58,607 bases of DNA, taken from the NCBI GenBank assembly GCA_023247445.1, contig JAHFGL010000006.1, forward strand, positions 1-58,607, given 5' to 3'. Of this stretch, positions 1 to 58,607 are shown piece by piece. The position numbers and the translations under genes were made by a program. The stretch is from Candidatus Omnitrophota bacterium. GTDB taxonomy: Bacteria; Omnitrophota; Gorgyraeia; Zapsychrales; Zapsychraceae. The notes below the pieces were generated by a model. It searched no databases. It had not been told where the DNA came from and saw only the letters and a list, made by a program, of their open reading frames with translations. Each line of letters opens with the position of its first letter. Positions within the stretch are counted from its first letter, which is position 1.

Positions 1-671
1 TGCTTGCGCAAAAACATATTGAACGCGGACGCGTAACAATTTCAATAAAGATTGCGCAGAAATCTTCTCACGAAATATTTTTGAATAAAAAGAATGTAAA
101 GACAGTTCTTCAGTATGCCAAATCGCTTGAAAAAGAATTTGGTTTAAAAAATGATTTATCATTGTCAGATATTGTTCGTTTACCAGGTGTTTTAGAGACA
201 AAAGAAACATCTCTTGATCCGGAGGGGTTGTGGAGTTTTCTTGAAAAAGGTTTGTTGAAATCTTTGCAAGGGGTTGTCACCATGCGTAAGCGGGAAGGCC
301 AATCTTTGGTTAAGGATATTTCAGAAAAGCTTCAGCTAATGAATGCTCAAATGAAAAAAATTCGCGAAAGGCAAAGTTTGATTATCAAAGAACAACAAAA
401 GAAATTAACTTCTGAAGAATTTCAATCTTTCCAAAAAGGCACAGATATTAATGAGGAAATGTCACGATTGGGACATTACATTGATGAGTTAAAAATTCTT
501 TTAAAAAGCAATGTTCCCGTCGGTAAAAAGATAGATTTTGTTGCGCAAGAAATGCAAAGGGAAACAAATACGATTGGTTCTAAGGTTCAAGATAAAATTG
601 TTTCCAATGCCGTCATTACGATTAAAAGTAAGATTGAAAAAATTCGCGAACAATCACAAAACGTAGAATAA
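1..671 (+). CDS. YicC-family protein, 5' end cut by window edge
   Basis: The reading frame is open from the first bases of the window, so the true start lies outside. The first visible residues (LAQKHIERGRVTISI) match the RGR region near the N-terminus of YicC/YloC proteins. The C-terminus (NTIGSKVQDK, then KIEKIREQSQNVE) is the conserved family ending. YicC proteins are linked to RNA turnover as endoribonuclease-like factors. The gene sits 15 bases before gmk, and yicC-gmk-rpoZ-coa is a common bacterial order that supports the call. The middle is rich in charged helices. No promoter is visible because the 5' end is missing. Confidence 0.88.
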   Translation, partial: LAQKHIERGRVTISIKIAQKSSHEIFLNKKNVKTVLQYAKSLEKEFGLKNDLSLSDIVRLPGVLETKETSLDPEGLWSFLEKGLLKSLQGVVTMRKREGQSLVKDISEKLQLMNAQMKKIRERQSLIIKEQQKKLTSEEFQSFQKGTDINEEMSRLGHYIDELKILLKSNVPVGKKIDFVAQEMQRETNTIGSKVQDKIVSNAVITIKSKIEKIREQSQNVE

Positions 672-686
672 TTTTCCCGCAAAATT

Positions 687-1250
687 ATGAAGGGCAAAAT
701 TTTTATTATTTCCGGCCCTTCGGGCTCCGGTAAAACCACGCTTTACAAAAAACTGCTTGAGTCGAACAAAGATCTCATTAAGACAATATCGGTGACAACA
801 CGTCTGCCTAGAGAAGGAGAGCAGCATGGGCGTGAATATTTTTTTGTCAGCCCTAAAATGTTTCAACATAAAAAACGGGCGGGCCATTTTCTTGAATCGC
901 AACAGGTGTTTAATAATTACTATGGGACGCCGAAAAAGAACGTTTATGACCTTCTGCGTCAGGGAAAAAATGTTTTGATGTGCATTGATGTTAAGGGAGC
1001 CGAGGTTGTTTGGCACAAGTTCCCAAAAGCCATCAAAATTTTTATTAAACCACCTTCAACGGCTATCTTAAAGAAGCGTTTGGTTAGCCGCGGATCAGAA
1101 AATAATGAAGATTTAGAGCTGCGCATCAAAACAGCTTGTGAAGAATTAAAAAAAGCTAAATTGTATGATTACGTTATTGTTAATGACAGCTTAAACCATG
1201 CTTATCAAAAACTAGAAACCGTTGTTAATAAGGAACTTAACAGGTTTTAG
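687..1250 (+). CDS. gmk: Guanylate kinase
   Basis: Phosphorylates GMP (and dGMP) to GDP with ATP in the cytoplasm. The P-loop GPSGSGKTT is at residues 10-18. The GMP-binding segment TTRLPREGEQHGREYFF follows at about residues 38-54, and the lid region around RLVSRGSEN is present. At 187 residues it is slightly shorter than the usual 200-210. The start is the first ATG after the YicC stop and gives the normal N-terminus, but no clear Shine-Dalgarno sequence precedes it, so translation may be coupled to the upstream gene. Confidence 0.96.
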   Translation: MKGKIFIISGPSGSGKTTLYKKLLESNKDLIKTISVTTRLPREGEQHGREYFFVSPKMFQHKKRAGHFLESQQVFNNYYGTPKKNVYDLLRQGKNVLMCIDVKGAEVVWHKFPKAIKIFIKPPSTAILKKRLVSRGSENNEDLELRIKTACEELKKAKLYDYVIVNDSLNHAYQKLETVVNKELNRF

Positions 1251-1267
1251 GGGGCTTTAAGTTTTTT

Positions 1268-1296
1268 TTGACAAGCTCGAGAGCATATGATATATA
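1268..1296 (+). promoter_or_regulatory. Sigma-70-type promoter for rpoZ-coaC
   Basis: TTGACA at 1268-1273, a 17-base spacer, and TATATA at 1291-1296. It lies in the 116-base gap between gmk and rpoZ and points toward rpoZ. Confidence 0.7.
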
Positions 1297-1366
1297 TACA
1301 AGCTCTCTATACTGTTAATAATAGAGAATTTTTATTTTAACCTAGCCTTTAAAGGAGGTTGGCAAC

Positions 1367-1597
1367 ATGGGGTATCAACCAATTGAAAGATTATTGCCGC
1401 AAGCTGGCGGAAGCGTGTATCGACTTGTTCGTATGGCTGCTAATCGAGCGATGGAGATTGCAGAAGGAAAACCCAAGTTGATTAAAAAATATTCTTCCGA
1501 TAAAGAAACTACGATTGCTTTAGAAGAAATCATGCACGGAAAGATCATCGCTAAAGAATCTGCAGAAAAAAAGTCTTCTAAGGGTAAGAATACTTAA
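1367..1597 (+). CDS. rpoZ: RNA polymerase omega subunit
   Basis: Small subunit that helps fold and assemble the beta' subunit of RNA polymerase. It has 76 residues, close to the family size of 70-90. The core signature is RLVRMAANRAMEIAEGKP at about residues 19-36, followed by KETTIALEEI. A strong ribosome-binding site (AAAGGAGG) sits before ATG 1367, and a good promoter lies 70 bases upstream. It is followed by coaC after 5 bases, so the two are probably cotranscribed. Confidence 0.93.
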   Translation: MGYQPIERLLPQAGGSVYRLVRMAANRAMEIAEGKPKLIKKYSSDKETTIALEEIMHGKIIAKESAEKKSSKGKNT

Positions 1598-1602
1598 CAC
1601 CG

Positions 1603-2154
1603 ATGACAACGAGACAAAAGAAAATTGTTCTGGGCGTCACCGGAAGCATTGCCGCTTACAAATCAGCAGACATCTTAAGACGTTTATGTGAAAAGGGGTT
1701 TAAAGTTTCGGTTGTCATGACCAAAGAAGCCGAATGCTTTATAACCCCTTTAACTTTATCTAGCCTTTGTGGCGAAGAAGTTTATCGTGGGTCTTTTGAT
1801 AGCGAGGGACGCTCCTGGCAGATGCCGCACATTAGCTTAGCCCAGGAGGCTGACGCTGTGGTTATTGTTCCAGCGACGGCGAATATTATTAGCAAAATGG
1901 CTTTGGGGTTAGCTGATGATTTGTTGACCTGTATTTTTTTAGCTACGCGAGCCCCCGTTTTAATTGCTCCAGCGATGAATACGGAAATGTATTCCCACAA
2001 AACTATTCAAGAAAATTGCGCGAAGCTCAAAAAGTTAGGTGTGAAATTTATCGAACCCGTTAAGGGAAAGTTGGCTTGTGGAACAACGGGTGATGGACAT
2101 ATTGCGTCGGAAACAGATATCGTTAATGCGATTTTAAAGATTTTGAAAGATTAA
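1603..2154 (+). CDS. coaC: Phosphopantothenoylcysteine decarboxylase (CoaC only)
   Basis: Flavoprotein of coenzyme A synthesis that decarboxylates 4'-phosphopantothenoylcysteine. Visible family motifs are TGSIAAYK (13-20), the active-site His in PHISLA (His76), PAMN (123-126) and the substrate-recognition cysteine in ACGTTGDG (158-165). Most bacteria fuse this domain to CoaB (ligase) in a protein of about 400 residues. Here the gene stops at residue 183 and is followed directly by tRNA sequence, so CoaB must be encoded elsewhere or be replaced. No frameshifted CoaB remnant is visible downstream. Confidence 0.93.
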   Translation: MTTRQKKIVLGVTGSIAAYKSADILRRLCEKGFKVSVVMTKEAECFITPLTLSSLCGEEVYRGSFDSEGRSWQMPHISLAQEADAVVIVPATANIISKMALGLADDLLTCIFLATRAPVLIAPAMNTEMYSHKTIQENCAKLKKLGVKFIEPVKGKLACGTTGDGHIASETDIVNAILKILKD

Positions 2155-2160
2155 TTTTTA

Positions 2161-2178
2161 GGCGAGGTAGCCAAGTGG
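2161..2178 (+). pseudogene. tRNA-Cys fragment 1 of 3 (acceptor and D-arm 5' part)
   Basis: GGCGAGGTAGCCAAGTGG is the 5' acceptor strand (2161-2167) and start of the D-arm of a tRNA-Cys. The sequence then breaks into a hairpin. The rest of this tRNA is found at 2383-2416 and 2532-2554. Joined, the three pieces form a complete cloverleaf with a GCA anticodon and an encoded CCA. It is labelled a pseudogene because it is interrupted. Whether a functional RNA can be made from it is unknown. Confidence 0.7.
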
Positions 2179-2213
2179 CCCCGCCAATCTTAATGTTTGA
2201 ATGGTAGGCGGGG
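2179..2213 (+). repeat. Hairpin repeat A next to tRNA fragment
   Basis: Seven-base arms ccccgcc (2179-2185) and ggcgggg (2207-2213) enclose an A/T-rich core. The right part (aatggtaggcgg) recurs at about 2331-2342 in hairpin B, so these are copies of one element. Confidence 0.6.
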
Positions 2214-2235
2214 TTCCGACTAAAACTTTAATAAC

Positions 2236-2307
2236 GGCGCGGTAGCCAAGAGGTAAGGCAGAAGTCTGCAAAACTTCTATGCGTCGGTTCAATTCCGACC
2301 CGCGCCT
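2236..2307 (+). tRNA. tRNA-Cys (GCA)
   Basis: Acceptor strands GGCGCGG (2236-2242) and CCGCGCC (2300-2306) pair perfectly. Anticodon stem GAAGT/ACTTC holds loop CTGCAAA with anticodon GCA at 2268-2270. T-stem GTCGG/CCGAC holds TTCAATT. The discriminator is T and CCA is not encoded. It lies inside the first insertion of a second, split tRNA-Cys. Confidence 0.93.
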
Positions 2308-2382
2308 TCTAAGTTCTTTGGTTTTTAATTTAAATGGTAGGCGGAGTCCCGACTTCAATTAAAGTTTTTGGAAACGTCGGGA
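2300..2382 (+). repeat. Hairpin repeats B after tRNA-Cys
   Basis: Two hairpins. The first uses the 3' acceptor of tRNA-Cys (cgcct) as its left arm, pairing with aggcg near 2337. The second has arms cccgact (from about 2348) and cgtcggg (ending about 2381) around an A/T-rich core. Part of this sequence repeats hairpin A. Confidence 0.55.
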
Positions 2383-2416
2383 TAAGGCAGAAGTCTGCAA
2401 AACTTCTATGCACCGG
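2383..2416 (+). pseudogene. tRNA-Cys fragment 2 of 3 (D-arm end, anticodon arm, T-stem 5' strand)
   Basis: The piece starts TAAGGC (D-arm 3' side) and continues with anticodon stem GAAGT/ACTTC, loop CTGCAAA and variable region TATGC. It ends ACCGG, the 5' strand of the T-stem. The matching CCGGT lies 120 bases away at 2539-2543. It joins without any missing base to the pieces at 2161-2178 and 2532-2554. Confidence 0.7.
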
Positions 2417-2531
2417 CACCAACTTTCCTTAAAGATTATTTGGAAGTTGGTACTGCGCTGACTTTTTCTAATTGAAAAAAGGTTGGTGCAGTGCTGACTA
2501 CCATAATATTAGTTAAGGTAAGTCAGCGCGG
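2417..2531 (+). repeat. Hairpin array C inserted in split tRNA-Cys
   Basis: 115 bases with nested inverted repeats. Caccaacttt pairs with aaagttgg-like sequence. Gcgctgact (from about 2456) pairs with agtcagcgc (2520-2528). Gtgctgac near 2491 is an alternative partner of the same right arm. No reading frame of note. Confidence 0.55.
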
Positions 2532-2554
2532 TTCAAGTCCGGTCCTCGCCTCCA
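2532..2554 (+). pseudogene. tRNA-Cys fragment 3 of 3 (T-loop to CCA)
   Basis: TTCAAGT loop, CCGGT T-stem 3' strand, CCTCGCC acceptor 3' strand (perfect partner of GGCGAGG at 2161-2167), discriminator T and encoded CCA at 2552-2554. Confidence 0.7.
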
Positions 2555-2565
2555 AATGTTGTGTT

Positions 2566-2648
2566 GGGCAAGTGGTGGAATGGCATACACGCAGGACTTA
2601 AAATCCTGTGGCCGTAAGGCTGTGAGGGTTCGACTCCCTCCTTGCCCA
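2566..2648 (+). tRNA. tRNA-Leu (TAA)
   Basis: Class II tRNA with a long variable arm (GTGGCCGTAAGGCTGT). Acceptor strands GGGCAAG (2566-2572) and CTTGCCC (2641-2647) pair. Anticodon stem CAGGA/TCCTG holds loop CTTAAAA with anticodon TAA at 2599-2601. Discriminator A; CCA is not encoded. Confidence 0.95.
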
Positions 2649-2664
2649 TTCTTGTTTAATAAAG

Positions 2665-2761
2665 ATTGGACCCGTCCCTTGCCATCGAGAATAGTAATTG
2701 TGGCTCGGGACTGGCCCAATTTTTTCTGAAATAAAATTTTTTAATTATTGAAAATTGGACC
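2665..2761 (+). repeat. Double hairpin element running into tRNA-Val
   Basis: Hairpin 1 pairs 2665-2678 with 2707-2720. Hairpin 2 pairs ggcccaatttt (2713-2723) with aaaattggacc (2751-2761), and this right arm contains the first bases of tRNA-Val. The segment ggcccaat is shared, so the two hairpins exclude each other. The left arm of hairpin 1 contains a copy of the tRNA-Val 5' end (ggacccgt at 2668-2675). The core (TTCTGAAATAAAATTTTTTA) is homologous to the element in front of tRNA-Gln at 17529-17577. Confidence 0.65.
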
Positions 2762-2834
2762 CGTAGCTCAGCTTGGTTAGAGCGTTTCCTTGACATGGAA
2801 AAGGTCACAGGTTCGAGTCCTGTCGGGTCCACCA
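2757..2834 (+). tRNA. tRNA-Val (GAC)
   Basis: Acceptor GGACCCG (2757-2763) pairs with CGGGTCC (2824-2830). The anticodon loop is TTGACAT with anticodon GAC. The T-arm contains GTTCGAGTC. Discriminator A, and CCA is encoded at 2832-2834. The thrS start codon follows only 5 bases later. Confidence 0.95.
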
Positions 2835-2839
2835 TTTTT

Positions 2840-4576
2840 ATGGACTACAAAACAGATTTAGACAAATTGCGACACAGTGCTTCGCATGTGATGGCCCAGG
2901 CGGTGAAAGAACTGTGGCCAGAAACGAAAGTCACGATTGGCCCGGCGATTGACAACGGGTTTTATTATGATTTTGACAAGGCCGAACCGTTTTCTGACGA
3001 GGATTTAAAGAAAATTGAAAAGAAAATGTGGAACATTATTAATCGTAAATTATCGTTTAAGCAGTCGTTCATGTCTAAACAAGATGCGATTAAATTGTTT
3101 AAAGAAAAAAATGAAGATTACAAAATTGAATTGATTAACGGCATTCCGGATGCCGAGGTTTCCATTTTTAAAACTGGCGATGAGTGGTTAGATTTGTGTA
3201 AAGGTCCGCACGTTGATAACGCCGGGCAAATCAAAGCATTTAAATTGTTGACGGTTGCTGGATCATATTGGCGAGGCGATGAGACGAAGGCAAAGTTGCA
3301 ACGTATTTACGGCACCGCGTTTTTTTCTGAAAAAGAATTAGATGAATATTTAAAGAATTTAGAAGAGGCTGAAAAAAGAGATCATCGTAAGTTAGGCGTT
3401 GCGCTTGATCTTTTTAATTTTTATCACGAGGCTGCCGGGGCCGGACTTGTTTTTTATCATCCAGCTGGTGCGATGCTGCGTAAGATCATTGAAGATTACG
3501 TGCGCGAGCAACACATCAAACGCGGTTATGACTTGGTCATGACGCCACACATGTTAAAAGGAAAGCTTTGGGAAGAAAGTGGCCACGCGGAAAATTATCG
3601 TGAGAATATGTATTTTTTCAAAGTCGATCAAGAAGAATTTGCCGTTAAACCGATGAATTGTCCGGGGCACATTTTGATTTATCGATCAAAGACTCGATCG
3701 TACCGCGATTTGCCGATCCGTTTTTTTGAATTAGGCACTGTTTACCGTCAAGAAAAGGCTGGTGTTTTGCATGGACTGCTTCGTGTGCGCGGGTTTACTC
3801 AAGATGATGCGCACATCTTTTGTCGCAAAGATCAGATTAAGGCGGAAGTCATGGACGTCATTGATTTTGTTTTTGATGTGATGAAAGATTTTGGGTTTAA
3901 AGATATTGATATTGAATTAAGCACGCGCCCGGAAAAATTTATTGGAACGATCGAAAATTGGAACACAGCGACCAATGCGCTAGAAGATGCACTTAAAGAA
4001 AAGAAGATGGCGTATCAAATTAACGAAGGCGACGGCGCATTTTATGGACCCAAAATAGATTTTAAATTAAAAGACGCAATCAATCGTCAATGGCAATGCG
4101 CGACGATTCAGTGTGATTTTTCTTTGCCGGAACGATTTAAAATAAACTACGTTAACGACGAGGGCGGTGAGAGTCGACCGATCATGATTCATCGCGCGAT
4201 TTTGGGAAGCGTGGAACGCTTTATTGGGACATTGATTGAGCATTACGGTGGCGCGTTTCCGGTGTGGTTGGCACCGGTGCAGGTTGTTTTGGTTCCTATT
4301 CGAGAGGAACAAGTGGCGTACGCAGGTCAAATAAAAGAAGATTTACAAAAAGCGGGTGTTCGGGTTATAATTGACGCGCGCAACGAGAGTTTAAACAAGC
4401 GTATTCGGGAAAACACGGTTAAGAAGATTCCTTATCTGTTAATCCTCGGTGACAAAGAGGTTCAAGAGAAAAAAGTTTCCGTACGAAAGTATGGTACCGG
4501 AGATCAGGGAGCTATTTTAGTAGAAAATTTTATTCAAAACATTCAAAACGAAATAACAACGAAGCAAATAAGTTAA
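2840..4576 (+). CDS. thrS: Threonyl-tRNA synthetase lacking the TGS domain
   Basis: Charges tRNA-Thr. The protein begins directly at the editing domain (HSASH, residues about 12-16). It has the second editing motif CKGPHV, the class II motif 2 region YRQEKAGVLHGLLRVRG, and zinc ligands in MNCPGH, DDAHIF and MIHRAI, followed by a complete anticodon-binding domain. It has 578 residues; the usual 640-residue form has an extra N-terminal TGS domain that is absent here. ATG 2840 is chosen because the only longer frame reads through tRNA-Val. The next in-frame ATG would remove part of the editing site. No ribosome-binding site fits in the 5-base gap after the tRNA. Confidence 0.94.
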   Translation: MDYKTDLDKLRHSASHVMAQAVKELWPETKVTIGPAIDNGFYYDFDKAEPFSDEDLKKIEKKMWNIINRKLSFKQSFMSKQDAIKLFKEKNEDYKIELINGIPDAEVSIFKTGDEWLDLCKGPHVDNAGQIKAFKLLTVAGSYWRGDETKAKLQRIYGTAFFSEKELDEYLKNLEEAEKRDHRKLGVALDLFNFYHEAAGAGLVFYHPAGAMLRKIIEDYVREQHIKRGYDLVMTPHMLKGKLWEESGHAENYRENMYFFKVDQEEFAVKPMNCPGHILIYRSKTRSYRDLPIRFFELGTVYRQEKAGVLHGLLRVRGFTQDDAHIFCRKDQIKAEVMDVIDFVFDVMKDFGFKDIDIELSTRPEKFIGTIENWNTATNALEDALKEKKMAYQINEGDGAFYGPKIDFKLKDAINRQWQCATIQCDFSLPERFKINYVNDEGGESRPIMIHRAILGSVERFIGTLIEHYGGAFPVWLAPVQVVLVPIREEQVAYAGQIKEDLQKAGVRVIIDARNESLNKRIRENTVKKIPYLLILGDKEVQEKKVSVRKYGTGDQGAILVENFIQNIQNEITTKQIS

Positions 4577-4589
4577 GGGAGGTGCTACT

Positions 4590-5117
4590 ATTCAAAAGTT
4601 TATCCGAGTTAATGATCGCATTAGATCACCTGAGGTTCGAGTGATCGGCCCCGATGCCGAACAATTAGGGGTGGTTATTATCCGACGAGCTTTAGAGTTG
4701 GCCAATGAACATGGACTTGATCTGGTGGAAATTGCTCCGACAGCAAAGCCCCCAGTTTGCCGCATTATGGATTACAGCAAATTTAAATATGATCAAGAGA
4801 AGAAAGAACGTAAGATTAAAAAGAATCAAAAGGTTGTTCATTTAAAACAAATTCGACTTAAGCCGCATATTGAAGAAAATGATTACCAAGTAAAACTTCG
4901 ACAGGTTGTTGATTTCTTGAACCAAAAAGACAAGGTTAAGGTTAATATGTTCTTTCGTGGTCGAGAATTAATGCACCAAGCGTTGGGACGAAAGATTTTA
5001 GATCGCATGGTTTCCGATGTGGTGAAGTATGGTCAACCAGAAAAGCCACCGGCTATGGAAGGCAAAGTCATGTATATTGTTTTTAATGCGACTTCTACAG
5101 AACCTGTAAAACGATAA
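4590..5117 (+). CDS. infC: Translation initiation factor IF-3 (AUU start)
   Basis: Binds the 30S subunit and checks the start codon. The conserved N-terminus RVNDRIRSPEVRVIG is only in frame if translation starts at ATT 4590, 6 bases after a strong GGGAGGTG ribosome-binding site. An AUU start is the hallmark of infC and is known to give autocontrol, because IF-3 rejects non-standard starts. The protein has 175 residues, the normal size, with the C-terminal motif VKVNMFFRGREL. The first ATG (4641) would cut off the N-terminal domain. Part of the thrS-infC-rpmI-rplT-pheS-pheT run. Confidence 0.96.
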   Translation: MQKFIRVNDRIRSPEVRVIGPDAEQLGVVIIRRALELANEHGLDLVEIAPTAKPPVCRIMDYSKFKYDQEKKERKIKKNQKVVHLKQIRLKPHIEENDYQVKLRQVVDFLNQKDKVKVNMFFRGRELMHQALGRKILDRMVSDVVKYGQPEKPPAMEGKVMYIVFNATSTEPVKR

Positions 5118-5180
5118 ATTTTCGAATATCAATTTTTGATTTTCGGAATTTATTTTATTAAGGAAGAAAGGATCAGCATC

Positions 5181-5378
5181 ATGCCAAAGTTAAAAACAAA
5201 TCGCTCAGCCCGTAAGCGTTTTCGTGTTACAAAATCTGGCCTGCTCAAAAAGCGTAGTGCCAAACGAGGACACATTTTGGGAAAGAAAACAAGAAAGAGC
5301 AAACGCCATTTGCGCAAGAACAGTTATGTTTCTAGCGCCGATGCGAAGAAGATGAGGAGGTTGTTGCCGTATGGTTAG
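5181..5378 (+). CDS. rpmI: 50S ribosomal protein L35
   Basis: 65 residues, the usual size, with KLKTNRSARKRFRVT at the start and KRHLRKNSYVSSADAKKMRRLLPYG at the end, in agreement with L35. ATG 5181 follows GGAAGAAAGGA and is preferred over upstream in-frame starts because L35 begins MPK. It overlaps rplT by 8 bases, so the two are translationally coupled. Confidence 0.96.
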   Translation: MPKLKTNRSARKRFRVTKSGLLKKRSAKRGHILGKKTRKSKRHLRKNSYVSSADAKKMRRLLPYG

Positions 5379-5736
5379 AGTTAAAACCAGTGTTTCAAGT
5401 CGAAAAAGAGTTAAACGTGTCCTTAAGCAAACCAAGGGACAATTTGGCCATAGAAGTAAACGTCATCAACAAGCCAAACGATCGCTGTTAAAATCTCTGA
5501 CGTACGAGTTTCGTGATCGTAAGGCCAAGAAGCGAGATTTTAGAAGATTGTGGATTACCCGTTTAAATGCGGCCTGCCGGGAATTAGGAATTACCTACAG
5601 CCGTTTTATTAAGGGGTTATCGACGGCGAAGGTTGAAATTGATCGCAAGATGCTCTCAGAGCTTGCTATTAATTCGCCAGAATCTTTTAAGAAGATTGTT
5701 GATTTAGCTAAGTCCAACTTAGTTGCAGCCAAATAA
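5371..5736 (+). CDS. rplT: 50S ribosomal protein L20
   Basis: 121 residues. It shows the very basic N-terminal half of L20 and the conserved core DFRRLWITRLNAACRE followed by YSRFIKGL. A GAGGAGG ribosome-binding site lies inside the end of rpmI. L20 binds 23S rRNA early in 50S assembly and is an autorepressor of this operon in some bacteria. No L20-binding mimic was recognised in the leader. Confidence 0.96.
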   Translation: MVRVKTSVSSRKRVKRVLKQTKGQFGHRSKRHQQAKRSLLKSLTYEFRDRKAKKRDFRRLWITRLNAACRELGITYSRFIKGLSTAKVEIDRKMLSELAINSPESFKKIVDLAKSNLVAAK

Positions 5737-5761
5737 AATCAAAGCATTACTTTTTTATTTA

Positions 5762-5782
5762 GGGCCCTAATGTTTAGGGCCC
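5762..5782 (+). promoter_or_regulatory. Perfect hairpin between rplT and pheS
   Basis: GGGCCCTAA-TGT-TTAGGGCCC: nine-base arms with a three-base loop. No T-run follows on the + strand, so it is not a plain terminator for rplT. It sits 20 bases before the pheS start and could affect processing or pheS expression. A T-rich stretch lies upstream of it. Confidence 0.5.
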
Positions 5783-5802
5783 GCACTGTTGTAAGGGGTG
5801 TT

Positions 5803-6840
5803 ATGAATTGGAATTTTGAAGAGATCCAAGAAACAGTTTGCAAAGAAGTTGCAGGCGTTTTAGCTGACCAAGAACTTGAAGCGTTACGCGTTAAGTATTT
5901 GGGAAGAAAAGGATTGATTCAAGAGATTTACGCCAGTCTGCCAACACTCTCCAATGATCAAAAGCCTCTGGTCGGCAAGAAAGCAAATGAACTTCGTAAT
6001 GAAATCACACAGCTTATTGACGACAGAAAAATAATTTTAAAAGAGAAGCAAAAAAAATCTTCGCACAAATCCATCGATGTTACGATTCCTGGGGTTTCGT
6101 CTACTATTGGTCACACGCACATTTTGACTCAAACAATTAACGAGATTTGTTTGGCGTTTGAAAATTTGGGTTTTGTTGTTGCGGACGGGCCTGAAATTGA
6201 GACGGAGTTTAATAATTTCACGGCGCTCAACATCCCCATCGATCATCCCTCACGCGATGCCTTTGATACATTTTATTTAGAAGAGCCGGATCCGAATAAT
6301 AAGGGGAGATATCTTCTTTTGCGTAGTCACACTTCGCCGGGGCAGATTCGAATCATGAAAGACATGACACCACCCTTAGCTGTTATCATTCCCGGAAAAG
6401 TTTATCGCCCTGATGCGGTGGATGCGAGCCATTCATTTATGTTTCACCAGATTGAAGGACTTCTTGTCGACAAGGATGTGAAGTTCTCGGATTTAAAAGG
6501 ACTCTTGACAGCTTTTTGTAAACGATTGTTTGGCGAAAAAATAAAAATGCGTTTTCGTCCGCATTTTTTTCCATTTACTGAGCCATCCGCGGAAGTCGAC
6601 ATTTCTTGTTACATCTGTGATGGCAAAGGATGTTCGGTTTGTGGACGAAAAGGCTGGCTTGAGATTATGGGCTGCGGCATGGTGCATCCAAAAGTTTTTG
6701 AAGCTTGCGGATATCCAAAAGGAAAATATACGGGTCTTGCATTTGGCTTGGGTGTTGAACGCATCACGATGCTTAAATATGGAATCAACGACATTCGATT
6801 GTTCTTCGAGAACGATCAAAGATTTTTAAATCAATTCTAA
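5803..6840 (+). CDS. pheS: Phenylalanyl-tRNA synthetase alpha subunit
   Basis: Catalytic subunit of the alpha2-beta2 enzyme. Visible class II motifs are the segment GPEIETEFNNFTALN, LLRSHTSPGQIR (motif 2 region), HSFMFHQIEG, and FRPHFFPFTEPSAEV. A cysteine cluster (CYICDGKGCSVC) precedes the WLEIMGCGM motif. ATG 5803 follows AAGGGG and gives 345 residues. The longer frame from 5770 starts inside a hairpin and is unlikely. Only 2 bases separate it from pheT. Confidence 0.96.
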   Translation: MNWNFEEIQETVCKEVAGVLADQELEALRVKYLGRKGLIQEIYASLPTLSNDQKPLVGKKANELRNEITQLIDDRKIILKEKQKKSSHKSIDVTIPGVSSTIGHTHILTQTINEICLAFENLGFVVADGPEIETEFNNFTALNIPIDHPSRDAFDTFYLEEPDPNNKGRYLLLRSHTSPGQIRIMKDMTPPLAVIIPGKVYRPDAVDASHSFMFHQIEGLLVDKDVKFSDLKGLLTAFCKRLFGEKIKMRFRPHFFPFTEPSAEVDISCYICDGKGCSVCGRKGWLEIMGCGMVHPKVFEACGYPKGKYTGLAFGLGVERITMLKYGINDIRLFFENDQRFLNQF

Positions 6841-6842
6841 TT

Positions 6843-8867
6843 ATGAAAATCAGTTTAAATTGGCTCAAAGATTATTTGGATATTAAGCTTTCGCCGGCGG
6901 AGATTGCTCATAAATTTACCATGGCAGGGCTTGAGGTTGAAAAAATTTCAGCCGTTGGTGACGACACGGCCTTTGAATTAGAGATTACGCCGAATCGCCC
7001 AGATTGTTTAAACATGATCGGCATCGCCCGAGAATTATCTGCGATTTTAAATAAAACCTGCAAACTCCCCAAAGCTAAGAAATTAACCTTTCCGACAAAA
7101 AAATGTGATGTTCAAATTCTCGATAAGGAAGGTTGCGCTCAATATATTGGAACTTTAATTGAAGACCTAAAAATTGCCAAAACGCCTGATTGGATTCAAA
7201 AGCGTCTGGCGACCTTGGGCACGCGATCGATTAATAATGTCGTTGATGTTACCAACTTTGTTTTGATGGAAACCGGTCAGCCCATGCACGCGTTTGATTT
7301 TGATAAATTAGCTGGCGGGAAGATCGTTGTTCGTCGGGCGAAGCAGGATGAAAAGATTGTGACCATTGACGGCGTTGAGCGGACGCTTGACCCATCGATC
7401 TTGATTATTGCTGATGAACGAAAACCGGTTGCGATTGCTGGAATTATGGGGGGTAAGGACACGGAAGTAACAGCCATGACAAAGAAGATTTTGTTAGAGA
7501 GTGCGCTGTTTGATTCGATTTTAATTCGTCGGGCTTCGCGTAAGTTGGGCTTGTCTAGCGATTCATCGTATCGGTTTGAACGCGGAGTTGATGTTCAAGC
7601 GCTTGAGGCTAACACGAATCGCGCGGCGACACTTATTTTAGATTCGGCTGGCGGGAAAATGACCCAACGAAGTAACGTGCTTGGCGTAAAGACAAAAGTT
7701 ATCCATCGTGGAGCGATTTCGGTTTCGCTTAAGCAAATCAGTAGTTGCTTGGGAGGGAATTTTACAGCGAAACAGTGCAAGAATATTTTAGAGAAGCTCG
7801 CATTTGGTGTGGCGGTTAAAAAAGATATTTTAACGGCAACTCCGTCATCTTTTCGTGGTGACATTAAACAGGATGTTGATTTGATTGAAGAGATTGCACG
7901 TATTATTGGATATGATCAGCTTCCATCGAGTTTGCCACTGATTAAAGTTTCTGCGCAGAAGTCGAGTCCAAAGCGTGAAGTCCATCGAAAGATTCGTGAG
8001 ACGCTTGTGGCTAGCGGATTTTCTGAGGTGATTACCTATGCGATGATTGATCAGCGCAGCATTGATCGGACAAGGTTGCAGGATCAGATTGGGACGAAGA
8101 TTCAAAATCCATTAAGCCAAGAGCAAGAAATGATGCGGCCGGTTATTCTGCCGAGTTTACTTAAGGTTGTGCAGACAAACTTTAATCGCGGGCAAAAGGA
8201 CATTAAGATTTTTGAAATTGGCAAGATTTACCGTGGCGGCAAGGAAAGAGAAGTATTGGCTTGCTTGGCAACCGGCATTCATGCGCATGATTGGCGACGA
8301 GGAAAGCAGGAGATTGACTTTTTTGATTTAAAGGGAAGCGTTGAGAAGGTTTTCGAAGGGATACGCGTGCCTCAAGTTAAATTTGTCGCAGCGAGTAACG
8401 TGATTTTTGACGACGGCCAAGCTGCTGACATTGTCAAAGATCATAAAATTGGATTCGCGGGAAAGATTTCGGATGAGATTTTAGAAAATTGGGAAATTAA
8501 GCAAAAGAATATCTTTTTTGCCTGGGTCAAGCTTGACGAAGTTTTTAAAAGCCAGGAAACAATCAAAAAATTTAACCCTATTGTAGAATATCCGGCGATT
8601 GTCCGCGACGTCAGCTTGGCCGTGCCGGAAAATGTCAGCTTTGCCCAAATCAAAGATTTAGTTTTTGTTCATGGCAAGGAAATATTAGCATCGATAAAAT
8701 TTAGTGAACAATATTTAGGTGAAAAGATTGCCACCGGCTACCGCGGTCTTGTCTTTTCGCTCGTCTATCAATCCTCTGCGAAAACTCTACGCGAAGAAGA
8801 TGTTGGTTCCATCCATAACCGCATCATTGAAGCTCTTGTCAAAGAATTGGGCGTAATCAAAAGATAA
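6843..8867 (+). CDS. pheT: Phenylalanyl-tRNA synthetase beta subunit, short form
   Basis: Non-catalytic subunit with the editing site. The N-terminus MKISLNWLKDYLDI is typical, but the sequence goes from FTMAGLEVEKIS almost directly to ELEITPNRPDCLNMIGIARE. The OB-fold tRNA-binding (EMAP-like) domain of about 110 residues normally lies between them and is missing. The B3/B4 editing region, B5 domain and C-terminal ferredoxin-fold anticodon-binding domain (PAIVRDVSLAVPENVSF) are present. It has 674 residues versus about 800 in E. coli and B. subtilis. Confidence 0.95.
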   Translation: MKISLNWLKDYLDIKLSPAEIAHKFTMAGLEVEKISAVGDDTAFELEITPNRPDCLNMIGIARELSAILNKTCKLPKAKKLTFPTKKCDVQILDKEGCAQYIGTLIEDLKIAKTPDWIQKRLATLGTRSINNVVDVTNFVLMETGQPMHAFDFDKLAGGKIVVRRAKQDEKIVTIDGVERTLDPSILIIADERKPVAIAGIMGGKDTEVTAMTKKILLESALFDSILIRRASRKLGLSSDSSYRFERGVDVQALEANTNRAATLILDSAGGKMTQRSNVLGVKTKVIHRGAISVSLKQISSCLGGNFTAKQCKNILEKLAFGVAVKKDILTATPSSFRGDIKQDVDLIEEIARIIGYDQLPSSLPLIKVSAQKSSPKREVHRKIRETLVASGFSEVITYAMIDQRSIDRTRLQDQIGTKIQNPLSQEQEMMRPVILPSLLKVVQTNFNRGQKDIKIFEIGKIYRGGKEREVLACLATGIHAHDWRRGKQEIDFFDLKGSVEKVFEGIRVPQVKFVAASNVIFDDGQAADIVKDHKIGFAGKISDEILENWEIKQKNIFFAWVKLDEVFKSQETIKKFNPIVEYPAIVRDVSLAVPENVSFAQIKDLVFVHGKEILASIKFSEQYLGEKIATGYRGLVFSLVYQSSAKTLREEDVGSIHNRIIEALVKELGVIKR

Positions 8868-8905
8868 AAATTGCGTCTTCTTACGCGCGCGTAAAATTTT
8901 TAGTG

Positions 8906-8934
8906 TTGAAATTGTTTGAAACCAGGAATATAAT
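8906..8934 (+). promoter_or_regulatory. Strong sigma-70-type promoter for 6S RNA
   Basis: TTGAAA (8906-8911), 17-base spacer, TATAAT (8929-8934). The expected start is near 8941, exactly at the first base of the closing stem of the RNA. Confidence 0.8.
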
Positions 8935-8940
8935 TGCGAT

Positions 8941-9090
8941 TGCCCCTGCGGTGTTTGTTAGGAGCGATTAAAAGAACCAACACTTTTATTATGGGATGTA
9001 GACTTCGAGTAGCCTTTGGGCATACCGAGCGATTCCCACTTGGTGAGCTTGGTTCACCATTATCATTCCGACGGCACAGGTGGGGGCATG
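8941..9090 (+). ncRNA. ssrS: Probable 6S RNA
   Basis: Starts at the predicted transcription start. The closing stem pairs GCCCC(TGC) at the 5' end with the 3' segment CACAGGTGGGGGC. The middle has features of 6S RNAs: GGGATGTAGACTTCGAGTAG, then TTTGGGCATACCGA, then GATTCCCAC. It is an open-bubble rod that mimics an open promoter and binds RNA polymerase holoenzyme. The length of about 150 is at the short end for the family. No protein frame fits this segment. The identification is by recalled consensus, not by a covariance search. Confidence 0.78.
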
Positions 9091-9167
9091 TTAGTAAGCT
9101 GATTCAACGTTGTTTTTGCGGGACTCAGATGATATATTTTGAATAGGTTAAAGGATAGGAGGGCGCT

Positions 9168-9353
9168 ATGGTTGGAATTAAGTTTGTTACGAATAGAAAA
9201 GGTCAAAAAACAGCGGTTATTATTAATCTAAGAAAACATAAACAAACATGGGAAGATTTTTATGATGCGATGATTGTTGAAGAACGAAAGCATGAGCCGC
9301 GGATTACCTTTCAGGCTTTCAAAGAAAAAATGGTAAAAGCTGGTAAGTTATAA
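9168..9353 (+). CDS. Antitoxin-like small protein
   Basis: 61 residues, preceded by a good ribosome-binding site (TAGGAGGGCGCT). The N-terminal half (FVTNRKGQKTAVIINL) reads like the strand that opens RelB/PHD-type antitoxins, and the C-terminal half is a charged helix with an EERK segment. Four bases separate it from a RelE-type toxin gene, so the role is mainly inferred from this pairing. Confidence 0.7.
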   Translation: MVGIKFVTNRKGQKTAVIINLRKHKQTWEDFYDAMIVEERKHEPRITFQAFKEKMVKAGKL

Positions 9354-9357
9354 ATCC

Positions 9358-9618
9358 ATGCCTGCCTATTCACTCACCCTTTCTCGATCTGCTGAAAAAG
9401 AATTAACTGTTTTAGATTCAAATCTTCTTAAGAGAATTTCTTTAAAGTTAGAGCAATTAACAATTACTCCTCGTCCATCGGGTTGTGTTAAGCTGCAGGG
9501 TAAAGAAGATCTTTGGCGTATTCGAATAGGAAATTATCGCGTGATTTATTCAGTTGATGATGCAAAAAGGGTGGTAGACATTAGTCTTGTTCGACACCGA
9601 AAAGATGTTTACCGATGA
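9358..9618 (+). CDS. RelE/ParE-family toxin
   Basis: 86 residues with the RelE fold pattern: SLTLSRSAEKELTVLD at the start, KLQGKEDLWRIRIGNYRVIYSVDD in the middle, and the ending VRHRKDVYR. Members cleave mRNA in the ribosome or poison gyrase; the sequence is nearer the RelE branch. The basic residues (R in WRIRIGNYRVIY and RHRKDVYR) are the usual catalytic ones. It overlaps rarA by 4 bases (ATGA). Confidence 0.9.
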   Translation: MPAYSLTLSRSAEKELTVLDSNLLKRISLKLEQLTITPRPSGCVKLQGKEDLWRIRIGNYRVIYSVDDAKRVVDISLVRHRKDVYR

Positions 9619-10967
9619 AGATGAACTCGCAAGCTAAAGATTCAAACGAAAATTTATTTACTGCCGCCAATCAAGAACACGCCTTAAAAAATGCACCGCT
9701 TTCTGCGCGGATGCGTCCTCGCACGCTCGAAGAATATACCGGTCAAAAACATATTTTGTCCTCTGAGCTACTCTTGCCGCGCGCCATTTCTTCAGATCGT
9801 TTAAGTTCGATTATTCTCTACGGCCCACCGGGCGTTGGAAAAACGACTCTGGCCCTTTGTATTAGTCAAAAAACAAAAGCTTTTTTCGAAAAAATTAACG
9901 CCGTTAGCTCTAACGTTGAGGATTTACGTAAAATCATTATAGGCAGCCAACATCGGTTTTCTACGACTCAACGCAAGACGGTTGTTTTCATTGATGAAAT
10001 TCATCGTTTCAATAAAGCGCAGCAGGATGTGCTCATGCCGGATTTAGAAGCTGGTCATTTGATTTTAATTGGAGCGACCGTCTTTAATCCATTCTTTGCG
10101 TTAACTGGCCCGCTTCTGTCGCGATCACTGATTTTTGAATTAAAATCTTTAACCAAAGAGGACATGGAAGAAATTTTAACACGCGCGCTTAAAGATGAAG
10201 AACGTGGCTTGGGGGATTTAAAAATCAAAGCGGACACAGCTGCCATTAGCTTTTTGGCAGAGATTTGCGACGGAGATGCACGCAAGGCACTTAATGCCTT
10301 AGAGATCGGTTGTTTAACTGCACCTAAAGATAAAAATGGAATGATTCATTTTACAATTGAGGTTGCGCAAGAATCTATTCAGAAAAAACAAGTCAACTAT
10401 GACAAAGATGGTGACCAGCATTACGACACGATCTCTGCGTTTATTAAATCGATGCGCGGATCAGATCCCGATGCGACACTTTATTGGATGGCGAAAATGA
10501 TTTATGCTGGTGAAGATCCACGTTTTATTGCCCGACGGATTTGTATTTGTGCGGCAGAAGATGTGGGCAACGCCGATCCGCAGGCGCTTGTTGTGGCGAA
10601 CGCCGCGCTACAGATTTCAGAATTTATTGGCCTTCCCGAAGCGAGGATTCCGCTCGCGCAGGCCGCCGTTTACGTTGCGTGCGCACCTAAATCAAACGCA
10701 GTTTATTTAGGCATCGATAAGGCGCTTGATGATGTTAAAAATAAGAAAACCCAAGAAGTTCCCGCCTATTTAAAAGATGCGCATTATCAGGGGGCAAAGA
10801 AATTGGGCCGAGGCGAGAATTATAAATACGCCCACAATTTTCCCAACCATTACGTTGAGCAGGAGTACATGCCGTTTAAGGCAACTTATTACAATCCAAC
10901 CGAGATGGGTTTTGAGAAAAAGATTAAAGAGTGGTTAGCAAAAATTAAAAATCAAAGTTCCGCTTAG
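9615..10967 (+). CDS. rarA: Replication-associated recombination protein A (RarA/MgsA)
   Basis: AAA+ ATPase that acts at stalled forks. Walker A GPPGVGKTT at about 70-78, Walker B VVFIDEIHRF at about 120, then the typical sensor and tetramerisation regions (DGDARKALNALE; ASEDVGNADP-type sequence here as AAEDVGNADP; LPEARIPLAQAAVYVA). The C-terminus GRGENYKYAHNFPNHYVEQEYMP is diagnostic. 450 residues. The start at 9615 overlaps the toxin stop; ATG 9621 is an alternative. Confidence 0.95.
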   Translation: MKMNSQAKDSNENLFTAANQEHALKNAPLSARMRPRTLEEYTGQKHILSSELLLPRAISSDRLSSIILYGPPGVGKTTLALCISQKTKAFFEKINAVSSNVEDLRKIIIGSQHRFSTTQRKTVVFIDEIHRFNKAQQDVLMPDLEAGHLILIGATVFNPFFALTGPLLSRSLIFELKSLTKEDMEEILTRALKDEERGLGDLKIKADTAAISFLAEICDGDARKALNALEIGCLTAPKDKNGMIHFTIEVAQESIQKKQVNYDKDGDQHYDTISAFIKSMRGSDPDATLYWMAKMIYAGEDPRFIARRICICAAEDVGNADPQALVVANAALQISEFIGLPEARIPLAQAAVYVACAPKSNAVYLGIDKALDDVKNKKTQEVPAYLKDAHYQGAKKLGRGENYKYAHNFPNHYVEQEYMPFKATYYNPTEMGFEKKIKEWLAKIKNQSSA

Positions 10968-11018
10968 TAGGCAAATACTTCTTAATCCACATCTTGCGCG
11001 AGATGACAGGCGTATGTT

Positions 11019-12032
11019 ATGAACAAAAAAAGCTGTTTCTTTAAAATCATTGCAGTGAGTTTTGGGATATTAGTAAGCATCATTCTCATCGTAGGCTGCG
11101 AGTTTATTCTAAAATTTTTCAATGTTAACGCAGCTAAATTTGATGTCGAATATCCTCCAAGTTATTATGATTTTCATGATTTTGGGGTGAAACGCCCATC
11201 GGTTGGTAAGCACCAGCTGATCGCTCGACGGCTTCCTTCCAAAGAAACCATTTGGGACGAATATTATGACATCGATCAATATCATCATCGAATAACGCCT
11301 AGGATTGACTCTGGAGAAGAATCAAAATTTTTGGCTTTTTTAGGATGTTCGTTTACTTACGGAGAGGGGGTTGCTGGCGATGAAACCTTGCCCTATTATG
11401 TTGGACGCTTAACCAAAAAATATCGACCATATAATTATGGTTTTCATGGGTTAGGACCCTTTGATGTCCTGGCTGTAACAGAACATACAAATTTCAAAGA
11501 ACAGATTAAAGAAGATAATGGCCTTTTTGTTTATACCTACATCGATGGTCATTTGCATCGCGTGGCAGGCTCCATGCGTATTATGTCTTGGAAACGCACC
11601 GAACCTTTTTATCGTTTAATTGACGGTAAGTTAGTGCGTGCGGGAAGTTTTGAAACGGGTCGTCCGCTGTTGACCAAGTTGTATCGCTTTCTAGCGAAGA
11701 GCGAAATCTTGCAGACTTTGAAAATTAATTTCCCATTGCGTTTTCAAAGAAAACATTTTGAATTAACGGCATTGTCTTTAAAGAATATCGAAACAAATAT
11801 CAAGAAAGTATATCCTGATAGTCGCTTTCTTGTGCTTATTTATCCGAGTAGTCTCTATCCCGAGTCATTAATCACCGAATTAAAAAAACTTAATATTGAT
11901 TATTTAGATTATTCTAAACTTTTTAATCGAAATACCCATCCTTATGCCATATCCGTTGAGGATCAGCATCCATCGCCGTTCGCTTATAGCGTTGTTGCTA
12001 AAAAATTGGCTGAAGATTTAAACCTTCAGTAA
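11019..12032 (+). CDS. Membrane-anchored SGNH/GDSL-hydrolase-like protein
   Basis: 337 residues with one N-terminal membrane segment (about 9-32). Block I of SGNH hydrolases is seen as GCSFTYGEG (109-117, Ser111). A Gly block (NYGFHGLGPFD) follows, and the C-terminal DQHPSPFA (Asp315, His317) matches the catalytic Asp-x-x-His block. Likely an esterase or acetyl-transfer-type enzyme on the outer face of the inner membrane. The substrate cannot be told from sequence. It stands alone between rarA and the cyclo-ligase. Confidence 0.7.
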   Translation: MNKKSCFFKIIAVSFGILVSIILIVGCEFILKFFNVNAAKFDVEYPPSYYDFHDFGVKRPSVGKHQLIARRLPSKETIWDEYYDIDQYHHRITPRIDSGEESKFLAFLGCSFTYGEGVAGDETLPYYVGRLTKKYRPYNYGFHGLGPFDVLAVTEHTNFKEQIKEDNGLFVYTYIDGHLHRVAGSMRIMSWKRTEPFYRLIDGKLVRAGSFETGRPLLTKLYRFLAKSEILQTLKINFPLRFQRKHFELTALSLKNIETNIKKVYPDSRFLVLIYPSSLYPESLITELKKLNIDYLDYSKLFNRNTHPYAISVEDQHPSPFAYSVVAKKLAEDLNLQ

Positions 12033-12088
12033 GCAATTGTGCCAGGCACTTTTAGCGAGTTCGGCTATGAACTGCTACGAATTTCCAG

Positions 12089-12117
12089 TTGTACATTTAA
12101 TTGAAAAATGATAATAT
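12089..12117 (+). promoter_or_regulatory. Promoter for 5-formyl-THF cyclo-ligase gene
   Basis: TTGTAC (12089-12094), 17-base spacer, TAATAT (12112-12117), 47 bases before the start codon. Confidence 0.5.
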
Positions 12118-12164
12118 ACGGCACAGTAAAATTGGATCAAGGCAACTTAACAACTATTTTTTAA

Positions 12165-12725
12165 GTGAATAAAATAAAACAAGACTTCAGGGAAAGGATA
12201 TTAACGCTTTTAAGAAATCAAGAGGAGGAAAAACGGTTTCGAAAAAGCCGGGAAATTCTTAAGCAGCTTTTAAATTTAAGGGAGTTTAAGGAGGCAAGAG
12301 CGATTTTGTTCTATGCCTCATTTGATGGGGAAGTGGATACGTTTGAAATGATCAGCCAAGCATTAAAACTAGGAAAGAAAATAGCCTTACCGAGAATTGA
12401 CAAAACCCAAAGAAAGATTCTGCCGGTTGTAATTGATTCTTTGGACAACGATCTCGAACAGGGACCTTACGGCATTAAACAGCCGCGGATAAACGTAGAC
12501 AAGGTTCTTGATTTAAAGGACATTAATATGGTAATCGTTCCAGGAGTTGCCTTTGATAAGCGCAATAATCGCTTAGGGCGCGGAGGAGGTTACTATGACC
12601 GCTTTTTAACGACGGTTCCTTCAGGTATTCCTACAGTTGGCTTAGCCTTTGATTTTCAAATTGTTGATCGCCTACCCCATCTTGATGAACATGATCAAGC
12701 TGTTTCTCATGTTCTCGTCAGCTAA
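12165..12725 (+). CDS. 5-formyltetrahydrofolate cyclo-ligase
   Basis: Converts 5-formyl-THF to 5,10-methenyl-THF with ATP. The C-terminal signature PGVAFDKRNNRLGRGGGYYDR is clear, and the N-terminal helix RKSREILKQLLNL fits. 186 residues, normal size. The start is GTG 12165; no clear ribosome-binding site. In many bacteria this gene is next to 6S RNA. Here the probable 6S RNA is about 3 kb upstream with rarA and a toxin pair between them. Confidence 0.93.
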   Translation: MNKIKQDFRERILTLLRNQEEEKRFRKSREILKQLLNLREFKEARAILFYASFDGEVDTFEMISQALKLGKKIALPRIDKTQRKILPVVIDSLDNDLEQGPYGIKQPRINVDKVLDLKDINMVIVPGVAFDKRNNRLGRGGGYYDRFLTTVPSGIPTVGLAFDFQIVDRLPHLDEHDQAVSHVLVS

Positions 12726-12756
12726 TTTTTAAATTCATGTATGAACTTGTATGTTC

Positions 12757-12837
12757 CGTCATCCTGAGGAACGTAGTGACGAAGGATCTCAAAACATTTA
12801 AGAATTTCTGAGATCCTTCGCTGCGCTCAGGATGACG
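12757..12837. repeat. Palindromic intergenic repeat, family R1, copy 1
   Basis: Outer arms cgtcatcctgag (12757-12768) and ctcaggatgacg (12826-12837), with inner arms around gaaggatctca and tgagatccttcg. A second copy lies at 41455-41532. This type of repeat is widespread in bacterial genomes. Confidence 0.85.
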
Positions 12838-12872
12838 AATAATTAGGAAACAATTAACGAGGAGTAAAACCT

Positions 12873-14450
12873 ATGTTCGAAGCAATCAACATATACACCC
12901 AGAGTATTATCCTGTCTCTTTTCGCTATTATTATTTTCTTTGCTGGATATCTTTTGCGATGGTTTTTTGCTGGCAAAAAGATAAGCGAGGCGGAAAATAA
13001 GGCTACCAATTTACTTGAAGTGGCTAAAAAAGATGCTGAAGTTCGTAAACGTGAAGCAGAATTGCACAGTAAAGACTTGGTGATTAAGCTTCGCCAAGAT
13101 TTTGAACGCGACACGGAAGATCGTCGCAAAGAATTAAGCTTAACGGAAAAAAGAATTTTGCAGAAAGAAGAAAATCTTGATAAGCGCGTTGATTTATTAG
13201 AGAAGAAAGAAAAGGATATTGAAAATCGTGTTAATGCTTTGCATGAGGGTGAAGATAAGATCAAAAAAAGAGCAGAGGATTTAGAGCGTTTAATTGGAGA
13301 AGAGAAGCAAAGGTTGCAAACGATTTCGTCGATGACCCAAGAAGATGCGCGCAAACTTCTTTTGTCTCGCGTTGATGAAGAGCTTTTGCATGAAAAAGCC
13401 ACACGAATTAGAAGAATGGAAGAAGATATTAAAGAGTCTGGTGACAAAAGAGCGCGCGACGTTATTTCGGTGGCGATTCAGCGATGTGCTTCAGAGCATA
13501 CGGCTGGATCAACGGTCACGGTTGTTGCGCTTCCTAGCGATGAGATGAAAGGGCGCATTATTGGACGAGAAGGACGCAACATTCGCGCCCTTGAGGCCGC
13601 CGCTGGCGTTGACATTATTATTGATGACACCCCAGAAGCGGTAACTATTTCGGGGTTTGACATGTATCGTCGTGAGATTGCTAAGATCGCTTTGGAAAGT
13701 TTGATTGCTGACGGCCGTATTCATCCTGGACGAATTGAAGAGGTCGTTGAAAAAGCCAAGGCTCAAATGGAACAGCTTATTAAGGAAGAAGGAGAAAAGG
13801 CTGCGTTTGAACTTGGGATTCACGGCATGCATGTTGAGCTTTTAAAGCTCGTTGGGCGACTTAAATTTAGAACAAGTTACGGGCAAAATGGGTTACAGCA
13901 CACCAAGGAAGTGGCGCGACTTATTTCGTCGATTGCCGCGCAACTTGGGCTTAATCCAAAGATTGCGATTCGTGCCGGACTTTTACATGACATTGGAAAA
14001 GTTGTCGCGCAAGAGGTTGAAGAAGGAACTCACGCGATTGTCGGCGGAACGCTAGCTAGAAAATATGGTGAATCAGAAGAAGTCGCGAATGCTGTTGAGT
14101 CACACCATGAAGAAGTTGAAAAGACTTCGCTGTACGGAACCCTTGTTGCGGCCGCGGATGCTATCAGCGCCGCTCGACCAGGAGCACGCGCCGAATCTTT
14201 AGAAACATATATCAAACGATTGGAAAATTTAGAAAAGATTGCGAATTCGTTTAAAGGGATTAGCAAATCTTATGCTTTGCAAGCTGGACGAGAAATTCGC
14301 ATCCTTGTTGATCCTGACAAAATTAATGATGACGAAGCCATTGTGTTAGCTCGCGATATTCGTAAAAAGGTTGAAGAGGAAATGGAATATCCCGGCCAAA
14401 TTAAGATTATGGTTCTTCGCGAGAAACGCGCGGTTGAATACGCTAAATAA
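12873..14450 (+). CDS. rny: Ribonuclease Y
   Basis: Membrane-bound endoribonuclease that initiates mRNA decay. N-terminal membrane helix (about 10-31), long coiled coil (about 40-200), KH domain with GRIIGREGRNIR (about 228-239), HD domain with LLHDIGK (about 369-375) and a conserved tail. 525 residues, normal. ATG 12873 follows CGAGGAG. The ymdB-like gene follows after 3 bases, the same pairing as in Bacillus. Confidence 0.96.
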   Translation: MFEAINIYTQSIILSLFAIIIFFAGYLLRWFFAGKKISEAENKATNLLEVAKKDAEVRKREAELHSKDLVIKLRQDFERDTEDRRKELSLTEKRILQKEENLDKRVDLLEKKEKDIENRVNALHEGEDKIKKRAEDLERLIGEEKQRLQTISSMTQEDARKLLLSRVDEELLHEKATRIRRMEEDIKESGDKRARDVISVAIQRCASEHTAGSTVTVVALPSDEMKGRIIGREGRNIRALEAAAGVDIIIDDTPEAVTISGFDMYRREIAKIALESLIADGRIHPGRIEEVVEKAKAQMEQLIKEEGEKAAFELGIHGMHVELLKLVGRLKFRTSYGQNGLQHTKEVARLISSIAAQLGLNPKIAIRAGLLHDIGKVVAQEVEEGTHAIVGGTLARKYGESEEVANAVESHHEEVEKTSLYGTLVAAADAISAARPGARAESLETYIKRLENLEKIANSFKGISKSYALQAGREIRILVDPDKINDDEAIVLARDIRKKVEEEMEYPGQIKIMVLREKRAVEYAK

Positions 14451-14453
14451 AAT

Positions 14454-15272
14454 ATGAATATTCTCTGCATCGGTGACATCGTTGGCAAGCCTGGTCGAGC
14501 GGCGCTCGAAGGACTTCTTCCTGATTTAAAGAAAGAGTTTGCCGTCGATTTTGTTATTGTCAATGCGGAAAATGCGGCTGGCGGGGCGGGGCTTAGCTCT
14601 CGCATGGCCAAACATTTCTTTAGCATTGGTTGTGATGTTCTGACCCTCGGGGATCATGTTTGGGATCAGAAAGAATTAGAACCTTATCTGCAGGAAGCCG
14701 AGTATCTTATTCGTCCGGCGAATTTCCCCGAAGGCGTTCCCGGCCGTGGCTGGTGTATTAAGGAAACAGCGTCCGGTAAAAAAGTTGGGGTGGTCAATTT
14801 GTTGGGACGCGTTTTTATGCGTTACAATGTCAGCTGTCCTTTCCGTGAATTAAAAAAAATCGTCGAAGAAATAAAAAAACAGACCAATATTATTGTTGTT
14901 GATATGCATGCGGAGGCAACGAGTGAAAAGGTAGCCATTGGGCATTACATTGATGGCGAGGTGTCTGCGCTTTTTGGCACGCACACGCATATTCAAACCG
15001 CTGATGAAAAGATTTTAGCTAAAGGCACTGCGTATATTACAGATCTTGGGATGAGCGGGCCATATGATTCCGTGATTGGCCAGGGCAAAGAAAATATTAT
15101 TCAAAGATTTTTAACAAGCATGCCTATTAAATTTAGCGTGGCCAAAGATGATGTTAAGCTTCATGGCGTTGTGGTTGATATTGATGAAAAAACCGGCAAG
15201 ACCAATCGAATTGTTCGTGTTCAGAAGTCTTTTACGGGCCCGGTTGTGGATTTAGAAAAAGAAGACGGCTGA
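14454..15272 (+). CDS. YmdB-family metallophosphoesterase
   Basis: 272 residues. Metal-binding blocks are visible in order: CIGDIVGKPG, NAENAAGG, LGDHVWD, DMHAEATSEK and GTHTHIQTAD. Bacillus YmdB hydrolyses 2',3'-cyclic AMP, a product of RNA decay, which fits the position 3 bases after rny. It overlaps no other gene and ends shortly before a new promoter. Confidence 0.92.
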   Translation: MNILCIGDIVGKPGRAALEGLLPDLKKEFAVDFVIVNAENAAGGAGLSSRMAKHFFSIGCDVLTLGDHVWDQKELEPYLQEAEYLIRPANFPEGVPGRGWCIKETASGKKVGVVNLLGRVFMRYNVSCPFRELKKIVEEIKKQTNIIVVDMHAEATSEKVAIGHYIDGEVSALFGTHTHIQTADEKILAKGTAYITDLGMSGPYDSVIGQGKENIIQRFLTSMPIKFSVAKDDVKLHGVVVDIDEKTGKTNRIVRVQKSFTGPVVDLEKEDG

Positions 15273-15310
15273 TCTTTCTTTATCGAAATTAAAATTCGAC
15301 CACATTTGTC

Positions 15311-15339
15311 TTGAGGCTATTTTCAAGTTGTACTATAAT
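15311..15339 (+). promoter_or_regulatory. Promoter for PilZ gene
   Basis: TTGAGG (15311-15316), 17-base spacer, perfect TATAAT (15334-15339). Confidence 0.7.
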
Positions 15340-15391
15340 CCAAACAACTTTGAAATTTTAAGATCTTAAAAGTATCTTGAGGGGGGATCGC

Positions 15392-15784
15392 ATGAATCAA
15401 TGGGAAGGCTTAGATAGACGGAAATTTCCTCGGGTCAATTATCCATGTCTCATTGTTTTGCGTCATGATGGTGAAGCTACCGGCGAAGTATTGTTAACTC
15501 ATACCGAGAATGTCGGTATTGGTGGGGTTTGTGTGACCCTTAAGAAAGAATTGCGGATGTTTTCTCCTGTTGAACTTGAATTAGATCTGTTAGATTTAGG
15601 CAATCATGTTAAATGTAAGGGAAAGGTTGTGTGGAATATTCGTCGGACAAGCACGTCCAAGAATAAGCCACTTTTTTTTGATGTTGGTATTGAATTTGAT
15701 AGTTTAGATAAAAAAGAACAGCAGCGATTAGAGGAAATTGTTAAACGTTTGGCTAGCGCTGGTGCTCAAACACCCTACACCTAA
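15392..15784 (+). CDS. PilZ-domain protein
   Basis: 130 residues, single domain. The arginine motif RRKFPR (about 9-14) that binds cyclic di-GMP is present. The second motif, normally D/N-x-S-x-x-G, reads NVGIGG, so the serine is replaced by glycine. ATG 15392 follows GAGGGGGGATC; an in-frame ATG 15 bases upstream lacks a ribosome-binding site. Likely a cyclic-di-GMP effector with unknown target. A cyclic-di-GMP riboswitch elsewhere in the window shows that the signal is used by this organism. Confidence 0.85.
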   Translation: MNQWEGLDRRKFPRVNYPCLIVLRHDGEATGEVLLTHTENVGIGGVCVTLKKELRMFSPVELELDLLDLGNHVKCKGKVVWNIRRTSTSKNKPLFFDVGIEFDSLDKKEQQRLEEIVKRLASAGAQTPYT

Positions 15785-15853
15785 TCAACTCAGAAATCTT
15801 CACGACACGATCTTCGTTGATGTTCCCAGCAAATACAAAACAGGATTTTAAAA

Positions 15854-17137
15854 ATGGTTAGAGTTCGATTTGCTCCAAGTCCAACCGGTTACCTTCATAT
15901 TGGTGGGGCGCGCACTGCTCTTTTTAATTGGATGTACGCTAAGTCGCAGGGTGGTAAATTTATTTTGCGGATTGAAGATACGGATCAGCTGCGTTCTAAA
16001 GCAGAATTTCTTGACGAGATTTTAGATAGCATGAAATGGTTGGGGCTTGATTGGGATGAGTATTATAAACAGAGCGATCGATTTGAGATTTACCGTAAGT
16101 ATGCCAACCAATTATTAGAAGAAGGTAAGGCGTACAAAGATGGCGAAGCCATTATTCTTAAAGTTCTTGAGAAGCAAATTAAGCTTTACGATTTAATCCG
16201 TGATGAGATTCAAGTTGATTCCAAAGAAATTAAAGATCAGGTTTTGATGAAATCCGACGGATCGCCTACGTACAGCTTTGCTTGCGTCATTGATGATGCG
16301 CTGATGGAAATTTCGTGTGTTATTCGTGGCGAAGATCATATTTCCAATACGCCTAAACAAATTTTAATTTATGAAGCGCTTGGCTTTAAAATTCCTAAGT
16401 TTGCGCATCTTCCTTTGATTTTAGATGATGAACGGGCACGACTTTCTAAGCGCGCGGGGGCTGTTGCTGTCACTGATTATCGCCGACAAGGATTCTTGCC
16501 GGAGGCCATTGTAAACTATTTGATGCTCTTGGGTTGGTCGCCGGGCAACAATGATGAGATGGTTAATTTAGATGCGGCTATTAAGAAATTTTCGATTAAA
16601 AAAATTAATAAGGCCGGCGCAGCATTTTCGATGGATAAATTAAAATGGCTTAATGGTCAGTATCTAAAGAAAATTGATAGCCAGCGATTAGTTGAGCTGT
16701 TGATGCCAAATTTAAAAGAAAAAGGTTATATTAATGGGAAATTTGATGGTCAACAATTAAAAAATATTGTAGACTTGTTTAAAGGTCGAATGACGACGCT
16801 TGAAGATTTTTTTGATTGGACCGAATTTCTTTTTAAAGATGATTTTGCTTTGGATGAAGCCGTTCGAGCGAAATATTTGGCTCAAGACAAAAGTAAAGAA
16901 TTTACGTTGTTAAGCCAAAGGCTTGGTGGATTAGACCGTTTTGATACGACCTCGGTTGAGAAGAAGTTTAGAGAACTCGTCGAAGAATTAGGAATTAAGG
17001 CCTCTGATTTGGTTCATCCGATTCGAGTCGCGCTAACCGGTAAGGAAGTTGGTCCTGGATTATTTGAAACAATGGCACTTTTAGGTAAAGAAAAAACGAT
17101 TCAAAGATTATCAGGAGCTTTTGTTCATAGGGTTTAA
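15854..17137 (+). CDS. gltX: Glutamyl-tRNA synthetase, with internal deletion
   Basis: Class I synthetase: HIGG at 16-19 (HIGH motif), LSKRAG at about 196-201 (KMSKS motif), GEDHISNTP, and an anticodon-binding C-terminal domain. 427 residues, about 45 fewer than usual. The missing part lies between EEGKAYK and DGEAIILKV, where most enzymes carry a CYC-type zinc-binding insertion. The frame is intact, so this is a shortened lineage form and not a broken gene. A tRNA-Gln lies downstream, so whether the enzyme also charges tRNA-Gln is an open question. Confidence 0.93.
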   Translation: MVRVRFAPSPTGYLHIGGARTALFNWMYAKSQGGKFILRIEDTDQLRSKAEFLDEILDSMKWLGLDWDEYYKQSDRFEIYRKYANQLLEEGKAYKDGEAIILKVLEKQIKLYDLIRDEIQVDSKEIKDQVLMKSDGSPTYSFACVIDDALMEISCVIRGEDHISNTPKQILIYEALGFKIPKFAHLPLILDDERARLSKRAGAVAVTDYRRQGFLPEAIVNYLMLLGWSPGNNDEMVNLDAAIKKFSIKKINKAGAAFSMDKLKWLNGQYLKKIDSQRLVELLMPNLKEKGYINGKFDGQQLKNIVDLFKGRMTTLEDFFDWTEFLFKDDFALDEAVRAKYLAQDKSKEFTLLSQRLGGLDRFDTTSVEKKFRELVEELGIKASDLVHPIRVALTGKEVGPGLFETMALLGKEKTIQRLSGAFVHRV

Positions 17138-17149
17138 GGAGGATTAAGC

Positions 17150-17311
17150 ATGAAGGCTAAATGGTTTATCTTTGTTATTCTTGGCTGTGTGCTATTCTTG
17201 CAGGGATGTGCAACGGTTGGTGGAGCAGCGAAGGGTGGCGCGGAAGGATTTAAGGAAGATTGGAAAAGTGCCGGTAAGGTAGATGCGTGGATGCAAGAGA
17301 ACATGTGGTAA
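17150..17311 (+). CDS. Very small lipoprotein
   Basis: 53 residues. ATG 17150 follows a perfect AAGGAGGA. The signal peptide MKAKWFIFVILGCVLFLQGC ends in a lipobox (LQGC), and the mature part is only about 34 residues (CATVGGAAKGGAEG, then KEDWKSAG). It resembles entericidin-like and other tiny lipoproteins in layout only. It begins 12 bases after gltX and is followed by a strong terminator. Confidence 0.8.
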   Translation: MKAKWFIFVILGCVLFLQGCATVGGAAKGGAEGFKEDWKSAGKVDAWMQENMW

Positions 17312-17330
17312 TTGTGGGTGAGAGAATTTA

Positions 17331-17373
17331 AAAACAAAAACACAAACAAATGCTGTTTGTGTTTTTGTTTTTT
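17331..17373 (+). terminator. Intrinsic terminator after gltX and lipoprotein gene
   Basis: Arms acaaaaacacaaaca (17334-17348) and tgtttgtgtttttgt (17354-17368), followed by T residues. Confidence 0.85.
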
Positions 17374-17440
17374 AGGTGAAGGTTGAGCTTGGTTGCCCTG
17401 CATTTGTTTCTCTGAATAGAAATTTATTGAAACAAATACT

Positions 17441-17577
17441 GGACAAAACTTTCCAATGTAAAAGTTTCTAATTTGGGTGGTTTTGTCCCGCCCTTCCTTT
17501 TCTGGAAATATTTTTGGTAGTTGGGACTGGGCAAAGCTTCTCTAATATAAAAATTTTTAATTGTAGTAGCTTTGCCC
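17441..17577 (+). repeat. Triple hairpin element running into tRNA-Gln
   Basis: Hairpin 1 pairs ggacaaaact (17441-17450) with 17479-17488. Hairpin 2 pairs gtccc (17485-17489) with gggac (17523-17527). Hairpin 3 pairs gggcaaagct (17529-17538) perfectly with agctttgccc (17568-17577), whose last five bases are the start of tRNA-Gln. Hairpins 1 and 3 are homologous copies, and their arms differ by paired changes (ggaca/tgtcc versus gggca/tgccc). The sequence GGGACTGG and the A/T core are shared with the tRNA-Val element at 2665-2761. Confidence 0.7.
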
Positions 17578-17646
17578 TGTGGTGTAATGGTAGCACAAGT
17601 GATTCTGGATCACTTTGTCTAGGTTCGAATCCTGGCGGGGCAGCCA
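17573..17646 (+). tRNA. tRNA-Gln (CTG)
   Basis: Acceptor TGCCCTG (17573-17579) pairs with CGGGGCA (17636-17642) with one G-T pair. Anticodon stem AGTGA/TCACT holds TTCTGGA with anticodon CTG. T-arm AGGTTCGAATCCT. Discriminator G and encoded CCA at 17644-17646. Confidence 0.93.
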
Positions 17647-17843
17647 AGATGCGAAGGCCCATTTGATAAAATGGGCCGAAGCTTTGGCAGTCTTTGAATT
17701 ACAACAAATTTAGAGAAATTCAAAGGCAGCACTTGTTTTCCATGATTTTAGAAAAGCTCAATGGCAGCTTTTCGACGCAGCCCGACTTTGTCGGGGGCCT
17801 TGTGAGCAAAGCGAACACGTCGAAAGGCAAGCCCAATGGCAGC
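17640..17843 (+). repeat. GGCAGC-punctuated hairpin array after tRNA-Gln
   Basis: The tRNA-Gln 3' end reads GGCAGCC. Copies of GGCAG(C/T) recur at 17686, 17725, 17763 and 17838. At least three of the intervals fold as hairpins: ggcccattt/aaatgggcc, tttgaatt/aattcaaa, and cttttcgacg/cgtcgaaag. This fills the 217-base gap before the VanZ-like gene. No convincing protein frame. Confidence 0.55.
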
Positions 17844-17863
17844 ATTAAGACAAAGATTTTATT

Positions 17864-18253
17864 ATGTTTAAACTTAATCGTACAATTTGGATTCTTTTTA
17901 CCGCTCTCGAGATGAGCGCCATCGTGTATCTTTCAGTCCGTCCAGAAAGTCAGGGCAGTGGGGCATCGATTTCCTCGCAGGTATTTCATAAATTTGGGCA
18001 TCTTGTGGCGTACAGCATACTTACATATTTACTCTTACGGTCTTTTTTGTATTTTGAGAAAATCGATTTTAATGAAAGAAATAAATTATTGATGATGGCC
18101 TTTGCCATTGCCGTTTGCTTTGGAGCCTTTAATGAATTCTTACAGATGTTTGTTCCGTCACGTTTTGCAAGGTGGTATGACATTTTGGTTAATGCCATTG
18201 GATCTGGGGCATTTATTTCATTTGTAAGAAAAAAGGATTTTTTGCAAAAATGA
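17864..18253 (+). CDS. VanZ-like membrane protein
   Basis: 129 residues with about four membrane segments. The pattern KFGHLVAYSILTYLLLRS, then NEFLQMFVPSRFARWYDILVNAIGSGAF, is the conserved core of VanZ-family proteins (teicoplanin-resistance VanZ and relatives, function not settled in most). No clear ribosome-binding site. It overlaps the next gene by 4 bases (ATGA). Confidence 0.85.
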   Translation: MFKLNRTIWILFTALEMSAIVYLSVRPESQGSGASISSQVFHKFGHLVAYSILTYLLLRSFLYFEKIDFNERNKLLMMAFAIAVCFGAFNEFLQMFVPSRFARWYDILVNAIGSGAFISFVRKKDFLQK

Positions 18254-18627
18254 CCCCACATTTTTTTACTCCCAGTGAAGCTAATCGCAGACTTCCTTAC
18301 ATTAAAAAAGTCGTTGCGGATATTCTCGCCAAAGGCAAAGAAGGAAAGGCCCTGCGACTGATGCCTTACCCGACGCCAACAATGAAACAGAAGATAGAAG
18401 AGCTGGATGCCCAGATAAAAGTTCTATTATTGGAGCTCGAGGCCATTGGATGTTCTTTCAAGGATTGGAATTTTGAAATTGGTCTGGTTGATTTTCCAAC
18501 CGTCATTAATGGCAGAGAAATGCTTTTGTGTTGGCGCTGCGATGAAAAAGAAGTTGCCTGGTTTCATGGACATGATGATGGTTATTCCAACCGCCAACGA
18601 ATTACTTCAGAGATGATTTTTTCCTAA
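18250..18627 (+). CDS. DUF2203-family protein
   Basis: 125 residues. It starts HFFTPSEANRRLPYI and has the family block GLVDFPTVINGREMLLCWR, then EVAWFHGHDDGYSNRQ. The function of the family is unknown. The start overlaps the VanZ-like stop, implying translational coupling. Confidence 0.85.
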   Translation: MTPHFFTPSEANRRLPYIKKVVADILAKGKEGKALRLMPYPTPTMKQKIEELDAQIKVLLLELEAIGCSFKDWNFEIGLVDFPTVINGREMLLCWRCDEKEVAWFHGHDDGYSNRQRITSEMIFS

Positions 18628-18837
18628 ATCTTTTATTGTTGAAACATGATCGACTTTTAGTTAGATTCTTCGTCAGTTTGGTCAATATTATATAGCTTGA
18701 CTCGTCTGGGGGTGGCGGTTAATATTGCAGCTGGCTCTGGTGTCATTAGAGACCTTGTTTTAAAAGAATAACGTGCCTTTAGGCACATACAAAGAGAACT
18801 TTAGTGGCCGATAATGCCATTAAGGAAAAGGAGTAAC
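18628..18837 (+). other. Intergenic region before RG-rich protein gene
   Basis: 210 bases without a gene. It holds a hairpin gtgcctttaggcac (about 18772-18786) and a second weak one, tggccgataatgcca, near the 3' end. No known RNA family was recognised. Confidence 0.4.
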
Positions 18838-19251
18838 ATGAGCGAACAATTCAATCAGAATGCTTCCTCACAAGGTGAATCGGATGTGGTTGCATTGATT
18901 AAAAAAATACAAGAGCAACTAGTTGTTTTAGAAAAGAAAATTGACAGCTTGATCAACAAGCCTTCCGAACGACCGGCTTTTCGGGAAAACAGAGAAAAAC
19001 GTTTTTCAAAACCTTTCCGGACTTTTAGTCCAGCTAACCGTCATGGTGGTGCTGCAGAACGTGGGCGTGGTCCTAGAGAAGGAGGTTTTCCTCGTCATGC
19101 TAGAGGAGATCGTGATGGCAATTCTAGATCAGGGGGATTTTCTGCCGGACAGACTTTTGGTAAACATCCAAGCACTGAGAATCGAGGGTTTGGTGCAAAG
19201 AAAAAACCATTTTATAATAAAAACAAAGATCGAGGACAAGCGGCTCGATAA
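18838..19251 (+). CDS. Arg/Gly-rich, low-complexity basic protein
   Basis: 137 residues. The N-terminal 50 residues form a helix (VVALIKKIQEQLVVLEKKI), and the rest is disordered, rich in R, G, F, K and N (RFSKPFRTF, then GGAAERGRGPREGGFPRHARG). The layout suggests an RNA-binding or condensate-type protein. ATG 18838 follows AAAGGAG. It is followed by a terminator-like hairpin and then by a zinc-ribbon gene whose products are often found with such RG-rich proteins. No firm function. Confidence 0.7.
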   Translation: MSEQFNQNASSQGESDVVALIKKIQEQLVVLEKKIDSLINKPSERPAFRENREKRFSKPFRTFSPANRHGGAAERGRGPREGGFPRHARGDRDGNSRSGGFSAGQTFGKHPSTENRGFGAKKKPFYNKNKDRGQAAR

Positions 19252-19268
19252 AGTTGGCAATAATTTTT

Positions 19269-19305
19269 AAGAGCGTTATGGCATGGTGCTAAACGTTCTT
19301 TTATT
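19269..19305 (+). terminator. Terminator after RG-rich protein gene
   Basis: Arms aagagcgtt (19269-19277) and aacgttctt (19292-19300), followed by TTTATT. Confidence 0.6.
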
Positions 19306-19346
19306 AACCAGATACTCGAAGAGGGGTATCAAACAGAGGAGTTAAC

Positions 19347-19514
19347 ATGGGTTTTCAAGGTGGCGGTGGGTATGACAGACAACCAAAGGAAATGCACAAA
19401 GCGACTTGTTCAGATTGCAAAAAGGAGTGCGAAGTTCCTTTTAAGCCTAGAGGAGATCGTCCAATTTACTGCAGAGATTGCTATTCAAAACGTAAGGATA
19501 GCGGCGGTCGCTAA
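19347..19514 (+). CDS. CxxC-x17-CxxC zinc-ribbon small protein
   Basis: 55 residues. Cysteines at 21, 24, 42 and 45 (CSDC, then CRDC) match the small CxxC-x17-CxxC family, probably a one-zinc ribbon. A glycine-rich start (MGFQGGGGYDRQ) and basic residues suggest nucleic-acid contact. Preceded by GAGGAG; followed by a strong terminator. Confidence 0.85.
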   Translation: MGFQGGGGYDRQPKEMHKATCSDCKKECEVPFKPRGDRPIYCRDCYSKRKDSGGR

Positions 19515-19548
19515 AAAGTAGCTTAAGTTAATAAGAAAAGTTAATTTT

Positions 19549-19580
19549 GCCCACCTCGTGTTGAGGTGGGCATTTTCTTT
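19549..19580 (+). terminator. Intrinsic terminator
   Basis: gcccacctc (19549-19557), loop gtgtt, gaggtgggc (19563-19571), then ATTTTCTTT. Confidence 0.9.
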
Positions 19581-19691
19581 GTAAATAATTTATTGACAAA
19601 TTTCTGGCCTAAAGACATGATGCACATGTGTGAATCATTGACGAAGTCGGATGTGCCCTGAGAAATTGATTGTTGTTAAGGGAGGATAGAG

Positions 19692-20126
19692 ATGGCTAAA
19701 CAAAAAGTTTTATTTGTGTGTATTCATAATTCAGCCAGAAGTCAAATGGCTGAGGCTTGGCTTAATCATTTTTGTGGGGATTTCTTTGAGGCGCAAAGTG
19801 CGGGGCTCGAGCCAGGGACTCTTAATCCTCTCGTTGTTGAGGTTATGGGTGAGGTGGGCATAGATATTTTTTCTAAGAAAACCCAAAGCGTTTTTGATCT
19901 TTTTAAAAAAGGTGGAATTTTTAATTATGTTGTTACCGTTTGTGATGAAGCCAGTGCGGAAAGATGCCCAATTTTTCCAAATGCAAGTAAAAGGTTGCAT
20001 TGGAGCTTTCCTGATCCTTCGAAAGCCACAGGAACCAAGGAAGAAAAATTAGAAAAAGTACGAGTCATTAGAGATCAGATTAAAGATCAGGTTGAGAGCT
20101 GGTGTGCTCAGATGTGTGTAAAATAA
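19692..20126 (+). CDS. arsC: Arsenate reductase, LMW-phosphatase type
   Basis: Reduces arsenate to arsenite using thiols. 144 residues. The P-loop [13 protein letters not shown] (CX5R) is at about 10-22, and further redox cysteines are in [13 protein letters not shown] (about 78-90). HWSFPDPS is the conserved Asp loop. No arsR or efflux gene is adjacent. A possible promoter is TTGACA 19593-19598 with CATGAT 17 bases later. GGGAGGA precedes the start. Confidence 0.9.
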
Positions 20127-20330
20127 GATGAGTTTGGCATATTATTAAGAATAACCGCAGAAGCTTTATGTCCCACCTTGTTTCTCCTTTTTCATAGAGA
20201 ATTAAACTGAGCTAGTTTATAACGTATAATATTTTTAATTATTTATGTGTATGGTGAGCTGCTATTTTTACATTTTTAAGTTGATAGACGTGAGTATTCC
20301 ATTTTTTGTTTAAGTTAATTGTCTTAACAT
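20127..20330 (+). other. A/T-rich intergenic region
   Basis: About 200 bases without a convincing gene or strong hairpin, between arsC and the Fur-like promoter. Confidence 0.5.
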
Positions 20331-20367
20331 AGATAATTATTGACAAATAAGGGGTATTTGGTATTTT
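20331..20367 (+). promoter_or_regulatory. Promoter with Fur-box-like operator
   Basis: AGATAATTATTGACA (20331-20345) matches the 7-1-7 Fur pattern TGATAAT-N-ATTATCA at 11 of 14 arm positions by eye. It overlaps the -35 TTGACA (20340-20345). The -10 TATTTT is at 20362-20367 after 16 bases. The genes downstream end in feoA-feoB, which fits iron control. Confidence 0.5.
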
Positions 20368-20422
20368 AGTTTAATCAAATACGTCACCATAAGACTTATA
20401 TCAGTTGTTGATTGTTGTAGAA

Positions 20423-20587
20423 ATGGATATGAACTTAGACAAAGAGCACAAAGAAATACCAGAACACCGAATTATGGAAGAAATCATCGCGGCTGTAAGG
20501 GCCGTTAAATATGGAGAAGTTGTTATTACTGTTTATAATTCGAAAGTTGTTCAGTTAGAGAAAAAAGAGAAGAAACGATTCAAATGA
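20423..20587 (+). CDS. DUF2292 (YezD-family) small protein
   Basis: 54 residues from ATG 20423 (ATG 20429 is also possible; neither has a clear ribosome-binding site). The core EEIIAAVRAVKYGEVVITVY followed by KVVQLEKKEK is the YezD/DUF2292 pattern. The function is unknown. It is the first gene after the Fur-like promoter. Confidence 0.8.
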   Translation: MDMNLDKEHKEIPEHRIMEEIIAAVRAVKYGEVVITVYNSKVVQLEKKEKKRFK

Positions 20588-20594
20588 ATTTAAA

Positions 20595-20732
20595 AATAGC
20601 TACCGCGCCTGTGGGGCAATTAAAAAAGGATGTCTGATGACCGACTGTACAAACAGAGGAAACGGAAGGAAAAGGCCGCCAGCTACGCTGGCGAGCCTCG
20701 CTATTAAAATAATGAAAGGCGGGAGAAAGAGT
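20595..20732 (+). promoter_or_regulatory. Structured leader before porin gene, type not recognised
   Basis: Contains ctgt-acaa-acag (20645-20656) and a long hairpin: ggc (20674-20676), cgccagc (20677-20683), loop tac, gctggcg (20687-20693), bulged a, gcc (20695-20697). No T-run follows. The sequence was compared from memory with common riboswitch classes and none fits. Confidence 0.35.
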
Positions 20733-22103
20733 ATGATCAGGGCAAGTTTATTGTTTGGAATTTGTGTTTTAACAGTGTTTGCGTCACTGCCTGTCAGGGC
20801 TGAAACTATCGAGGACATTAAAACCGCGATGGAAGAAATGAAGCGAGAGTATGAAGCGCGTATCAAAGGATTAGAAGCGAAAATAGAGACTATCAGTACT
20901 CAACAGCAGGAAGATAGTGCAAAAATTGAGGAAATCACAATCAAACACGATAAGCAGGTTTCTTCTATCGAACAAAAAATTGAAGCAAAAACATTAAATG
21001 TTGAATATGTCGGCCGGGGCAATGCTCCTGTCGGGAGGGGTGGACTTGTTATTGGGAATCCATTTGGTTTTGGTAATGTTTCGGTCGGTGGTTATGCGGA
21101 TATAGAGTATGGTGACTTTGAAAATATAGATGCCAGTTTTACCCAGCATCGTTGGGTTATTAATATCGGCGCATTTCCTCACGAGCGCCTGCGGTTTAAC
21201 TCTGAATTAGAAATTGAATATGGTGGGCCCAATGTGCCCAATGCTGATGGAGAAGTTAAAGTAGAACAGGCCTACATGGATTATTTGATTTCCGATACGA
21301 TTAATTTAAGAGCCGGGGCGCTTTTAGTTCCCTTCGGTCGTTACAATCTTTATCATGATTCAGATTTACAAAATTTAACTGAACGACCGATTGTGGCTAG
21401 AGATATTATCCCCACAACATGGACAGAAGCTGGGGCGGGTGTCTTTGGTAGATTTAATCCTGTTTTGGGAAGTTATGAGGATTTGAATTTAAATTATGAA
21501 TTATATGTGGTCAATGGTCTCGATGCCGCTTTTTCGGATACAGGATTAAGTGGGGCACGCTCGAGCTTAAAAACAGATAATAATGATGATAAAGCTGTCG
21601 TTGGCCGTTTGGCTGTGAGTCCTTGGCTTAATCAGGAAGTTGGTGTTAGTGGTTATTGGGGCGAGTATGACACTGCTGGTAATGATATTGCGGGCTTAGG
21701 TTTTGATTCATTATTAACATTTGGGCCATTAGAATGGATCAATGAATATGCTTATTTTGATGTTGCCCAGACAACGACCGATGTGGCAAATTTCTTCCAA
21801 GGTGCGTACAGCCAATTAAATTATGATTTTTGGCCGAAATTTCTTGATAATTCATTTCTCGGGCAAGGTTTTGAGAATCCTAAACTGACGCTGGTCGGTC
21901 GGTATGATTGGGGTTTAATTAGCGATGACAGTGATGCGTCATTGGGGGATAACGAAGAAAATCGTTGGACATTAGGTTTTAATTATCGCCCGGTTGATAA
22001 TTTTGTATTCAAATTTGAATATCAGTGGAATCAAACCACTGGTGAGGTGTTAGAGCGAGGAGATAATAATGGCTTTCTTTCGTCGATGGCCATTGGTTTT
22101 TAG
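20733..22103 (+). CDS. Outer-membrane porin, coiled-coil plus beta-barrel
   Basis: 456 residues from ATG 20733, which follows GGCGGGAG. Signal peptide to about residue 23 (LPVRA, then ETIED), a coiled coil (about 30-85) like the periplasmic anchor of Omp-alpha or OprP-type porins, then about 350 residues of alternating strands. The barrel includes GGYADIEYGD, RFNSELEIEYGG and RAGALLVPFGRYNL, and the last residue is Phe (SMAIGF), as in outer-membrane barrels. It lies in an iron-uptake gene run, so it may admit iron or a ligand. The substrate is not shown by the sequence. Confidence 0.85.
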   Translation: MIRASLLFGICVLTVFASLPVRAETIEDIKTAMEEMKREYEARIKGLEAKIETISTQQQEDSAKIEEITIKHDKQVSSIEQKIEAKTLNVEYVGRGNAPVGRGGLVIGNPFGFGNVSVGGYADIEYGDFENIDASFTQHRWVINIGAFPHERLRFNSELEIEYGGPNVPNADGEVKVEQAYMDYLISDTINLRAGALLVPFGRYNLYHDSDLQNLTERPIVARDIIPTTWTEAGAGVFGRFNPVLGSYEDLNLNYELYVVNGLDAAFSDTGLSGARSSLKTDNNDDKAVVGRLAVSPWLNQEVGVSGYWGEYDTAGNDIAGLGFDSLLTFGPLEWINEYAYFDVAQTTTDVANFFQGAYSQLNYDFWPKFLDNSFLGQGFENPKLTLVGRYDWGLISDDSDASLGDNEENRWTLGFNYRPVDNFVFKFEYQWNQTTGEVLERGDNNGFLSSMAIGF

Positions 22104-22126
22104 AAAAATTGCTGTGTAAGGATTCA

Positions 22127-22618
22127 ATGAGTATTTTAAAAAAATTCAAGGCGTTTCCCTTTCATCTTGTTTCTGTCCCTGGTATCGTAATGATAGTTGC
22201 GACACCAGGATTTGCTACGGTTTATTTAACCATTGAACAAGCTCAGCAAGTGATTTTTCCAGGACAAAATCTTACGCCCATTGAGGGAACCTTAAAACAA
22301 AAAATTTGGCGGACAGAAGATGGTGGATTCTTTATTCTGGATAAAGTTATTGGGAAACATGAGCTGATCACTTATGCGTTAGGAATTAATCCAGACGGCA
22401 GTATACGTCAAATTGAAATCATGGATTATCGCGAAGCCTACGGTTATGAAATCCGGCAGAAAAGATGGCGACGGCAATTTGTTGGGAAAACAGCCACAGC
22501 TTCTCTTAACCTTAATGAGGATATAGTGAATATTAGTGGAGCCACCTTATCTTGTCGTCATGTCACGGAGGGTGTTAAAGGGATAATGAATTTGTATGAA
22601 CGCATGCTTAAGAAATGA
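22127..22618 (+). CDS. Exported FMN-binding-domain protein
   Basis: 163 residues from ATG 22127 (AAGGA upstream). Signal sequence to about residue 30 (ATPGFA). The C-terminal NISGATLSCRHVTEGV contains the S-G-A-T motif whose Thr receives FMN in NqrC/RnfG-type domains. The next gene encodes the flavin transferase ApbE, and the reading frames overlap by 23 bases, so covalent flavinylation is very likely. Probably an extracytosolic electron carrier. Confidence 0.85.
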   Translation: MSILKKFKAFPFHLVSVPGIVMIVATPGFATVYLTIEQAQQVIFPGQNLTPIEGTLKQKIWRTEDGGFFILDKVIGKHELITYALGINPDGSIRQIEIMDYREAYGYEIRQKRWRRQFVGKTATASLNLNEDIVNISGATLSCRHVTEGVKGIMNLYERMLKK

Positions 22619-23492
22619 AATTCGGCGTTGTCGTCCACTTTTAGGGACATTTGTGGAAGTGGCGGTCAAACATGATGAGAGTGATCAAGCCCACACGGCC
22701 ATAAATGCTGCTTTTGTTGCCGTTGAGCGCGTGCATAATTTAATGAGTTTTCATGATCCGCAAAGTGAGATTTCACGGCTTAACTCTTTGGCGACACATC
22801 GGAAAATCTCTGTTAGTTTTGAAACCTACCATGTGCTTAAATGTGCTAAAGAACTGTATGAGCGCACCCAAGGAATATTTGATATTACCGTTGCCTCTGA
22901 ATTAGTAGATAATGATTTATTACCAAAACACACGTTTTTTAAAAAGGAAAAAGATTATTACGGGAGAACAAATGATATCGAATTGTTACCGGAAAATTTT
23001 GTGCGGTTTTTGCGTCCTTTAAAAATTGACCTTGGGGGGATTGCTAAGGGATTTGCCGTTGATCAGGCGATTGATGCTTTACAAGTTAACGGAATCGCTG
23101 ATGGATTTGTTAACGCTGGCGGCGATATTCGCTCTTTTGGAGAAGAAGAATATCCTATTTGCGTTCGTCATCCGAAAACACCAGAAAAGTTGTTGCCCTT
23201 AGTATCATTAAAAAATTCAGCTTTTGCTACATCGGCTAATTCTTATCAACATCGATTAGGCCGGATAGGTTGCGTTCATATTGATGGCCGCACGCGCAAG
23301 TTTTTGCCTCGGCCATTTAGTGTGTCTGTACGTGCACAGTCTTGTCTTATGGCTGATGCGTTAACTAAAGTAGTTTTTGCCCTCGGTGAAGAATCAGCAT
23401 CCTTATTAACTGAATTTGATGCTTGCGCATTTATTGTCTGGCCCGACAACAAAATAATGTATTTTGAAGGAAGCGGTTGGAATGAAAAATAA
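22596..23492 (+). CDS. apbE: FAD:protein FMN transferase
   Basis: 298 residues. Motifs: RPLLGTFVEVAV near the start, MSFHDPQSEISRLN, the central KIDLGGIAKGFAVDQA, then NAGGDIRSFG and the C-terminal SCLMADALTKVVFALG. No signal peptide is evident in the frame chosen. ApbE normally acts in the periplasm, so the export route is unclear. It attaches FMN from FAD to Thr of partner proteins. Overlaps both neighbours, so all three are one unit. Confidence 0.93.
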   Translation: MNACLRNEIRRCRPLLGTFVEVAVKHDESDQAHTAINAAFVAVERVHNLMSFHDPQSEISRLNSLATHRKISVSFETYHVLKCAKELYERTQGIFDITVASELVDNDLLPKHTFFKKEKDYYGRTNDIELLPENFVRFLRPLKIDLGGIAKGFAVDQAIDALQVNGIADGFVNAGGDIRSFGEEEYPICVRHPKTPEKLLPLVSLKNSAFATSANSYQHRLGRIGCVHIDGRTRKFLPRPFSVSVRAQSCLMADALTKVVFALGEESASLLTEFDACAFIVWPDNKIMYFEGSGWNEK

Positions 23493-23931
23493 TATTCGTT
23501 TTAGTTTGCGCACCAAGCGTTGGTTTTATGGTATTTTTGGGGTGTTGTTTTCTTCCGGCGTGCTTTGGTTGGCGGCGCATTATTTATTTGGTCGTTACGA
23601 TGAGTTTGGTATACGAGACAATTCCTTTGAACCTTTATTGATGAAGATTCATGGTGCTGCGGCGATGGTTTCATTAATGGTGCTAGGTGTCTTGATCCCC
23701 ATTCATATGCAGCGTGCTTGGGGACGAGGGCGCAATCGTAGAACTGCGGTTGTCATCGTCAGCGTATGTGTTTTATTGATTTTAAGTGGCTATGGATTAT
23801 ATTATCTCGGCAGTGAAGAGGTGCGGTTGTGGATAAGCGGTTTGCATAGCATTATAGGATGCTTATTGCCTATGGTTCTTCTTTGGCATGTTCTCGTTGG
23901 AAGAAAGACACGGGCGTCTTCACGGTTTTAG
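23482..23931 (+). CDS. Four-helix membrane protein with conserved histidines
   Basis: 149 residues from ATG 23482, overlapping apbE by 11 bases. Four hydrophobic segments (about 13-33, 55-77, 88-110, 117-140). Histidines in or near helices (His57, His75, His122, His136) could hold haem b, as in cytochrome b561-like or DUF4405-type proteins. Placed after the flavin protein and ApbE, it may pass electrons across the inner membrane. That role is inferred. Confidence 0.65.
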   Translation: MKNNIRFSLRTKRWFYGIFGVLFSSGVLWLAAHYLFGRYDEFGIRDNSFEPLLMKIHGAAAMVSLMVLGVLIPIHMQRAWGRGRNRRTAVVIVSVCVLLILSGYGLYYLGSEEVRLWISGLHSIIGCLLPMVLLWHVLVGRKTRASSRF

Positions 23932-24020
23932 AAATTAATTATTTTGAAAACGTTTATTCGTTTGTGCAACCTCTATTGATACGTTAGAATAATTTCAAAT
24001 TTGGAAAAGGATAAGATGTC

Positions 24021-24143
24021 ATGCAAGATTTAATCGTTGGACTAATTGTGGCGCTTAGTGTGGCTTATCTTATTTGGCAGGTGGTGAAATCTTTGCGCAA
24101 GAAGGGCAAGGGATCTTCTTGCTCGTCGTGTGGAAAGGATTGA
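24021..24143 (+). CDS. FeoB-associated Cys-rich membrane peptide
   Basis: 40 residues: one membrane helix (LIVGLIVALSVAYLIWQVV), a basic patch, then CSSCGKD. This is the pattern of the FeoB-associated Cys-rich family. It lies just before feoA with a good ribosome-binding region (AAAGGATAAGATG). Confidence 0.88.
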   Translation: MQDLIVGLIVALSVAYLIWQVVKSLRKKGKGSSCSSCGKD

Positions 24144-24145
24144 GG

Positions 24146-24679
24146 ATGTTTAAAGAAATCTGGCAGAAAATATTCCCAAAAAAAGAGTGTGGTTGTGGTG
24201 TTGCTGAACAGCCATTAAGCGATGCTCCATCTGGTGTGAGTGTGCAGATTAAATGTTTGCGCGGTGAAGAAGGTGTGTGTCAGCGTTTACGTGAAATGGG
24301 ATTTGGTGAGTCTGCGATTGTTGAAAAAGTTGCTGATCATGGAACGCTTATCTGTAAAGTTTGCGATGCTAAGATTGCGATCAGTAAAGAATTAGCCCAA
24401 AATATTATTGTCAAAGATGTTTCTTCGATTTCACCTAGAAATGGTAAAAAAGTTTTGCTTAGCCATTTATCCGTTGGGCAGAAGGCCGTTATTTATAATT
24501 TTGTAGTTGAAAGCGATGATTGTGAACGGATTGAAGAAATGGGGGTAACTCCGGGTGAGGCGGTGGAGGTGATCCGTTATGCACCCATGGGGGACCCGAT
24601 TGAAATAAAAATTCGAGGATATCTTTTATCACTGCGTAAAGAAGAAGCTGATTTAATTGAAGTCGAACTTATCTCTTAA
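24146..24679 (+). CDS. feoA: Tandem FeoA protein
   Basis: 177 residues from ATG 24146. Two FeoA SH3-like domains in one chain: residues about 32-92 (IKCLRGEEGVCQRLREMGFG) and about 105-176 (LSVGQKAVIYNFVVESDDCE, then RIEEMGVTPGEAVEVIRYAP). Most FeoA proteins have one domain of 75-85 residues. A Cys-containing N-terminal extension (KKECGCG) may bind metal. FeoA aids the FeoB ferrous-iron channel from the cytoplasmic side. One base separates its stop from the feoB start. Confidence 0.92.
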   Translation: MFKEIWQKIFPKKECGCGVAEQPLSDAPSGVSVQIKCLRGEEGVCQRLREMGFGESAIVEKVADHGTLICKVCDAKIAISKELAQNIIVKDVSSISPRNGKKVLLSHLSVGQKAVIYNFVVESDDCERIEEMGVTPGEAVEVIRYAPMGDPIEIKIRGYLLSLRKEEADLIEVELIS

Positions 24680-24680
24680 T

Positions 24681-26798
24681 ATGTCTACTGATATTTCTCC
24701 ATTAGCGCAACAAACTCCTATCAAAACAATCGCCCTAGCAGGAAATCCTAATTCTGGCAAGACGACACTTTTTAATGCGTTTACGAAATTGCGCCAGAAG
24801 GTGGGAAACTATCCTGGCGTGACCGTCGAGAAAAAAAGCGGGACGCTTGTATTAGCCAAAGATCGTGTCATTAATGTTATTGATTTGCCGGGCACTTATA
24901 GCTTGGCGGTGCGTTCTCCTGATGAGAAGGTGGCGCGTGATGTTTTAATGGGGCGCACGCCGGACACCCCAAAACCAGATATGCTTGTTTGTGTTGTTGA
25001 TGCTGGAAATCTTGAACGTAATTTATATCTGGTTAGTCAGTTGCAGGATCTTGGATTACCAATGGTTATTGCGCTTAATATGATGGATGAAGTTGAGCGC
25101 CAAGGGAAAGAAATTGATCTTAATTTATTATCGAAACGATTGGGCGTGCCTGTTATTCCGACAGTCGCCAACCAAAATAAAGGGATTGAAGAGCTAAAGC
25201 ATCTAATCGCCGAAGGCGTTGTGGCGAGCTATAAACGTCAATGGCGGATGGCGCCGGATCTTGAGGAAGAGGTTGAGCATTTGGTTCGTCTGTTGGTCAA
25301 ACATCAAGACATGGGACCTGATGAGGCTTTTGCCGAGGCGCTCATTTTAATGTCATTGGGATCAAAGCTTAAGAACGACGAGAAATCTAGTTCGACAAAA
25401 CGATTCTATAAAGAAGAGTTGATTAATCAGATTAATTTGATTCAGGATCGTTTACGTAAAAAAGGATTACGCGCACGTACGGCGGCGATTGAAGCCAGAT
25501 ATGATTGGATTAAGTCGATTCTTAAGGATTGTATTATTGATAAAAACAAAAAGGGATTGGATTTAACGGAACGTATTGATGCTGTGCTTACTCATAAATT
25601 TTTTGGTTGGGTGTTTTTCTTGGGGATTATGGTGGTGATGTTTTATATGATTTTTACGATTGCAGCCTATCCAATGGATTGGATCGACGGTGGATTTACC
25701 GCTATTGGGAATTGGGTAACAAGCATCATGCCGGAAGGTCAGCTGCGCAGTTTGATTGTTGATGGTATTGTTGCGGGGGTTGGAGGCGTTATTATCTTCT
25801 TGCCGCAGATTTTAGTTCTTTTCTTTTTTATTGGGTTATTGCAGGACACCGGATATATGGCCCGCGCGGCGTTTATTATGGACCGCGTGATGAGTAAGGT
25901 TGGTCTTCATGGAAAATCATTTATTCCTTTGTTAAGTTCTTTTGCCTGCGCTATTCCTGGGATTATGTCGGCGCGTACGATTGAAAGCCCCAAAGATCGC
26001 TTGGTTACGATTCTTGTCGCCCCGCTAATGAGTTGCTCGGCACGTTTACCGGTTTACACCATTTTGATTGCAGTCTTTATGCCGGTAGCAACGGGATTTC
26101 AAAAAGCAGGTATTATGCTGGTTATGTATTTGCTCGGGATTGTGGGGGCGTGTGCGATGGCGTGGTTATTTAAAACAACTTTGCTGCGTTCGCAAAAACC
26201 TGTTTTTGTTATGGAACTTCCTCCATACCGTTTGCCGTCGTGGCGAGCGGTTGTGATTCAAATGTGGGAACGCAGTCGATTATTTTTAAAACGCGCCGGG
26301 ACGATTATTTTAGCGATGTCAGTGATTCTTTGGGTTTTGATGAGTTATCCGCAGAAAAAAGGCGTAGATAGCGGTGAGATTCTTAAAAATAGTTTTGCTG
26401 GTCAGATGGGAACAGCGCTTGAGCCTGTTATTAAGCCGCTTGGATTTGATTGGCGTATCGGCATTGGACTTATTGGTTCCTTTGCCGCTCGCGAAGTATT
26501 TGTTTCCACGATGAGTATTGTGTTTAACTTAGGTGATGATGCGAAAGAGGATACGCTGCGTGAGGCCTTTGCCGCGGCCCATTGGCCCGACGGCCGTCCG
26601 TTATTTACTCCCCTGGTCTGCTTAAGTTTAATGATATTTTATGTTTTTGCTCTGCAGTGTATCAGCACCATTGCCATTGTCTGGCGCGAAACTGGTTCAT
26701 GGCGCTGGCCGTTATTCCAATTTGTTTATATGGCTATTCTCGCCTATTTGGCTTCGCTCTTGGTTTACCAGGGCGGTCGATTGTTGGGATTTTCATAA
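24681..26798 (+). CDS. feoB: Ferrous iron transport protein B
   Basis: 705 residues from ATG 24681. The G-protein domain has G1 GNPNSGKTT, G3 DLPGTYSL and G4 NMMDE. It is followed by a helical regulatory segment and the membrane part, with gates at SFACAIPGIMSARTIES and FAAREVFVSTM. Cysteines in the gate (FACAIPG, MSCSARLP) are typical. An earlier in-frame TTG exists but would overlap feoA. Main Fe2+ importer; last gene of the iron run. Confidence 0.96.
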   Translation: MSTDISPLAQQTPIKTIALAGNPNSGKTTLFNAFTKLRQKVGNYPGVTVEKKSGTLVLAKDRVINVIDLPGTYSLAVRSPDEKVARDVLMGRTPDTPKPDMLVCVVDAGNLERNLYLVSQLQDLGLPMVIALNMMDEVERQGKEIDLNLLSKRLGVPVIPTVANQNKGIEELKHLIAEGVVASYKRQWRMAPDLEEEVEHLVRLLVKHQDMGPDEAFAEALILMSLGSKLKNDEKSSSTKRFYKEELINQINLIQDRLRKKGLRARTAAIEARYDWIKSILKDCIIDKNKKGLDLTERIDAVLTHKFFGWVFFLGIMVVMFYMIFTIAAYPMDWIDGGFTAIGNWVTSIMPEGQLRSLIVDGIVAGVGGVIIFLPQILVLFFFIGLLQDTGYMARAAFIMDRVMSKVGLHGKSFIPLLSSFACAIPGIMSARTIESPKDRLVTILVAPLMSCSARLPVYTILIAVFMPVATGFQKAGIMLVMYLLGIVGACAMAWLFKTTLLRSQKPVFVMELPPYRLPSWRAVVIQMWERSRLFLKRAGTIILAMSVILWVLMSYPQKKGVDSGEILKNSFAGQMGTALEPVIKPLGFDWRIGIGLIGSFAAREVFVSTMSIVFNLGDDAKEDTLREAFAAAHWPDGRPLFTPLVCLSLMIFYVFALQCISTIAIVWRETGSWRWPLFQFVYMAILAYLASLLVYQGGRLLGFS

Positions 26799-26859
26799 AT
26801 AGGGACACGTACCTTTTTAAAAAAGGTACGTGTCCCTATTTCCCGTCCCTATTTCCCGT
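26797..26859. repeat. Perfect palindrome and direct repeat after feoB
   Basis: 22-base arms 26797-26818 and 26820-26841 with a one-base centre, starting within the feoB stop codon. They are followed by two perfect copies of ccctatttcccgt (26834-26846, 26847-26859). It can end transcription from both sides of the convergent pair feoB and metalloprotease. The gggacacgtacc sequence resembles a widespread REP-like element. Confidence 0.85.
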
Positions 26860-26864
26860 ACTTA

Positions 26865-29042
26865 CTATTTTGCAGACGTCCTTAGAGCGCCGGCATTTTT
26901 ATAGACCGTGATGGAAGCAAGTCCAACATTGCTAAGAGCATCATAAGCTTTTGCTGTCAAAACATGGCTACCGTTAGCAACTGGTTTTGTCGACCACGCA
27001 TAGTTAAATGGTGAAGATGTGTCTGTTTTGAATAGTACATTATCAATATAAAATTCAACTTTTTTGACACCAACGTTATCAGTCGCTGAAACTGCAATAG
27101 TTTCTCGTCCTGAAATTGATTCGCCATTCACAGGGCTAATAAAACTAACAACAGGAGGGGTTGTGTCGCTTAAAATAGAATAAGTGGCATTGACCGTCGT
27201 TGTTTTGCTTAAATCAGAGCTGTCTGATGCTGTTGCTGCGATGGCATAATTACCACTAAGGGCCGTAGCTGGTGAGGTTACATTAAAGGTGCTCGCGCCT
27301 AAAGATCCTGAGGCTAGTGTTAATGTTGCTGGAGAGAAGCTTCCTGTCCAGTCACTTGGCACAACACTGGATAATAGTATTGTGCTATTCGCGCATGCAG
27401 GGCTGTTGGCATTTGTTACGGAAACACCGTAGCTTAATGTCTGTCCTTTTGAACCACCACTATTTGATGGTGAAATAGTAACAACAGGATTGTTCATGCT
27501 GCATAAAGCTTGAGCAAACGTAACGGAAACAACCGATACATTTGTATCATGGCTTAGCTGTGTGATAGCAATCCCATTCGTCGGGTCACTAAAGGTTGTG
27601 CCATTATCAAGGGCTGTAAGCAAATATGTTTTTGTCCCTGATAAACCATTCCAGCGATGGATATTGGTTTTCATGGCATAGCCCCCACCTAGTCCAGCAT
27701 CAAATCCGGTAGGATAGCGATATGAAAGATAATAATTTTCGTTAGTATCTGCTTTAGGGATTTTAATTGCTTGGAAATTAGTTGTATTTCCATTCTCTGA
27801 ATTATAAATGGTATATGTTCCTGGAGTGGTCACTGTTTGAACGCGCGCTGAGGGAATCCAGCCAGATTCAACCTTATGAACAGTATTTGGTTGACGCAGT
27901 CCAACGCCAGAATATCCCATGATACACGATGTATCTCCGTATTCATCTTGGGCGGCTGATAATGATCCCGTTGAGGCATGATGCCATCCTAAATTGTGTC
28001 CATATTCATGGGCGGCAACATCTGGCCAATCGCATTGAAACAGCCATGACTTACTTGGATTTCCACCGATTGTTCCCAGCCCAATATATCCACAGCTTGA
28101 TGCGGGGAATTCATAGACTTTGCGGGTATAATTACTTAAATTAATTCCTGCCGCTGTTACAGCGCTATCGGCAGCATTAGACCAGGCTGAATAATTACAC
28201 GCATCTGTACTATTATAAGGAATGGTTACTCGACTTGCCACATCCCCAACCATGTTGATTTGGTTAAATGAACTTTCTGCATAATAATTTTTAAGGGATG
28301 ATGTTCCTGTGAAAAATATTGAGGAGATCATTGCGTCAGAACATGCTAGGGCACTATTTTGAAAGTTAATTGGAATTACAATTGTTTTTTGATCTCCAGC
28401 AACGTTGGTGGCGGCAACTTGCGTTGTTGTCGTTGTCGTTGTGCCGTTGGCTTCAAGTAAGATATGATTATCAATTTTTTTACCATGAACCTTGATGGTT
28501 GATCCGGATGGAACATTGATCGGATTGTCGGCGAAATGAAGTTCAAATGTTTTTGTTGGATCATTGGCATCTTGAAGTGAATAGAATGTTTGCGTTGATC
28601 CATTTTTAAAATAGGCAATCGTTGTTGTCATTTCCCCTTGGGTATCAACGGAAACTTCCAACAATTCTTTAATCTCTTGCGGAAGTTGATCGATTATTTC
28701 ATCGGGAAGAAGATGTTTGGCTGCTTTCTCAGGATGCTTGATGAGAAGCTCAACCAATTTCATTTTTCTTTTAAGAATTGAATCTGTAATTTTTTGAACC
28801 TGATTTTGTTTGTTGTTTTCTTGCGCATTTATAAGACGGTCGATTTGTTTAAGCATGTCATTGGTTAAAAGGAAAATGGCATTTTCATCCTCATGGACGT
28901 GATCAGCAAATGCAAATTGAACGGGAGATCCTAAAGCAAATAGGAGGCCGAGCAAAATACTAAGTGTATACCGCTTAAAGCGCGCCGCTTTTTTAAATCC
29001 ATTTAAAACCAAGATGAGCCCCGAGGTGATTTTGTTGTTCAT
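26865..29042 (-). CDS. Secreted zinc metalloprotease with Ig-like C-terminal domains
   Basis: 725 residues. Signal segment about 25-46 (ending FAFA). The catalytic zinc motif HEYGHNLGWHH (His345, His349, His355) is followed by a Met-turn CIMGYS (Met375), giving a metzincin close to the gametolysin/M11 type. Residues about 520-620 resemble a NEW3/alpha-galactosidase-associated domain. Residues about 628-715 form a bacterial Ig-like domain (TPPVVSFISPVNGESI; GVKKVEFYIDNVLF). Acts outside the cell on proteins or peptides. A cyclic-di-GMP-I riboswitch sits in its leader. GGAGACC precedes the start. Confidence 0.88.
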   Translation of the reverse strand: MNNKITSGLILVLNGFKKAARFKRYTLSILLGLLFALGSPVQFAFADHVHEDENAIFLLTNDMLKQIDRLINAQENNKQNQVQKITDSILKRKMKLVELLIKHPEKAAKHLLPDEIIDQLPQEIKELLEVSVDTQGEMTTTIAYFKNGSTQTFYSLQDANDPTKTFELHFADNPINVPSGSTIKVHGKKIDNHILLEANGTTTTTTTQVAATNVAGDQKTIVIPINFQNSALACSDAMISSIFFTGTSSLKNYYAESSFNQINMVGDVASRVTIPYNSTDACNYSAWSNAADSAVTAAGINLSNYTRKVYEFPASSCGYIGLGTIGGNPSKSWLFQCDWPDVAAHEYGHNLGWHHASTGSLSAAQDEYGDTSCIMGYSGVGLRQPNTVHKVESGWIPSARVQTVTTPGTYTIYNSENGNTTNFQAIKIPKADTNENYYLSYRYPTGFDAGLGGGYAMKTNIHRWNGLSGTKTYLLTALDNGTTFSDPTNGIAITQLSHDTNVSVVSVTFAQALCSMNNPVVTISPSNSGGSKGQTLSYGVSVTNANSPACANSTILLSSVVPSDWTGSFSPATLTLASGSLGASTFNVTSPATALSGNYAIAATASDSSDLSKTTTVNATYSILSDTTPPVVSFISPVNGESISGRETIAVSATDNVGVKKVEFYIDNVLFKTDTSSPFNYAWSTKPVANGSHVLTAKAYDALSNVGLASITVYKNAGALRTSAK

Positions 29043-29164
29043 GAGAGGTCTCCTGATTTTTCAAATAAGATGGATTGTGTCGATGAAAACGGCGAGCGAG
29101 GGTGAATCATCTTATTTAGGGGTGAAATGAAAAGAAGGGAGAGATGGTAAATCAGTGCAGGTTG

Positions 29165-29252
29165 CTTCTTCGGTAGCTGGCTAGCCCTTAACTTCATTGT
29201 AAGGCCCCTTTAGTTTTGCGTCCCCGGGTTACCCCGGGTTTGCCTTTATCGT
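29165..29252 (-). promoter_or_regulatory. Cyclic-di-GMP-I (GEMM-I) riboswitch
   Basis: Read on the minus strand: AAAGGCAAACC, a GNRA-capped stem (cccggg-GTAA-cccggg), GGGACGCAAAACTAAAGGGGCC, and at the 3' end GCTAGCCAGCTACCGAAG. This is the conserved order of the class, including the GGACGCAAA joining region. It lies about 120 bases before the metalloprotease start. Downstream of it, aaataagatg and catcttattt can form a long-range stem that may be the expression platform. Confidence 0.9.
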
Positions 29253-29489
29253 TTTTTACTCTACTGGAAGTGTAAAACATAATTGTTATTAAAACAAGGG
29301 CTAGGGAAATATATATTCTTGATTTATGGTTGGTCTAGTAGGTTTTTTAAATAAATCCTACCGAAGCTTGAGGTAGGAGTGATACAATGTTGCAGACTTA
29401 AATGCTTTCATGGCAACGGTTATGAACTCTCAATTACAACAGAAAAAATCATATTTTAGTAATAATAAGATAAACAATTTTATTTAATA
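29253..29489. other. Intergenic region before dsbD-like gene
   Basis: The minus strand side holds a plausible promoter for the riboswitch (TTGTTT, 17 bases, TACACT). On the + strand tcctacc (29356-29362) and ggtagga (29372-29378) form a hairpin, with gtagg upstream (about 29338) as an alternative partner. No gene was recognised. Confidence 0.4.
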
Positions 29490-30707
29490 ATGTCTGATTA
29501 TTTATTTCACTTCTTAGCTTTTTATTTGGCAGGACTTGCGGTAAATCTTACCCCATGTGTTTATCCGATGGTAACGGTTACAGTTTCTTTGTTTGAGCCT
29601 CGCGATTCAGAAGCTTTAAGCACGATGCATGCTTTTGGTAGGGCTTTCATTTATGTTTTTGGAATGGTTGTGATGTATAGCGTTTTAGGTGTTGTGGCGG
29701 CACTGACGGGGGCACTTTTTGGCGGGATGTTGCAAAATAAATGGGTTGTCGTTAGCGTAGCTTTTTTGATGTTTATTTTAGCTTTTTCGATGTTTGGATT
29801 TTATCATTTTCAAGTTCCATCTAGATTATTAGAGAAGCTTGGGGCTTTAAGGAAAGCAAATTATTTAGGGTTATTTTTTTCTGGAATGTTTGTTGGGATT
29901 TTTGCGGCGCCATGCATCGGCCCACCGGTTGTGGCGTTATTGGCTTCAGTGGTAGATAAGGGAAATTTATTTTTTGGGTTCTCGTCTTTTTTTGTATTTG
30001 CGTTAGGGCTCGGCACACCATATTTAATTTTAGGAACATTTTCAGGGCTTCTTCAAAAACTTCCTAAAGGGGGACCATGGCTTATTTGGGTTAAACATTT
30101 GTTTGGTGTTATCTTGTTTGGTTTTGGGTTATTTTATTTAGCTATTGCGATTGACTCAGATTTGATTAAATGGGTTCTGCCAGGCACGGTTGTTGGCGGT
30201 GGGATTTATTTAGGATTTTTCCGACAATCGCCAAAGGAAAATGTTTTATTTGTTCGATTTCGTTGGATTGTTGGCATCGTAAGTTTAGTTGTGGGTATTT
30301 CTTTAGCCTCTCCTATTATTTATCCAAAGAGTAAAGAAAGATTGGTTTGGGAACCATATAAATTATACAAAATAGCGATGGCTAAAGAACAACATAAACC
30401 CGTTATGATTGATTTTTATGCTGATTGGTGTATTAGTTGTCACGAGTTAGAAGATACTGTCTTTTCAAATCCAACGGTGTTAAGGGAATCTTCAGAGTTT
30501 GTTAAGTTAAGAGTTGATGCTACTAAAACCGAATCTCCAGAGGTACAAAAGGTTTTAGAGCAATATAATGTTCCTGGTCTTCCTATTATTGTTTTTATTG
30601 ACGCTAGTGGAAACGAAGTCGAAGACGCCCGCATTATCGGACCGGTTCCGCCTGAGGAATTTTTAAAATCATTAACGTTAACTTCTTCGAATGCGCCACG
30701 CAGCTAA
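29490..30707 (+). CDS. DsbD-like thiol:disulfide interchange protein
   Basis: 405 residues. The membrane domain (about 1-285) has the CcdA/DsbD redox cysteines in TPCVYPM and APCIGPP. The C-terminal thioredoxin-like domain (about 300-395) has the active site DWCISC. The N-terminal DsbD-alpha domain of E. coli is absent. Moves reducing power from cytoplasmic thioredoxin to extracytoplasmic proteins. No clear ribosome-binding site at ATG 29490. Confidence 0.92.
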   Translation: MSDYLFHFLAFYLAGLAVNLTPCVYPMVTVTVSLFEPRDSEALSTMHAFGRAFIYVFGMVVMYSVLGVVAALTGALFGGMLQNKWVVVSVAFLMFILAFSMFGFYHFQVPSRLLEKLGALRKANYLGLFFSGMFVGIFAAPCIGPPVVALLASVVDKGNLFFGFSSFFVFALGLGTPYLILGTFSGLLQKLPKGGPWLIWVKHLFGVILFGFGLFYLAIAIDSDLIKWVLPGTVVGGGIYLGFFRQSPKENVLFVRFRWIVGIVSLVVGISLASPIIYPKSKERLVWEPYKLYKIAMAKEQHKPVMIDFYADWCISCHELEDTVFSNPTVLRESSEFVKLRVDATKTESPEVQKVLEQYNVPGLPIIVFIDASGNEVEDARIIGPVPPEEFLKSLTLTSSNAPRS

Positions 30708-30750
30708 GTCCTTCATTGTGATACAATAACTATCAAGCGAGGAAAATTTA

Positions 30751-31404
30751 ATGAGAATTAAAGAACCTGTTAACGGCATAACTCATATTATTGGGGCGCT
30801 ATTATCTATTGTTGCGCTTGTTTTTCTGGTTTCACAGGCCGCGCAGCATGGAACCGTGTGGCATGTTGTTGCCTTCTCTATATATGGTGTTAGCTTAGTT
30901 GCGCTTTATACGATGAGTTCGCTTTATCATTCCTTGAATGTTTCTCAAAAAACAAATCGGACTTTAGAACAACTTGATCACGCGATGATTTATTTCTTAA
31001 TTGCTGGAAGTTATACGCCGATTTGTCTTGTTGCCTTGCGCGGTGGATGGGGGTGGAGTTTGTTGGGAGTTGTTTGGAGTTTAGCTATTACAGGGATTGT
31101 TTTAAAATTAGTTTTTAGGGATCCTCCCCGAGTTATCGTGGCCATACTTTTTTCTTTTTATATTATTATTGGATGGCTCGGTCTTATTGCTTGGGCGCCG
31201 CTGGTGCAGGTATTATCCAATTGGGGAATCTTTTGGTTTGTGCTAGGGGGTGTTTTTTATACTGTTGGCGCAATAATTTTTAATACAGATCGATTAAGAC
31301 TTTCTGTGCACATTGGGGCTCATGAGATATGGCATTTTTTTGTAATGGCGGGGAGTCTTAGTCATTTTTGGGTTATGTTAAAATATGTTTCCCCTTTAGG
31401 TTGA
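30751..31404 (+). CDS. Hemolysin III / PAQR-family membrane protein
   Basis: 217 residues, seven membrane helices. Conserved histidines are in [15 protein letters not shown] and [11 protein letters not shown], forming the metal site of the PAQR/HlyIII superfamily. GAGGA precedes the start. Its end overlaps the convergent DedA gene by 9 bases. Confidence 0.93.
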
Positions 31405-32043
31405 TGATTTTGACTGACGGTGGCGGATAAATTCGATTATGCCCGGAAGGATTGAGATAAAAATAATGGCAAAGATCACAAAGGTAAAGTTTCGTTTTAC
31501 AACTTCTAAATTTCCAAAGAAATATCCAGCCAGCGTAAATCCAACGACCCATAAAATCCCGCCAACAACATTGTAAGTTAGAAATCGGCCATAGTTCATG
31601 TTTCCAACACCAGCTAAAAATGGGGCAAAGGTGCGGATGATTGGAATGAATCGCGCAATGATGATTGTTTTGCCGCCATATTTCTCATAAAAGTGTTTTG
31701 TTTTCTCTAGATGGCTTTCTTTGATGAGCGGGATTCGTTCTCGGCGTAATATTTTATTAGATAACATTTTCCCAATCCCATAATTGACACTGTCGCCAGC
31801 AATTGCGGCGACACATAAGAGCCCTATTAGGAGGCTGATTTCAAGAGATCCTTGCGCTGCAAAAGCACCTAGAACAAACAAAAGAGAATCGCCGGGCAAA
31901 AAAGGTGTAAAGACGAGTCCGGTTTCACAAAAGATAATTAAAAAGACGATGGCGTAAGTCCATGTTCCATAATGTTCGATGATGTTGTTAAGATGATGAT
32001 CCAGATGAATTATAAGATCGACAAACTTTAAAATAAATTCCAC
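31396..32043 (-). CDS. DedA-family membrane protein
   Basis: 215 residues. Typical motifs: [19 protein letters not shown] near the start, then [20 protein letters not shown] and the C-terminal [17 protein letters not shown]. DedA proteins are linked to lipid carrier recycling and membrane homeostasis. Convergent with the hemolysin III gene. Confidence 0.93.
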
Positions 32044-32064
32044 GAGCGCTCCTGTCTTAGTTGA

Positions 32065-32394
32065 TTACCATTTTTTGAAAATAATAAATACAGCAAGGAT
32101 AATAAATAAAAACCCAACAAGATAATTCCATTTCATTTCTTCTTTAAGATAGACAACGGAAAAGATGCAAAAGACCACAAGGGTGATGACTTCTTGAATT
32201 GTTTTAAGTTGGGCGGTTGAAAATTGAGAACTGCCGATACGATTGGCGGGGACTTGAAAGCAATATTCAACAAAGGCAATAAACCAGCTGATTAAAATGA
32301 CTTTAAAAAGAGGCGAGCTTTTGTATTTAAGGTGGCCGTACCAGGCGATGGTCATGAAAATATTTGATATGGTCAATAAAATAATGGCGGTCAT
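32065..32394 (-). CDS. DMT-superfamily small membrane protein (DUF486-like)
   Basis: 109 residues from ATG at 32394. Four hydrophobic segments, with IAWYGHLKY, SWFIAFVEYCFQVPANRIG and the ending FLFIILAVFIIFKKW typical of the DUF486 group. A longer frame upstream is less likely because the family starts at this Met. Transport substrate unknown. Confidence 0.8.
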   Translation of the reverse strand: MTAIILLTISNIFMTIAWYGHLKYKSSPLFKVILISWFIAFVEYCFQVPANRIGSSQFSTAQLKTIQEVITLVVFCIFSVVYLKEEMKWNYLVGFLFIILAVFIIFKKW

Positions 32395-32633
32395 ATCCCT
32401 CGTTTCAATAGTTTTGCAACATTTAAAATATTTTTTACTCCAAAAAGACGAGGGATAATACCGCGCTTTTCTGAAATAAAACATTGTAGAACTTTTGAAA
32501 CGCGGTATAAAATTTTCTCCAACAATTAGGCGTATCATAGTACAATCAGTCGCCCAAATAAAGTAAATGATGGAAATATTTAGATAACAGAGAACTGACA
32601 GTATGTTTTGGTTGGTTTTTTATGAGGCGTGTT

Positions 32634-33011
32634 TTAGTTGGCTAATCGAAAGTCTGTGATTTGCCAGCCCAGATGACTTTGACTTAATTCCAAAATCCAT
32701 TCTTGGCCGGACGGCAGGTGTGTTCCCGGAGTAAATTCCAGAATGACATTAAATTGCGCGTGACGACGCTTATTTTTCTTGTCAAAAACTTTGCTTTTGA
32801 TTTGATAAGAAACAAGGCTGAAGACGGGCGGATATTTGTAAGGGTTTTTCCAGTAAACATAGGTTCTGTCCATGTCGTTGGTTTGCCATGAGGTTAGGAC
32901 AGTTGTGACAATTCGTGTTACTTCTCTTTTCATTAAAGATGGTTTGACGACGAAATAGAGGATTGCAATTAGGACAACAAGAGAAATAAGGAAAATGTTT
33001 TTTGTTTTCAT
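32634..33011 (-). CDS. Membrane-anchored hypothetical protein
   Basis: 125 residues. One N-terminal hydrophobic segment (about 5-24) and then a small soluble domain with DRTYVYWKNPYKYPPVFSLVSYQI and the ending LGWQITDFRLAN, reminiscent of small NTF2-like or DUF4864-type domains. No known function recognised. Confidence 0.6.
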   Translation of the reverse strand: MKTKNIFLISLVVLIAILYFVVKPSLMKREVTRIVTTVLTSWQTNDMDRTYVYWKNPYKYPPVFSLVSYQIKSKVFDKKNKRRHAQFNVILEFTPGTHLPSGQEWILELSQSHLGWQITDFRLAN

Positions 33012-33091
33012 TTTTATTTGTTTATATTAATTCGATTTAAAAACGAGAATAGTGTGCTTATTTATAATATTCATTTTTTGCGATTTGTAAA

Positions 33092-33646
33092 ATGAGAATT
33101 TTGATTAAACCAATTGCCTGTTTGTACTTTTTATTCTCTTGTTTAGGATGTGATCGTCTTTATCGGTTTTTAGATAAAGAAGGGGCACAGGAAAAAGAGC
33201 TCATTGGCCAGGCTTTGCCCTATGAGCATAATCCAGCCGTCGAAGAAATTCAAAGATTGTTAAAGATTTATGGCTATTATTCTGGATTGCCTGATGGGGC
33301 GATAGGGGCCAAGACGCGCGGGGCTATTATTCGATTTCAACAAGAGAATGGGCTAAAAGAAACGCGCTATGTTGATGATGCGACATGGTCTAAGCTTAAA
33401 GTTTTTCGAGAAAACCAATTAATTGTTAAAGGAAATCTAAATATTAAACTGGTTCAAAAGCTTCTTAAAAAAGCAGGGTTTAATCCTGGATCTATTGATG
33501 GAAGCGTGGGGAAGAATACTATTATTGCGGTTAAGCAGTTTCAAAAGGTTCATGGTTTGATGGCGGATGGCAAGATTGGGTATAAAACGCTTGAACAATT
33601 ATCTTTTTATTTGTCAGAGACCAAAGCCCCATCCGTGAATCGGTAG
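33092..33646 (+). CDS. Lipoprotein with two peptidoglycan-binding domains
   Basis: 184 residues. Signal with lipobox CLGC (about 17-20). Two PG_binding_1 repeats: about 50-92 (EEIQRLLKIYGYYSGLPDG, GAKTRGAIIRFQQENGL) and about 120-168 (VQKLLKKAGFNPGSIDGSVG, IAVKQFQKVHGLMADGKIG). Likely ties the outer membrane to the cell wall. Divergent from the upstream minus-strand gene across an 80-base A/T-rich gap. Confidence 0.85.
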   Translation: MRILIKPIACLYFLFSCLGCDRLYRFLDKEGAQEKELIGQALPYEHNPAVEEIQRLLKIYGYYSGLPDGAIGAKTRGAIIRFQQENGLKETRYVDDATWSKLKVFRENQLIVKGNLNIKLVQKLLKKAGFNPGSIDGSVGKNTIIAVKQFQKVHGLMADGKIGYKTLEQLSFYLSETKAPSVNR

Positions 33647-33749
33647 CAAGGCAAATAGAACAATTATTTAAAAATATTATTTATTTTATTTGTTTTTTAA
33701 AATATATGTTATGATTCTGACACTGTTATAAAAGAATTTCTCTTTAGTT

Positions 33750-34883
33750 ATGAAAATCCACGAATATCAAGCCACGGAAATATTCAAGAAAGCTGGAATC
33801 CCAGTTATTAGCGGACGGGTTGCGACCGAAGTTTATGACGCTGCCTTGATTGCTGATGAAATTGGTTATCCAGTTGTCCTCAAATCTCAAGTTCTTGTCG
33901 GGGGCCGCGGTAAGGCGGGCGGGATCAAGGTTGTTAAAGACAAACATGAACTTGAAAAAACTTTCCAAGAATTAAAAAAACTTAAGATTAAAGGTTATCC
34001 AGTTGAAAAAATCTTGGTGGTTAAGGCCATCGACATCAAAAAAGAAATTTATATTGGGATTACCATTGATAGTGCCAAAGACGATGTGGTTCTCATTGCC
34101 AGTGCGGCTGGTGGTGTTGAGATTGAAGAGACGGCGAAGACAAATCCCGATGCGATTAAGAAGTTTTATCTCCAAGGTGAAAAAGAAATTGATCATCACC
34201 GTTGGCCGGTTTTTATCCGTTCCATTTTTGAAGATCCTGCCCAGAAAGAAGCTGCCACTAAAATCTTTCAGAATCTTGTTAAGGTTTTTTTTGAATACGA
34301 TTGTTCTATCGCGGAAATTAATCCTTTAGTTATTGATGGCAAGGGCCAGATTTTGGCGGCGGATGCTAAAATCAATTTTGATGAAAATGCGTTTTTCCGT
34401 CATGAAGAGTTAGTTAAACTACGTGATTTAAGATATGAGAATCCTGATGAGTTAGAAGCCAAAGAAAAAGGATTAAGCTTTGTCAAACTAGACGGCAACG
34501 TTGGTTGTATTGTTAATGGCGCGGGACTGGCCATGGCGACGATGGATATTGTGAAGTTAACCGGTGGCAGCCCTGACAATTTCTTAGATGTTGGAGGAAG
34601 CTCAAATCCAGAAAAAGTTTTAAATGCGTTAAAGATCATTTTGCGCAATAAAAACATTAAAGCTATTTTGATTAATATTTTTGGTGGAATCACCCGTTGT
34701 GATGATATTGCCAAAGGAATTTTAGAAGCTAAGAAACAAATCACGATGACGGTTCCTTTGGTTGTGCGATTAACAGGAACTAATGAAAAAGAAGCCAAAG
34801 AGCTCTTAGCAAAAAATGGCTTAAGCACGTATTCAACGATGCGCGAAGCGGTTGATAAGGTTGTGGAGTTAACGAAATCATGA
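33750..34883 (+). CDS. sucC: Succinyl-CoA synthetase beta subunit
   Basis: 377 residues with an N-terminal ATP-grasp ([30 protein letters not shown]) and the C-terminal CoA-ligase-type domain ([35 protein letters not shown]). Joins succinate and CoA with ATP or GTP, or runs in reverse. It overlaps sucD by 4 bases. No clear ribosome-binding site. Confidence 0.95.
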
Positions 34884-35749
34884 GCATTTTATTAGATCAA
34901 AATTCTAAAGTTATTGTTCAGGGCATTACCGGCCGCGATGGATCATTCCATGCCGAGAAAATGGTGGAGTATGGAACCAAGGTTGTTGGGGGTGTGACGC
35001 CAGGCAAGGGTGGACAGCAAGTCGTCGGTATTCCGGTATTTAATAACGTCGCGGAAGCTAAAGAAAAAACAGCCGCTAATGTTGCAGTTATTTATGTTCC
35101 GGCCAAATTTGCCAAAGATGCCATGCTTGAAGATATTCGTGCAGGAATTGAGTTAATCATCTGTATTACGGAAGGCGTACCAGTTTTAGATATGGTTGAA
35201 GTTCGCAAGGCGATGGTGGGGAAAAATATTCGTTTGATTGGTCCTAATTGTCCGGGGGCTATTTCTCCAGGAAAATGCAAGGTTGGAATTATGCCAGGGC
35301 ATATTCATAAACAAGGCCCGATTGGTGTTGTCTCTCGCAGCGGGACGCTTACCTATGAAGTTGTTTATAATTTAACATTAAGTGATATTGGTCAATCGAG
35401 TTGTGTTGGTTTAGGTGGAGATCCAATTATTGGGACGCGATTTGTGGATGTTCTGGATATGTTTATGCGTGATAATGAAACCAAAGGAATTGTCATGGTT
35501 GGTGAAATTGGCGGGGCTGATGAACAAATCGCCGCTGATTATATTAAGAAAAATGCCACGAAGCCTATCGTTGGCTTTATTGCTGGCCGAACGGCTCCTG
35601 CCGGAAAACGCATGGGTCATGCGGGCGCGATCATCTCTTCAGGTGATTCTACCGCCGAGGCCAAGCGTGAAATTCTTAAACAGGCTGGCGTCACCGTTGT
35701 TGATTTCCCCGATGAAATTCCCGCTGTTTTTAAGAATAAATTAAAATAA
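34880..35749 (+). CDS. sucD: Succinyl-CoA synthetase alpha subunit
   Basis: 289 residues. CoA-binding Rossmann part ([20 protein letters not shown]), then [20 protein letters not shown], and the phosphorylated active-site His in RMGHAGAI (about 247). Coupled to sucC by overlap. Other TCA genes are not in the window. Confidence 0.96.
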
Positions 35750-35818
35750 CCTCTAAATTTTTTCAAAAGATACTATAATAGTCTCATCTTTAAGGACTTT
35801 TTTTGTCCAAGGCTTATT

Positions 35819-36922
35819 ATGACCAAGAAAAAAGTAAAAAATATTTTTCTGTCTTCAATTCATCAAGATGCAGGCAAAACCACCATTTCGCTTGGTTTGT
35901 ATACTGTTTTTAAGGAACGAAAATTAAAAACAGCTTTTATGAAACCGGTTGGTCAACAGTTTGTCAGCGTTGGTGATTTAAATATTGATAAAGATTCATA
36001 TTTGATTGGGGAAGTCTTTCGCTGTAATAAAAGATTTAAGGAAATGAGTCCGATCACAATTGGCCGCGGGTATACCGAAAAATATATTTTTAATCCCCAC
36101 AAGGATAAATTAAAAGAATCGATTGAAACATCATTTAAAACTCTGATTAAGGGAAAAGATGCGATTATCGTCGAAGGAACTGGCCATGCGGGCGTGGGGT
36201 CGGTTATTGATTTTTCTAATGCGGACGTTGCTCAGCTATTGGGATCGAAAGTTATTATTGTTAGCGAAGGCGGTATTGGCAAAAGCATTGATGAAATTAT
36301 GTTGAATAAGGCGCTTTTTGATTTAAAGAACGTCGAGATTTTGGGCGTTATTGTTAATAAAGTTTTGCCAGAGAAGTATGAAAAGATTAAAACGATATTA
36401 GGGAAAGGTTTAGAAAATAAAGGTCTACGTTTGTTGGGAGTTATTCCGCTTGATCCGCTATTAAGTTCTCCAACGATGCAAGAAATTAAAATTAGACTTG
36501 GGCTTGAGCTTCTGTGTGGTGATCTTGACACCTCACGTCGGGTTGCGCATACTATTGTGGCTGCGATGGAGCCGCACAACATGATTCATTATTTAAAGAA
36601 GAACACACTCGTTTTAACTTCTGGCGATCGGGTTGATAATATTTTGGTTGCGGTCAGTTCGCATTTAGTTAGCGGAGGAGAGGGCAATCAGGTGGCGGGG
36701 ATTATTTTAACGGGAGGGTTGATGCCGAATCCGAAAATTATCGATCTTCTTAAGAAAAGTAAAATTCCTGTTCTATTGACGGAAAATGATACGTACACGG
36801 TGGCTGGCAAAATAGAGCATCTTATTTGTAAAATCCAGAAAACAGATAAAGATAAAATTCAAGAAGCAAAACATCTTGTGAAGCAATATGTGGATGTGAA
36901 TGCAATTCTAGAAAATGCTTAG
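35819..36922 (+). CDS. BioD-like P-loop protein with DRTGG domain
   Basis: 367 residues. N-terminal dethiobiotin-synthetase-like (AAA_26) domain with P-loop HQDAGKTT (15-22) and VEGTGHAGVGSVIDFSNADVA. The C-terminal domain (about 225-335) has SGDRVDNILVA and AGIILTGGLMPNPKIIDLLK, the DRTGG pattern. This is the same architecture as the N-terminal regulatory part of long phosphotransacetylases, but without the catalytic Pta domain. Function unknown; position between sucD and a thiolase hints at acyl-CoA metabolism. A TATAAT (35774-35779) lies upstream. Confidence 0.8.
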   Translation: MTKKKVKNIFLSSIHQDAGKTTISLGLYTVFKERKLKTAFMKPVGQQFVSVGDLNIDKDSYLIGEVFRCNKRFKEMSPITIGRGYTEKYIFNPHKDKLKESIETSFKTLIKGKDAIIVEGTGHAGVGSVIDFSNADVAQLLGSKVIIVSEGGIGKSIDEIMLNKALFDLKNVEILGVIVNKVLPEKYEKIKTILGKGLENKGLRLLGVIPLDPLLSSPTMQEIKIRLGLELLCGDLDTSRRVAHTIVAAMEPHNMIHYLKKNTLVLTSGDRVDNILVAVSSHLVSGGEGNQVAGIILTGGLMPNPKIIDLLKKSKIPVLLTENDTYTVAGKIEHLICKIQKTDKDKIQEAKHLVKQYVDVNAILENA

Positions 36923-37002
36923 ACAGCTTTCAGTTTTCAGCTATCAGCTTTCAGTAGCTGATAGCTGCTGATAGCTGGTAACTGACAGCTGAAAGCTGAA
37001 AC
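36923..37002. repeat. Palindromic repeat, family R2, copy 1
   Basis: Built from iterations of agctttcag / ctgaaagct and ctatcag / ctgatag. The left end cagctttcag pairs with ctgaaagctg at the right end. It runs up to 4 bases before the thiolase ATG. Second copy at 51584-51662. Confidence 0.85.
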
Positions 37003-37005
37003 AAT

Positions 37006-38193
37006 ATGTTTCCCAATATCCTGTCTAATTCAGTTTACATCATCGATGGGGCACGAACCCCAATCGGCAGTGCTAACAAAAGTTTAAAAAGTTTTTCCGC
37101 CGCTGCGCTCGCTTCGCTGGTTATTAAAGAGCTTATCCGACGAAATAAGGTTAATAAATATTTGATCAATCAAGTTGTTTTAGGCAACGCCGTTTCTGCT
37201 GGTCTGGGACAGAATTTTGCGCGACAAGCATCTCTTTTGGCAGATCTTGATGAATCAATCCCGGCATTTTCGGTAAATAATGTTTGTGGTTCGGGATTGC
37301 AATCGATTATTTTAGGAGCACAGGCGATTTTAGCTCAAGAGGCTGATTTGGTTATTGCGGGAGCTTCGGAAAGTGCCACAAAAAATCCATTTTTATTGGA
37401 TCGTGATGATGTTGAAAACGAAAAGTTTAAGAACCACCAAGATAGCTTAACTCACGATGGTCTTTATTGTCAGATTTCCAAAAAGAGCATGGGGGAGTTG
37501 GTGGAAGATTTGGCAAAAAAATATAATATTTCTCGAGATGAACAAGATCAATATGCTTTAGAAAGTCATCGCAAGGCTTGTTTGGCACAGCAACAAAATA
37601 AATTTTCGAATGAAATTGTTTCTATTAAAGTTTCTAATCAAAAGACATTAGATAAGGATGATCGTCCTCGTCAGAATATCAGGATAGATTCCTTCCGTGA
37701 TTTACCTTCAGCCTTCAAAGATAATGGGACGGTAACCGCAGGCAACAGTTCTGCGCCAAGCGATGGCGCGGCGGCGGTTGTTCTGGCATCAAAAAGATTT
37801 CTTAACGAACATAAATTAAAAGCCAAAGCACGCATTGTGGGATACGTCTCGATCGGTGTTAAACCTGAGCAGACTTTTGAGGCCGCTATTGGTGCGATTG
37901 AAGCATGCCTTCATAAATGTCATTTAACATCTAAAGATATCGATTTGTTTGAAGTTGGCGAATCTTTTGCCGCTCAAGCTGTTTTAACTAAAATCAAGCT
38001 TGGGCTTGCTGATAAAAAGTTTAATGCTTTTGGTGGCGATCTTGCCTTGGGGCATCCTTTGGGCGGTGCCGGCACCCGAATTTTAGTTACGCTTCTTCAT
38101 GCGCTTTCTGATCAAAAACTACGCCGAGGTTTAGCTTGTGTTTGTTATGGCGGTGGTGGAGCTATCGCTATTATTATAGAAAGAACAGGATAA
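37006..38193 (+). CDS. Thiolase (acetyl-CoA acetyltransferase family)
   Basis: 395 residues. Nucleophile Cys94 in NNVCGSGLQS, catalytic His in ALGHPLGGAGTR (about 348) and second Cys in CVCYGGGG (about 377). The NEAF motif of the oxyanion hole reads GESFA here (about 317), an uncommon change. The usual reaction is condensation or cleavage of acetoacetyl-CoA. With the altered motif the exact substrate is uncertain. Confidence 0.9.
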   Translation: MFPNILSNSVYIIDGARTPIGSANKSLKSFSAAALASLVIKELIRRNKVNKYLINQVVLGNAVSAGLGQNFARQASLLADLDESIPAFSVNNVCGSGLQSIILGAQAILAQEADLVIAGASESATKNPFLLDRDDVENEKFKNHQDSLTHDGLYCQISKKSMGELVEDLAKKYNISRDEQDQYALESHRKACLAQQQNKFSNEIVSIKVSNQKTLDKDDRPRQNIRIDSFRDLPSAFKDNGTVTAGNSSAPSDGAAAVVLASKRFLNEHKLKAKARIVGYVSIGVKPEQTFEAAIGAIEACLHKCHLTSKDIDLFEVGESFAAQAVLTKIKLGLADKKFNAFGGDLALGHPLGGAGTRILVTLLHALSDQKLRRGLACVCYGGGGAIAIIIERTG

Positions 38194-38195
38194 TT

Positions 38196-39425
38196 ATGTC
38201 ACCAACCAAAAGTAAGAAATTAAATATTACTCAAATTCAAGAATTAACGATCCTGCGAAGTATCGTTGAGATTACAAATTCTGAGTTGGATTTAAATTGG
38301 ACGCTTCATGAAGTAGTCAAGGTTGTGACTGACATGACCAAAGCGGATTCCGTTTTTGTTTATCTCTTTGATGAAAAGAAAGAGCATTTGGTGCTCATGG
38401 CTTCTAAAACGCCGCATAAACATGAGTTAGGAAAAGTCACCCTTAAAGTTGGTGAAGGGATCACAGGTTGGGTTGCTCAGGAAAATAAGCCAGTGGCCAT
38501 TGCTCAAAATGCATACAAAGATAAGCGTTTTAAGGGGTTTGATGTTCTTCCTGAAGATCGTTATGAGGCTTTTCTTTCGGTGCCCATTCTTCATAAGAAT
38601 CGTGCCATTGGCGTTATTAATGTTCAACACAAAAAGCCGCATGAGTATGCTGCCGCGACGACAAATTTGATATCTATTATTGCTAAACAAATGGGTGGCG
38701 TTATTGATAATGCCCGGCTTTTTGATGAAGCCAAGAAAAAAGCTCTTCAGTTGGACAGTCTTGTTAAGGTTAGCAATTCAATTACTTCGCAAGATTATTT
38801 AGATGAAATTTTAAGTTTGATTGTTGTTGTTACGGCCGAAATGCTTAACTCGAAGGTTTGTTCGATTATGTTATTAGATGAAAAAGGTCATGAGTTGGTC
38901 ATGAAAGCGGCGCAAGGCTTAAGTGAAGAATATAAGAGAAAGCCTAATGTTAAGGTGGAGACAAGTTTAACCGGACAGGTGGTCAAAACCAAACAGCCGA
39001 TGATTATTAATGATGTTAAAAAGGAAGAACGGTTTGTCTATCAAGATCTTGCCACCAAAGATAATTTAACTTCTCTTTTGGCGGTTCCGATGGTTGTTAA
39101 AGAAAAGGCCATTGGTGTTGTTAGTGTGTATACAAAAATTCCGCATCATTTTTCTCAAGAAGAGATTGATGTTTTACAATTGGTTGCTAATCAGGCAGCG
39201 GTTGCGGTTGAAAATACAAAACTTGTAGAAGAGGCTTTGAGAGCCAAGGAAGCTTTAGAGACAAGAAAAGTGGTTGAGCGTGCCAAAGGCATTTTGATGC
39301 AGATGAATAATTTAGCGGAAGAAGCCGCTTACCGATTAATTCATAAGAAGAGTATGGACTCTTGCCGATCGATGAAAGAGATTGCTGAGTCGATTATATT
39401 GATGGATGAGATACGGAAAAAATAA
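38196..39425 (+). CDS. GAF-GAF-ANTAR RNA-binding antitermination regulator
   Basis: 409 residues from ATG 38196, 2 bases after the thiolase stop. GAF domain 1 at about 30-165 (VGEGITGWVAQENKPVAI; LSVPILHKNRAIGVI) and GAF domain 2 at about 195-340 (TSLTGQVVKTKQPMIIND; LLAVPMVVKEKAIGVV). The C-terminal ANTAR domain is at about 351-404: VVERAKGILMQ, AEEAAYRLI, MDSCRSMKEIAESI. ANTAR domains bind paired hairpins with six-base loops and prevent terminator formation. Such hairpins occur in the amt and glnA leaders directly downstream. The GAF domains probably sense a small molecule; the ligand is unknown. Confidence 0.93.
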   Translation: MSPTKSKKLNITQIQELTILRSIVEITNSELDLNWTLHEVVKVVTDMTKADSVFVYLFDEKKEHLVLMASKTPHKHELGKVTLKVGEGITGWVAQENKPVAIAQNAYKDKRFKGFDVLPEDRYEAFLSVPILHKNRAIGVINVQHKKPHEYAAATTNLISIIAKQMGGVIDNARLFDEAKKKALQLDSLVKVSNSITSQDYLDEILSLIVVVTAEMLNSKVCSIMLLDEKGHELVMKAAQGLSEEYKRKPNVKVETSLTGQVVKTKQPMIINDVKKEERFVYQDLATKDNLTSLLAVPMVVKEKAIGVVSVYTKIPHHFSQEEIDVLQLVANQAAVAVENTKLVEEALRAKEALETRKVVERAKGILMQMNNLAEEAAYRLIHKKSMDSCRSMKEIAESIILMDEIRKK

Positions 39426-39490
39426 ATTTTTTAGCACCTAGCGTCTTAGGTAGTATTTTTTAATAAGCTACAGAGATAATGAAAAAAGAT

Positions 39491-39519
39491 TTGACAAGTT
39501 AATTAATTAATTGTATATT
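39491..39519 (+). promoter_or_regulatory. Sigma-70-type promoter of amt-glnK
   Basis: TTGACA (39491-39496), 17-base spacer, TATATT (39514-39519). The predicted start (about 39526) coincides with the first base of ANTAR-type hairpin P1. Confidence 0.8.
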
Positions 39520-39525
39520 CTGACC

Positions 39526-39630
39526 ATCAAGCCAACGAAGGTTTGATGAAAATTTAAAAAGGGCACAGAAGTCCGACGATACTGGTGAAATGTAGAGTCG
39601 GACATTTTTATTTTAAGGGCAATGAGGTCC
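39526..39630 (+). promoter_or_regulatory. ANTAR-type antitermination leader of amt
   Basis: P1: atcaagcc (39526-39533), loop AACGAA, ggtttgat (39540-39547). P2: gggc (39561-39564), loop ACAGAA, gtcc (39571-39574). P3: gggc (39617-39620), loop AATGAG, gtcc (39627-39630). All three loops have six bases with A1 and G4, as in known ANTAR targets. The right arm of P2 is the base of terminator T1 and the right arm of P3 is the base of terminator T2, so hairpin and terminator exclude each other. Confidence 0.85.
39571..39614 (+). terminator. Leader terminator T1 of amt
   Basis: gtccgac (39571-39577) pairs with gtcggac (39597-39603), followed by ATTTTTATTTT. Shares its left arm with hairpin P2. Confidence 0.8.
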
Positions 39631-39670
39631 CGAATTAATCTAAGGAAACTTAGTCGATTCGGGATTTTTT
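39628..39670 (+). terminator. Leader terminator T2 of amt
   Basis: tcccgaat (39628-39635) pairs with attcggga (39657-39664), with an inner ctaag-gaaa-cttag stem, followed by six T. Shares its left arm with hairpin P3. Confidence 0.88.
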
Positions 39671-39673
39671 ACA

Positions 39674-39724
39674 GTGTAGGAAAGGACAAGCCTTTCCTAA
39701 CTGCTGAAAATTCCTTTCCTACAC
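39674..39724. repeat. Palindromic repeat between leader and amt
   Basis: Perfect 13-base arms gtgtaggaaagga (39674-39686) and tcctttcctacac (39712-39724). An internal cctttcct can pair with the left arm as an alternative. It lies after the T2 T-run and about 130 bases before amt. Confidence 0.75.
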
Positions 39725-39857
39725 AGCAAAGAAGATATGACGAACGAAGTGAGGAATTTTCTTGTTTGATGGGCAAGGAAGTTTTTGCCTAATATGACCC
39801 AAGAAGGTCTTTATATATAGGGAAATCAATAAGAACAAGAAAGAGGAGGAATCAATA

Positions 39858-41093
39858 ATGGACATGATTAATGCAGGCGATACAGCATGGGTCCTTGCCT
39901 CATCGGCACTGGTCATGCTTATGACTCCTGGCCTCGCCTTTTTTTACGGAGGCATGGTCAGACGCAAGAACATTTTAGGAGTCTTAATGCAATGTTTTAC
40001 AGTTTTGGGTGTCATTAGTCTTCAGTGGGTTCTATTTGGATACAGTCTTTCTTTTGGTCCAGGCAATGCTTTTATTGGAGGATTAAGCTGGGCTGGGTTA
40101 AATGGAGTAGGTTTTGAGCCTAATACAGATTATGCCGGGACTATTCCTCATCAAGCTTTTATGATCTTTCAGGCAATGTTTGCCATCATTACTCCTGCTT
40201 TAATTATTGGAGCTTTTGCTGAAAGAATGAAATTTTCTGCATTTTTGGTTTTCACTGTTCTTTGGGCAACCTTAGTTTATGATCCTATTTGCCATATGGT
40301 TTGGGCTGTTGGCGGATATGCACGTGGCTTTGGAACCTTGGATTTCGCCGGTGGAACAGTTGTTCACATTAATGCTGGTATTGCTGGTTTGGCGGTTGCT
40401 TTGGCGATCGGAAAAAGAAAAGGGTATGAAAATAAATCTTTTCCAATCCATAATCTTCCTCTTACGGTTTTAGGGGCTGGTTTATTGTGGTTTGGATGGT
40501 TTGGATTTAATGCTGGAAGTGCTTTAGCTGCTAATGGTTTAGCCGCTAGTGCTTTTGTCGTAACGAATACCGCCGCCGCTGCTGCAGGTTTAAGCTGGGC
40601 GCTTATAGAGTGGAAGGTTAATGGTAAGCCAACTATCTTGGGAACTGTTTCCGGAGCTGTCGCTGGGCTAGTTGCTGTTACACCAGCCGCCGGTTTTGTC
40701 ACTGTTATGGGTTCTATCTATATTGGTTTATTAGTTAGTGTATTCTGCTTTATTGCAGTCAGTTTCTTAAAACCAAAATTAGGATATGATGATTCCTTAG
40801 ATGCCTTTGGTGTTCATTGCGTTGGTGGAATTTGGGGCGCTCTTGCAACAGGTTTATTTGCGACCAAGACTGTAAATTCTGCTGGTGCTGATGGATTGTT
40901 TTATGGTAATCCAGCCCAACTTTTGATTCAGACAAAAGCTGTTCTGCTTACGGTTGTTTATAGTTTTGTGGTCACTTTTGTTCTTTGTAAAGTGATTGAT
41001 ATGGTAATGGGCCTAAGAGTAGATGAAGCTGATGAAGTTGAAGGGCTTGACGTCAGTCAACATCATGAACGAGCTTATACTGTTTTAGATTAA
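39858..41093 (+). CDS. amt: Ammonium transporter
   Basis: 411 residues, eleven-helix Amt channel. The pore twin histidines are His170 (GGTVVHINAG) and His320 (FGVHCVGG). The start has TPGLAFFYGGMVRRKN, the Amt signature. No separate signal peptide is visible. GAGGAGG precedes ATG 39858. Followed after 18 bases by the PII gene, as is usual for amtB-glnK pairs. Confidence 0.96.
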   Translation: MDMINAGDTAWVLASSALVMLMTPGLAFFYGGMVRRKNILGVLMQCFTVLGVISLQWVLFGYSLSFGPGNAFIGGLSWAGLNGVGFEPNTDYAGTIPHQAFMIFQAMFAIITPALIIGAFAERMKFSAFLVFTVLWATLVYDPICHMVWAVGGYARGFGTLDFAGGTVVHINAGIAGLAVALAIGKRKGYENKSFPIHNLPLTVLGAGLLWFGWFGFNAGSALAANGLAASAFVVTNTAAAAAGLSWALIEWKVNGKPTILGTVSGAVAGLVAVTPAAGFVTVMGSIYIGLLVSVFCFIAVSFLKPKLGYDDSLDAFGVHCVGGIWGALATGLFATKTVNSAGADGLFYGNPAQLLIQTKAVLLTVVYSFVVTFVLCKVIDMVMGLRVDEADEVEGLDVSQHHERAYTVLD

Positions 41094-41111
41094 ACTTAAG
41101 AGGAGGAAAAT

Positions 41112-41453
41112 ATGAAGCTTATTATTGCTATAATTCAACCGCATAGGCTTGAAGATGTTAAAAAAGCTCTTTATGCGGCTGATGTTAATTTAATTACCGT
41201 CAGTGAAGTGTTGGGTCATGGACGTGAAAAGAGCGTCGATGAATTTTACCGTGGATCGAAAGAATCCGGTAACTTGCTTAGAAAAATCCGTTTAGAGATT
41301 GCTGTTAATGACAACTTTGTTGAGCCAACCGTGAAGGCTATTGTTCGCGGTGGTAAGACAGGAAAAGTTGGCGATGGCAAAATTTTTGTCATGAGTTTGG
41401 AGCGATGTGTTCGTATCCGAACAGGTGAAGAAGGCCACGACGCGATTGGGTAA
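41112..41453 (+). CDS. glnK: PII nitrogen regulatory protein without the Tyr51 site
   Basis: 113 residues. Binds ATP/ADP and 2-oxoglutarate and normally plugs AmtB. The ends KLIIAIIQPHRLEDVKKAL and GKIFVMSLERCVRIRTGE are canonical. In the T-loop, Tyr46 is kept (EFYRG) but the residue at position 51, uridylylated in proteobacteria, is Glu (YRGSKE). The loop length is unchanged. So GlnD-type modification is not expected. Strong AGAGGAGG ribosome-binding site. Confidence 0.94.
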   Translation: MKLIIAIIQPHRLEDVKKALYAADVNLITVSEVLGHGREKSVDEFYRGSKESGNLLRKIRLEIAVNDNFVEPTVKAIVRGGKTGKVGDGKIFVMSLERCVRIRTGEEGHDAIG

Positions 41454-41454
41454 A

Positions 41455-41532
41455 GTTATCCTGAGCGAAGCGAAGGATCTCAAAGCTCTTAAGTATTTTG
41501 AGATCCTTCGTCGCTTTGCTCCTCAGGATGAC
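41455..41532. repeat. Palindromic intergenic repeat, family R1, copy 2
   Basis: Same family as 12757-12837: left arm with atcctgag and gaaggatctcaaa, right arm with tgagatccttcg and ctcaggatgact. Lies between glnK and the glnA promoter and could end the amt-glnK transcript. Confidence 0.85.
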
Positions 41533-41546
41533 TCAGTATAAAAATC

Positions 41547-41575
41547 TTGACAAAATTTTTAGCTATTAGTATACT
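41547..41575 (+). promoter_or_regulatory. Sigma-70-type promoter of glnA
   Basis: TTGACA (41547-41552), 17-base spacer, TATACT (41570-41575). Predicted start near 41582. Confidence 0.8.
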
Positions 41576-41600
41576 CAGCCATATTTTTACCAGGGCTATA

Positions 41601-41667
41601 GGGGCGAAGAAGTCCCAAAAATTTTATGTATCATTCCCTTCAATATCGACAGGGGCATTGATGTCCC
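41601..41667 (+). promoter_or_regulatory. ANTAR-type antitermination leader of glnA
   Basis: First hairpin ggggc (41601-41605), loop GAAGAA, gtccc (41612-41616): six-base loop with G4, but G at position 1. Second hairpin ggggc (41652-41656), loop ATTGAT, gtccc (41663-41667): A1 and G4 present. The right arm of the second hairpin is the base of the terminator that follows. The stems are nearly the same as those of the amt leader (gggc/gtcc). Confidence 0.82.
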
Positions 41668-41707
41668 GAAATTCCTTAAACTGTTTAAGGTGATTTCGGG
41701 ATTTTTT
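41664..41707 (+). terminator. Leader terminator of glnA
   Basis: tcccgaaat (41664-41672) pairs with atttcggga (41693-41701), with inner ccttaaa/tttaagg, then six T. It lies 40 bases before the glnA start and shares its left arm with the second ANTAR-type hairpin. Confidence 0.9.
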
Positions 41708-41744
41708 GTTTTAGACGGAAAATTCAACATAAGGAGAACATGCT

Positions 41745-43901
41745 ATGGGTACAACATCAAGAATCAAAGAAATCCAGACAGCCGAAGATCTGTCAATTAA
41801 GGGGGAAGAGATGGGGACAGCGTCGTTAGGGGCACAAATACCAAATTATTATGGAAAGAATGTTTTCGGTTTAAAAACAATGCGCAGTTATCTTTCAGAA
41901 AAAGCTTATAATTCTTTAAGCGCAACGATTAATAACGCCGGAAAGTTAGACCCAAGCATTGCCGATGAAGTTGCTGAAGCGATGAAAACATGGGCCGTTT
42001 CCAAAGGCGCCACACATTTTACACATTGGTTCCAACCATTAACTAGCACAACCGCTGAAAAACACGAAGCCTTTATTGAACCTGATGGTCAAGGCAGTGT
42101 TATTTTGAAATTTTCTGGAAAAGAATTAATCCAAGGGGAACCAGATGCCTCTAGTTTTCCTTCTGGTGGGTTAAGAGCAACATTTGAAGCGCGTGGATAT
42201 ACAGCATGGGATCCAACAAGCCCAGCTTTTATTAAGGAAGGTCCAGAAGGCGCTACTCTTTGTATTCCGACGGTATTTTGTGGTTATCATGGTGAAGCGT
42301 TAGATAAAAAGACGCCGTTACTTCGTTCGATGGCGGCCTTATCTAAACAAGCTTGCCGTTTGGGAGCCCTATTTGGCATCGATGTTAGAGGTAAAAGAGC
42401 CTTTGCTACACTTGGTGGTGAACAAGAATATTTCTTAATTGATAAAAAATTCTATTTGGAACGACTTGATCTTATCCAAACTGGCCGTACGCTTTTTGGT
42501 TCTAAACCAGCCAAGCATCAACAAATGGAAGATCATTATTTTGGCGCGATCAAAGGTCGCATCATGGCGTTTATGGAGGATTTTGATCGAGAATTATGGA
42601 AATTGGGAATTCCTGGACGAACACGACATAATGAAGTAGCTCCAGCTCAATTTGAAATTGCCCCAATCTTTGAAGAGTTAAATTTAGCGGTTGATCATAA
42701 TATGATCACCATGGAAGTTATGCGTCAGACAGCAGAAAAACATGGACTTGTTTGTTTGCTTCATGAAAAACCATTTGCGGGTGTTAATGGTTCTGGTAAA
42801 CATAATAATTGGGCGATTGTTGGACCCGACGGGAAAAATTGGTTATATCCTGGGAAAAATCCACATGACAACGCAAAATTCTTAGCGGTGTTGTGCGCCA
42901 TTATCAAAGCGGTTGATACGTATGCAGGCGTTTTACGTTCTTCAGTTGCGTATGCTGGAAACGATCATCGTTTAGGGGCTAATGAAGCGCCACCAGCGAT
43001 TATCTCCATTTTTCTTGGCGATCAGTTAACTGATATTATTGAACAAATTGAAAAAGGCGGAGCAAAAAATTCTAAATCCGGCGGAGTTATTGAGATCGGC
43101 GTTGATTCTCTACCAACGCTGCCTCGTGATGCCACCGATCGTAACAGAACTTCTCCATTTGCCTTTACCGGAGCTAAGTTTGAATTTCGCGCGGCTGGAT
43201 CAAACATGACGTTATCTTGGCCAAATGCGGTGTTAAACACAATCGTCGCTGAAGCCCTTGATGAGATGTGTACACAGCTTGAAGCTGATGTAAAAGCCAA
43301 AAAAGATTTTAACCAATCTTTACAAAAACTTTTACAAGAAACAATTAAGAAGCACAAGAAGGTTCTTTTTAACGGCGACAATTATACCGCCGAATGGCAT
43401 GCCGAAGCGAAGAAACGTGGTTTGCCAAATATGAAAAATACACCAGAAGCTTTGGCGGTTTTAAAAGATGAAAAAACGCTTAAGCTCTTTGAAAAACATA
43501 GTGTGCTTTCTCGTAAAGAGTTGCTTTCTCGTTACGAAGTTTATATGCATACCTACAACACCATCGTCGCGCTCGAAGGCAATTGCGCCTTAACGATTGC
43601 TAAGACGATGATTATCCCAGCTTGCGTTGCTTATCAAAATGAATTAGCTGTGATGATTAAAAATGTAGGTACTGCTGGAAAGACAACATCAATGAAGAAA
43701 CTTTTAAAAGAAGTGAGCACATTAACTGACGGCGCATTAGCTGTTTGTGATCAGTTGGAATCAGCCGTGTCCGCTCATAAATCCGATAAGACGCTCGCCG
43801 CGATGGCTAGCTTAAGAGAGAAAATTGATACGTTAGAAGGCCTAGCACCGAAAGATAGTTGGCCGTTACCTTCTTACGCTGAAATGTTGTTTGTTTATTA
43901 A
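41745..43901 (+). CDS. glnA: Glutamine synthetase type III
   Basis: 718 residues, typical of the large GSIII (GlnN) type and much longer than GSI (about 470). Motifs: IPNYYGKNVFGLKTMRSYL near the start, THFTHWFQPLTSTTAEKHE, GGEQEYFLID, and VNGSGKHNNWAI for ATP/glutamate binding. Makes glutamine from glutamate, ammonia and ATP. GSIII lacks the adenylylation control of GSI-beta. GGAGA ribosome-binding site upstream. Confidence 0.95.
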   Translation: MGTTSRIKEIQTAEDLSIKGEEMGTASLGAQIPNYYGKNVFGLKTMRSYLSEKAYNSLSATINNAGKLDPSIADEVAEAMKTWAVSKGATHFTHWFQPLTSTTAEKHEAFIEPDGQGSVILKFSGKELIQGEPDASSFPSGGLRATFEARGYTAWDPTSPAFIKEGPEGATLCIPTVFCGYHGEALDKKTPLLRSMAALSKQACRLGALFGIDVRGKRAFATLGGEQEYFLIDKKFYLERLDLIQTGRTLFGSKPAKHQQMEDHYFGAIKGRIMAFMEDFDRELWKLGIPGRTRHNEVAPAQFEIAPIFEELNLAVDHNMITMEVMRQTAEKHGLVCLLHEKPFAGVNGSGKHNNWAIVGPDGKNWLYPGKNPHDNAKFLAVLCAIIKAVDTYAGVLRSSVAYAGNDHRLGANEAPPAIISIFLGDQLTDIIEQIEKGGAKNSKSGGVIEIGVDSLPTLPRDATDRNRTSPFAFTGAKFEFRAAGSNMTLSWPNAVLNTIVAEALDEMCTQLEADVKAKKDFNQSLQKLLQETIKKHKKVLFNGDNYTAEWHAEAKKRGLPNMKNTPEALAVLKDEKTLKLFEKHSVLSRKELLSRYEVYMHTYNTIVALEGNCALTIAKTMIIPACVAYQNELAVMIKNVGTAGKTTSMKKLLKEVSTLTDGALAVCDQLESAVSAHKSDKTLAAMASLREKIDTLEGLAPKDSWPLPSYAEMLFVY

Positions 43902-43923
43902 TTATTAGTTGTACAAAAATCGA

Positions 43924-43979
43924 CGGAGAGTGGCAAGGGTCTTTAAAGTTAGGGCTTACCACTCTCCGTTTTATTTTTT
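43924..43979 (+). terminator. Intrinsic terminator after glnA
   Basis: cggagagtgg (43924-43933) pairs with ccactctccg (43959-43968), followed by TTTTATTTTTT. Confidence 0.9.
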
Positions 43980-43981
43980 CG

Positions 43982-44713
43982 ATGATTTATTTCATTAAAC
44001 ATATTGATATAGAAGGTCCAGGGACATTTGGAGATTTCTTAAGGCGAAAGAATATTCCCTTTAGAATTGTTGATCTTGGGGCTGGCGAGAAATTACCTAA
44101 ATTAACGAAAGACGTTGATGCGATTGTTATTCTCGGCGGGCCGATGAATGTGTATGAAGAAGATAAATATTCATTTTTGAAGGCAGAAGATCAGTTTATT
44201 AAAGAAGTTCTCGCGCAAGAAATTCCGTTTATGGGAATCTGTTTAGGATCTCAATTGCTTTCAAGGGCTGCTGGTTCAACCGTCGGGAAATCACCGGTTA
44301 AAGAAGTTGGATTTTTTGATGTTGAGTTAACCAAAGATGGCAAGTCAGATCTGCTCTTTAAAGGATTAGAAAATAAGATAAATATTTATCATTGGCATGA
44401 AGATATGTTTAACATTCCCGCTGGCGGAAAACTTTTGGCGACGGCTAAGGGCTGTCCACATCAAGCTTTTAAAGTTGGCCCTTGTGCATATGGATTACAG
44501 TTTCATGTTGAAGTGACTGATATTAGCATTAATGAGTGGGCGACGGAATATATCAAGGATCATGCTGAGTTAAAGATTAAGATGGAAAGAATGATGGCTG
44601 ATTATGTTGTTAAGAAAAGAGAGTTTGATCAAACGGCTGAAAAAATTTATGAGAATTTTTTAGAAATTATTAAAAGGTCAAAAAATGTTACGTCTAGCGC
44701 TCGCACAAATTAA
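43982..44713 (+). CDS. Class I glutamine amidotransferase (GMP-synthase-like)
   Basis: 243 residues. Nucleophile Cys in MGICLGSQL and His/Glu in LQFHVEV give the triad; AIVILGGPMNVYEED is the oxyanion-side motif. Stand-alone members hydrolyse gamma-glutamyl compounds or glutamine. The partner here is unknown. It starts right after the glnA terminator and overlaps nadE by 29 bases, so it is coupled to nadE. It has no clear promoter of its own. Confidence 0.85.
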   Translation: MIYFIKHIDIEGPGTFGDFLRRKNIPFRIVDLGAGEKLPKLTKDVDAIVILGGPMNVYEEDKYSFLKAEDQFIKEVLAQEIPFMGICLGSQLLSRAAGSTVGKSPVKEVGFFDVELTKDGKSDLLFKGLENKINIYHWHEDMFNIPAGGKLLATAKGCPHQAFKVGPCAYGLQFHVEVTDISINEWATEYIKDHAELKIKMERMMADYVVKKREFDQTAEKIYENFLEIIKRSKNVTSSARTN

Positions 44714-46301
44714 TCCAATAGTTGGTGATCTTAAGGGCAATCAGCAGAAGATTGTTGATTATATTAAGCAAGCGCAAGCTCAGCATGCTGATGCGGTTAT
44801 TTTTCCAGAACTTGCTTTGACAGGTTATCCGCCGGAAGATTTGCTTTTAAAAGATCATTTCATTGCGGATAATATTAAAGCCTTGCAGGCCGTGATCAAA
44901 CACACCAAAGGCGTAACCGCCATTGTTGGATTTGTTGATCGCGATAAAAATGGAAATTTATATAATGCGGCCGCGGTTATTGAAAATGGAAAGTTTAAAG
45001 GCGTTTATCATAAACAGGAACTTCCTAACTATGGTGTCTTTGATGAGAAACGGTATTTTAAGCCAGGAAATGAAAATAAGATTTTTTCGATCAAAGGTGT
45101 AAAGGTTGGAATAAATATTTGTGAAGATATTTGGGTTGATAAGGCGGCCTATTATCAGCAGGCGAAAAAAGGAGCCAAGCTTCTTATTAACATTTCAAGT
45201 TCTCCGTATGATTTAAATAAATTGCAAGCCAGACAAAATCTTTTAAAGCGGCGTGTTAAGGAAACAAAGACTTTTGTTTGTTATGTTAATCTCGTCGGCG
45301 GGCAAGATGAGTTGGTTTTTGATGGCAGTAGTTTTGTGATGGATCCTAAGGGGCGGACTCTGGCGATGGCTAAAGAATTTGATGAGGACTTGCTGATCGT
45401 TGACTTAAATTCTAGCAAGAAAAAACTTGTTGAAAAACGAACAATCAAGGCTTTAAGTCAAATTGAACGCATTTACAAGGCGCTTGTTTTGGGAACACAT
45501 GATTATGTTAAGAAAAATGGTTTTCAAAAAGTTTGTGTGGGATTAAGCGGTGGGATTGATTCTGCTTTAGTCGCTGAGATTGCGGTTAATGCGATCGGCA
45601 AAAATAATGTGATTGGCGTATCGATGCCGTCACGGTTTAGTTCTGAAGGAACAAAGTTGGATGCTAAACGAATCGCGGAAAGCTTAGGAATACAGTTTCT
45701 GGAGATTCCTATTGAGCCTATATTTAACAGTTATTTAAAAATTTTGGCTGATGCTTTTAAGGGATTAAAGTCCAATTCGGCTGAAGAAAATATTCAAGCG
45801 AGAATTCGGGGCAATATTCTTATGGCCCTGTCCAACAAATTTGGCTGGCTTGTTTTAACAACGGGTAATAAAAGTGAAATCGCGGTTGGCTATTGTACGC
45901 TTTATGGCGATATGTCGGGAGGGTTTGCGGTTATTAAAGATGTTCCGAAAACGAAGGTTTATGAATTAGCGGAATTTGTTAACAAGAGAAAGGGCGCGAT
46001 TATTCCACAAACTATCATTGATCGAGCACCAAGCGCTGAGCTTCGGGAAAATCAGAAGGATCAAGATACCCTGCCGCCGTATCATGCCTTGGACCAAATG
46101 TTGGAGCAATATGTGGAAAAACACAGCTCTTTGGATCAAATGGTTAAAACTAATGATTTGGCCTTGGTTAAGCAGGTTATTACGATGGTGGATCATAATG
46201 AGTATAAGCGCCGCCAGGGTGCGCCAGGGATTAAGATTACCCCGCGCGCTTTTGGCAAAGATTGGCGTTTGCCGATTACGAATAAGTATCGAGAATTTTA
46301 A
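44685..46301 (+). CDS. nadE: Glutamine-dependent NAD+ synthetase
   Basis: 538 residues. N-terminal nitrilase-type glutaminase (FPELALTGYPPEDLL; NICEDIW) feeds ammonia to the C-terminal synthetase, which has the PP-loop GLSGGIDSAL, TTGNKSEIAVGYCTLYGD and the ending YKRRQGAPGIKITPRAFG. Last step of NAD+ synthesis. As a glutamine user it fits the nitrogen-rich neighbourhood. Confidence 0.96.
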   Translation: MLRLALAQINPIVGDLKGNQQKIVDYIKQAQAQHADAVIFPELALTGYPPEDLLLKDHFIADNIKALQAVIKHTKGVTAIVGFVDRDKNGNLYNAAAVIENGKFKGVYHKQELPNYGVFDEKRYFKPGNENKIFSIKGVKVGINICEDIWVDKAAYYQQAKKGAKLLINISSSPYDLNKLQARQNLLKRRVKETKTFVCYVNLVGGQDELVFDGSSFVMDPKGRTLAMAKEFDEDLLIVDLNSSKKKLVEKRTIKALSQIERIYKALVLGTHDYVKKNGFQKVCVGLSGGIDSALVAEIAVNAIGKNNVIGVSMPSRFSSEGTKLDAKRIAESLGIQFLEIPIEPIFNSYLKILADAFKGLKSNSAEENIQARIRGNILMALSNKFGWLVLTTGNKSEIAVGYCTLYGDMSGGFAVIKDVPKTKVYELAEFVNKRKGAIIPQTIIDRAPSAELRENQKDQDTLPPYHALDQMLEQYVEKHSSLDQMVKTNDLALVKQVITMVDHNEYKRRQGAPGIKITPRAFGKDWRLPITNKYREF

Positions 46302-46389
46302 TAGAAGATTGCGTTGACGAGTGCTTGATGTGCCCAATTGGCCTTCAAGAAGACGAGAATAATATTAACGAACTGAAAGGGGGCAAGAA

Positions 46390-46902
46390 ATGAGTGATTT
46401 AATTCCAAGCGAACGAATTGAAAGAAGGATATTTTTTCTTCGAGGGAAGAAAGTAATGGTCGATAGAGATCTAGCTGAGTTGTATGAAGTTACAACAAAA
46501 GGTTTAAATCAACAAGTAAAGAGAAATATTAAAAGATTTCCTGAAGATTTTATGTTTCAGCTTACTGAAGAAGAAAAGCAGGAGGTGGTCACAAATTGTG
46601 ACCACCTCAACATAATAAAATTTTCATATGTCAATCCTTACGTTTTTACAGAACAAGGGATAGCAATGTTATCCAGCGTACTTAAGAGTGAACGAGCAAT
46701 TCAAGTGAATATTGCGATTATGCGTGCTTTTACACGTTTGAGGGAACTTATGGCAACTCATAAAGAATTACGCGAGAAAATTGAAATGATGGAAAGAAAA
46801 TATGACCATCAGTTTAAAGTTGTTTTTGAGGCTATTAAAAGGCTTATAGAACCGCCAGAAAGACCAAAAGAACCGATTGGTTTTAGGCCGATTAAGGATT
46901 AA
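46390..46902 (+). CDS. ORF6N-domain DNA-binding protein
   Basis: 170 residues. N-terminal ORF6N domain: FFLRGKKVMVDRDLAELYEV, VKRNIKRFPEDFMFQLT, YVFTEQGIAMLSSVL. Then a helix with coiled-coil character. Often found on phages and mobile elements but also as solitary chromosomal genes. A perfect palindrome lies inside the gene (46582-46608). AAAGGGGGC upstream of the start. Confidence 0.85.
   Translation: MSDLIPSERIERRIFFLRGKKVMVDRDLAELYEVTTKGLNQQVKRNIKRFPEDFMFQLTEEEKQEVVTNCDHLNIIKFSYVNPYVFTEQGIAMLSSVLKSERAIQVNIAIMRAFTRLRELMATHKELREKIEMMERKYDHQFKVVFEAIKRLIEPPERPKEPIGFRPIKD
46582..46608. promoter_or_regulatory. 13-base-arm palindrome inside ORF6N gene
   Basis: gaggtggtcacaa (46582-46594), centre a, ttgtgaccacctc (46596-46608). 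Perfect dyad symmetry inside the coding frame, where it encodes EVVTNCDHL. It could be an operator for the protein itself. Confidence 0.45.
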
Positions 46903-47038
46903 GTATCTTTAATAACTTCAATGATTTTTAACTCTAATAAGTATATTTTTATAGAGAAAATAACGTTGCATTCTATAAAAAAATATGTAAAATTATGAGC
47001 TGTTGTGTTCGGTCCAAAACGACTAAAGGATAGTAAAA

Positions 47039-50000
47039 ATGAGCGAGATTTTTTATCCACCAAAAAAACAAGGGTTATATGATCCGCAAATGGAACATGA
47101 TAGTTGCGGCGTGGGATTTATTACCCATTTAAAAGGGAAAAAGTCTCATGATATTGTCCGTCAAGGTATTCAAATTTTAGAAAATTTGACGCATCGCGGA
47201 GCTTGCGGATGTGATCCTGAAACCGGTGATGGTGCTGGGATCATGATTCAAATGCCCGATGCTTTTTTACGTAAAGAATGTGCCAAAATTCATATCGATC
47301 TTCCTCCTTTAGGTGAATATGGGGCGGGTATTGCTTTCTTGCCGCCGAGCTCCACTGATCGCAACACGATGGAGGAATGGACTGAGCATATTGTTCATGA
47401 AGAAGGTCAAAAATTTCTTGGTTGGCGCGAAGTTCCCCATGAAAGTTCTGGCATTGGAAAAGTTGCGCGATCCGTTAAGCCAGAATTTAAGCAGATTTTT
47501 ATTGGTCGAGGAAAAAATACACGCCCCGAAGACTTAGACCGCAAGTTATATATTATTCGTAAACGACTCTATAATAAAGTCTACCAGTCGACGCTCAATC
47601 AAAAGAATTATTATTATTTTTGCAGTTTATCAACCAAGACCATGGTCTACAAAGGTCAGCTTATGGCTGAGCAGGTTGATCGGTTCTTTACTGACTTGGC
47701 TAATCCGCTCATGGTTTCTGCTATGGCGCTTATTCATTCGCGTTACAGCACCAATACTTTCCCGACTTGGGCGCTCGCGCATCCATATCGCATGATTGCG
47801 CATAATGGAGAAATTAATACACTTCGTGGCAACATCAATTGGATGCATGCGCGCGAAATGCAATTTATTTCTGATGTTTTCGGTGAAGATATTAAAAAAG
47901 TTCTTCCAATTGTCGTTCCTCATGGAAGCGATACGGCAACGCTTGATAACGTTTTGGAAATGCTTGTTTTGGCTGGACGATCATTGCCGCATGCGATGAT
48001 GATGATGATTCCTGAGGCGTGGAGCGGTCATGAAAGCATGTCGGAAGAAAAAAAAGCTTTTTATGAATATCATTCGTGTTTAATGGAGCCGTGGGATGGT
48101 CCAGCCTCGATTGCTTTTAGCGATGGACGTTATATCGGCGCTGTTTTGGATCGAAATGGGCTTCGGCCTTCGCGTTATTTGGTGACGAAAGATGATATTG
48201 TTGTTATGGCTTCCGAAGCAGGAGTTCTTCCGATTGAACCTCAGCGTATTTTAGTAAAGGGGCGGTTACAGCCTGGCAAGATGTTTTTAATTGATACTCA
48301 AGAAGGCCGCATTATTGATGATGCTGAATTAAAACATGAATATGCCAATCGTAAGCCGTATCGTAAATGGCTTAAAGAAAATCTTATTTATATCGAGGAT
48401 CTTCCTGAACCAAAGAAGGTGCAAGGTTTAAATGAACATACGCTCCTTGAGCGCCAACGTGCTTTTGGGTATACCATTGAAGATTTAAAAATGCTTATTT
48501 ATCCTATGGCCACGGGAGCTGAAGAGGCGACGGGCTCCATGGGAACAGATACGCCCTTGGCTGTTCTTTCGTATCGCGCCCAACTGTTGTTTAATTATTT
48601 TAAACAACTTTTTGCGCAAGTGACCAATCCCCCTGTTGATGCTATTCGTGAAGAAGTTATCATGGCGGAAGATGTGCTTTTGGGGGCTGAGGGTAATTTG
48701 CTGGAAGAAACACCCGCGCACTGTCATCGACTAAAAATTAAGCGCCCAGTTCTTTCTAATGAAGAATTGGAAAAAGTGCGCCATGTTCGACGAGGAAGTC
48801 TTAAGGCGATTACGCTTGATATTGTTTTTAAATTGGCGGATGGTCCTAAGGGATTAGCAACGGCGTTGACACAACTTTTCAAAGAAGCAGATGAAGCTCT
48901 TGCTAAAGGGTATAGCATTATCATTTTATCCGATCGTGGGGTTAATAAAGAAAATGTACCGATGCCATCACTCTTGGCTTGCGCGGGACTGCATCATCAT
49001 TTAACTCGTCAAGGAACGCGTACAAAGGTAAGTATTGTTTTAGAGACAGGTGAACCCAGGGAGATGCATCATTTTGCTGTTCTTATTGGTTATGGGGCCA
49101 ACGCGATCAATCCATATTTGGCGTTTGAAACAATTGAAAATGAAATTAACGCCGGGGTTTATCCAGAAGGGTTGAGATTTAAAGAGGCGCAGAAAAATTA
49201 TCTTAAGTCGACGCGTAAGGGATTGTTTAAAGTTATCTCGAAAATGGGGATTTCAACTATTCAATCGTATTGTGGTGCGCAAATTTTTGAAGCGATTGGT
49301 TTAAATGAAGAATTTATTGAAAAATATTTTACGGCTACCCCTTCACGTATTGGTGGCGTTGGCATTGAAACGATTGCCGAAGAAATGCTACGTCGTCACA
49401 AAACGGCGTATCCGGATGAAAATGTTTATGATCAAATGTTGGACGTTGGAGGTGAATATAGTTGGCGACGAGAAGGAGAACATCATCAACTTAATCCCAA
49501 ATCGATTGCGCTTTTGCAACATGCGGTACGTGTTGGAGATTTTAAGGCATTTAAACAATATTCCAAAGTTATTAATGAGCAAGAAACAAACTTGGCGAAT
49601 ATTCGTGGGCTTTTGAAATTTCGAAGAGGTGAATCTGTTCCTTTGGCCGAAGTTGAACCAGCGTCTGAGATTGTTAAACGTTTTGCGACGGGTGCGATGA
49701 GTTATGGTTCGATTTCAAAAGAGACTCATGAGACACTTGCTATTGCCATGAATCGATTGGGCGGATTTTCTAATACGGGAGAAGGTGGTGAAGATCCAGA
49801 ACGATTTAAACGCGACCCTAACGGAGATTGGCGACGAAGTCGTATTAAGCAGGTGGCACAAGGACGATTTGGTGTCACGATTGAATATTTAGTTAATGCA
49901 GATCAACTTCAAATTAAGATGGCGCAAGGAGCGAAGCCTGGTGAGGGCGGACAGTTGCCGGGCTATAAAGTTAGTAAAGAAATTGCAAAAACACGTTACA

Positions 50001-51583
50001 CCACACCGGGCGTTGGCCTTATTTCTCCGCCACCGCATCATGATATTTATTCAATCGAAGATTTGGCGCAATTAATTCATGACTTAAAAAATTCTAATCC
50101 CAAAGCCGATGTTAGTGTCAAGCTTGTGTCGGAGGTCGGTGTGGGCACCATTGCCGCCGGAGTTGCTAAAGGAAAAGCAGATCATGTTCTTATTAGCGGT
50201 TACGAAGGTGGGACGGGAGCCTCGCCGCAAACTTCAATCAAGCATGCAGGACTTCCTATGGAGCTCGGCATTGCTGAGACGCAACAAGTATTGGTGATGA
50301 ATGATTTGCGCGGACGCATTCGTGTGCAAACGGATGGTCAATTAAAAACAGGACGAGATGTTGTCATTGCGGCGATGTTAGGCGCTGATGAGTTTGGATT
50401 CTCGACGATTGCGCTTGTTTCTTTGGGATGTATTTTACTTCGTAAATGTCATTTGAATACTTGCTCAGTTGGAATCGCAACTCAAGATCCAGAACTGCGT
50501 AAACGGTTTACCGGTCAGCCTGGACATGTGGTCAACTTTTTTACTTTTGTCGCTGAAGAGATTCGCGAGATTATGGCGGAGCTTGGCTTTAAGAAATTTG
50601 AAGACATGGTTGGCCGCGTCGATATGCTCGAGGCGCAGGATTTAATTGAACACTGGAAAGCTAAGGGACTTGATTTAACAAATATTTTGCATCGCCCTGA
50701 TGTTCCTCCTGGCGTTGCGATCCATCATGTTGGTAAACAAGATCACGGATTGGAAAAGGCTTTAGATAATACACTGATCGCAAAATGCCGTAGTGCTATC
50801 GATAATAAATCGCCAATTAAAGTTGAATCACCGATTCGTAATACGAATCGTACCGTCGGGACGATGCTCAGCTCTGAGATTGCTAGAAAATATGGTTTAG
50901 CTGGTTTGCCGGAAAATACGATTCAAATTAAGTTTACTGGTTCAGCGGGACAAAGCTTTGGAGCTTTCTTGTCACATGGTGTTACTCTAACTTTAGAAGG
51001 AGAAGGTAATGATTATGTTGGCAAAGGTTTGTCTGGTGGAAAAATAATTGTTTATCCTCCCAAAGAAGCGACCTTTATTCCAGAAGAAAATATTCTAATT
51101 GGAAACGTTGTGTTATATGGGGCGATTTCTGGTGAGGCTTATTTTAGAGGTTTGGCTGGAGAACGTTTCTGTGTTCGTAACAGCGGTGTTCAGGCTGTTG
51201 TCGAGGGCGTTGGCGATCATGGCTGCGAATATATGACGGGTGGACGTGTTGTTATTCTGGGTCGAACTGGACGCAATTTTGCAGCCGGGATGAGCGGAGG
51301 TGTTGCTTATATCTGGGATATCGATGGAGATTTTGCTTCTAAATGTAATAGAGGAATGGTTGAACTCTTTGCGGTTGAACAGCAAGAAGACATCAAAGAG
51401 TTAGCAGCGCTTATTACGAAACATTATCAATATACGCAGAGCACGGTCGCTAAACGGGTTCTAGATAATTGGAATGCACTTTTGCCACAGTTTATCAAAG
51501 TTTATCCAGTTGATTATCGACGGGTACTTGAAGAAGCCAATAAAGCAAAAAGTGAAAAAGCGCTAGAAATAGTGAAAAAATAA
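47039..51583 (+). CDS. gltB: Glutamate synthase large subunit
   Basis: 1514 residues. Glutaminase domain nucleophile Cys23 after a 22-residue propeptide (DSCGVGF). Central and FMN domains with [12 protein letters not shown] and [13 protein letters not shown]. 3Fe-4S cysteines in [12 protein letters not shown] (about 1131-1142), and the C-terminal beta-helix domain ([17 protein letters not shown]). Makes two glutamates from glutamine and 2-oxoglutarate. A possible promoter TTGCAT-16-TAAAAT lies at about 46968-46995. Confidence 0.97.
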
Positions 51584-51662
51584 GGGGCTGTCAGTCATCA
51601 GCCCTCAGCTATCAGTAGCTGTCGGCTGCTGATAACTGAAAGCTGTTAGCTGAAAGCTGATA
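51584..51662. repeat. Palindromic repeat, family R2, copy 2
   Basis: Same elements as 36923-37002 (agctatcag, ctgataac, gctgaaagctg). Fills the whole gap between gltB and gltD and ends 3 bases before the gltD ATG. Confidence 0.85.
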
Positions 51663-51665
51663 AAT

Positions 51666-53099
51666 ATGGGCGACATAAAAGGTTTCATGAAATATGACAG
51701 GAAAGATTTTGACAAAGAACCTGTCGCAGGGCGCGTTAAACACTGGAAAGAGTTTTCGCAAATAATGCCCGAAGAGAAATTGCGTGATCAAGGGGCGCGA
51801 TGTATGGATTGCGGCGTCCCTTTTTGTCAGTCGGGATGCCCCATTGGAAATATTATTCCTGATTGGAATGATCTGATTTATCGTAATAGGTGGCAAGAAG
51901 CCATTGAGCGTCTGCATAAAACCAATAATTTTCCAGAATTTACCGGCCGTGTTTGTCCTGCCCCGTGTGAAAATGCCTGTGTTCTTGCGATCAATTCTCC
52001 GGCGGTTACGATTAAAAATATTGAAGTTGCTATTGTTGAAAAGGCTTATCAAGAAGGATGGATTAAGCCGCAGAAACCAAAACATCGAACTGACAAGAAA
52101 GTCGCGGTGATTGGTTCTGGTCCGGCAGGGCTTGCGTGTGCTGATCAGCTTAACAAAGCAGGACACTTGGTAACAGTTTATGAGAAGAATGAAGTTCTTG
52201 GCGGACTTTTGGCTTTAGGCATTCCGGATTTTAAATTGGAAAAGGAGATTGTCCTTCGTCGATTAGAATACATGGCAAAAGAAGGTGTTAAGTTTAAAAC
52301 AAAGGCTCACGTTGGTGTTAATGTTGCGGCGAAAGATTTAGTTGAGAAATATGATGCGGTTGTTTTGGCTGGTGGAGCTGAGGCACCGCGCGAGTTGCCA
52401 GTTCCCGGACGAGAATTAGAAGGAATTTATTTTGCTATGCAATTCTTGACTCAGCAAAACCGAATTAATTTAGGACAAAAGGTTGATCCCAAGCAGAGAA
52501 TTTCAGCGGAAGGAAAGCACGTTATTGTTTTAGGCGGCGGGGATACAGGATCAGATTGCATTGGAACAGCGAATCGACAAGGGGCCGCTTCTGTAACCAA
52601 TTTTGAGTTATTGCCACGTCCACCAAAGGAACGGGCGTCGGACAATCCATGGCCGAATTGGGCTTTTATTGAAAGAAAATCAACTTCCCATGAAGAAGGC
52701 GTTAATCGTGATTATGCGGTTATGACCAAACATTTTAGCGGCGAAGACGGAAAAGTTAAAAAGCTTCATGCGGTTCGCGTTGAGCTTGGCCCCAAAGATC
52801 CAGCAACGGGGCGAAGTGCTTTGAAAGAAGTTGCCGGATCTGAGTTTACCATGGATGCTGATTTAGTTTTGTTAGCGATGGGATTTTTAGGTCCTGTTAA
52901 GAATGGCATGTTGCTAGAATTTGGTGTTGACCTAGATGAGCGGGGCAATGTTAAGGCTGATAAAAATAAAATGACGAGTGTTCCTGGTGTTTTCACGGCA
53001 GGGGATATGACTCGAGGACAATCGCTTGTTGTTTGGGCAATTGCCGAAGGGCGCGCCGCGGCCGCGGGTGTTCATCAATATTTATCAGCTAATGTTTAA
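51666..53099 (+). CDS. gltD: Glutamate synthase small subunit
   Basis: 477 residues. N-terminal cysteine clusters for 4Fe-4S centres (CMDCGVPFCQSGCPIGN; CPAPCENAC), FAD-binding VIGSGPAGLACADQL and NADPH-binding VLGGGDTGSDCIG. Supplies electrons to GltB. The usual ribosome-binding position is occupied by the R2 repeat, so the initiation signal is unclear. Confidence 0.96.
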   Translation: MGDIKGFMKYDRKDFDKEPVAGRVKHWKEFSQIMPEEKLRDQGARCMDCGVPFCQSGCPIGNIIPDWNDLIYRNRWQEAIERLHKTNNFPEFTGRVCPAPCENACVLAINSPAVTIKNIEVAIVEKAYQEGWIKPQKPKHRTDKKVAVIGSGPAGLACADQLNKAGHLVTVYEKNEVLGGLLALGIPDFKLEKEIVLRRLEYMAKEGVKFKTKAHVGVNVAAKDLVEKYDAVVLAGGAEAPRELPVPGRELEGIYFAMQFLTQQNRINLGQKVDPKQRISAEGKHVIVLGGGDTGSDCIGTANRQGAASVTNFELLPRPPKERASDNPWPNWAFIERKSTSHEEGVNRDYAVMTKHFSGEDGKVKKLHAVRVELGPKDPATGRSALKEVAGSEFTMDADLVLLAMGFLGPVKNGMLLEFGVDLDERGNVKADKNKMTSVPGVFTAGDMTRGQSLVVWAIAEGRAAAAGVHQYLSANV

Positions 53100-53132
53100 A
53101 TTTTTTTAAATATTTAATCTTCGGAGGATGTA

Positions 53133-53624
53133 ATGAAAAAAGGATTGATTTTAACTTTAGGTGTTCTTTTTATCGTTGGATGTGGCAATAATCAGCAACA
53201 ATCAGAGACAGGGTTTCAGGGTGTTGCCGAGAAGAAAGATTATTTAGCCCAAGGGATGCAATATTTGCAAGACTCAGATATAAAGAATGCAATCAGAAGT
53301 TTTGATCAGGCGATTAAACAAGATCCAAAGAATCCAAAGAATTATTTGGTTCTTGGAGAGGTTTATATGCGTTTGAAGAATTATGATAGTGCTGTCGATG
53401 CCTTAACTGGTGCGTCCAGAGTTGATCCTGACAATGGAGATACTTTTTATTTGATCGCAGTGGCCCGAAGTTTCCAAGGCCGTAACGAGGAAGCCATTGT
53501 AGCTGCCCAACGAAGCATTGAAATTTATGTGAAAAAGAAAGATGAAGAGAATTTTAAGAGATCTGTCATGCTCTTAGAACGTCTTAAGAAACAAACTTCA
53601 GAGCAAGTGCAAACAAAGATTTAG
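53133..53624 (+). CDS. TPR-repeat lipoprotein
   Basis: 163 residues. Signal with lipobox IVGC (about 14-17). Two to three tetratricopeptide repeats (YLAQGMQYLQDSDIKNAIRS, YLVLGEVYMRLKNYDSAVDA, FYLIAVARSFQGRNEEAIVA). Likely a periplasm-facing scaffold. GGAGG ribosome-binding site before the start. No specific partner known. Confidence 0.85.
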   Translation: MKKGLILTLGVLFIVGCGNNQQQSETGFQGVAEKKDYLAQGMQYLQDSDIKNAIRSFDQAIKQDPKNPKNYLVLGEVYMRLKNYDSAVDALTGASRVDPDNGDTFYLIAVARSFQGRNEEAIVAAQRSIEIYVKKKDEENFKRSVMLLERLKKQTSEQVQTKI

Positions 53625-53775
53625 TTTTCTAGCTAAGCAAAATTTTCTGCACGAAAGATTCTGTTCCCCACGTTATTTTTACCTCGGGTTTTAAGAATTA
53701 AAGAGATTTTAGATATTGCAAATCTCTTAAAACGAGAGATAATTATCTTGTTTTCAACGAGAGAATAAAAACAAG

Positions 53776-54516
53776 ATGATCAAAATCTATCTTCTTATCT
53801 TCTGCATCACGGCGAATGTTTTATTAAGTTCGAGAATTAGCGAAGCCGCTGGTGCTGTTAATAACAAAAAACGACAACAACAGCAGCAGCAAGATGCTGT
53901 CACTCAACAAATCTTAAATCAAAGAAATCAGGCCATGCAAGCAGCTCAGCAGCAGATGGCCCAACAGCGTCAAGCTCAGCAGCGTGCTGCAGAACAACAA
54001 GCCTTCCAGCAAAGACAACAAACCATTTATCAAGAAGCTCTTGGACAGCGACAGGCGCAACAACAAGCGATGCAAGTAGCGGCGGCTCGACAAGCCGCGG
54101 CCGTTGGGCAACTTAAAGCCCAACAAACCATTATCTTTCACGAAGAAATAGACGCTTCCCAAATTCAAGATACCACCACAATCGCCCAAATATGGAAAGC
54201 GATGGAGAGATCCAGCGAGGTGTGGCTTTTGATGATGGAAAATGATGCCAAGGCTCTAACCGTCACGCGACAAATTGATTTATATAAACAGCAAGAGGGT
54301 GTAACCATTAGTAAGGATCCGGCGTATTATGTGCAAATGATCGACGGCATTTCGGCAGAAAATCCAAGTTTATTAAATCGTCCTTTCAAAGAAGTTTTGC
54401 GATTTGTGGCTATTTTGGAATATGATTTTGACAATGGAGAAGATAAAGATACCTTAGCCCTGAAGTTGCTTGGTGATAAAATGTACGAAGCAAATAAGAC
54501 CAGGCTCGGGCTTTAA
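53776..54516 (+). CDS. Gln-rich exported protein
   Basis: 246 residues. Signal peptide to about residue 24 (RISEA). Residues about 32-115 are a Q/A/R-rich low-complexity helix (QQQQQQ; AAQQQMAQQRQAQQRAAEQ). The C-terminal half is a compact domain (IAQIWKAMERSSEVWLLMME; FKEVLRFVAILEYDF). No known family recognised. The upstream gap holds the hairpin aagagattt/aaatctctt. Confidence 0.75.
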   Translation: MIKIYLLIFCITANVLLSSRISEAAGAVNNKKRQQQQQQDAVTQQILNQRNQAMQAAQQQMAQQRQAQQRAAEQQAFQQRQQTIYQEALGQRQAQQQAMQVAAARQAAAVGQLKAQQTIIFHEEIDASQIQDTTTIAQIWKAMERSSEVWLLMMENDAKALTVTRQIDLYKQQEGVTISKDPAYYVQMIDGISAENPSLLNRPFKEVLRFVAILEYDFDNGEDKDTLALKLLGDKMYEANKTRLGL

Positions 54517-54576
54517 TAGTGGATAGCGAATAGACTAAACACTATACGCCATACATTAAACGTTAAGAAAAAATAA

Positions 54577-56067
54577 ATGATAAAGAAATACATCTTAGCT
54601 CTTGATCAAGGGACAACCGGATCAAGGGCTTTTATTTTTGATAAAAATTGTCGGCCGGTGGCCAGCGATTATAAAGAATTTAAACAATATTTTCCTAAGC
54701 CCGGCTGGGTTGAACATGATGCGGATGAAATTTGGGCTTCGTGTGTTTCGGTTATAAAGGGGGCGCTACGAAAGGGAAAGATTTCTTCAAATCAGATCGC
54801 TGCTATCGCTATTACGAATCAAAGGGAGACAACCGTATTATGGGATCGAAAAACATCTAAACCTGTGGCGCGGGCGATTGTTTGGCAATGTCGACGGACA
54901 GCGGAGATTTGTTCTGGGCTTAGGGATAAGGGGCTAGAGCATAGTTTTAAAAATAAAACAGGATTGGTTCTGGATCCTTATTTTTCTGGGACAAAAATAA
55001 AATGGTTGTTAGATAATGTCAAAGGTTTGCGAGCGCGTGCGCAAAAAGGAGCAATTGCTTTTGGGACCATTGATTCATGGCTTATTTGGAAATTAACTGG
55101 TGGTCAATCTCACACGACCGACGTAACTAATGCCTCTCGGACACTTGTGTTTAACATTCGTGATTTGAAATGGGATAAAGAGCTTCTTAAGATTTTAAAC
55201 ATTCCGCAGACAATTCTTCCGAAAGTTAAAGATTCCGGATCCCATTTTGGTGAAACGCTAAAGGCTGATCATGGATTTCCCGACGGCATTCCTATTATGG
55301 CCGTATTGGGTGATCAGCAGGCAGCGCTCTATGGTCAAGGGTGTTATGATCCCGGAACGATTAAAAACACTTACGGCACGGGATGTTTTATGGTTTTAAA
55401 TACGGGGAAGAAAATGATTTTGTCAAAGAAAGGATTGCTGACGACAATTGCTAGCGATGATCAGGGAAGGCCTGTATATGCATTGGAAGGATCGGTTTTT
55501 ATTGCCGGAGCTGTTGTTCAGTGGCTACGCGATCAACTTGGTGTTATAAAAAATTCAGCGGATATTGAAAGAGCAATCAAAGGACTCAAAGATACAAACG
55601 GTGTTTATTTTGTTCCTGCGTTTACCGGGCTGGGGTGTCCGTATTGGGATGCAAAGGCGAGAGGCATTATTTGTGGTTTAACTCGAGGAGCAAACGTTAA
55701 GCACATTATGCGCGCGGCCATTGAATCGATGGCCTATCAAACTAAAGATGTTTTTGATTTGATGAAAAAAGAATCGGGTAAGAAAATTAAAGAATTAAAA
55801 GTTGATGGCGGTGCATGCAAAAATAATTTCTTAATGCAATTTCAGTCGGATATGCTCAATTGTAAGATTATCCGTCCACGAATAATTGATTCAACGGTTT
55901 TAGGTGTGGCGCAATTAGCGGGGGTTATGATTGGTTGGTGGCACGGCAAAAACGATTTGAAGAGATTGGCTAGCGTAGATCATGTTTTTTCACCGAGGAT
56001 CAGCGCTCAGCAAAGAAATCAGTTGTACATAGGTTGGCTGGATGCGATTAAGCAGGCTAAGGCATAA
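54577..56067 (+). CDS. glpK: Glycerol kinase
   Basis: 496 residues. FGGY kinase with LALDQGTTGSRAFIFD, NQRETTVLWDRKT and GTGCFMVLNTG; the signature AGGVIQWLRD-type sequence appears as AGAVVQWLRDQLG. Converts glycerol to glycerol 3-phosphate. Followed after 6 bases by glpD. The upstream 60 bases carry a short actaaacactatacgccatac repeat-like segment. Confidence 0.96.
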   Translation: MIKKYILALDQGTTGSRAFIFDKNCRPVASDYKEFKQYFPKPGWVEHDADEIWASCVSVIKGALRKGKISSNQIAAIAITNQRETTVLWDRKTSKPVARAIVWQCRRTAEICSGLRDKGLEHSFKNKTGLVLDPYFSGTKIKWLLDNVKGLRARAQKGAIAFGTIDSWLIWKLTGGQSHTTDVTNASRTLVFNIRDLKWDKELLKILNIPQTILPKVKDSGSHFGETLKADHGFPDGIPIMAVLGDQQAALYGQGCYDPGTIKNTYGTGCFMVLNTGKKMILSKKGLLTTIASDDQGRPVYALEGSVFIAGAVVQWLRDQLGVIKNSADIERAIKGLKDTNGVYFVPAFTGLGCPYWDAKARGIICGLTRGANVKHIMRAAIESMAYQTKDVFDLMKKESGKKIKELKVDGGACKNNFLMQFQSDMLNCKIIRPRIIDSTVLGVAQLAGVMIGWWHGKNDLKRLASVDHVFSPRISAQQRNQLYIGWLDAIKQAKA

Positions 56068-56073
56068 GATTTT

Positions 56074-57567
56074 ATGAAGCGTGATATTAATAAATTTGTA
56101 CAAAACGAATATGATCTTTTAATTATTGGCGGCGGGATTAATGGCGCCGGTCTTGCGAATACCGCTGCGCTTAACGGCCTTAAAGTGGCCCTTCTTGAAA
56201 AAAATGATTTTGCCAGCGGCACATCCAGCAAATCAACCAAGCTTCTTCACGGGGGGCTTCGTTATCTTGAAAATTTTGAATTTGATCTTGTTAGAGAAGC
56301 CCTCAAAGAACGTTATGTCCACATAAAAAGCGTTCCGCATTTAGTTGCACCTCTTGCCTTTGTTGTTCCGGTTTATAAAACAGATGTTCGACCATTGTGG
56401 TTGCTTAAACTCGGTGTGTTTCTTTATGATCTTTTAAGCGGCGCTTATGCAATCGGTAAACATCAATCATTGACGTCAGATGAGGTTGTTAAATTAGTTC
56501 CTGGGATTAAGAGAGATGATCTTACTGGTGGTGTTTTGTATTATGACGTTCAGATGGATGATGCTAGGTTGTGTTTAGAAAATGTATTAAATGCAGTTTT
56601 TCTTGGCGCGGATGTGGCTAACTATGTTGAGGTGAAATCATTAATTAAAGAAAATGGAAAAGTTGTTGGTGTTAAGGCTCAGGATTTATTGACACAAAAA
56701 ACGTTTGATGTTCGGGCGAAAAAAATTGTTTCCACCATTGGCCCGTGGACAAATTTTTTTACCCAGGATCAGAAGGAAGAGCTCACTCAAAAGGTGCGAA
56801 CGACTAAGGGTATTCATATCGTACATCGTGGGCGCGTATCGCAACATGCGCTTTTGGTTCCAACGGAAAAAGATAAACGTATATTCTTTATTATTCCTTG
56901 GCACGGATATTCTTTGATCGGCACGACAGATACAGATTATTCAAAGAATCCGGATCATGTTGGCGTTGAAGAAGAAGATGTAACATATCTTCTTGCTGAG
57001 GTTCGGCGACTTTTCCCGGGGGCTGATTTTAGCGTTGAGAATGTTATTATGAGTTTTGCGGGTTTACGGCCCCTTGTTTATGAGAAAGGTCAGCCTTCTA
57101 AGGTTTCACGCAAACATGTTATTGAAGAATCTAGTTCAGGGATTGTCTATGTGATGGGAGGCAAGTATACTACGTATCGTATCATTGCCGAAGACACATT
57201 AAAGTTTATATCAAAGAAAAGATTGATCAGCACACAACATTATTATCCGCTTTATGGCGCTGGCTTAGTCACTGAAGATCCTGCGGAGCTAGCGCTTGAT
57301 TATGATTTATCTCCTCAAACAATGGAACTGTTGATCAAAACCTACGGCACGCGCTATAAGGATGTTTTGTCTTTGGTGCTTAGTGATCCGCTCTTAAAAG
57401 AACGCATTTGCCCATGTTCTCCTGTGATTAAAGCCCAGCTTGTTTATGCGCGGGATGTTGAGATGGCAGTCAAGGTTGATGATGTTTTTATGCGCCGGCT
57501 TTCGTTGGGATATCAAGCTTGTAAAATAGGGAATTGCCGAGGAGAAATAAATAAATTATTTTCTTAA
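56074..57567 (+). CDS. glpD: Glycerol-3-phosphate dehydrogenase (FAD)
   Basis: 497 residues. FAD-binding IIGGGINGAGLANTAALNG, SSKSTKLLHGGLRYLE, TKGIHIVHRG and FIIPWHGYSLIGTTDTDY, then a C-terminal cap domain. Oxidises glycerol 3-phosphate to dihydroxyacetone phosphate and passes electrons to quinone. Forms a unit with glpK; no GlpF is visible. Confidence 0.95.
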   Translation: MKRDINKFVQNEYDLLIIGGGINGAGLANTAALNGLKVALLEKNDFASGTSSKSTKLLHGGLRYLENFEFDLVREALKERYVHIKSVPHLVAPLAFVVPVYKTDVRPLWLLKLGVFLYDLLSGAYAIGKHQSLTSDEVVKLVPGIKRDDLTGGVLYYDVQMDDARLCLENVLNAVFLGADVANYVEVKSLIKENGKVVGVKAQDLLTQKTFDVRAKKIVSTIGPWTNFFTQDQKEELTQKVRTTKGIHIVHRGRVSQHALLVPTEKDKRIFFIIPWHGYSLIGTTDTDYSKNPDHVGVEEEDVTYLLAEVRRLFPGADFSVENVIMSFAGLRPLVYEKGQPSKVSRKHVIEESSSGIVYVMGGKYTTYRIIAEDTLKFISKKRLISTQHYYPLYGAGLVTEDPAELALDYDLSPQTMELLIKTYGTRYKDVLSLVLSDPLLKERICPCSPVIKAQLVYARDVEMAVKVDDVFMRRLSLGYQACKIGNCRGEINKLFS

Positions 57568-57607
57568 TAAAAATCATTTTTAGGTCGTTTTGGCTGCCTA
57601 TTATTTC

Positions 57608-57635
57608 TTGACAAAATAAAGTGAAATGTTATATT
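57608..57635 (+). promoter_or_regulatory. Promoter of carA
   Basis: TTGACA (57608-57613), 16-base spacer, TATATT (57630-57635), 63 bases before the carA start. Confidence 0.65.
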
Positions 57636-57697
57636 GATCCAGGCTTTTCGGATGAATAGCCCTTCCCAATACAACCTCTCTGATTAGTAGTTACTTG

Positions 57698-58607
57698 ATG
57701 GCAAAAGCAATTCTATATTTGGAAGACGGCGTACATTTTGTTGGTCAATCGCTGTCAGCACACGGAGAAACTGCAGGCGAAGTTGTCTTTAACACGGCCC
57801 TCACCGGTTATCAAGAAGTTTTAACCGATCCTTCCTACGCTGGTCAAATTGTTGTCATGACATATCCTTTGATTGGCAACTACGGCGTTAATGAAGAAGA
57901 TGTAGAATCTAAAAAGATTTATGTTAAAGGTTTTATCGTCAAGGAATTCTGTCGAACGCATTCAAATTACCGCGCCACCAAAAGTCTTATTGATTATTTA
58001 GATGAGAATAAAATTATTGCGATCGAAGGCATTGATACCCGAGCGTTAACACGACATTTGCGCGAGAAGGGCGCGATGAAGGCGATTATTTCCACGCAAG
58101 ATTTTGATTTAAAGGTCTTGGCCAATAAGCTTAAGAAAACTCCCGACATGGAAGGAAGTGATTGGGTTGAGTCGGTTACGACCAAAGAGCGCTATGTTTG
58201 GCCCCTCGACTCCGCTCGGGGTAGTAAGGGCAAGGGAAAACCAAAATACAAAGTTGCGGCCATTGATTGCGGCATTAAGTTTAATATTTTACGGATTTTA
58301 ACTAAGCTTGGCTGTGAGGTCCATGTGTTTCCTGCCAAAGCAAGCTTTGAAGATATTTTGTCCATTAAGCCCGACGGACTTTTTATTTCTAACGGTCCTG
58401 GTGATCCAGCGGTTGTTTCGTATGTGATTGATACGGTTAGAAAATCTTTTGGTAAGATGCCGGTCTTTGGAATTTGTTTGGGGCATCAGATTGTTGGATT
58501 GGCTTTGGGTGGTAAGACATACAAACTCAAGTTTGGTCATCATGGGGCTAATCATCCGGTTAAAGATATGTTGGGCAATCGTATTGCGATTACATCACAA
58601 AATCATG
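57698..58607 (+). CDS. carA: Carbamoyl-phosphate synthase small subunit, 3' end cut by window edge
   Basis: 303 residues visible. Starts MAKAILYLEDGVHFVGQSL, with FNTALTGYQEVLTDPSYAGQ and TRALTRHLRE. The glutaminase domain shows GLFISNGPGDPA and the nucleophile in FGICLGHQIVG; the frame runs off the window. Between the two domains (about residues 168-180) a short Gly/Lys/Ser-rich segment is encoded in part by a palindromic repeat. Supplies ammonia from glutamine for carbamoyl phosphate. Confidence 0.95.
   Translation, partial: MAKAILYLEDGVHFVGQSLSAHGETAGEVVFNTALTGYQEVLTDPSYAGQIVVMTYPLIGNYGVNEEDVESKKIYVKGFIVKEFCRTHSNYRATKSLIDYLDENKIIAIEGIDTRALTRHLREKGAMKAIISTQDFDLKVLANKLKKTPDMEGSDWVESVTTKERYVWPLDSARGSKGKGKPKYKVAAIDCGIKFNILRILTKLGCEVHVFPAKASFEDILSIKPDGLFISNGPGDPAVVSYVIDTVRKSFGKMPVFGICLGHQIVGLALGGKTYKLKFGHHGANHPVKDMLGNRIAITSQNH
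58202..58221. repeat. Short palindromic repeat inside carA
   Basis: cccctcgactccgctcgggg: cccc(t)cgac / ctcgggg-type inverted repeat resembling a common intergenic repeat. In frame, it encodes PLDSARG. Confidence 0.55.

Follow-up and report, generated by a model that had tools for sequence, protein, structure and literature searches.

Bacterial tRNA genes are usually viewed as stable sites at which larger elements dock harmlessly, and the integrases that usually target them do so in such a way that the gene is restored on insertion. Among smaller elements, bacterial MITEs and the Rickettsia palindromic elements (RPEs) are short, non-coding, palindromic and repeated, and are bordered by a short target duplication, and RPE insertions are found within genes as well (PMC10969869). 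The word "tRNA" is absent from the main text of that review of MITEs and RPEs (PMC10969869). In eukaryotes, the Dada DNA transposons insert inside tRNA genes and make short target duplications (PMC3706591, PMC8869645); they encode a DDE transposase, their duplications are 6–7 bp long, and harm is avoided because their targets are multicopy genes (PMC3706591). Short palindromic elements, REP sequences and eukaryotic tRNA-targeting transposons are already known (PMC10969869, PMC8266576, PMC3706591). At the locus described here, and at comparable loci for many isoacceptors of a single genome and across several families of its order, small elements break tRNA genes outright, apparently while supplying a substitute.

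A tRNA-Cys gene in three pieces around an intact tRNA-Cys gene

The window, that is, the whole 58,607-nt stretch of Candidatus Omnitrophota DNA that was analysed, contains a locus with the layout coaBC homologue, tRNA-Cys, tRNA-Leu, tRNA-Val and thrS, and the tRNA order Cys-Leu-Val is kept in nearly all of the relatives examined. A sequence-only reading had placed three pieces of one tRNA-Cys between 2161 and 2554, and both direct reading and ARAGORN on the joined sequence bore this out. The pieces lie on the plus strand at 2161–2178 (5′ piece, GGCGAGGTAGCCAAGTGG), 2383–2416 (middle piece, TAAGGCAGAAGTCTGCAAAACTTCTATGCACCGG) and 2532–2554 (3′ piece with the encoded CCA, TTCAAGTCCGGTCCTCGCCTCCA). 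When joined, they gave a 75-nt tRNA-Cys(GCA) with all stems fully paired and no mismatch, which was 93% identical over positions 1–75 to the intact tRNA-Cys of one relative. In the unjoined locus, ARAGORN and Rfam detected only an inner, intact tRNA-Cys(GCA) at 2236–2307 (plus strand); this is the complete, different tRNA-Cys that had been noticed in the first interruption. The join had been described as lossless, and the joined copy is indeed perfect, but the second insertion left a 3-bp duplication: CGG flanks the insert on both sides (2414–2416, the end of the middle piece and first copy of the duplication, and 2529–2531, the second copy), so that this junction is ambiguous by 3 bases. The second interrupting segment, given as about 115 bases, consists of an insert at 2417–2528 plus one CGG.

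Insert 1 (2179–2382, plus strand) lies in the D-loop and is composed of two terminal hairpins in inverted orientation around the intact tRNA-Cys, with no target duplication seen. Its left hairpin unit (2179–2213, plus strand) matched the family model described below weakly, at 16.3 bits, and its right unit (2347–2382, minus strand) at 22.6 bits. With this weak left unit and no visible duplication, it is by anatomy that insert 1 would be assigned to the hairpin family. A repeat search also found a direct repeat in insert 1 (TTTGAATGGTAGGCGGGGTTCCGACT, 2196–2221, plus strand, second copy at 2329–2354); when GGTAGGCGG was considered as a dispersed exact repeat, the only copies were the two in insert 1. 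Insert 2 (2417–2528, plus strand), at the edge between T-stem and T-loop, is a 112-bp element without cargo, with the CGG duplication on either side. Its left unit (2417–2452, plus strand) scored 43.3 bits, being among the 17 sequences used to build the model, and its right unit (2492–2528, minus strand) scored 31.7 bits.

The inner gene is the sole complete tRNA-Cys found in the genome. It differs from the outer tRNA-Cys at 8 positions. Three compensated stem pairs (5-67, 48-64 and 49-63) account for six of these, indicating that both genes were functional when they diverged. The inner T-arm is identical to that of the tRNA-Cys of one relative (G003, locus L024), and the anticodon arm common to the inner and outer genes was not seen in the 25 relatives compared. 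On these sequence comparisons, the evidence for the origin of the putative Cys cargo is mixed, since the T-arm matches that of G003 and the shared anticodon arm also fits a local duplication.

The conserved neighbours tRNA-Leu(TAA) and tRNA-Val(GAC) follow at 2565–2649 and 2757–2834 (both plus strand). Ahead of the latter stands a tRNA-Val decoy (2668–2716, plus strand) in which a hairpin stands between the first 7 nt of the tRNA and a reverse complement of the tRNA start, and where a repeat search located an inverted repeat (2710–2723/2751–2764); a hairpin unit at 2715–2759 (plus strand) extends its right arm into the tRNA. Two further units, detected with the family model at 17401–17438 and 17491–17526 (plus strand), lie before tRNA-Gln(CTG) (17573–17646), and all matches in the window at E ≤ 0.1 were confined to the Cys-Leu-Val cluster and the front of tRNA-Gln. 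Decoys occur before many tRNAs of the genome as the first 7–12 nt, a hairpin unit, the reverse complement of the tRNA start and an apparent promoter region. In this layout, of which 2668–2759 and 17401–17526 are examples, the promoter occupies a hairpin loop, and the 5′ end of the tRNA forms the right arm of that hairpin. The decoys may be regulatory, or may be an older layer of the same insertions. Elsewhere in the window, a c-di-GMP-I-GGC riboswitch was found above the Rfam threshold (29168–29253, minus strand).

A family of hairpin units and palindromic elements

The inserts are built of hairpin units of about 35 nt in which the loop is conserved and the arms vary and covary, and some units carry a GGTAG-like inner motif. 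In an alignment of 17 units, 95.6% of the cells were paired and 28 two-sided arm changes were counted against no one-sided change, all of them exchanges of full Watson-Crick pairs with no G-U intermediates; as these units had been picked as hairpins, the pairing itself is expected, and the absence of G-U is the informative part. Read from the alignment, arms of this kind point to DNA palindromes and not to selection on RNA. An earlier, loose hairpin motif was outmatched by its own reversed control, and a covariance model was used instead. In the genome, this model found 62 units at E ≤ 0.01, a lower bound, with 150 candidates scored in the search. Thirty-six of the 62 lay within 400 bp of a tRNA gene, compared with 1.06 expected, for a model whose training hairpins came mostly from beside tRNAs.

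A complete element has two units in inverted orientation as its ends, the inverted hairpin-unit pair forming its terminal inverted repeats, and is about 80–240 bp long (78–237 bp as measured) and non-coding. As regards cargo and DISPLACEMENT, cargo-less elements measured 104–115 bp and tRNA-carrying elements 202–237 bp. In the tRNA-carrying elements at Leu-CAG, Val-CAC and Arg-TCT, the gene lies between both end units and within a single 3-bp duplication, while insert 1 has the same arrangement without the duplication.

Target duplications and landing sites

With the exception of insert 1, an exact 3-bp direct duplication was present at all of the complete elements in the genome that were not 79 bp long (11/11). 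These represent about 10 independent sites, each with a chance of 1/64 of showing such a duplication at random. The duplicated trinucleotide was mostly CNG, with CGG, CAG, CCG and TGG among those seen: CGG at insert 2 of the window, CAG/CTG at the Leu-CAG, Val-CAC and Arg-TCT elements, CGG/CCG at the Pro-CGG and Thr-CGT elements, and CCG, CGG or TGG at elements away from tRNAs. The Thr-CGT element occupies the same T-arm site, with the same CGG duplication, as insert 2. The 79-bp copies, which occur about ten times, have CG on both sides and all lie in one kind of dispersed repeat, and they may derive from one event. Solo units before tRNAs also stand between CNG-like trinucleotides, which were identical in 10 of 30 cases.

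Within tRNA genes, breaks were located in the D-loop, in the anticodon arm (loop or stem), in the variable region and in the T arm. The idea that insertion is always in loops was dropped, because one Arg-TCT insert sits in the anticodon stem. Elements away from tRNAs were found in or beside other palindromic, hairpin-forming repeats; at loci L115, L193, L203, L208, L211 and L073–L076, family elements lie within other dispersed palindromes, of the GTCATCCTGAG type and others. What the landing sites seem to have in common is hairpin-forming DNA with a CNG trinucleotide, and not the tRNA loop as such.

Broken and nested tRNA genes in the genome and its relatives

The split tRNA-Cys is not an oddity of one gene, as Leu-CAG, Val-CAC and Arg-TCT and the tRNA-Cys of one relative also rebuild the cognate tRNA when the inserts are left out. 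About a quarter of the tRNAs tested in the genome (11 of 44) had a fragment of themselves on the same strand within 400 bp; in the controls, none of the 44 had one on the opposite strand, and searches beside non-cognate tRNAs gave 0, 2 and 0 of 44. In five cases (Cys, Leu-CAG, Val-CAC, Arg-TCT and Ser-CGA) the tRNA is nested: the intact gene has a 5′ fragment of the same tRNA ahead of it and a 3′ fragment behind it. Nesting was also seen in relatives, for tRNA-Cys in G019, where the intact gene lies inside a tRNA-Cys split at the anticodon, and for tRNA-Leu in G044. With the inserts left out, the outer copies contained 0 mismatches for Cys and Leu-CAG, 1 for the Cys of G019, 3 for Val-CAC and several for Arg-TCT (ARAGORN), indicating decay after splitting; dead copies of different age would show such a graded series.

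Broken copies next to an intact gene were found in several relatives as well. The relative G036 (L019) has a tRNA-Cys copy broken at the same D-loop spot beside an intact gene, L008 holds broken tRNA-Cys and tRNA-Leu copies beside intact genes, and a tRNA-Val at L012 is broken in its T-loop. In a second genus (G011, L139), the anticodon loop of a Leu-CAG copy is interrupted at the same site as in the present genome, with CAG on either side. Two more complex arrangements were noted. In G044 (L140, 1150–1750), an intact tRNA-Leu(CAG) gene lies amid two 5′ fragments and one 3′ fragment. In G051 (L003, 1930–2234), tandem mini copies of tRNA-Val, consisting of acceptor-stem halves around a hairpin and each followed by the same upstream region, precede the real tRNA-Val.

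All isoacceptors in the genome are single genes, except for the initiator/elongator-type Met genes. At Leu-CAG, the split gene shares 90% identity with the gene of one relative (G042) and 86% with that of a second (G020), and the nested gene is 95% identical to the gene of another (G008) and 81% identical to the split copy; both types are patchy within the same families. Since the nested gene is nearer to that of G008 than to the split copy, it is a divergent version and not a fresh duplicate, and appears to have displaced the resident.

Candidates for the mobilising enzyme

Y1 transposases were present in 11 of 13 genomes. The genome studied here has four Y1_Tnp (TnpAREP-like) genes (C24:14719, C19:17508, C58:3669 and C59:13087), and the one on C19 (L084) lies within a 19-bp inverted repeat (TAGGGACACGTACCTTTTC). 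A Y1/TnpAREP enzyme was rejected as the mobiliser, because the arms that flank these genes (GGGACA-type and others) differ from the hairpin family; a resemblance of the L084 arms to the family was lost in relatives, and none of the Y1 loci examined was flanked by family hairpin units. A pattern search for an autonomous partner with the same ends located the inner end at known elements only. In G019, an ORF of LAGLIDADG type (L022, 1745–2400) adjoins the nested tRNA-Cys and several tRNA-Cys half-fragments. A homing endonuclease as the general engine was discarded, the LAGLIDADG family being present in 5 of 51 genomes, absent from this one, and with most of its other matches not at tRNAs. Integration of an attP/attB circle via the direct repeat of the inserts was dropped, given the 3-bp duplications.

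How the tRNA-Cys gene was probably split

The palindromic family, its short target duplications and its recurrence at further tRNA genes and beyond this genome support the earlier suggestion of a recent insertion by mobile, hairpin-forming DNA. The accompanying idea that the element spares its target holds roughly, with the qualification that insert 2 duplicated 3 bp and that other joined copies contain up to several mismatches. We consider it probable that two MITE-like elements, both small, palindromic and non-coding, inserted into the tRNA-Cys and so split it at the DNA level, insert 1 bringing a tRNA as cargo. In this scenario, a palindromic element carrying an intact tRNA-Cys would have entered the resident tRNA-Cys, and the carried gene would have kept the cell alive despite the loss of an essential single-copy gene. 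The cargo gene would now do the work, the split copy being dead and decaying, and the cargo-less insert 2 would have arrived later, in the dead copy. The insertions and the element family can be read directly from the DNA. Cargo transfer and selection would be the interpretation placed on them: the match between cargo and target (Cys in Cys, Leu in Leu) could have arisen by selection, because cells would survive an insertion into an essential single-copy tRNA only if the inserted tRNA replaced the destroyed one, so that homing would not be needed. Free hopping of the cargo would predict tRNA-carrying elements outside tRNA genes, and none was seen; nor did an empty site come to light.

Among the rival explanations (ALTERNATIVES), the main one, especially for Cys, is that the tRNA was first duplicated locally and was not cargo, the palindromic elements having gathered in the redundant copy afterwards. 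The single-gene state of the isoacceptors (Met aside), the confinement of tRNA-carrying elements to tRNA genes, the anticodon arm that the two Cys genes share and that was not seen in the relatives compared, and the tandem 5′-end decoys at many tRNAs all fit such a course of events. A tandem pair with later insertions, however, would not put the intact gene between both ends of an element and within one 3-bp duplication, as at Leu-CAG, Val-CAC and Arg-TCT, and the nested Leu-CAG belongs to a divergent type and was not copied from the split gene. We therefore regard local duplication as unlikely, although it is the rival that deserves the most weight.

The split tRNA-Cys might instead still be expressed, with its inserts removed from the RNA by splicing, or trimmed away by RNases to leave a tRNA in three pieces that its stems hold together. 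This would suit the perfectly paired outer stems and the ideal tRNA that results on joining, the breaks at the D-loop and T-stem/T-loop edge, and an acceptor stem that is still paired in the centroid fold. Yet the tRNA splicing endonuclease EndA was found in 0 of 29 genomes (this one and 28 relatives) by a search that was positive in 4 archaeal controls; the Rfam matches in the window were tRNAs and the riboswitch only, with no group I/II intron core; the arms vary by complete Watson-Crick pairs, as in DNA palindromes; and one Arg-TCT insert lies in a stem. Moreover, other split copies decay, and removal at the RNA level is not needed where an intact cognate gene is present inside the insert. 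This proposal, raised in the sequence-only reading, is accordingly very improbable. Remnants of phage or ICE integration would place the inserts at a usual integrase target, but they are 112–204 bp long, non-coding and without an integrase gene, no duplicated tRNA 3′ end lies beside them, the duplication is 3 bp, and the breaks occur at several tRNA positions; we give this origin hardly any credence. Misassembly, which the division of the genome into 75 contigs and the location of the locus 2 kb from a contig start might favour, is just as improbable, as unlinked loci, and relatives whose genomes were assembled independently, show the same anatomy.

Insertion of small palindromic elements, one of them with tRNA cargo, is thus our preferred reading for tRNA-Cys. 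We put forward more tentatively, as a possibility that falls somewhat short of an even chance, that a family of tiny palindromic transposons with tRNA cargo is at work throughout the lineage, each inserting into the resident gene for the tRNA that it carries and thereby displacing it. If this were true, essential single-copy tRNA genes would have been replaced repeatedly, in some cases by divergent versions, with Russian-doll remnants left behind throughout a bacterial order. The elements appear to drive turnover of essential tRNA genes in this genome and its relatives. The broken copies would offer a mechanism for replacing essential tRNA genes by divergent versions, as well as a natural record of replacements of different age and a means of dating them. 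They also call for caution in such genomes, where tRNA annotation overlooks broken copies and misreads fragments.

Comparison with known systems

In the open-access literature, we found no palindromic family that carries tRNA genes and sits within the cognate tRNA, although this does not prove that none has been described. Archaeal tRNA introns and split tRNA genes (PMC4090602) are similar in that tRNA genes are interrupted at non-canonical positions, but here there is no splicing endonuclease, an intact gene is present and the split copies decay. The REP/BIME sequences of TnpAREP (PMC8266576, PMC3733652) are likewise small palindromes, often in inverted pairs; some of the units described here share a GGTAG-like inner motif, and Y1_Tnp proteins are encoded in this genome too. 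In the present family, however, the arms vary from copy to copy and the loop is conserved, the elements are bordered by 3-bp duplications and lie in tRNA genes, and no conserved palindrome preceded by a GTAG foot was seen beside a tnpAREP gene. Compared with Dada, the elements are non-coding, make 3-bp duplications and enter single-copy tRNA genes, apparently supplying the replacement. With MITEs and RPEs they share the short, non-coding, palindromic and repeated structure and the short target duplication, but they are concentrated at tRNAs and nested in hairpin-forming DNA, and some of them contain a whole tRNA gene.

Follow-up and report, generated by a model that had tools for sequence, protein, structure and literature searches.

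Integrative islands that lodge at tRNA genes by means of tyrosine recombinases restore the end of the tRNA they enter; the integrase that they encode recombines them site-specifically, as a rule into the 3′ end, and they are kilobases long and without hairpin ends. The attC sites of integrons keep their variable arms complementary and are recognised by structure. MITEs are short, non-coding, dispersed elements with inverted terminal repeats and a short target duplication, all of which they share with the family described here. The REP/REPIN plus RAYT (Y1) system resembles it in consisting of small palindromes, often inverted pairs and long maintained, which bear a GTAG or CGTC tetranucleotide at the hairpin foot, as described in the accessible part of PMC3733652. 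Dada DNA transposons of fish and Perkinsus, on the evidence of the available portion of PMC3706591, likewise lie inside tRNA genes, with each family specific for a tRNA, and have a short internal sequence common to element and target. Finally, the double-hairpin or repetitive hairpin-forming elements of fungal and sponge mitochondria are also two-hairpin units, thought to be mobile and located beside tRNA genes (PMC2800124, in the part available).

We focus here on a window, the whole analysed stretch of 58,607 nucleotides from contig JAHFGL010000006.1, that belongs to a little-known group of uncultured bacteria in which tiny hairpin mobile elements seem to insert themselves into essential tRNA genes. 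One would expect single-copy tRNA genes to be among the worst landing sites for a transposon, yet most of those in this genome have a copy beside or inside them (27 of 45 tRNAs). The genome comprises 2.29 Mb in 75 contigs with 45 tRNA matches, and the threonyl-tRNA synthetase gene that adjoins tRNA-Val in the window has its closest relatives in MAGs of Candidatus Omnitrophota (72% identity) and Candidatus Zapsychrus exili (70%). An Rfam scan of the window returned only tRNAs and one riboswitch at gathering score, and no Rfam family matched the hairpins at that score; the riboswitch, of the c-di-GMP-I-GGC type, lies at 29168-29253 (−), above its gathering score. We found no description of such elements in the open-access full-text literature, an absence that is provisional, and the main text of a large Omnitrophota genome paper (PMC10066038) contains no occurrence of 'repeat' or 'palindrom'. 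The tRNA-Gln feature at the centre of this work is probably two tandem copies of short, non-coding, hairpin-ended, MITE-like transposable elements that target tRNA genes and rescue the gene they hit.

All features of the tRNA-Gln locus lie on the + strand. The first-pass annotation, made from the letters alone, had placed the start of the feature at 17441, which is one hairpin too late. The array begins with TTGCCCTG (17393..17400), an upstream copy of the tRNA-Gln 5′ end that forms the left flank of the first unit and whose terminal triplet is the target CTG. Next comes the first hairpin of unit 1, the older copy, arranged x c x′ with ACT at its end (17401..17440; a match to covariance model R1 at E 1.3e-5), and then its second hairpin (17441..17488), which the annotation called hairpin 1 and whose outer arm no longer serves the tRNA and has drifted jointly with its partner arm. 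Unit 2, the younger copy, has a first hairpin x c x′ ending in GGGACT (17491..17528; R1 match, E 2.5e-8) and a second hairpin (17529..17577), the annotation's hairpin 3, in which arm GGGCAAAGCT pairs with AGCTTTGCCC. The final five bases of AGCTTTGCCC are positions 1-5 of the intact tRNA-Gln(ctg) (17573..17646), with the triplet CTG at 17577-17579. The locus reads as two tandem units, a tRNA start followed by x c x′ ACT and y c y′, then a drifted tRNA start followed by the same pair of hairpins, with the last y′ continuing into tRNA-Gln itself. Immediately 5′ of this array, a perfect 19-bp inverted repeat (17330-17372) is perhaps the terminator of the preceding gene.

That hairpins 1 and 3 are copies of one sequence holds, since 36 of 49 columns are identical and none of 1000 shuffled pairs scores as high, and the compensating arm changes (GGACA/TGTCC versus GGGCA/TGCCC) are as claimed. 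A likeness to an element before tRNA-Val had also been proposed. There, on the + strand, ATTGGACCCG (2665..2674), an upstream copy of the tRNA-Val 5′ end with its leader, precedes a first hairpin ending in GGGACT (2675..2712) and a second hairpin (2713..2763) whose outer arm enters positions 1-7 of the intact tRNA-Val(gac) (2757..2834). The likeness stands for hairpin 3, with 35 of 51 columns identical to the Val hairpin at 2713-2763 and a score reached by 0 of 1000 shuffles; it is much weaker for hairpin 1 (30 of 52 identical, score reached by 20 of 1000). GGGACTGG is present in both loci. Folded as DNA, hairpins 1 and 3 outperform their shuffles (z −2.5 and −3.4), the Val hairpin only marginally so (z −1.1). 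The middle Gln hairpin (17491-17528) folds only at chance level (z 0.0), yet its sequence matches the family, albeit under a covariance model for which it was itself a training copy.

That model, R1, was built from 16 hairpins taken at tRNA flanks of this genome. At E<=0.001 it finds 40 copies, 16 of them the training copies; 30 of the 40 lie within 150 nt of a tRNA, as do 14 of the 24 outside the training set, where the expectation is 0.66%, the share of the genome within that distance. The matches are mostly oriented toward the tRNA (on the 5′ side, 20 on the strand of the tRNA and 2 opposite), and the hairpin ends share a conserved core, GCNC..CTTTTCTAAA..GGAAG..ACTG; a single core motif recurs across genera. 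The 8-bp stem of the training hairpins shows 18 double-sided changes, compared with 3.5 for shuffles, and slid controls likewise show far fewer. The proposal of a family of tRNA-targeting palindromic elements is supported by these matches, far above background at tRNA flanks, and neither outcome that was to refute it, a random spread without a tRNA link or an absence of covariation, was seen in the genome scan.

Beyond this genome, carriage is patchy. R1 matches at E<=1e-3 occur in 14 of 37 genomes in a search of relatives, and at E<=1e-5 with stricter filters in 14 of 384 genomes across the phylum, the present genome being counted in both. Among 138 matches from loci of other genomes, stem pairing reaches 93%, with 268 double-sided cells against 78.7 in shuffles; two of five measures in the same test (pairs with double changes, further pair types) are not above shuffles, and the pairing percentage is biased upward since R1 itself chose and aligned the matches. 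In six other genomes, a locus is available for 82 of 95 matches and lacking for 13; of the 82, 34 are no more than 300 nt from a tRNA and 48 are not so close, and the targeting of tRNA genes is therefore a preference. Several of the non-tRNA copies in the own genome (L078, L086, L087, L088, L090, L092) sit inside a palindromic repeat of type TCATTCTGAGC..GAAGAATCTC, which suggests that the elements may favour hairpin DNA of any kind. We also observed three identical 88-nt tandem units in another genome, at 732-992 of locus L133, apparently repeated insertion or amplification at one CTG, and a dense array of nested family copies around tRNA-Phe of genome G023 (L128, 3400-4300).

The arm adjoining a tRNA had been proposed to be adapted to the start of that tRNA, and it does match its own tRNA and not others. 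Where an element abuts a tRNA 5′ end, its second hairpin uses the tRNA start as its outer arm. At 19 loci, picked by eye out of 45, the arm that follows the first hairpin matches the start region of its own tRNA: the longest exact complement averages 9.4 nt, compared with 4.8 nt against other tRNAs, and none of 20,000 permutations is as good (p<1/20,000). A coarser test, with 40 shuffles per tRNA, gives direct repeats of the tRNA start at p<=0.05 for 17 of 45 tRNAs and inverted copies for 15 of 45. By eye, the element before tRNA-Ala(cgc) can be recognised in a pair of congeneric species, where the arms read ATTGATTT/AAATCAAT and ATTCATTT/AAATGAAT, respectively; these differ in a compensating manner, and compensation therefore goes on after insertion, as in the disused unit 1 at tRNA-Gln.

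Copies also occur within tRNA genes, at their 3′ ends and at sites without a tRNA, which goes beyond the first-pass annotation, as do 3-bp target duplications and the presence of a complete tRNA in some copies. Those at tRNA 3′ ends are on the opposite strand, for example at tRNA-Arg in L130 and tRNA-Leu in L115 (by eye). Around position 1591 of L115 and 3900 of L128, the terminal CACCA of the element is the CACCA end of the tRNA; an element end may provide the CCA tail at some tRNA 3′ ends.

A complete copy is bounded on either side by an inverted hairpin end, C[AC]C.. on the left and ..G[TG]G on the right in most of 34 paired copies. The paired copies measure 75-237 bp, the longest bearing a tRNA (paired ends were sought only up to about 420 bp). 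When R1 sets the register, identical triplets stand outside both ends in 30 of the 34 (CAG 12, CTG 9, CGG 5, CCG 3, CGA 1; usually CNG), whereas flanks re-paired at random give a mean of 9.3 matching triplets and a maximum of 19 in 5000 trials. The duplication is missing in four pairs. Some copies share flanks (L128:655, L205 and L207; likewise L069 and L072) and are probably copies of larger repeats; allowing for this, there are about 31 independent pairs, 27 of them with the duplication. Because identical 3-bp repeats flank so many of the paired ends, we infer that the family copies are products of transposition. A looser pairing in which the model did not fix the register gave equal triplets in 14 of 121 pairs, many in wrong registers, and is superseded by the R1-registered set. 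A target duplication of 8-16 bp, which would comprise the repeated tRNA start, is disfavoured: at the two tRNA-Ser genes that have an element, the tRNA start recurs without the leader (by eye). We favour a 3-bp duplication together with a tRNA-matching element end; copying of a longer stretch remains possible, given a 13-15 nt repeat with a matching arm at a non-tRNA copy (L130, about 850-950).

The window's resident tRNA-Cys, also on the + strand, is broken twice. Its 5′ piece (2161..2178) is followed by an insertion in the D loop (2179..2381) that contains a complete tRNA-Cys(gca) at 2236-2307 between family-like hairpins; the boundaries of this insertion are less certain, in particular its exact right edge, where the match is partial (E 0.02). 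The middle piece (2382..2416), with terminal target triplet CGG, is separated from the 3′ piece (2529..2553) by a complete 112-bp element with both ends present and CGG on either flank (2417..2528). Joined in silico, minus one CGG, the three pieces give tRNA-Cys(gca), which is identical to the carried tRNA in 64 of 76 columns. Candidatus Zapsychrus exili has a compact counterpart of this Cys-Leu-Val cluster, with spacers of 9 and 4 nt against 257 and 107 in the window, and there too a hairpin-broken tRNA-Cys fragment is seen by eye just upstream.

Three further loci (L066, L135 and L136) yield tRNA-Leu(cag), tRNA-Arg(acg) and tRNA-Val(tac), respectively, when all inserted DNA is removed along with one repeat of the duplication, and each locus has within its insertion a complete tRNA with the anticodon of the restored resident (67/84, 73/76 and 66/78 columns identical). 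At four loci, the window's tRNA-Cys included, in silico excision hence restores a full tRNA whose anticodon is that of the carried tRNA. Excision of a single insertion gave no tRNA at four of five loci tried; for three of these (L135, L136 and the window locus), a second removal did. At L006, where a tRNA-Arg(tct) is carried within tRNA-Arg-like pieces, excising that single insertion yields no predicted tRNA, and at L122 tRNA-Val-like pieces surround a complete tRNA-Val (by eye). The stems of the interrupted tRNAs are still intact, as judged by eye; they are therefore young or still selected.

In the mechanism we propose, an enzyme supplied in trans, for which no candidate has been found, would recognise the hairpin ends and insert the element at CNG. 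tRNA genes would be the preferred or the best-tolerated target, whether through a preference for hairpin-rich DNA containing CNG or through the survival of self-rescuing insertions alone. Insertion into an essential tRNA could be survived if the terminal bases of the element, together with the duplicated triplet, rebuild the tRNA end or, alternatively, if a carried tRNA takes over from the broken resident. The paired arm changes may come from selection on the hairpin, from template-switch repair or from both, while tRNA function keeps the tRNA side constant. Rescue of the target is inferred from outcomes, without a strain pair from before and after insertion.

The search for the mobilising enzyme found no autonomous element, that is, no gene bracketed by hairpins, among Y1_Tnp genes of 37 genomes and DDE_Tnp_1, rve, Transposase_20 and PDDEXK_2 genes of the six element-rich genomes. 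No tested DDE, IS110 or PDDEXK_2 gene adjoins hairpins, and most element-rich genomes lack these families; viral contigs, scanned with one strict pattern, yielded nothing. Y1_Tnp alone among the tested families occurs in all six element-rich genomes, and the ends are paired inverted hairpins with an internal loop, like REPIN-type repeats, so that a single-strand (HUH, Y1) transposase like those associated with REP might instead move the hairpins, the flanking triplet being copied without a staggered cut. We regard this as improbable. Y1_Tnp is found in 23 of 31 other relatives too, and only 2 of 30 Y1 loci, which are not all the Y1 genes found, have an R1 match nearby. One of these, a Y1 gene beside a tRNA with a weak hairpin match in one genome, was ruled out as the mobiliser since it is an ordinary three-copy IS200. 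Furthermore, the triplets match on both sides of the copies, which to our knowledge is not expected from HUH/Y1 single-strand chemistry.

A role at the RNA level, in which a leader hairpin engulfing the tRNA start governs tRNA processing and the covariation stems from RNA function, would account for the pairing of the arm with the tRNA 5′ end at 19 loci, for the orientation toward the tRNA and for the retention of the Ala(cgc) hairpin with compensating changes; the same hairpins nonetheless lie within tRNA genes, at 3′ ends and far from tRNAs, with target duplications, and no Rfam family matches them, which leaves this explanation with very little weight. We think it just as poorly supported that no transposition is involved and that template-switch mutation makes passive palindromes and keeps them perfect. 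Such switching is reported to create and maintain perfect stems (PMC8794818, in the part available), and the disused arm of Gln unit 1 still changed together with its partner, but this process cannot explain why 30 of 34 copies have 3-bp duplications, why different genera share one core motif or how copies come to interrupt tRNAs, and it is contradicted as the sole cause. It may well operate on top of transposition. An assembly artefact of metagenome bins hardly deserves consideration: all genomes do appear to be drafts of many contigs, but the same architecture recurs in many genomes assembled separately, as well as in a named MAG contig.

Transposition of MITE-like elements thus remains our reading, and it admits an extension that we consider doubtful, a homing to tRNAs in which the second-hairpin arm guides insertion by pairing with the tRNA end and composites spread between cells with a replacement tRNA. 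A bolder addition, held no more firmly, is that cells may still produce some interrupted tRNAs by removing the insert, either as DNA or as RNA, because the stems of these tRNAs are intact even after two insertions. If homing were true, the tRNA set of a bacterium would be progressively taken over by tRNAs carried on mobile elements. Transposition itself, if correct, means that a bacterial element family invades essential RNA genes by rebuilding or replacing them, which gives selfish DNA a route to tRNA gene turnover. The copies also form a natural data set on hairpin arms that stay complementary while one arm is locked by another function.

Set against known systems, the family shares with integrative islands the restored end of the entered tRNA and differs from them in that they use their own integrase, normally at the 3′ end, reach kilobases in length and lack hairpin ends. 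With integron attC sites, it shares complementary variable arms, and it differs in having target duplications; a comparison of its consensus with the R′ and R″ boxes, made by eye only, recognised no conserved boxes. For the mitochondrial double-hairpin elements, the available part of PMC2800124 reports no tRNA-matching arm, CNG duplication or carried tRNA. REP/RAYT and Dada each fail a tested defining feature. In the former, the GTAG/CGTC tag is not met, the feet of the family hairpins being GC.. and ..ACTG, and neither is a RAYT gene flanked by repeats, at least among the 30 Y1 loci; the family also differs in its 3-bp duplication and tRNA targeting. Dada elements are eukaryotic, encode a transposase, make 6-7 bp duplications and are hidden in multicopy genes, with no replacement of tRNAs reported in the available part of PMC3706591; an encoded transposase and a 6-7 bp duplication are not met here, where the duplication is 3 bp and the copies are far too short to encode one. 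From MITEs, the family is set apart by ends that are covarying hairpins and not a fixed terminal sequence, by its strong tRNA link, by complete tRNA cargo and by the lack of a known parent element, no autonomous relative that shares its ends having been found among the five enzyme families searched. The MITE is nevertheless the closest known kind of element and, the known parent excepted, its testable features are met: inverted hairpin ends in most of the 34 paired copies, a short target duplication, and a non-coding length well within the limit of about 600 bp.

Follow-up and report, generated by a model that had tools for sequence, protein, structure and literature searches.

ANTAR regulators of nitrogen-source genes share an output domain and differ in their sensors. 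NasR senses through a nitrate-binding NIT domain, and AmiR is controlled by AmiC. The eut system of Enterococcus faecalis offers the mechanistic reference, in which EutV holds dual hexaloops and the 3' arm of the second hairpin, P2, is thereby kept from the terminator (PMC3369931, PMC8934654). Its P1-P2 linker follows a rule of 5-12 nt, and 14 nt already slashes induction by EutV (PMC3369931). Whether one dimer uses the two hexaloops simultaneously or successively is an open question, and a successive-binding model has been proposed (PMC8934654). For other bacteria, Ramesh et al. 2012 (PMC3369931) predict that genes for Amt, P-II, glutamine synthetase, and nitrite reductase are preceded by ANTAR targets. 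Their study lists at least 13 ANTAR sites in six transcription units of D. acetoxidans and flags GAF-ANTAR architectures as uncharacterised (PMC3369931). The locus analyzed here lies in a stretch of 58,607 nucleotides (the window) from an Omnitrophota metagenome-assembled genome of 2.29 Mb. At a probability of roughly 0.87, its GAF-GAF-ANTAR protein would be a master nitrogen regulator with a phylum-wide regulon, acting by transcription antitermination through inferred RNA binding and inferred sensing.

The gene for this 409-aa protein (38196..39425, + strand) yields a product with Pfam matches to GAF_2 (3.2e-41) and ANTAR (4.3e-20), which bears out the sequence-only reading that placed a GAF-GAF-ANTAR protein before amt. 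The C-terminal ANTAR domain scores 71.7 bits against PF03861, above the cut-off of 27.3, and is the single match to that family across the genome, making this the sole ANTAR gene. Orthologues share 51-75% identity. An AlphaFold2 model (pLDDT 82) displays a single long helix, residues 321-371, running from GAF2 to the ANTAR helices. The gene starts 2 nt after the end of a thiolase-like gene and closes a run (33750-38193) that comprises two succinyl-CoA synthetase-like subunit genes, a gene at 35819, and the thiolase-like gene; this order is largely kept in relatives. Downstream on the same strand follow amt, encoding an ammonium transporter (39858..41093; Pfam 8e-132, TIGR00836), a P-II protein gene 18 nt 3' of it (41112..41453; Pfam 3.3e-25), and a type III glutamine synthetase gene, GSIII (41745..43901; Pfam GSIII_N 6.2e-78). 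Elsewhere in the window, the opposite strand carries a c-di-GMP-I-GGC riboswitch aptamer (29168-29253; RF03167, 63.3 bits, above the gathering score).

The amt leader opens with a sigma-70 promoter, TTGACA-17-TATATT (39491..39519, +), which matches the consensus at 11 of 12 positions and has a predicted start at ~39526, within hairpin P1; near-consensus promoters stand at comparable positions in other leaders. P1 (39525..39548, +), recognized in the sequence and by an inverted-repeat search, consists of nine pairs, CATCAAGCC-AACGAA-GGTTTGATG. P2, GGGC-ACAGAA-GTCC (39561..39574, +; covariance model 36.5 bits), follows 12 nt past P1, and its 3' arm opens the 5' arm of terminator T1 (39571..39609, +; scanner, -14.3 kcal/mol, inverted repeat), with a stem at 39571-39603 and a U tract at 39604-39609. 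P3, GGGC-AATGAG-GTCC (39617..39630, +), is the top-scoring element of the genome (covariance model, 41.5 bits) and likewise shares its 3' arm with the 5' arm of terminator T2 (39627..39670, +; scanner, -18.3 kcal/mol; stem 39627-39665, U tract 39665-39670). T1 and T2 thus begin with the GTCC arms of P2 and P3 as their 5' bases, and the loops of P1, P2, and P3 all carry A1 and G4. The sequence-only reading had described the promoter with its start on P1, the three loops, and both arm overlaps, and each is present as described. Beside the strong T1 and T2, P2 and P3 are of low stability (-3.4 and -3.3 kcal/mol), so this leader folds for termination by default; something must therefore keep P2 and P3 closed. 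A simple terminator scan misses both T1 and T2, probably owing to its loop and stem limits. Rfam returned no match to the leader at gathering score, and relaxing the search to E 10 added nothing but chance matches to unrelated families. Between T2 and the amt start codon, overlapping inverted repeats with common arms span 39665-39761 (39665-39686 with 39712-39733 or 39691-39714; 39706-39715 with 39752-39761), so alternative structures are possible there. The amt 5' UTR also holds degenerate hexaloop-like hairpins at 39777-39815, GGGC-AAGGAA-GTTT and GACC-CAAGAA-GGTC, perhaps decayed elements.

The same element occurs in a second leader of the window, that of GSIII (41547-41708), which is absent from the sequence-only reading. 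Its sigma-70 promoter, TTGACA-17-TATACT (41547..41575, +; promoter match), precedes a first hexaloop hairpin read from the sequence, GGGGC-GAAGAA-GTCCC (41601..41616, +), whose loop has G rather than A at position 1. A second hairpin, GGGGC-ATTGAT-GTCCC (41652..41667, +; scanner and covariance model, 38.2 bits), shares an arm with the 5' arm of the terminator (41662..41708, +; scanner, -20.6 kcal/mol, inverted repeat). A long near-perfect inverted repeat, REP-like or a terminator, lies at 41463-41521, 3' of the P-II gene and ahead of the GSIII promoter. The scanner called for a hexaloop with a purine at position 1 and G at position 4 (R1/G4), a stem of at least 4 pairs, and a terminator beginning in the 3' arm. 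At a score of at least 18, it found three sites when both strands of the window were scanned; the amt leader holds two of them and the GSIII leader one. Forty Markov surrogates of the window gave a mean of 0.025 sites and never two, and 2000 surrogates of the amt and GSIII leaders gave none. The observed leader elements are far more frequent than chance predicts.

From 41 elements of the window and its relatives, a covariance model spanning P2 and the terminator was built and run over the whole genome, a search already suggested by the sequence-only reading. Only five strong matches emerged (E <= 3.9e-4, followed by a gap to 0.035), all at nitrogen genes: two at amt (P2/T1 and P3/T2), one at GSIII, and two on contig 12, at nirBD. 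An extra contig 12 element (4495-4538 of locus L063) surfaces when less sequence is searched. The genes behind the contig 12 elements are nirB (TIGR02374) and nirD (TIGR02378), and one element precedes a gene for a small LuxR-type HTH protein, itself upstream of nirB. The P-II gene of the window (41112..41453) lacks a separate element. A single ANTAR protein and a single RNA motif are hence common to ammonium uptake, P-II, glutamine synthesis, and nitrite reduction. The proposed control of ammonium uptake is supported by the amt elements and was too narrow in scope, as GSIII and nirBD carry elements as well. Three single, coding-like pattern matches (C19, C37, C56) were set aside as chance, and a fourth match (C64) is weak in the covariance search of the genome (E 0.25).

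The association extends across the order and the phylum. Among 55 genomes of the order, our own included, elements are present in 45 of 46 with an ANTAR gene and in 5 of 9 without a detected one (Fisher 0.0017). In the phylum set of 193 genomes, 141 of them with ANTAR, a covariance model trained on the order recovers elements in 46/141 ANTAR-bearing genomes against 5/52 others (p 0.0009). Several distant families have the element within ~350 nt downstream of the ANTAR gene, as judged from coordinates, and the open frame of that gene is shorter there, about 235-320 aa. An ANTAR protein is present in G038, which has no element at threshold, and a distant TA06 relative (51% identity) has no recognisable element. 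The order-wide catalogue comprises 169 elements in 107 leaders, and the adjacent genes are amt (47), GSIII (31), nirB (12), P-II (2), and ANTAR (2), with carA, an NMT1-type transporter gene, and others as rarer neighbors. Across the order, both the G4 hexaloop and the sharing of stem and terminator sequence persist in amt, GSIII, and nirB leaders, and ANTAR genes accompany the elements, so the lack of conservation that would speak against ANTAR control is not seen. The terminator helix covaries, with 63 two-sided cells against 18 in shuffled data (41-sequence alignment); the P2 stems of this alignment hardly vary and offer no informative covariation.

Some of the 47 amt leaders have an outer-membrane protein gene between leader and amt. 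Directly behind six stacked leaders of relatives stands such a gene, one of which encodes a Pfam Gcw_chp protein (L114); the other five look alike by eye, and mostly an amt-like gene follows ~1 kb on. Two elements precede carA, for the small subunit of carbamoyl-phosphate synthase, identified by Pfam in L128 and by sequence similarity in L148. These putative carA elements link the regulon to arginine and pyrimidine nitrogen. Two further elements (L074, L086) precede a second ANTAR gene, which suggests ANTAR autoregulation.

Five genomes with elements and no detected ANTAR gene bear on whether some other factor gates the hexaloops, be it a second RNA-binding protein or a metabolite acting in a riboswitch-like manner, with the ANTAR gene a mere neighbor. 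G002 is 95% complete and has six nitrogen-type elements without a detected ANTAR gene; G012, G029, and G031, with the same combination, are less complete. The fifth, G003, counts the other way, as its ANTAR gene is only cut by a contig end. The protein itself gives a mixed picture. Its ANTAR domain aligns to EutV (6WSH/6WW6), NasR, and Rv1626, and of the EutV RNA-contact positions Lys143, Tyr164, and Met172 are kept, whereas others are changed (Arg168 to His, Asn173 to Asp, Arg175 to Cys; the PDB chain numbering is apparently shifted by 2). Yet ANTAR proteins are known to recognize G4 hexaloops of this kind, ANTAR genes and elements tend to occur in the same genomes, and G036, at 98% completeness, lacks both. 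No Rfam family matches the leader, and a riboswitch was rejected. We regard gating by another factor as decidedly unlikely and retain the ANTAR protein as the probable regulator.

Loop conservation requires some care, because G4 in all 169 P2 loops follows by construction from a model trained on R1/G4 sites. Non-circular tests make use of features outside the covariance model. Upstream P1 hairpins (at least 5 pairs, between start site and P2) have an R1/G4 hexaloop in 27 of 31 cases, compared with 79 of 458 in a coding DNA control (p 1e-15). Six-base loops at the terminator apex of the elements follow the rule in 22/42, where about 1/8 is expected (p 5e-10); unrelated terminators of the same loci, from which duplicates of catalogue elements were taken out by hand, do so in 1/13 (p 0.004). 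The opposite strand of the same leaders has no R1/G4 loops. A1, proposed as conserved, is found in amt P1-P3 and gives way to a purine across leaders. These tests also weigh on a plainer account, in which T1 and T2 serve the ANTAR gene as ordinary terminators placed back to back and their hexaloops are a coincidence. Such terminator pairs do occur, T1 and T2 lie just 3' of the ANTAR gene, and in relatives, too, the first element is often directly behind it. However, a near-consensus promoter stands between the ANTAR gene and T1, the same elements recur at GSIII and nirB, away from that gene, and surrogates of the leaders yield no such elements. Coincidence would also leave R1/G4 in P1 hairpins, which are outside any terminator, without an explanation. 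We therefore consider ordinary terminators of the ANTAR gene very improbable and rejected them together with chance hairpins, in favor of antitermination targets.

Two serial terminators in one leader had appeared unusual, and the catalogue corrects this impression: 48 of 107 leaders carry 2-4 serial elements. In 19 of 62 successive element pairs, no more than about 16 nt separate the starts of the previous U tract and the next P2. The mean number of elements per leader is 1.85 for amt and 1.26 for GSIII (p 0.0008, relatedness not corrected). Stacking may multiply termination and so shut off uptake more tightly than the synthetase, which is the more essential function. Across leaders, 20 of 50 linkers measure 5-14 nt. 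Judged by sequence, T1 with its 12-nt P1-P2 linker fits the canonical EutV rule, and the P2-P3 linker (42 nt) and that of the GSIII hairpin pair (35 nt) appear to exceed the length that EutV tolerates. With this 42-nt distance, T2 would not simply reproduce the layout known from E. faecalis. Either the ANTAR protein tolerates longer linkers or the hexaloops would be bound one by one, as in the successive-binding model.

Leader layouts fall into two groups by a bimodal distance between predicted start and first P2 (<=15 nt in 28 leaders, >15 nt in 75). An upstream P1 is present in 54 of the 75 long-distance leaders under a looser hairpin rule and in none of the short ones, where there is no room between start and P2. 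An R1/G4 hexaloop as terminator apex is found in 14/28 short leaders versus 9/75 long ones (p 1e-4). The distance from P2 loop to apex loop peaks at 13-15 nt, approximately the spacing expected of a P1-P2 pair joined by a 5-12 nt linker. These patterns tentatively suggest, at slightly less than even odds, a mirrored form of the dual-hexaloop motif. In it, P2 would sit at the 5' end of the transcript and the terminator apex would supply the second hexaloop, with gates stacked to 2-4 per gene across a phylum-wide nitrogen regulon. Protein on P2 and the terminator apex would leave the terminator as a harmless upper hairpin, away from the U tract. The amt leader of the window has the upstream-P1 layout.

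Given the observed leader anatomy, conservation, regulon, and co-occurrence with ANTAR genes, we infer RNA binding, its direction, the nitrogen signal, and the tighter shut-off by stacking as follows. Under ample nitrogen, the protein would stay off the RNA and polymerase would stop at the leader terminators of amt, GSIII, and nirBD. Under scarce nitrogen, a dimer, held together by the long helix that follows GAF2, would bind each six-base loop on its emergence; with P2 kept closed, the terminator stem would lose its first four bases and read-through would result. For amt, T1 would be opened by P1 and P2, which lie 12 nt from each other and would act as the canonical pair, and T2 would be gated by P3. 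Full-length amt RNA would then need two successive antitermination events, a stacking that would cut leakage. The protein could conversely bind the leaders and yet act in the opposite sense or at another step, such as translation or RNA stability, with the terminators as constitutive attenuators; many actinobacterial ANTAR targets overlap the ribosome-binding site instead of a terminator (PMC8164766). Essentially every element nonetheless has a hairpin arm in common with a terminator, and most lie well upstream of the start codon, which renders this alternative exceedingly improbable next to antitermination. As for the signal, the best solved match of GAF1 is the PtsP GAF domain (2.4e-25). The PtsP (EINtr) GAF domain binds glutamine in Sinorhizobium and responds to glutamine in Caulobacter (PMC4848567). 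Because of this similarity, glutamine is a first guess for the GAF1 signal, with RNA bound when glutamine is low.

We found no report of an ANTAR regulon in Omnitrophota in the openly accessible literature. Our findings would give this largely uncultured group a concrete, testable nitrogen control system based on RNA antitermination, and they provide 169 natural ANTAR targets in which loops, linkers, and the overlap with the terminator all vary. How a dimer uses its two hexaloops is directly addressed by the serial gates and by the class with apex hexaloops, because they break the single P1-P2 spacing rule. Compared with EutV and eut of E. faecalis, the present system shares the ANTAR output, two A1/G4 hexaloops, a P2 3' arm within an intrinsic terminator, and a 12-nt linker at T1. 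EutV, however, is a phosphorylated REC-ANTAR response regulator rather than a GAF-GAF-ANTAR protein, and the eut terminators are distributed over four intergenic regions, whereas two to four lie within one leader here. Unlike in eut, the P3/T2 and GSIII pair have longer linkers, G is allowed at loop position 1, and many leaders place a second hexaloop in the terminator apex. NasR at nasF in Klebsiella oxytoca and AmiR at amiE in Pseudomonas similarly combine ANTAR antitermination, dual hexaloops, and nitrogen-source genes, but each serves one locus through other sensor domains, and the literature consulted reports no serial terminators for them. The relation of PtsP (EINtr) to our protein is confined to the domain level, that of its GAF domain to GAF1. 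The predicted nitrogen regulons of Desulfotomaculum and Pelobacter are close in content, with ANTAR targets and terminators before the same kinds of nitrogen genes (PMC3369931, in the part available). ANTAR control of amt genes, put forward here by the sequence-only reading, had been predicted for these other bacteria in that 2012 study. Those regulons belong to other phyla, and the part available includes no Omnitrophota and describes neither shared leaders nor apex hexaloops (PMC3369931). The kind of antitermination is therefore known, and what looks new against the literature consulted is the phylum-wide regulon, the stacking within single leaders, the acceptance of either purine as first loop base, and the class with apex hexaloops.
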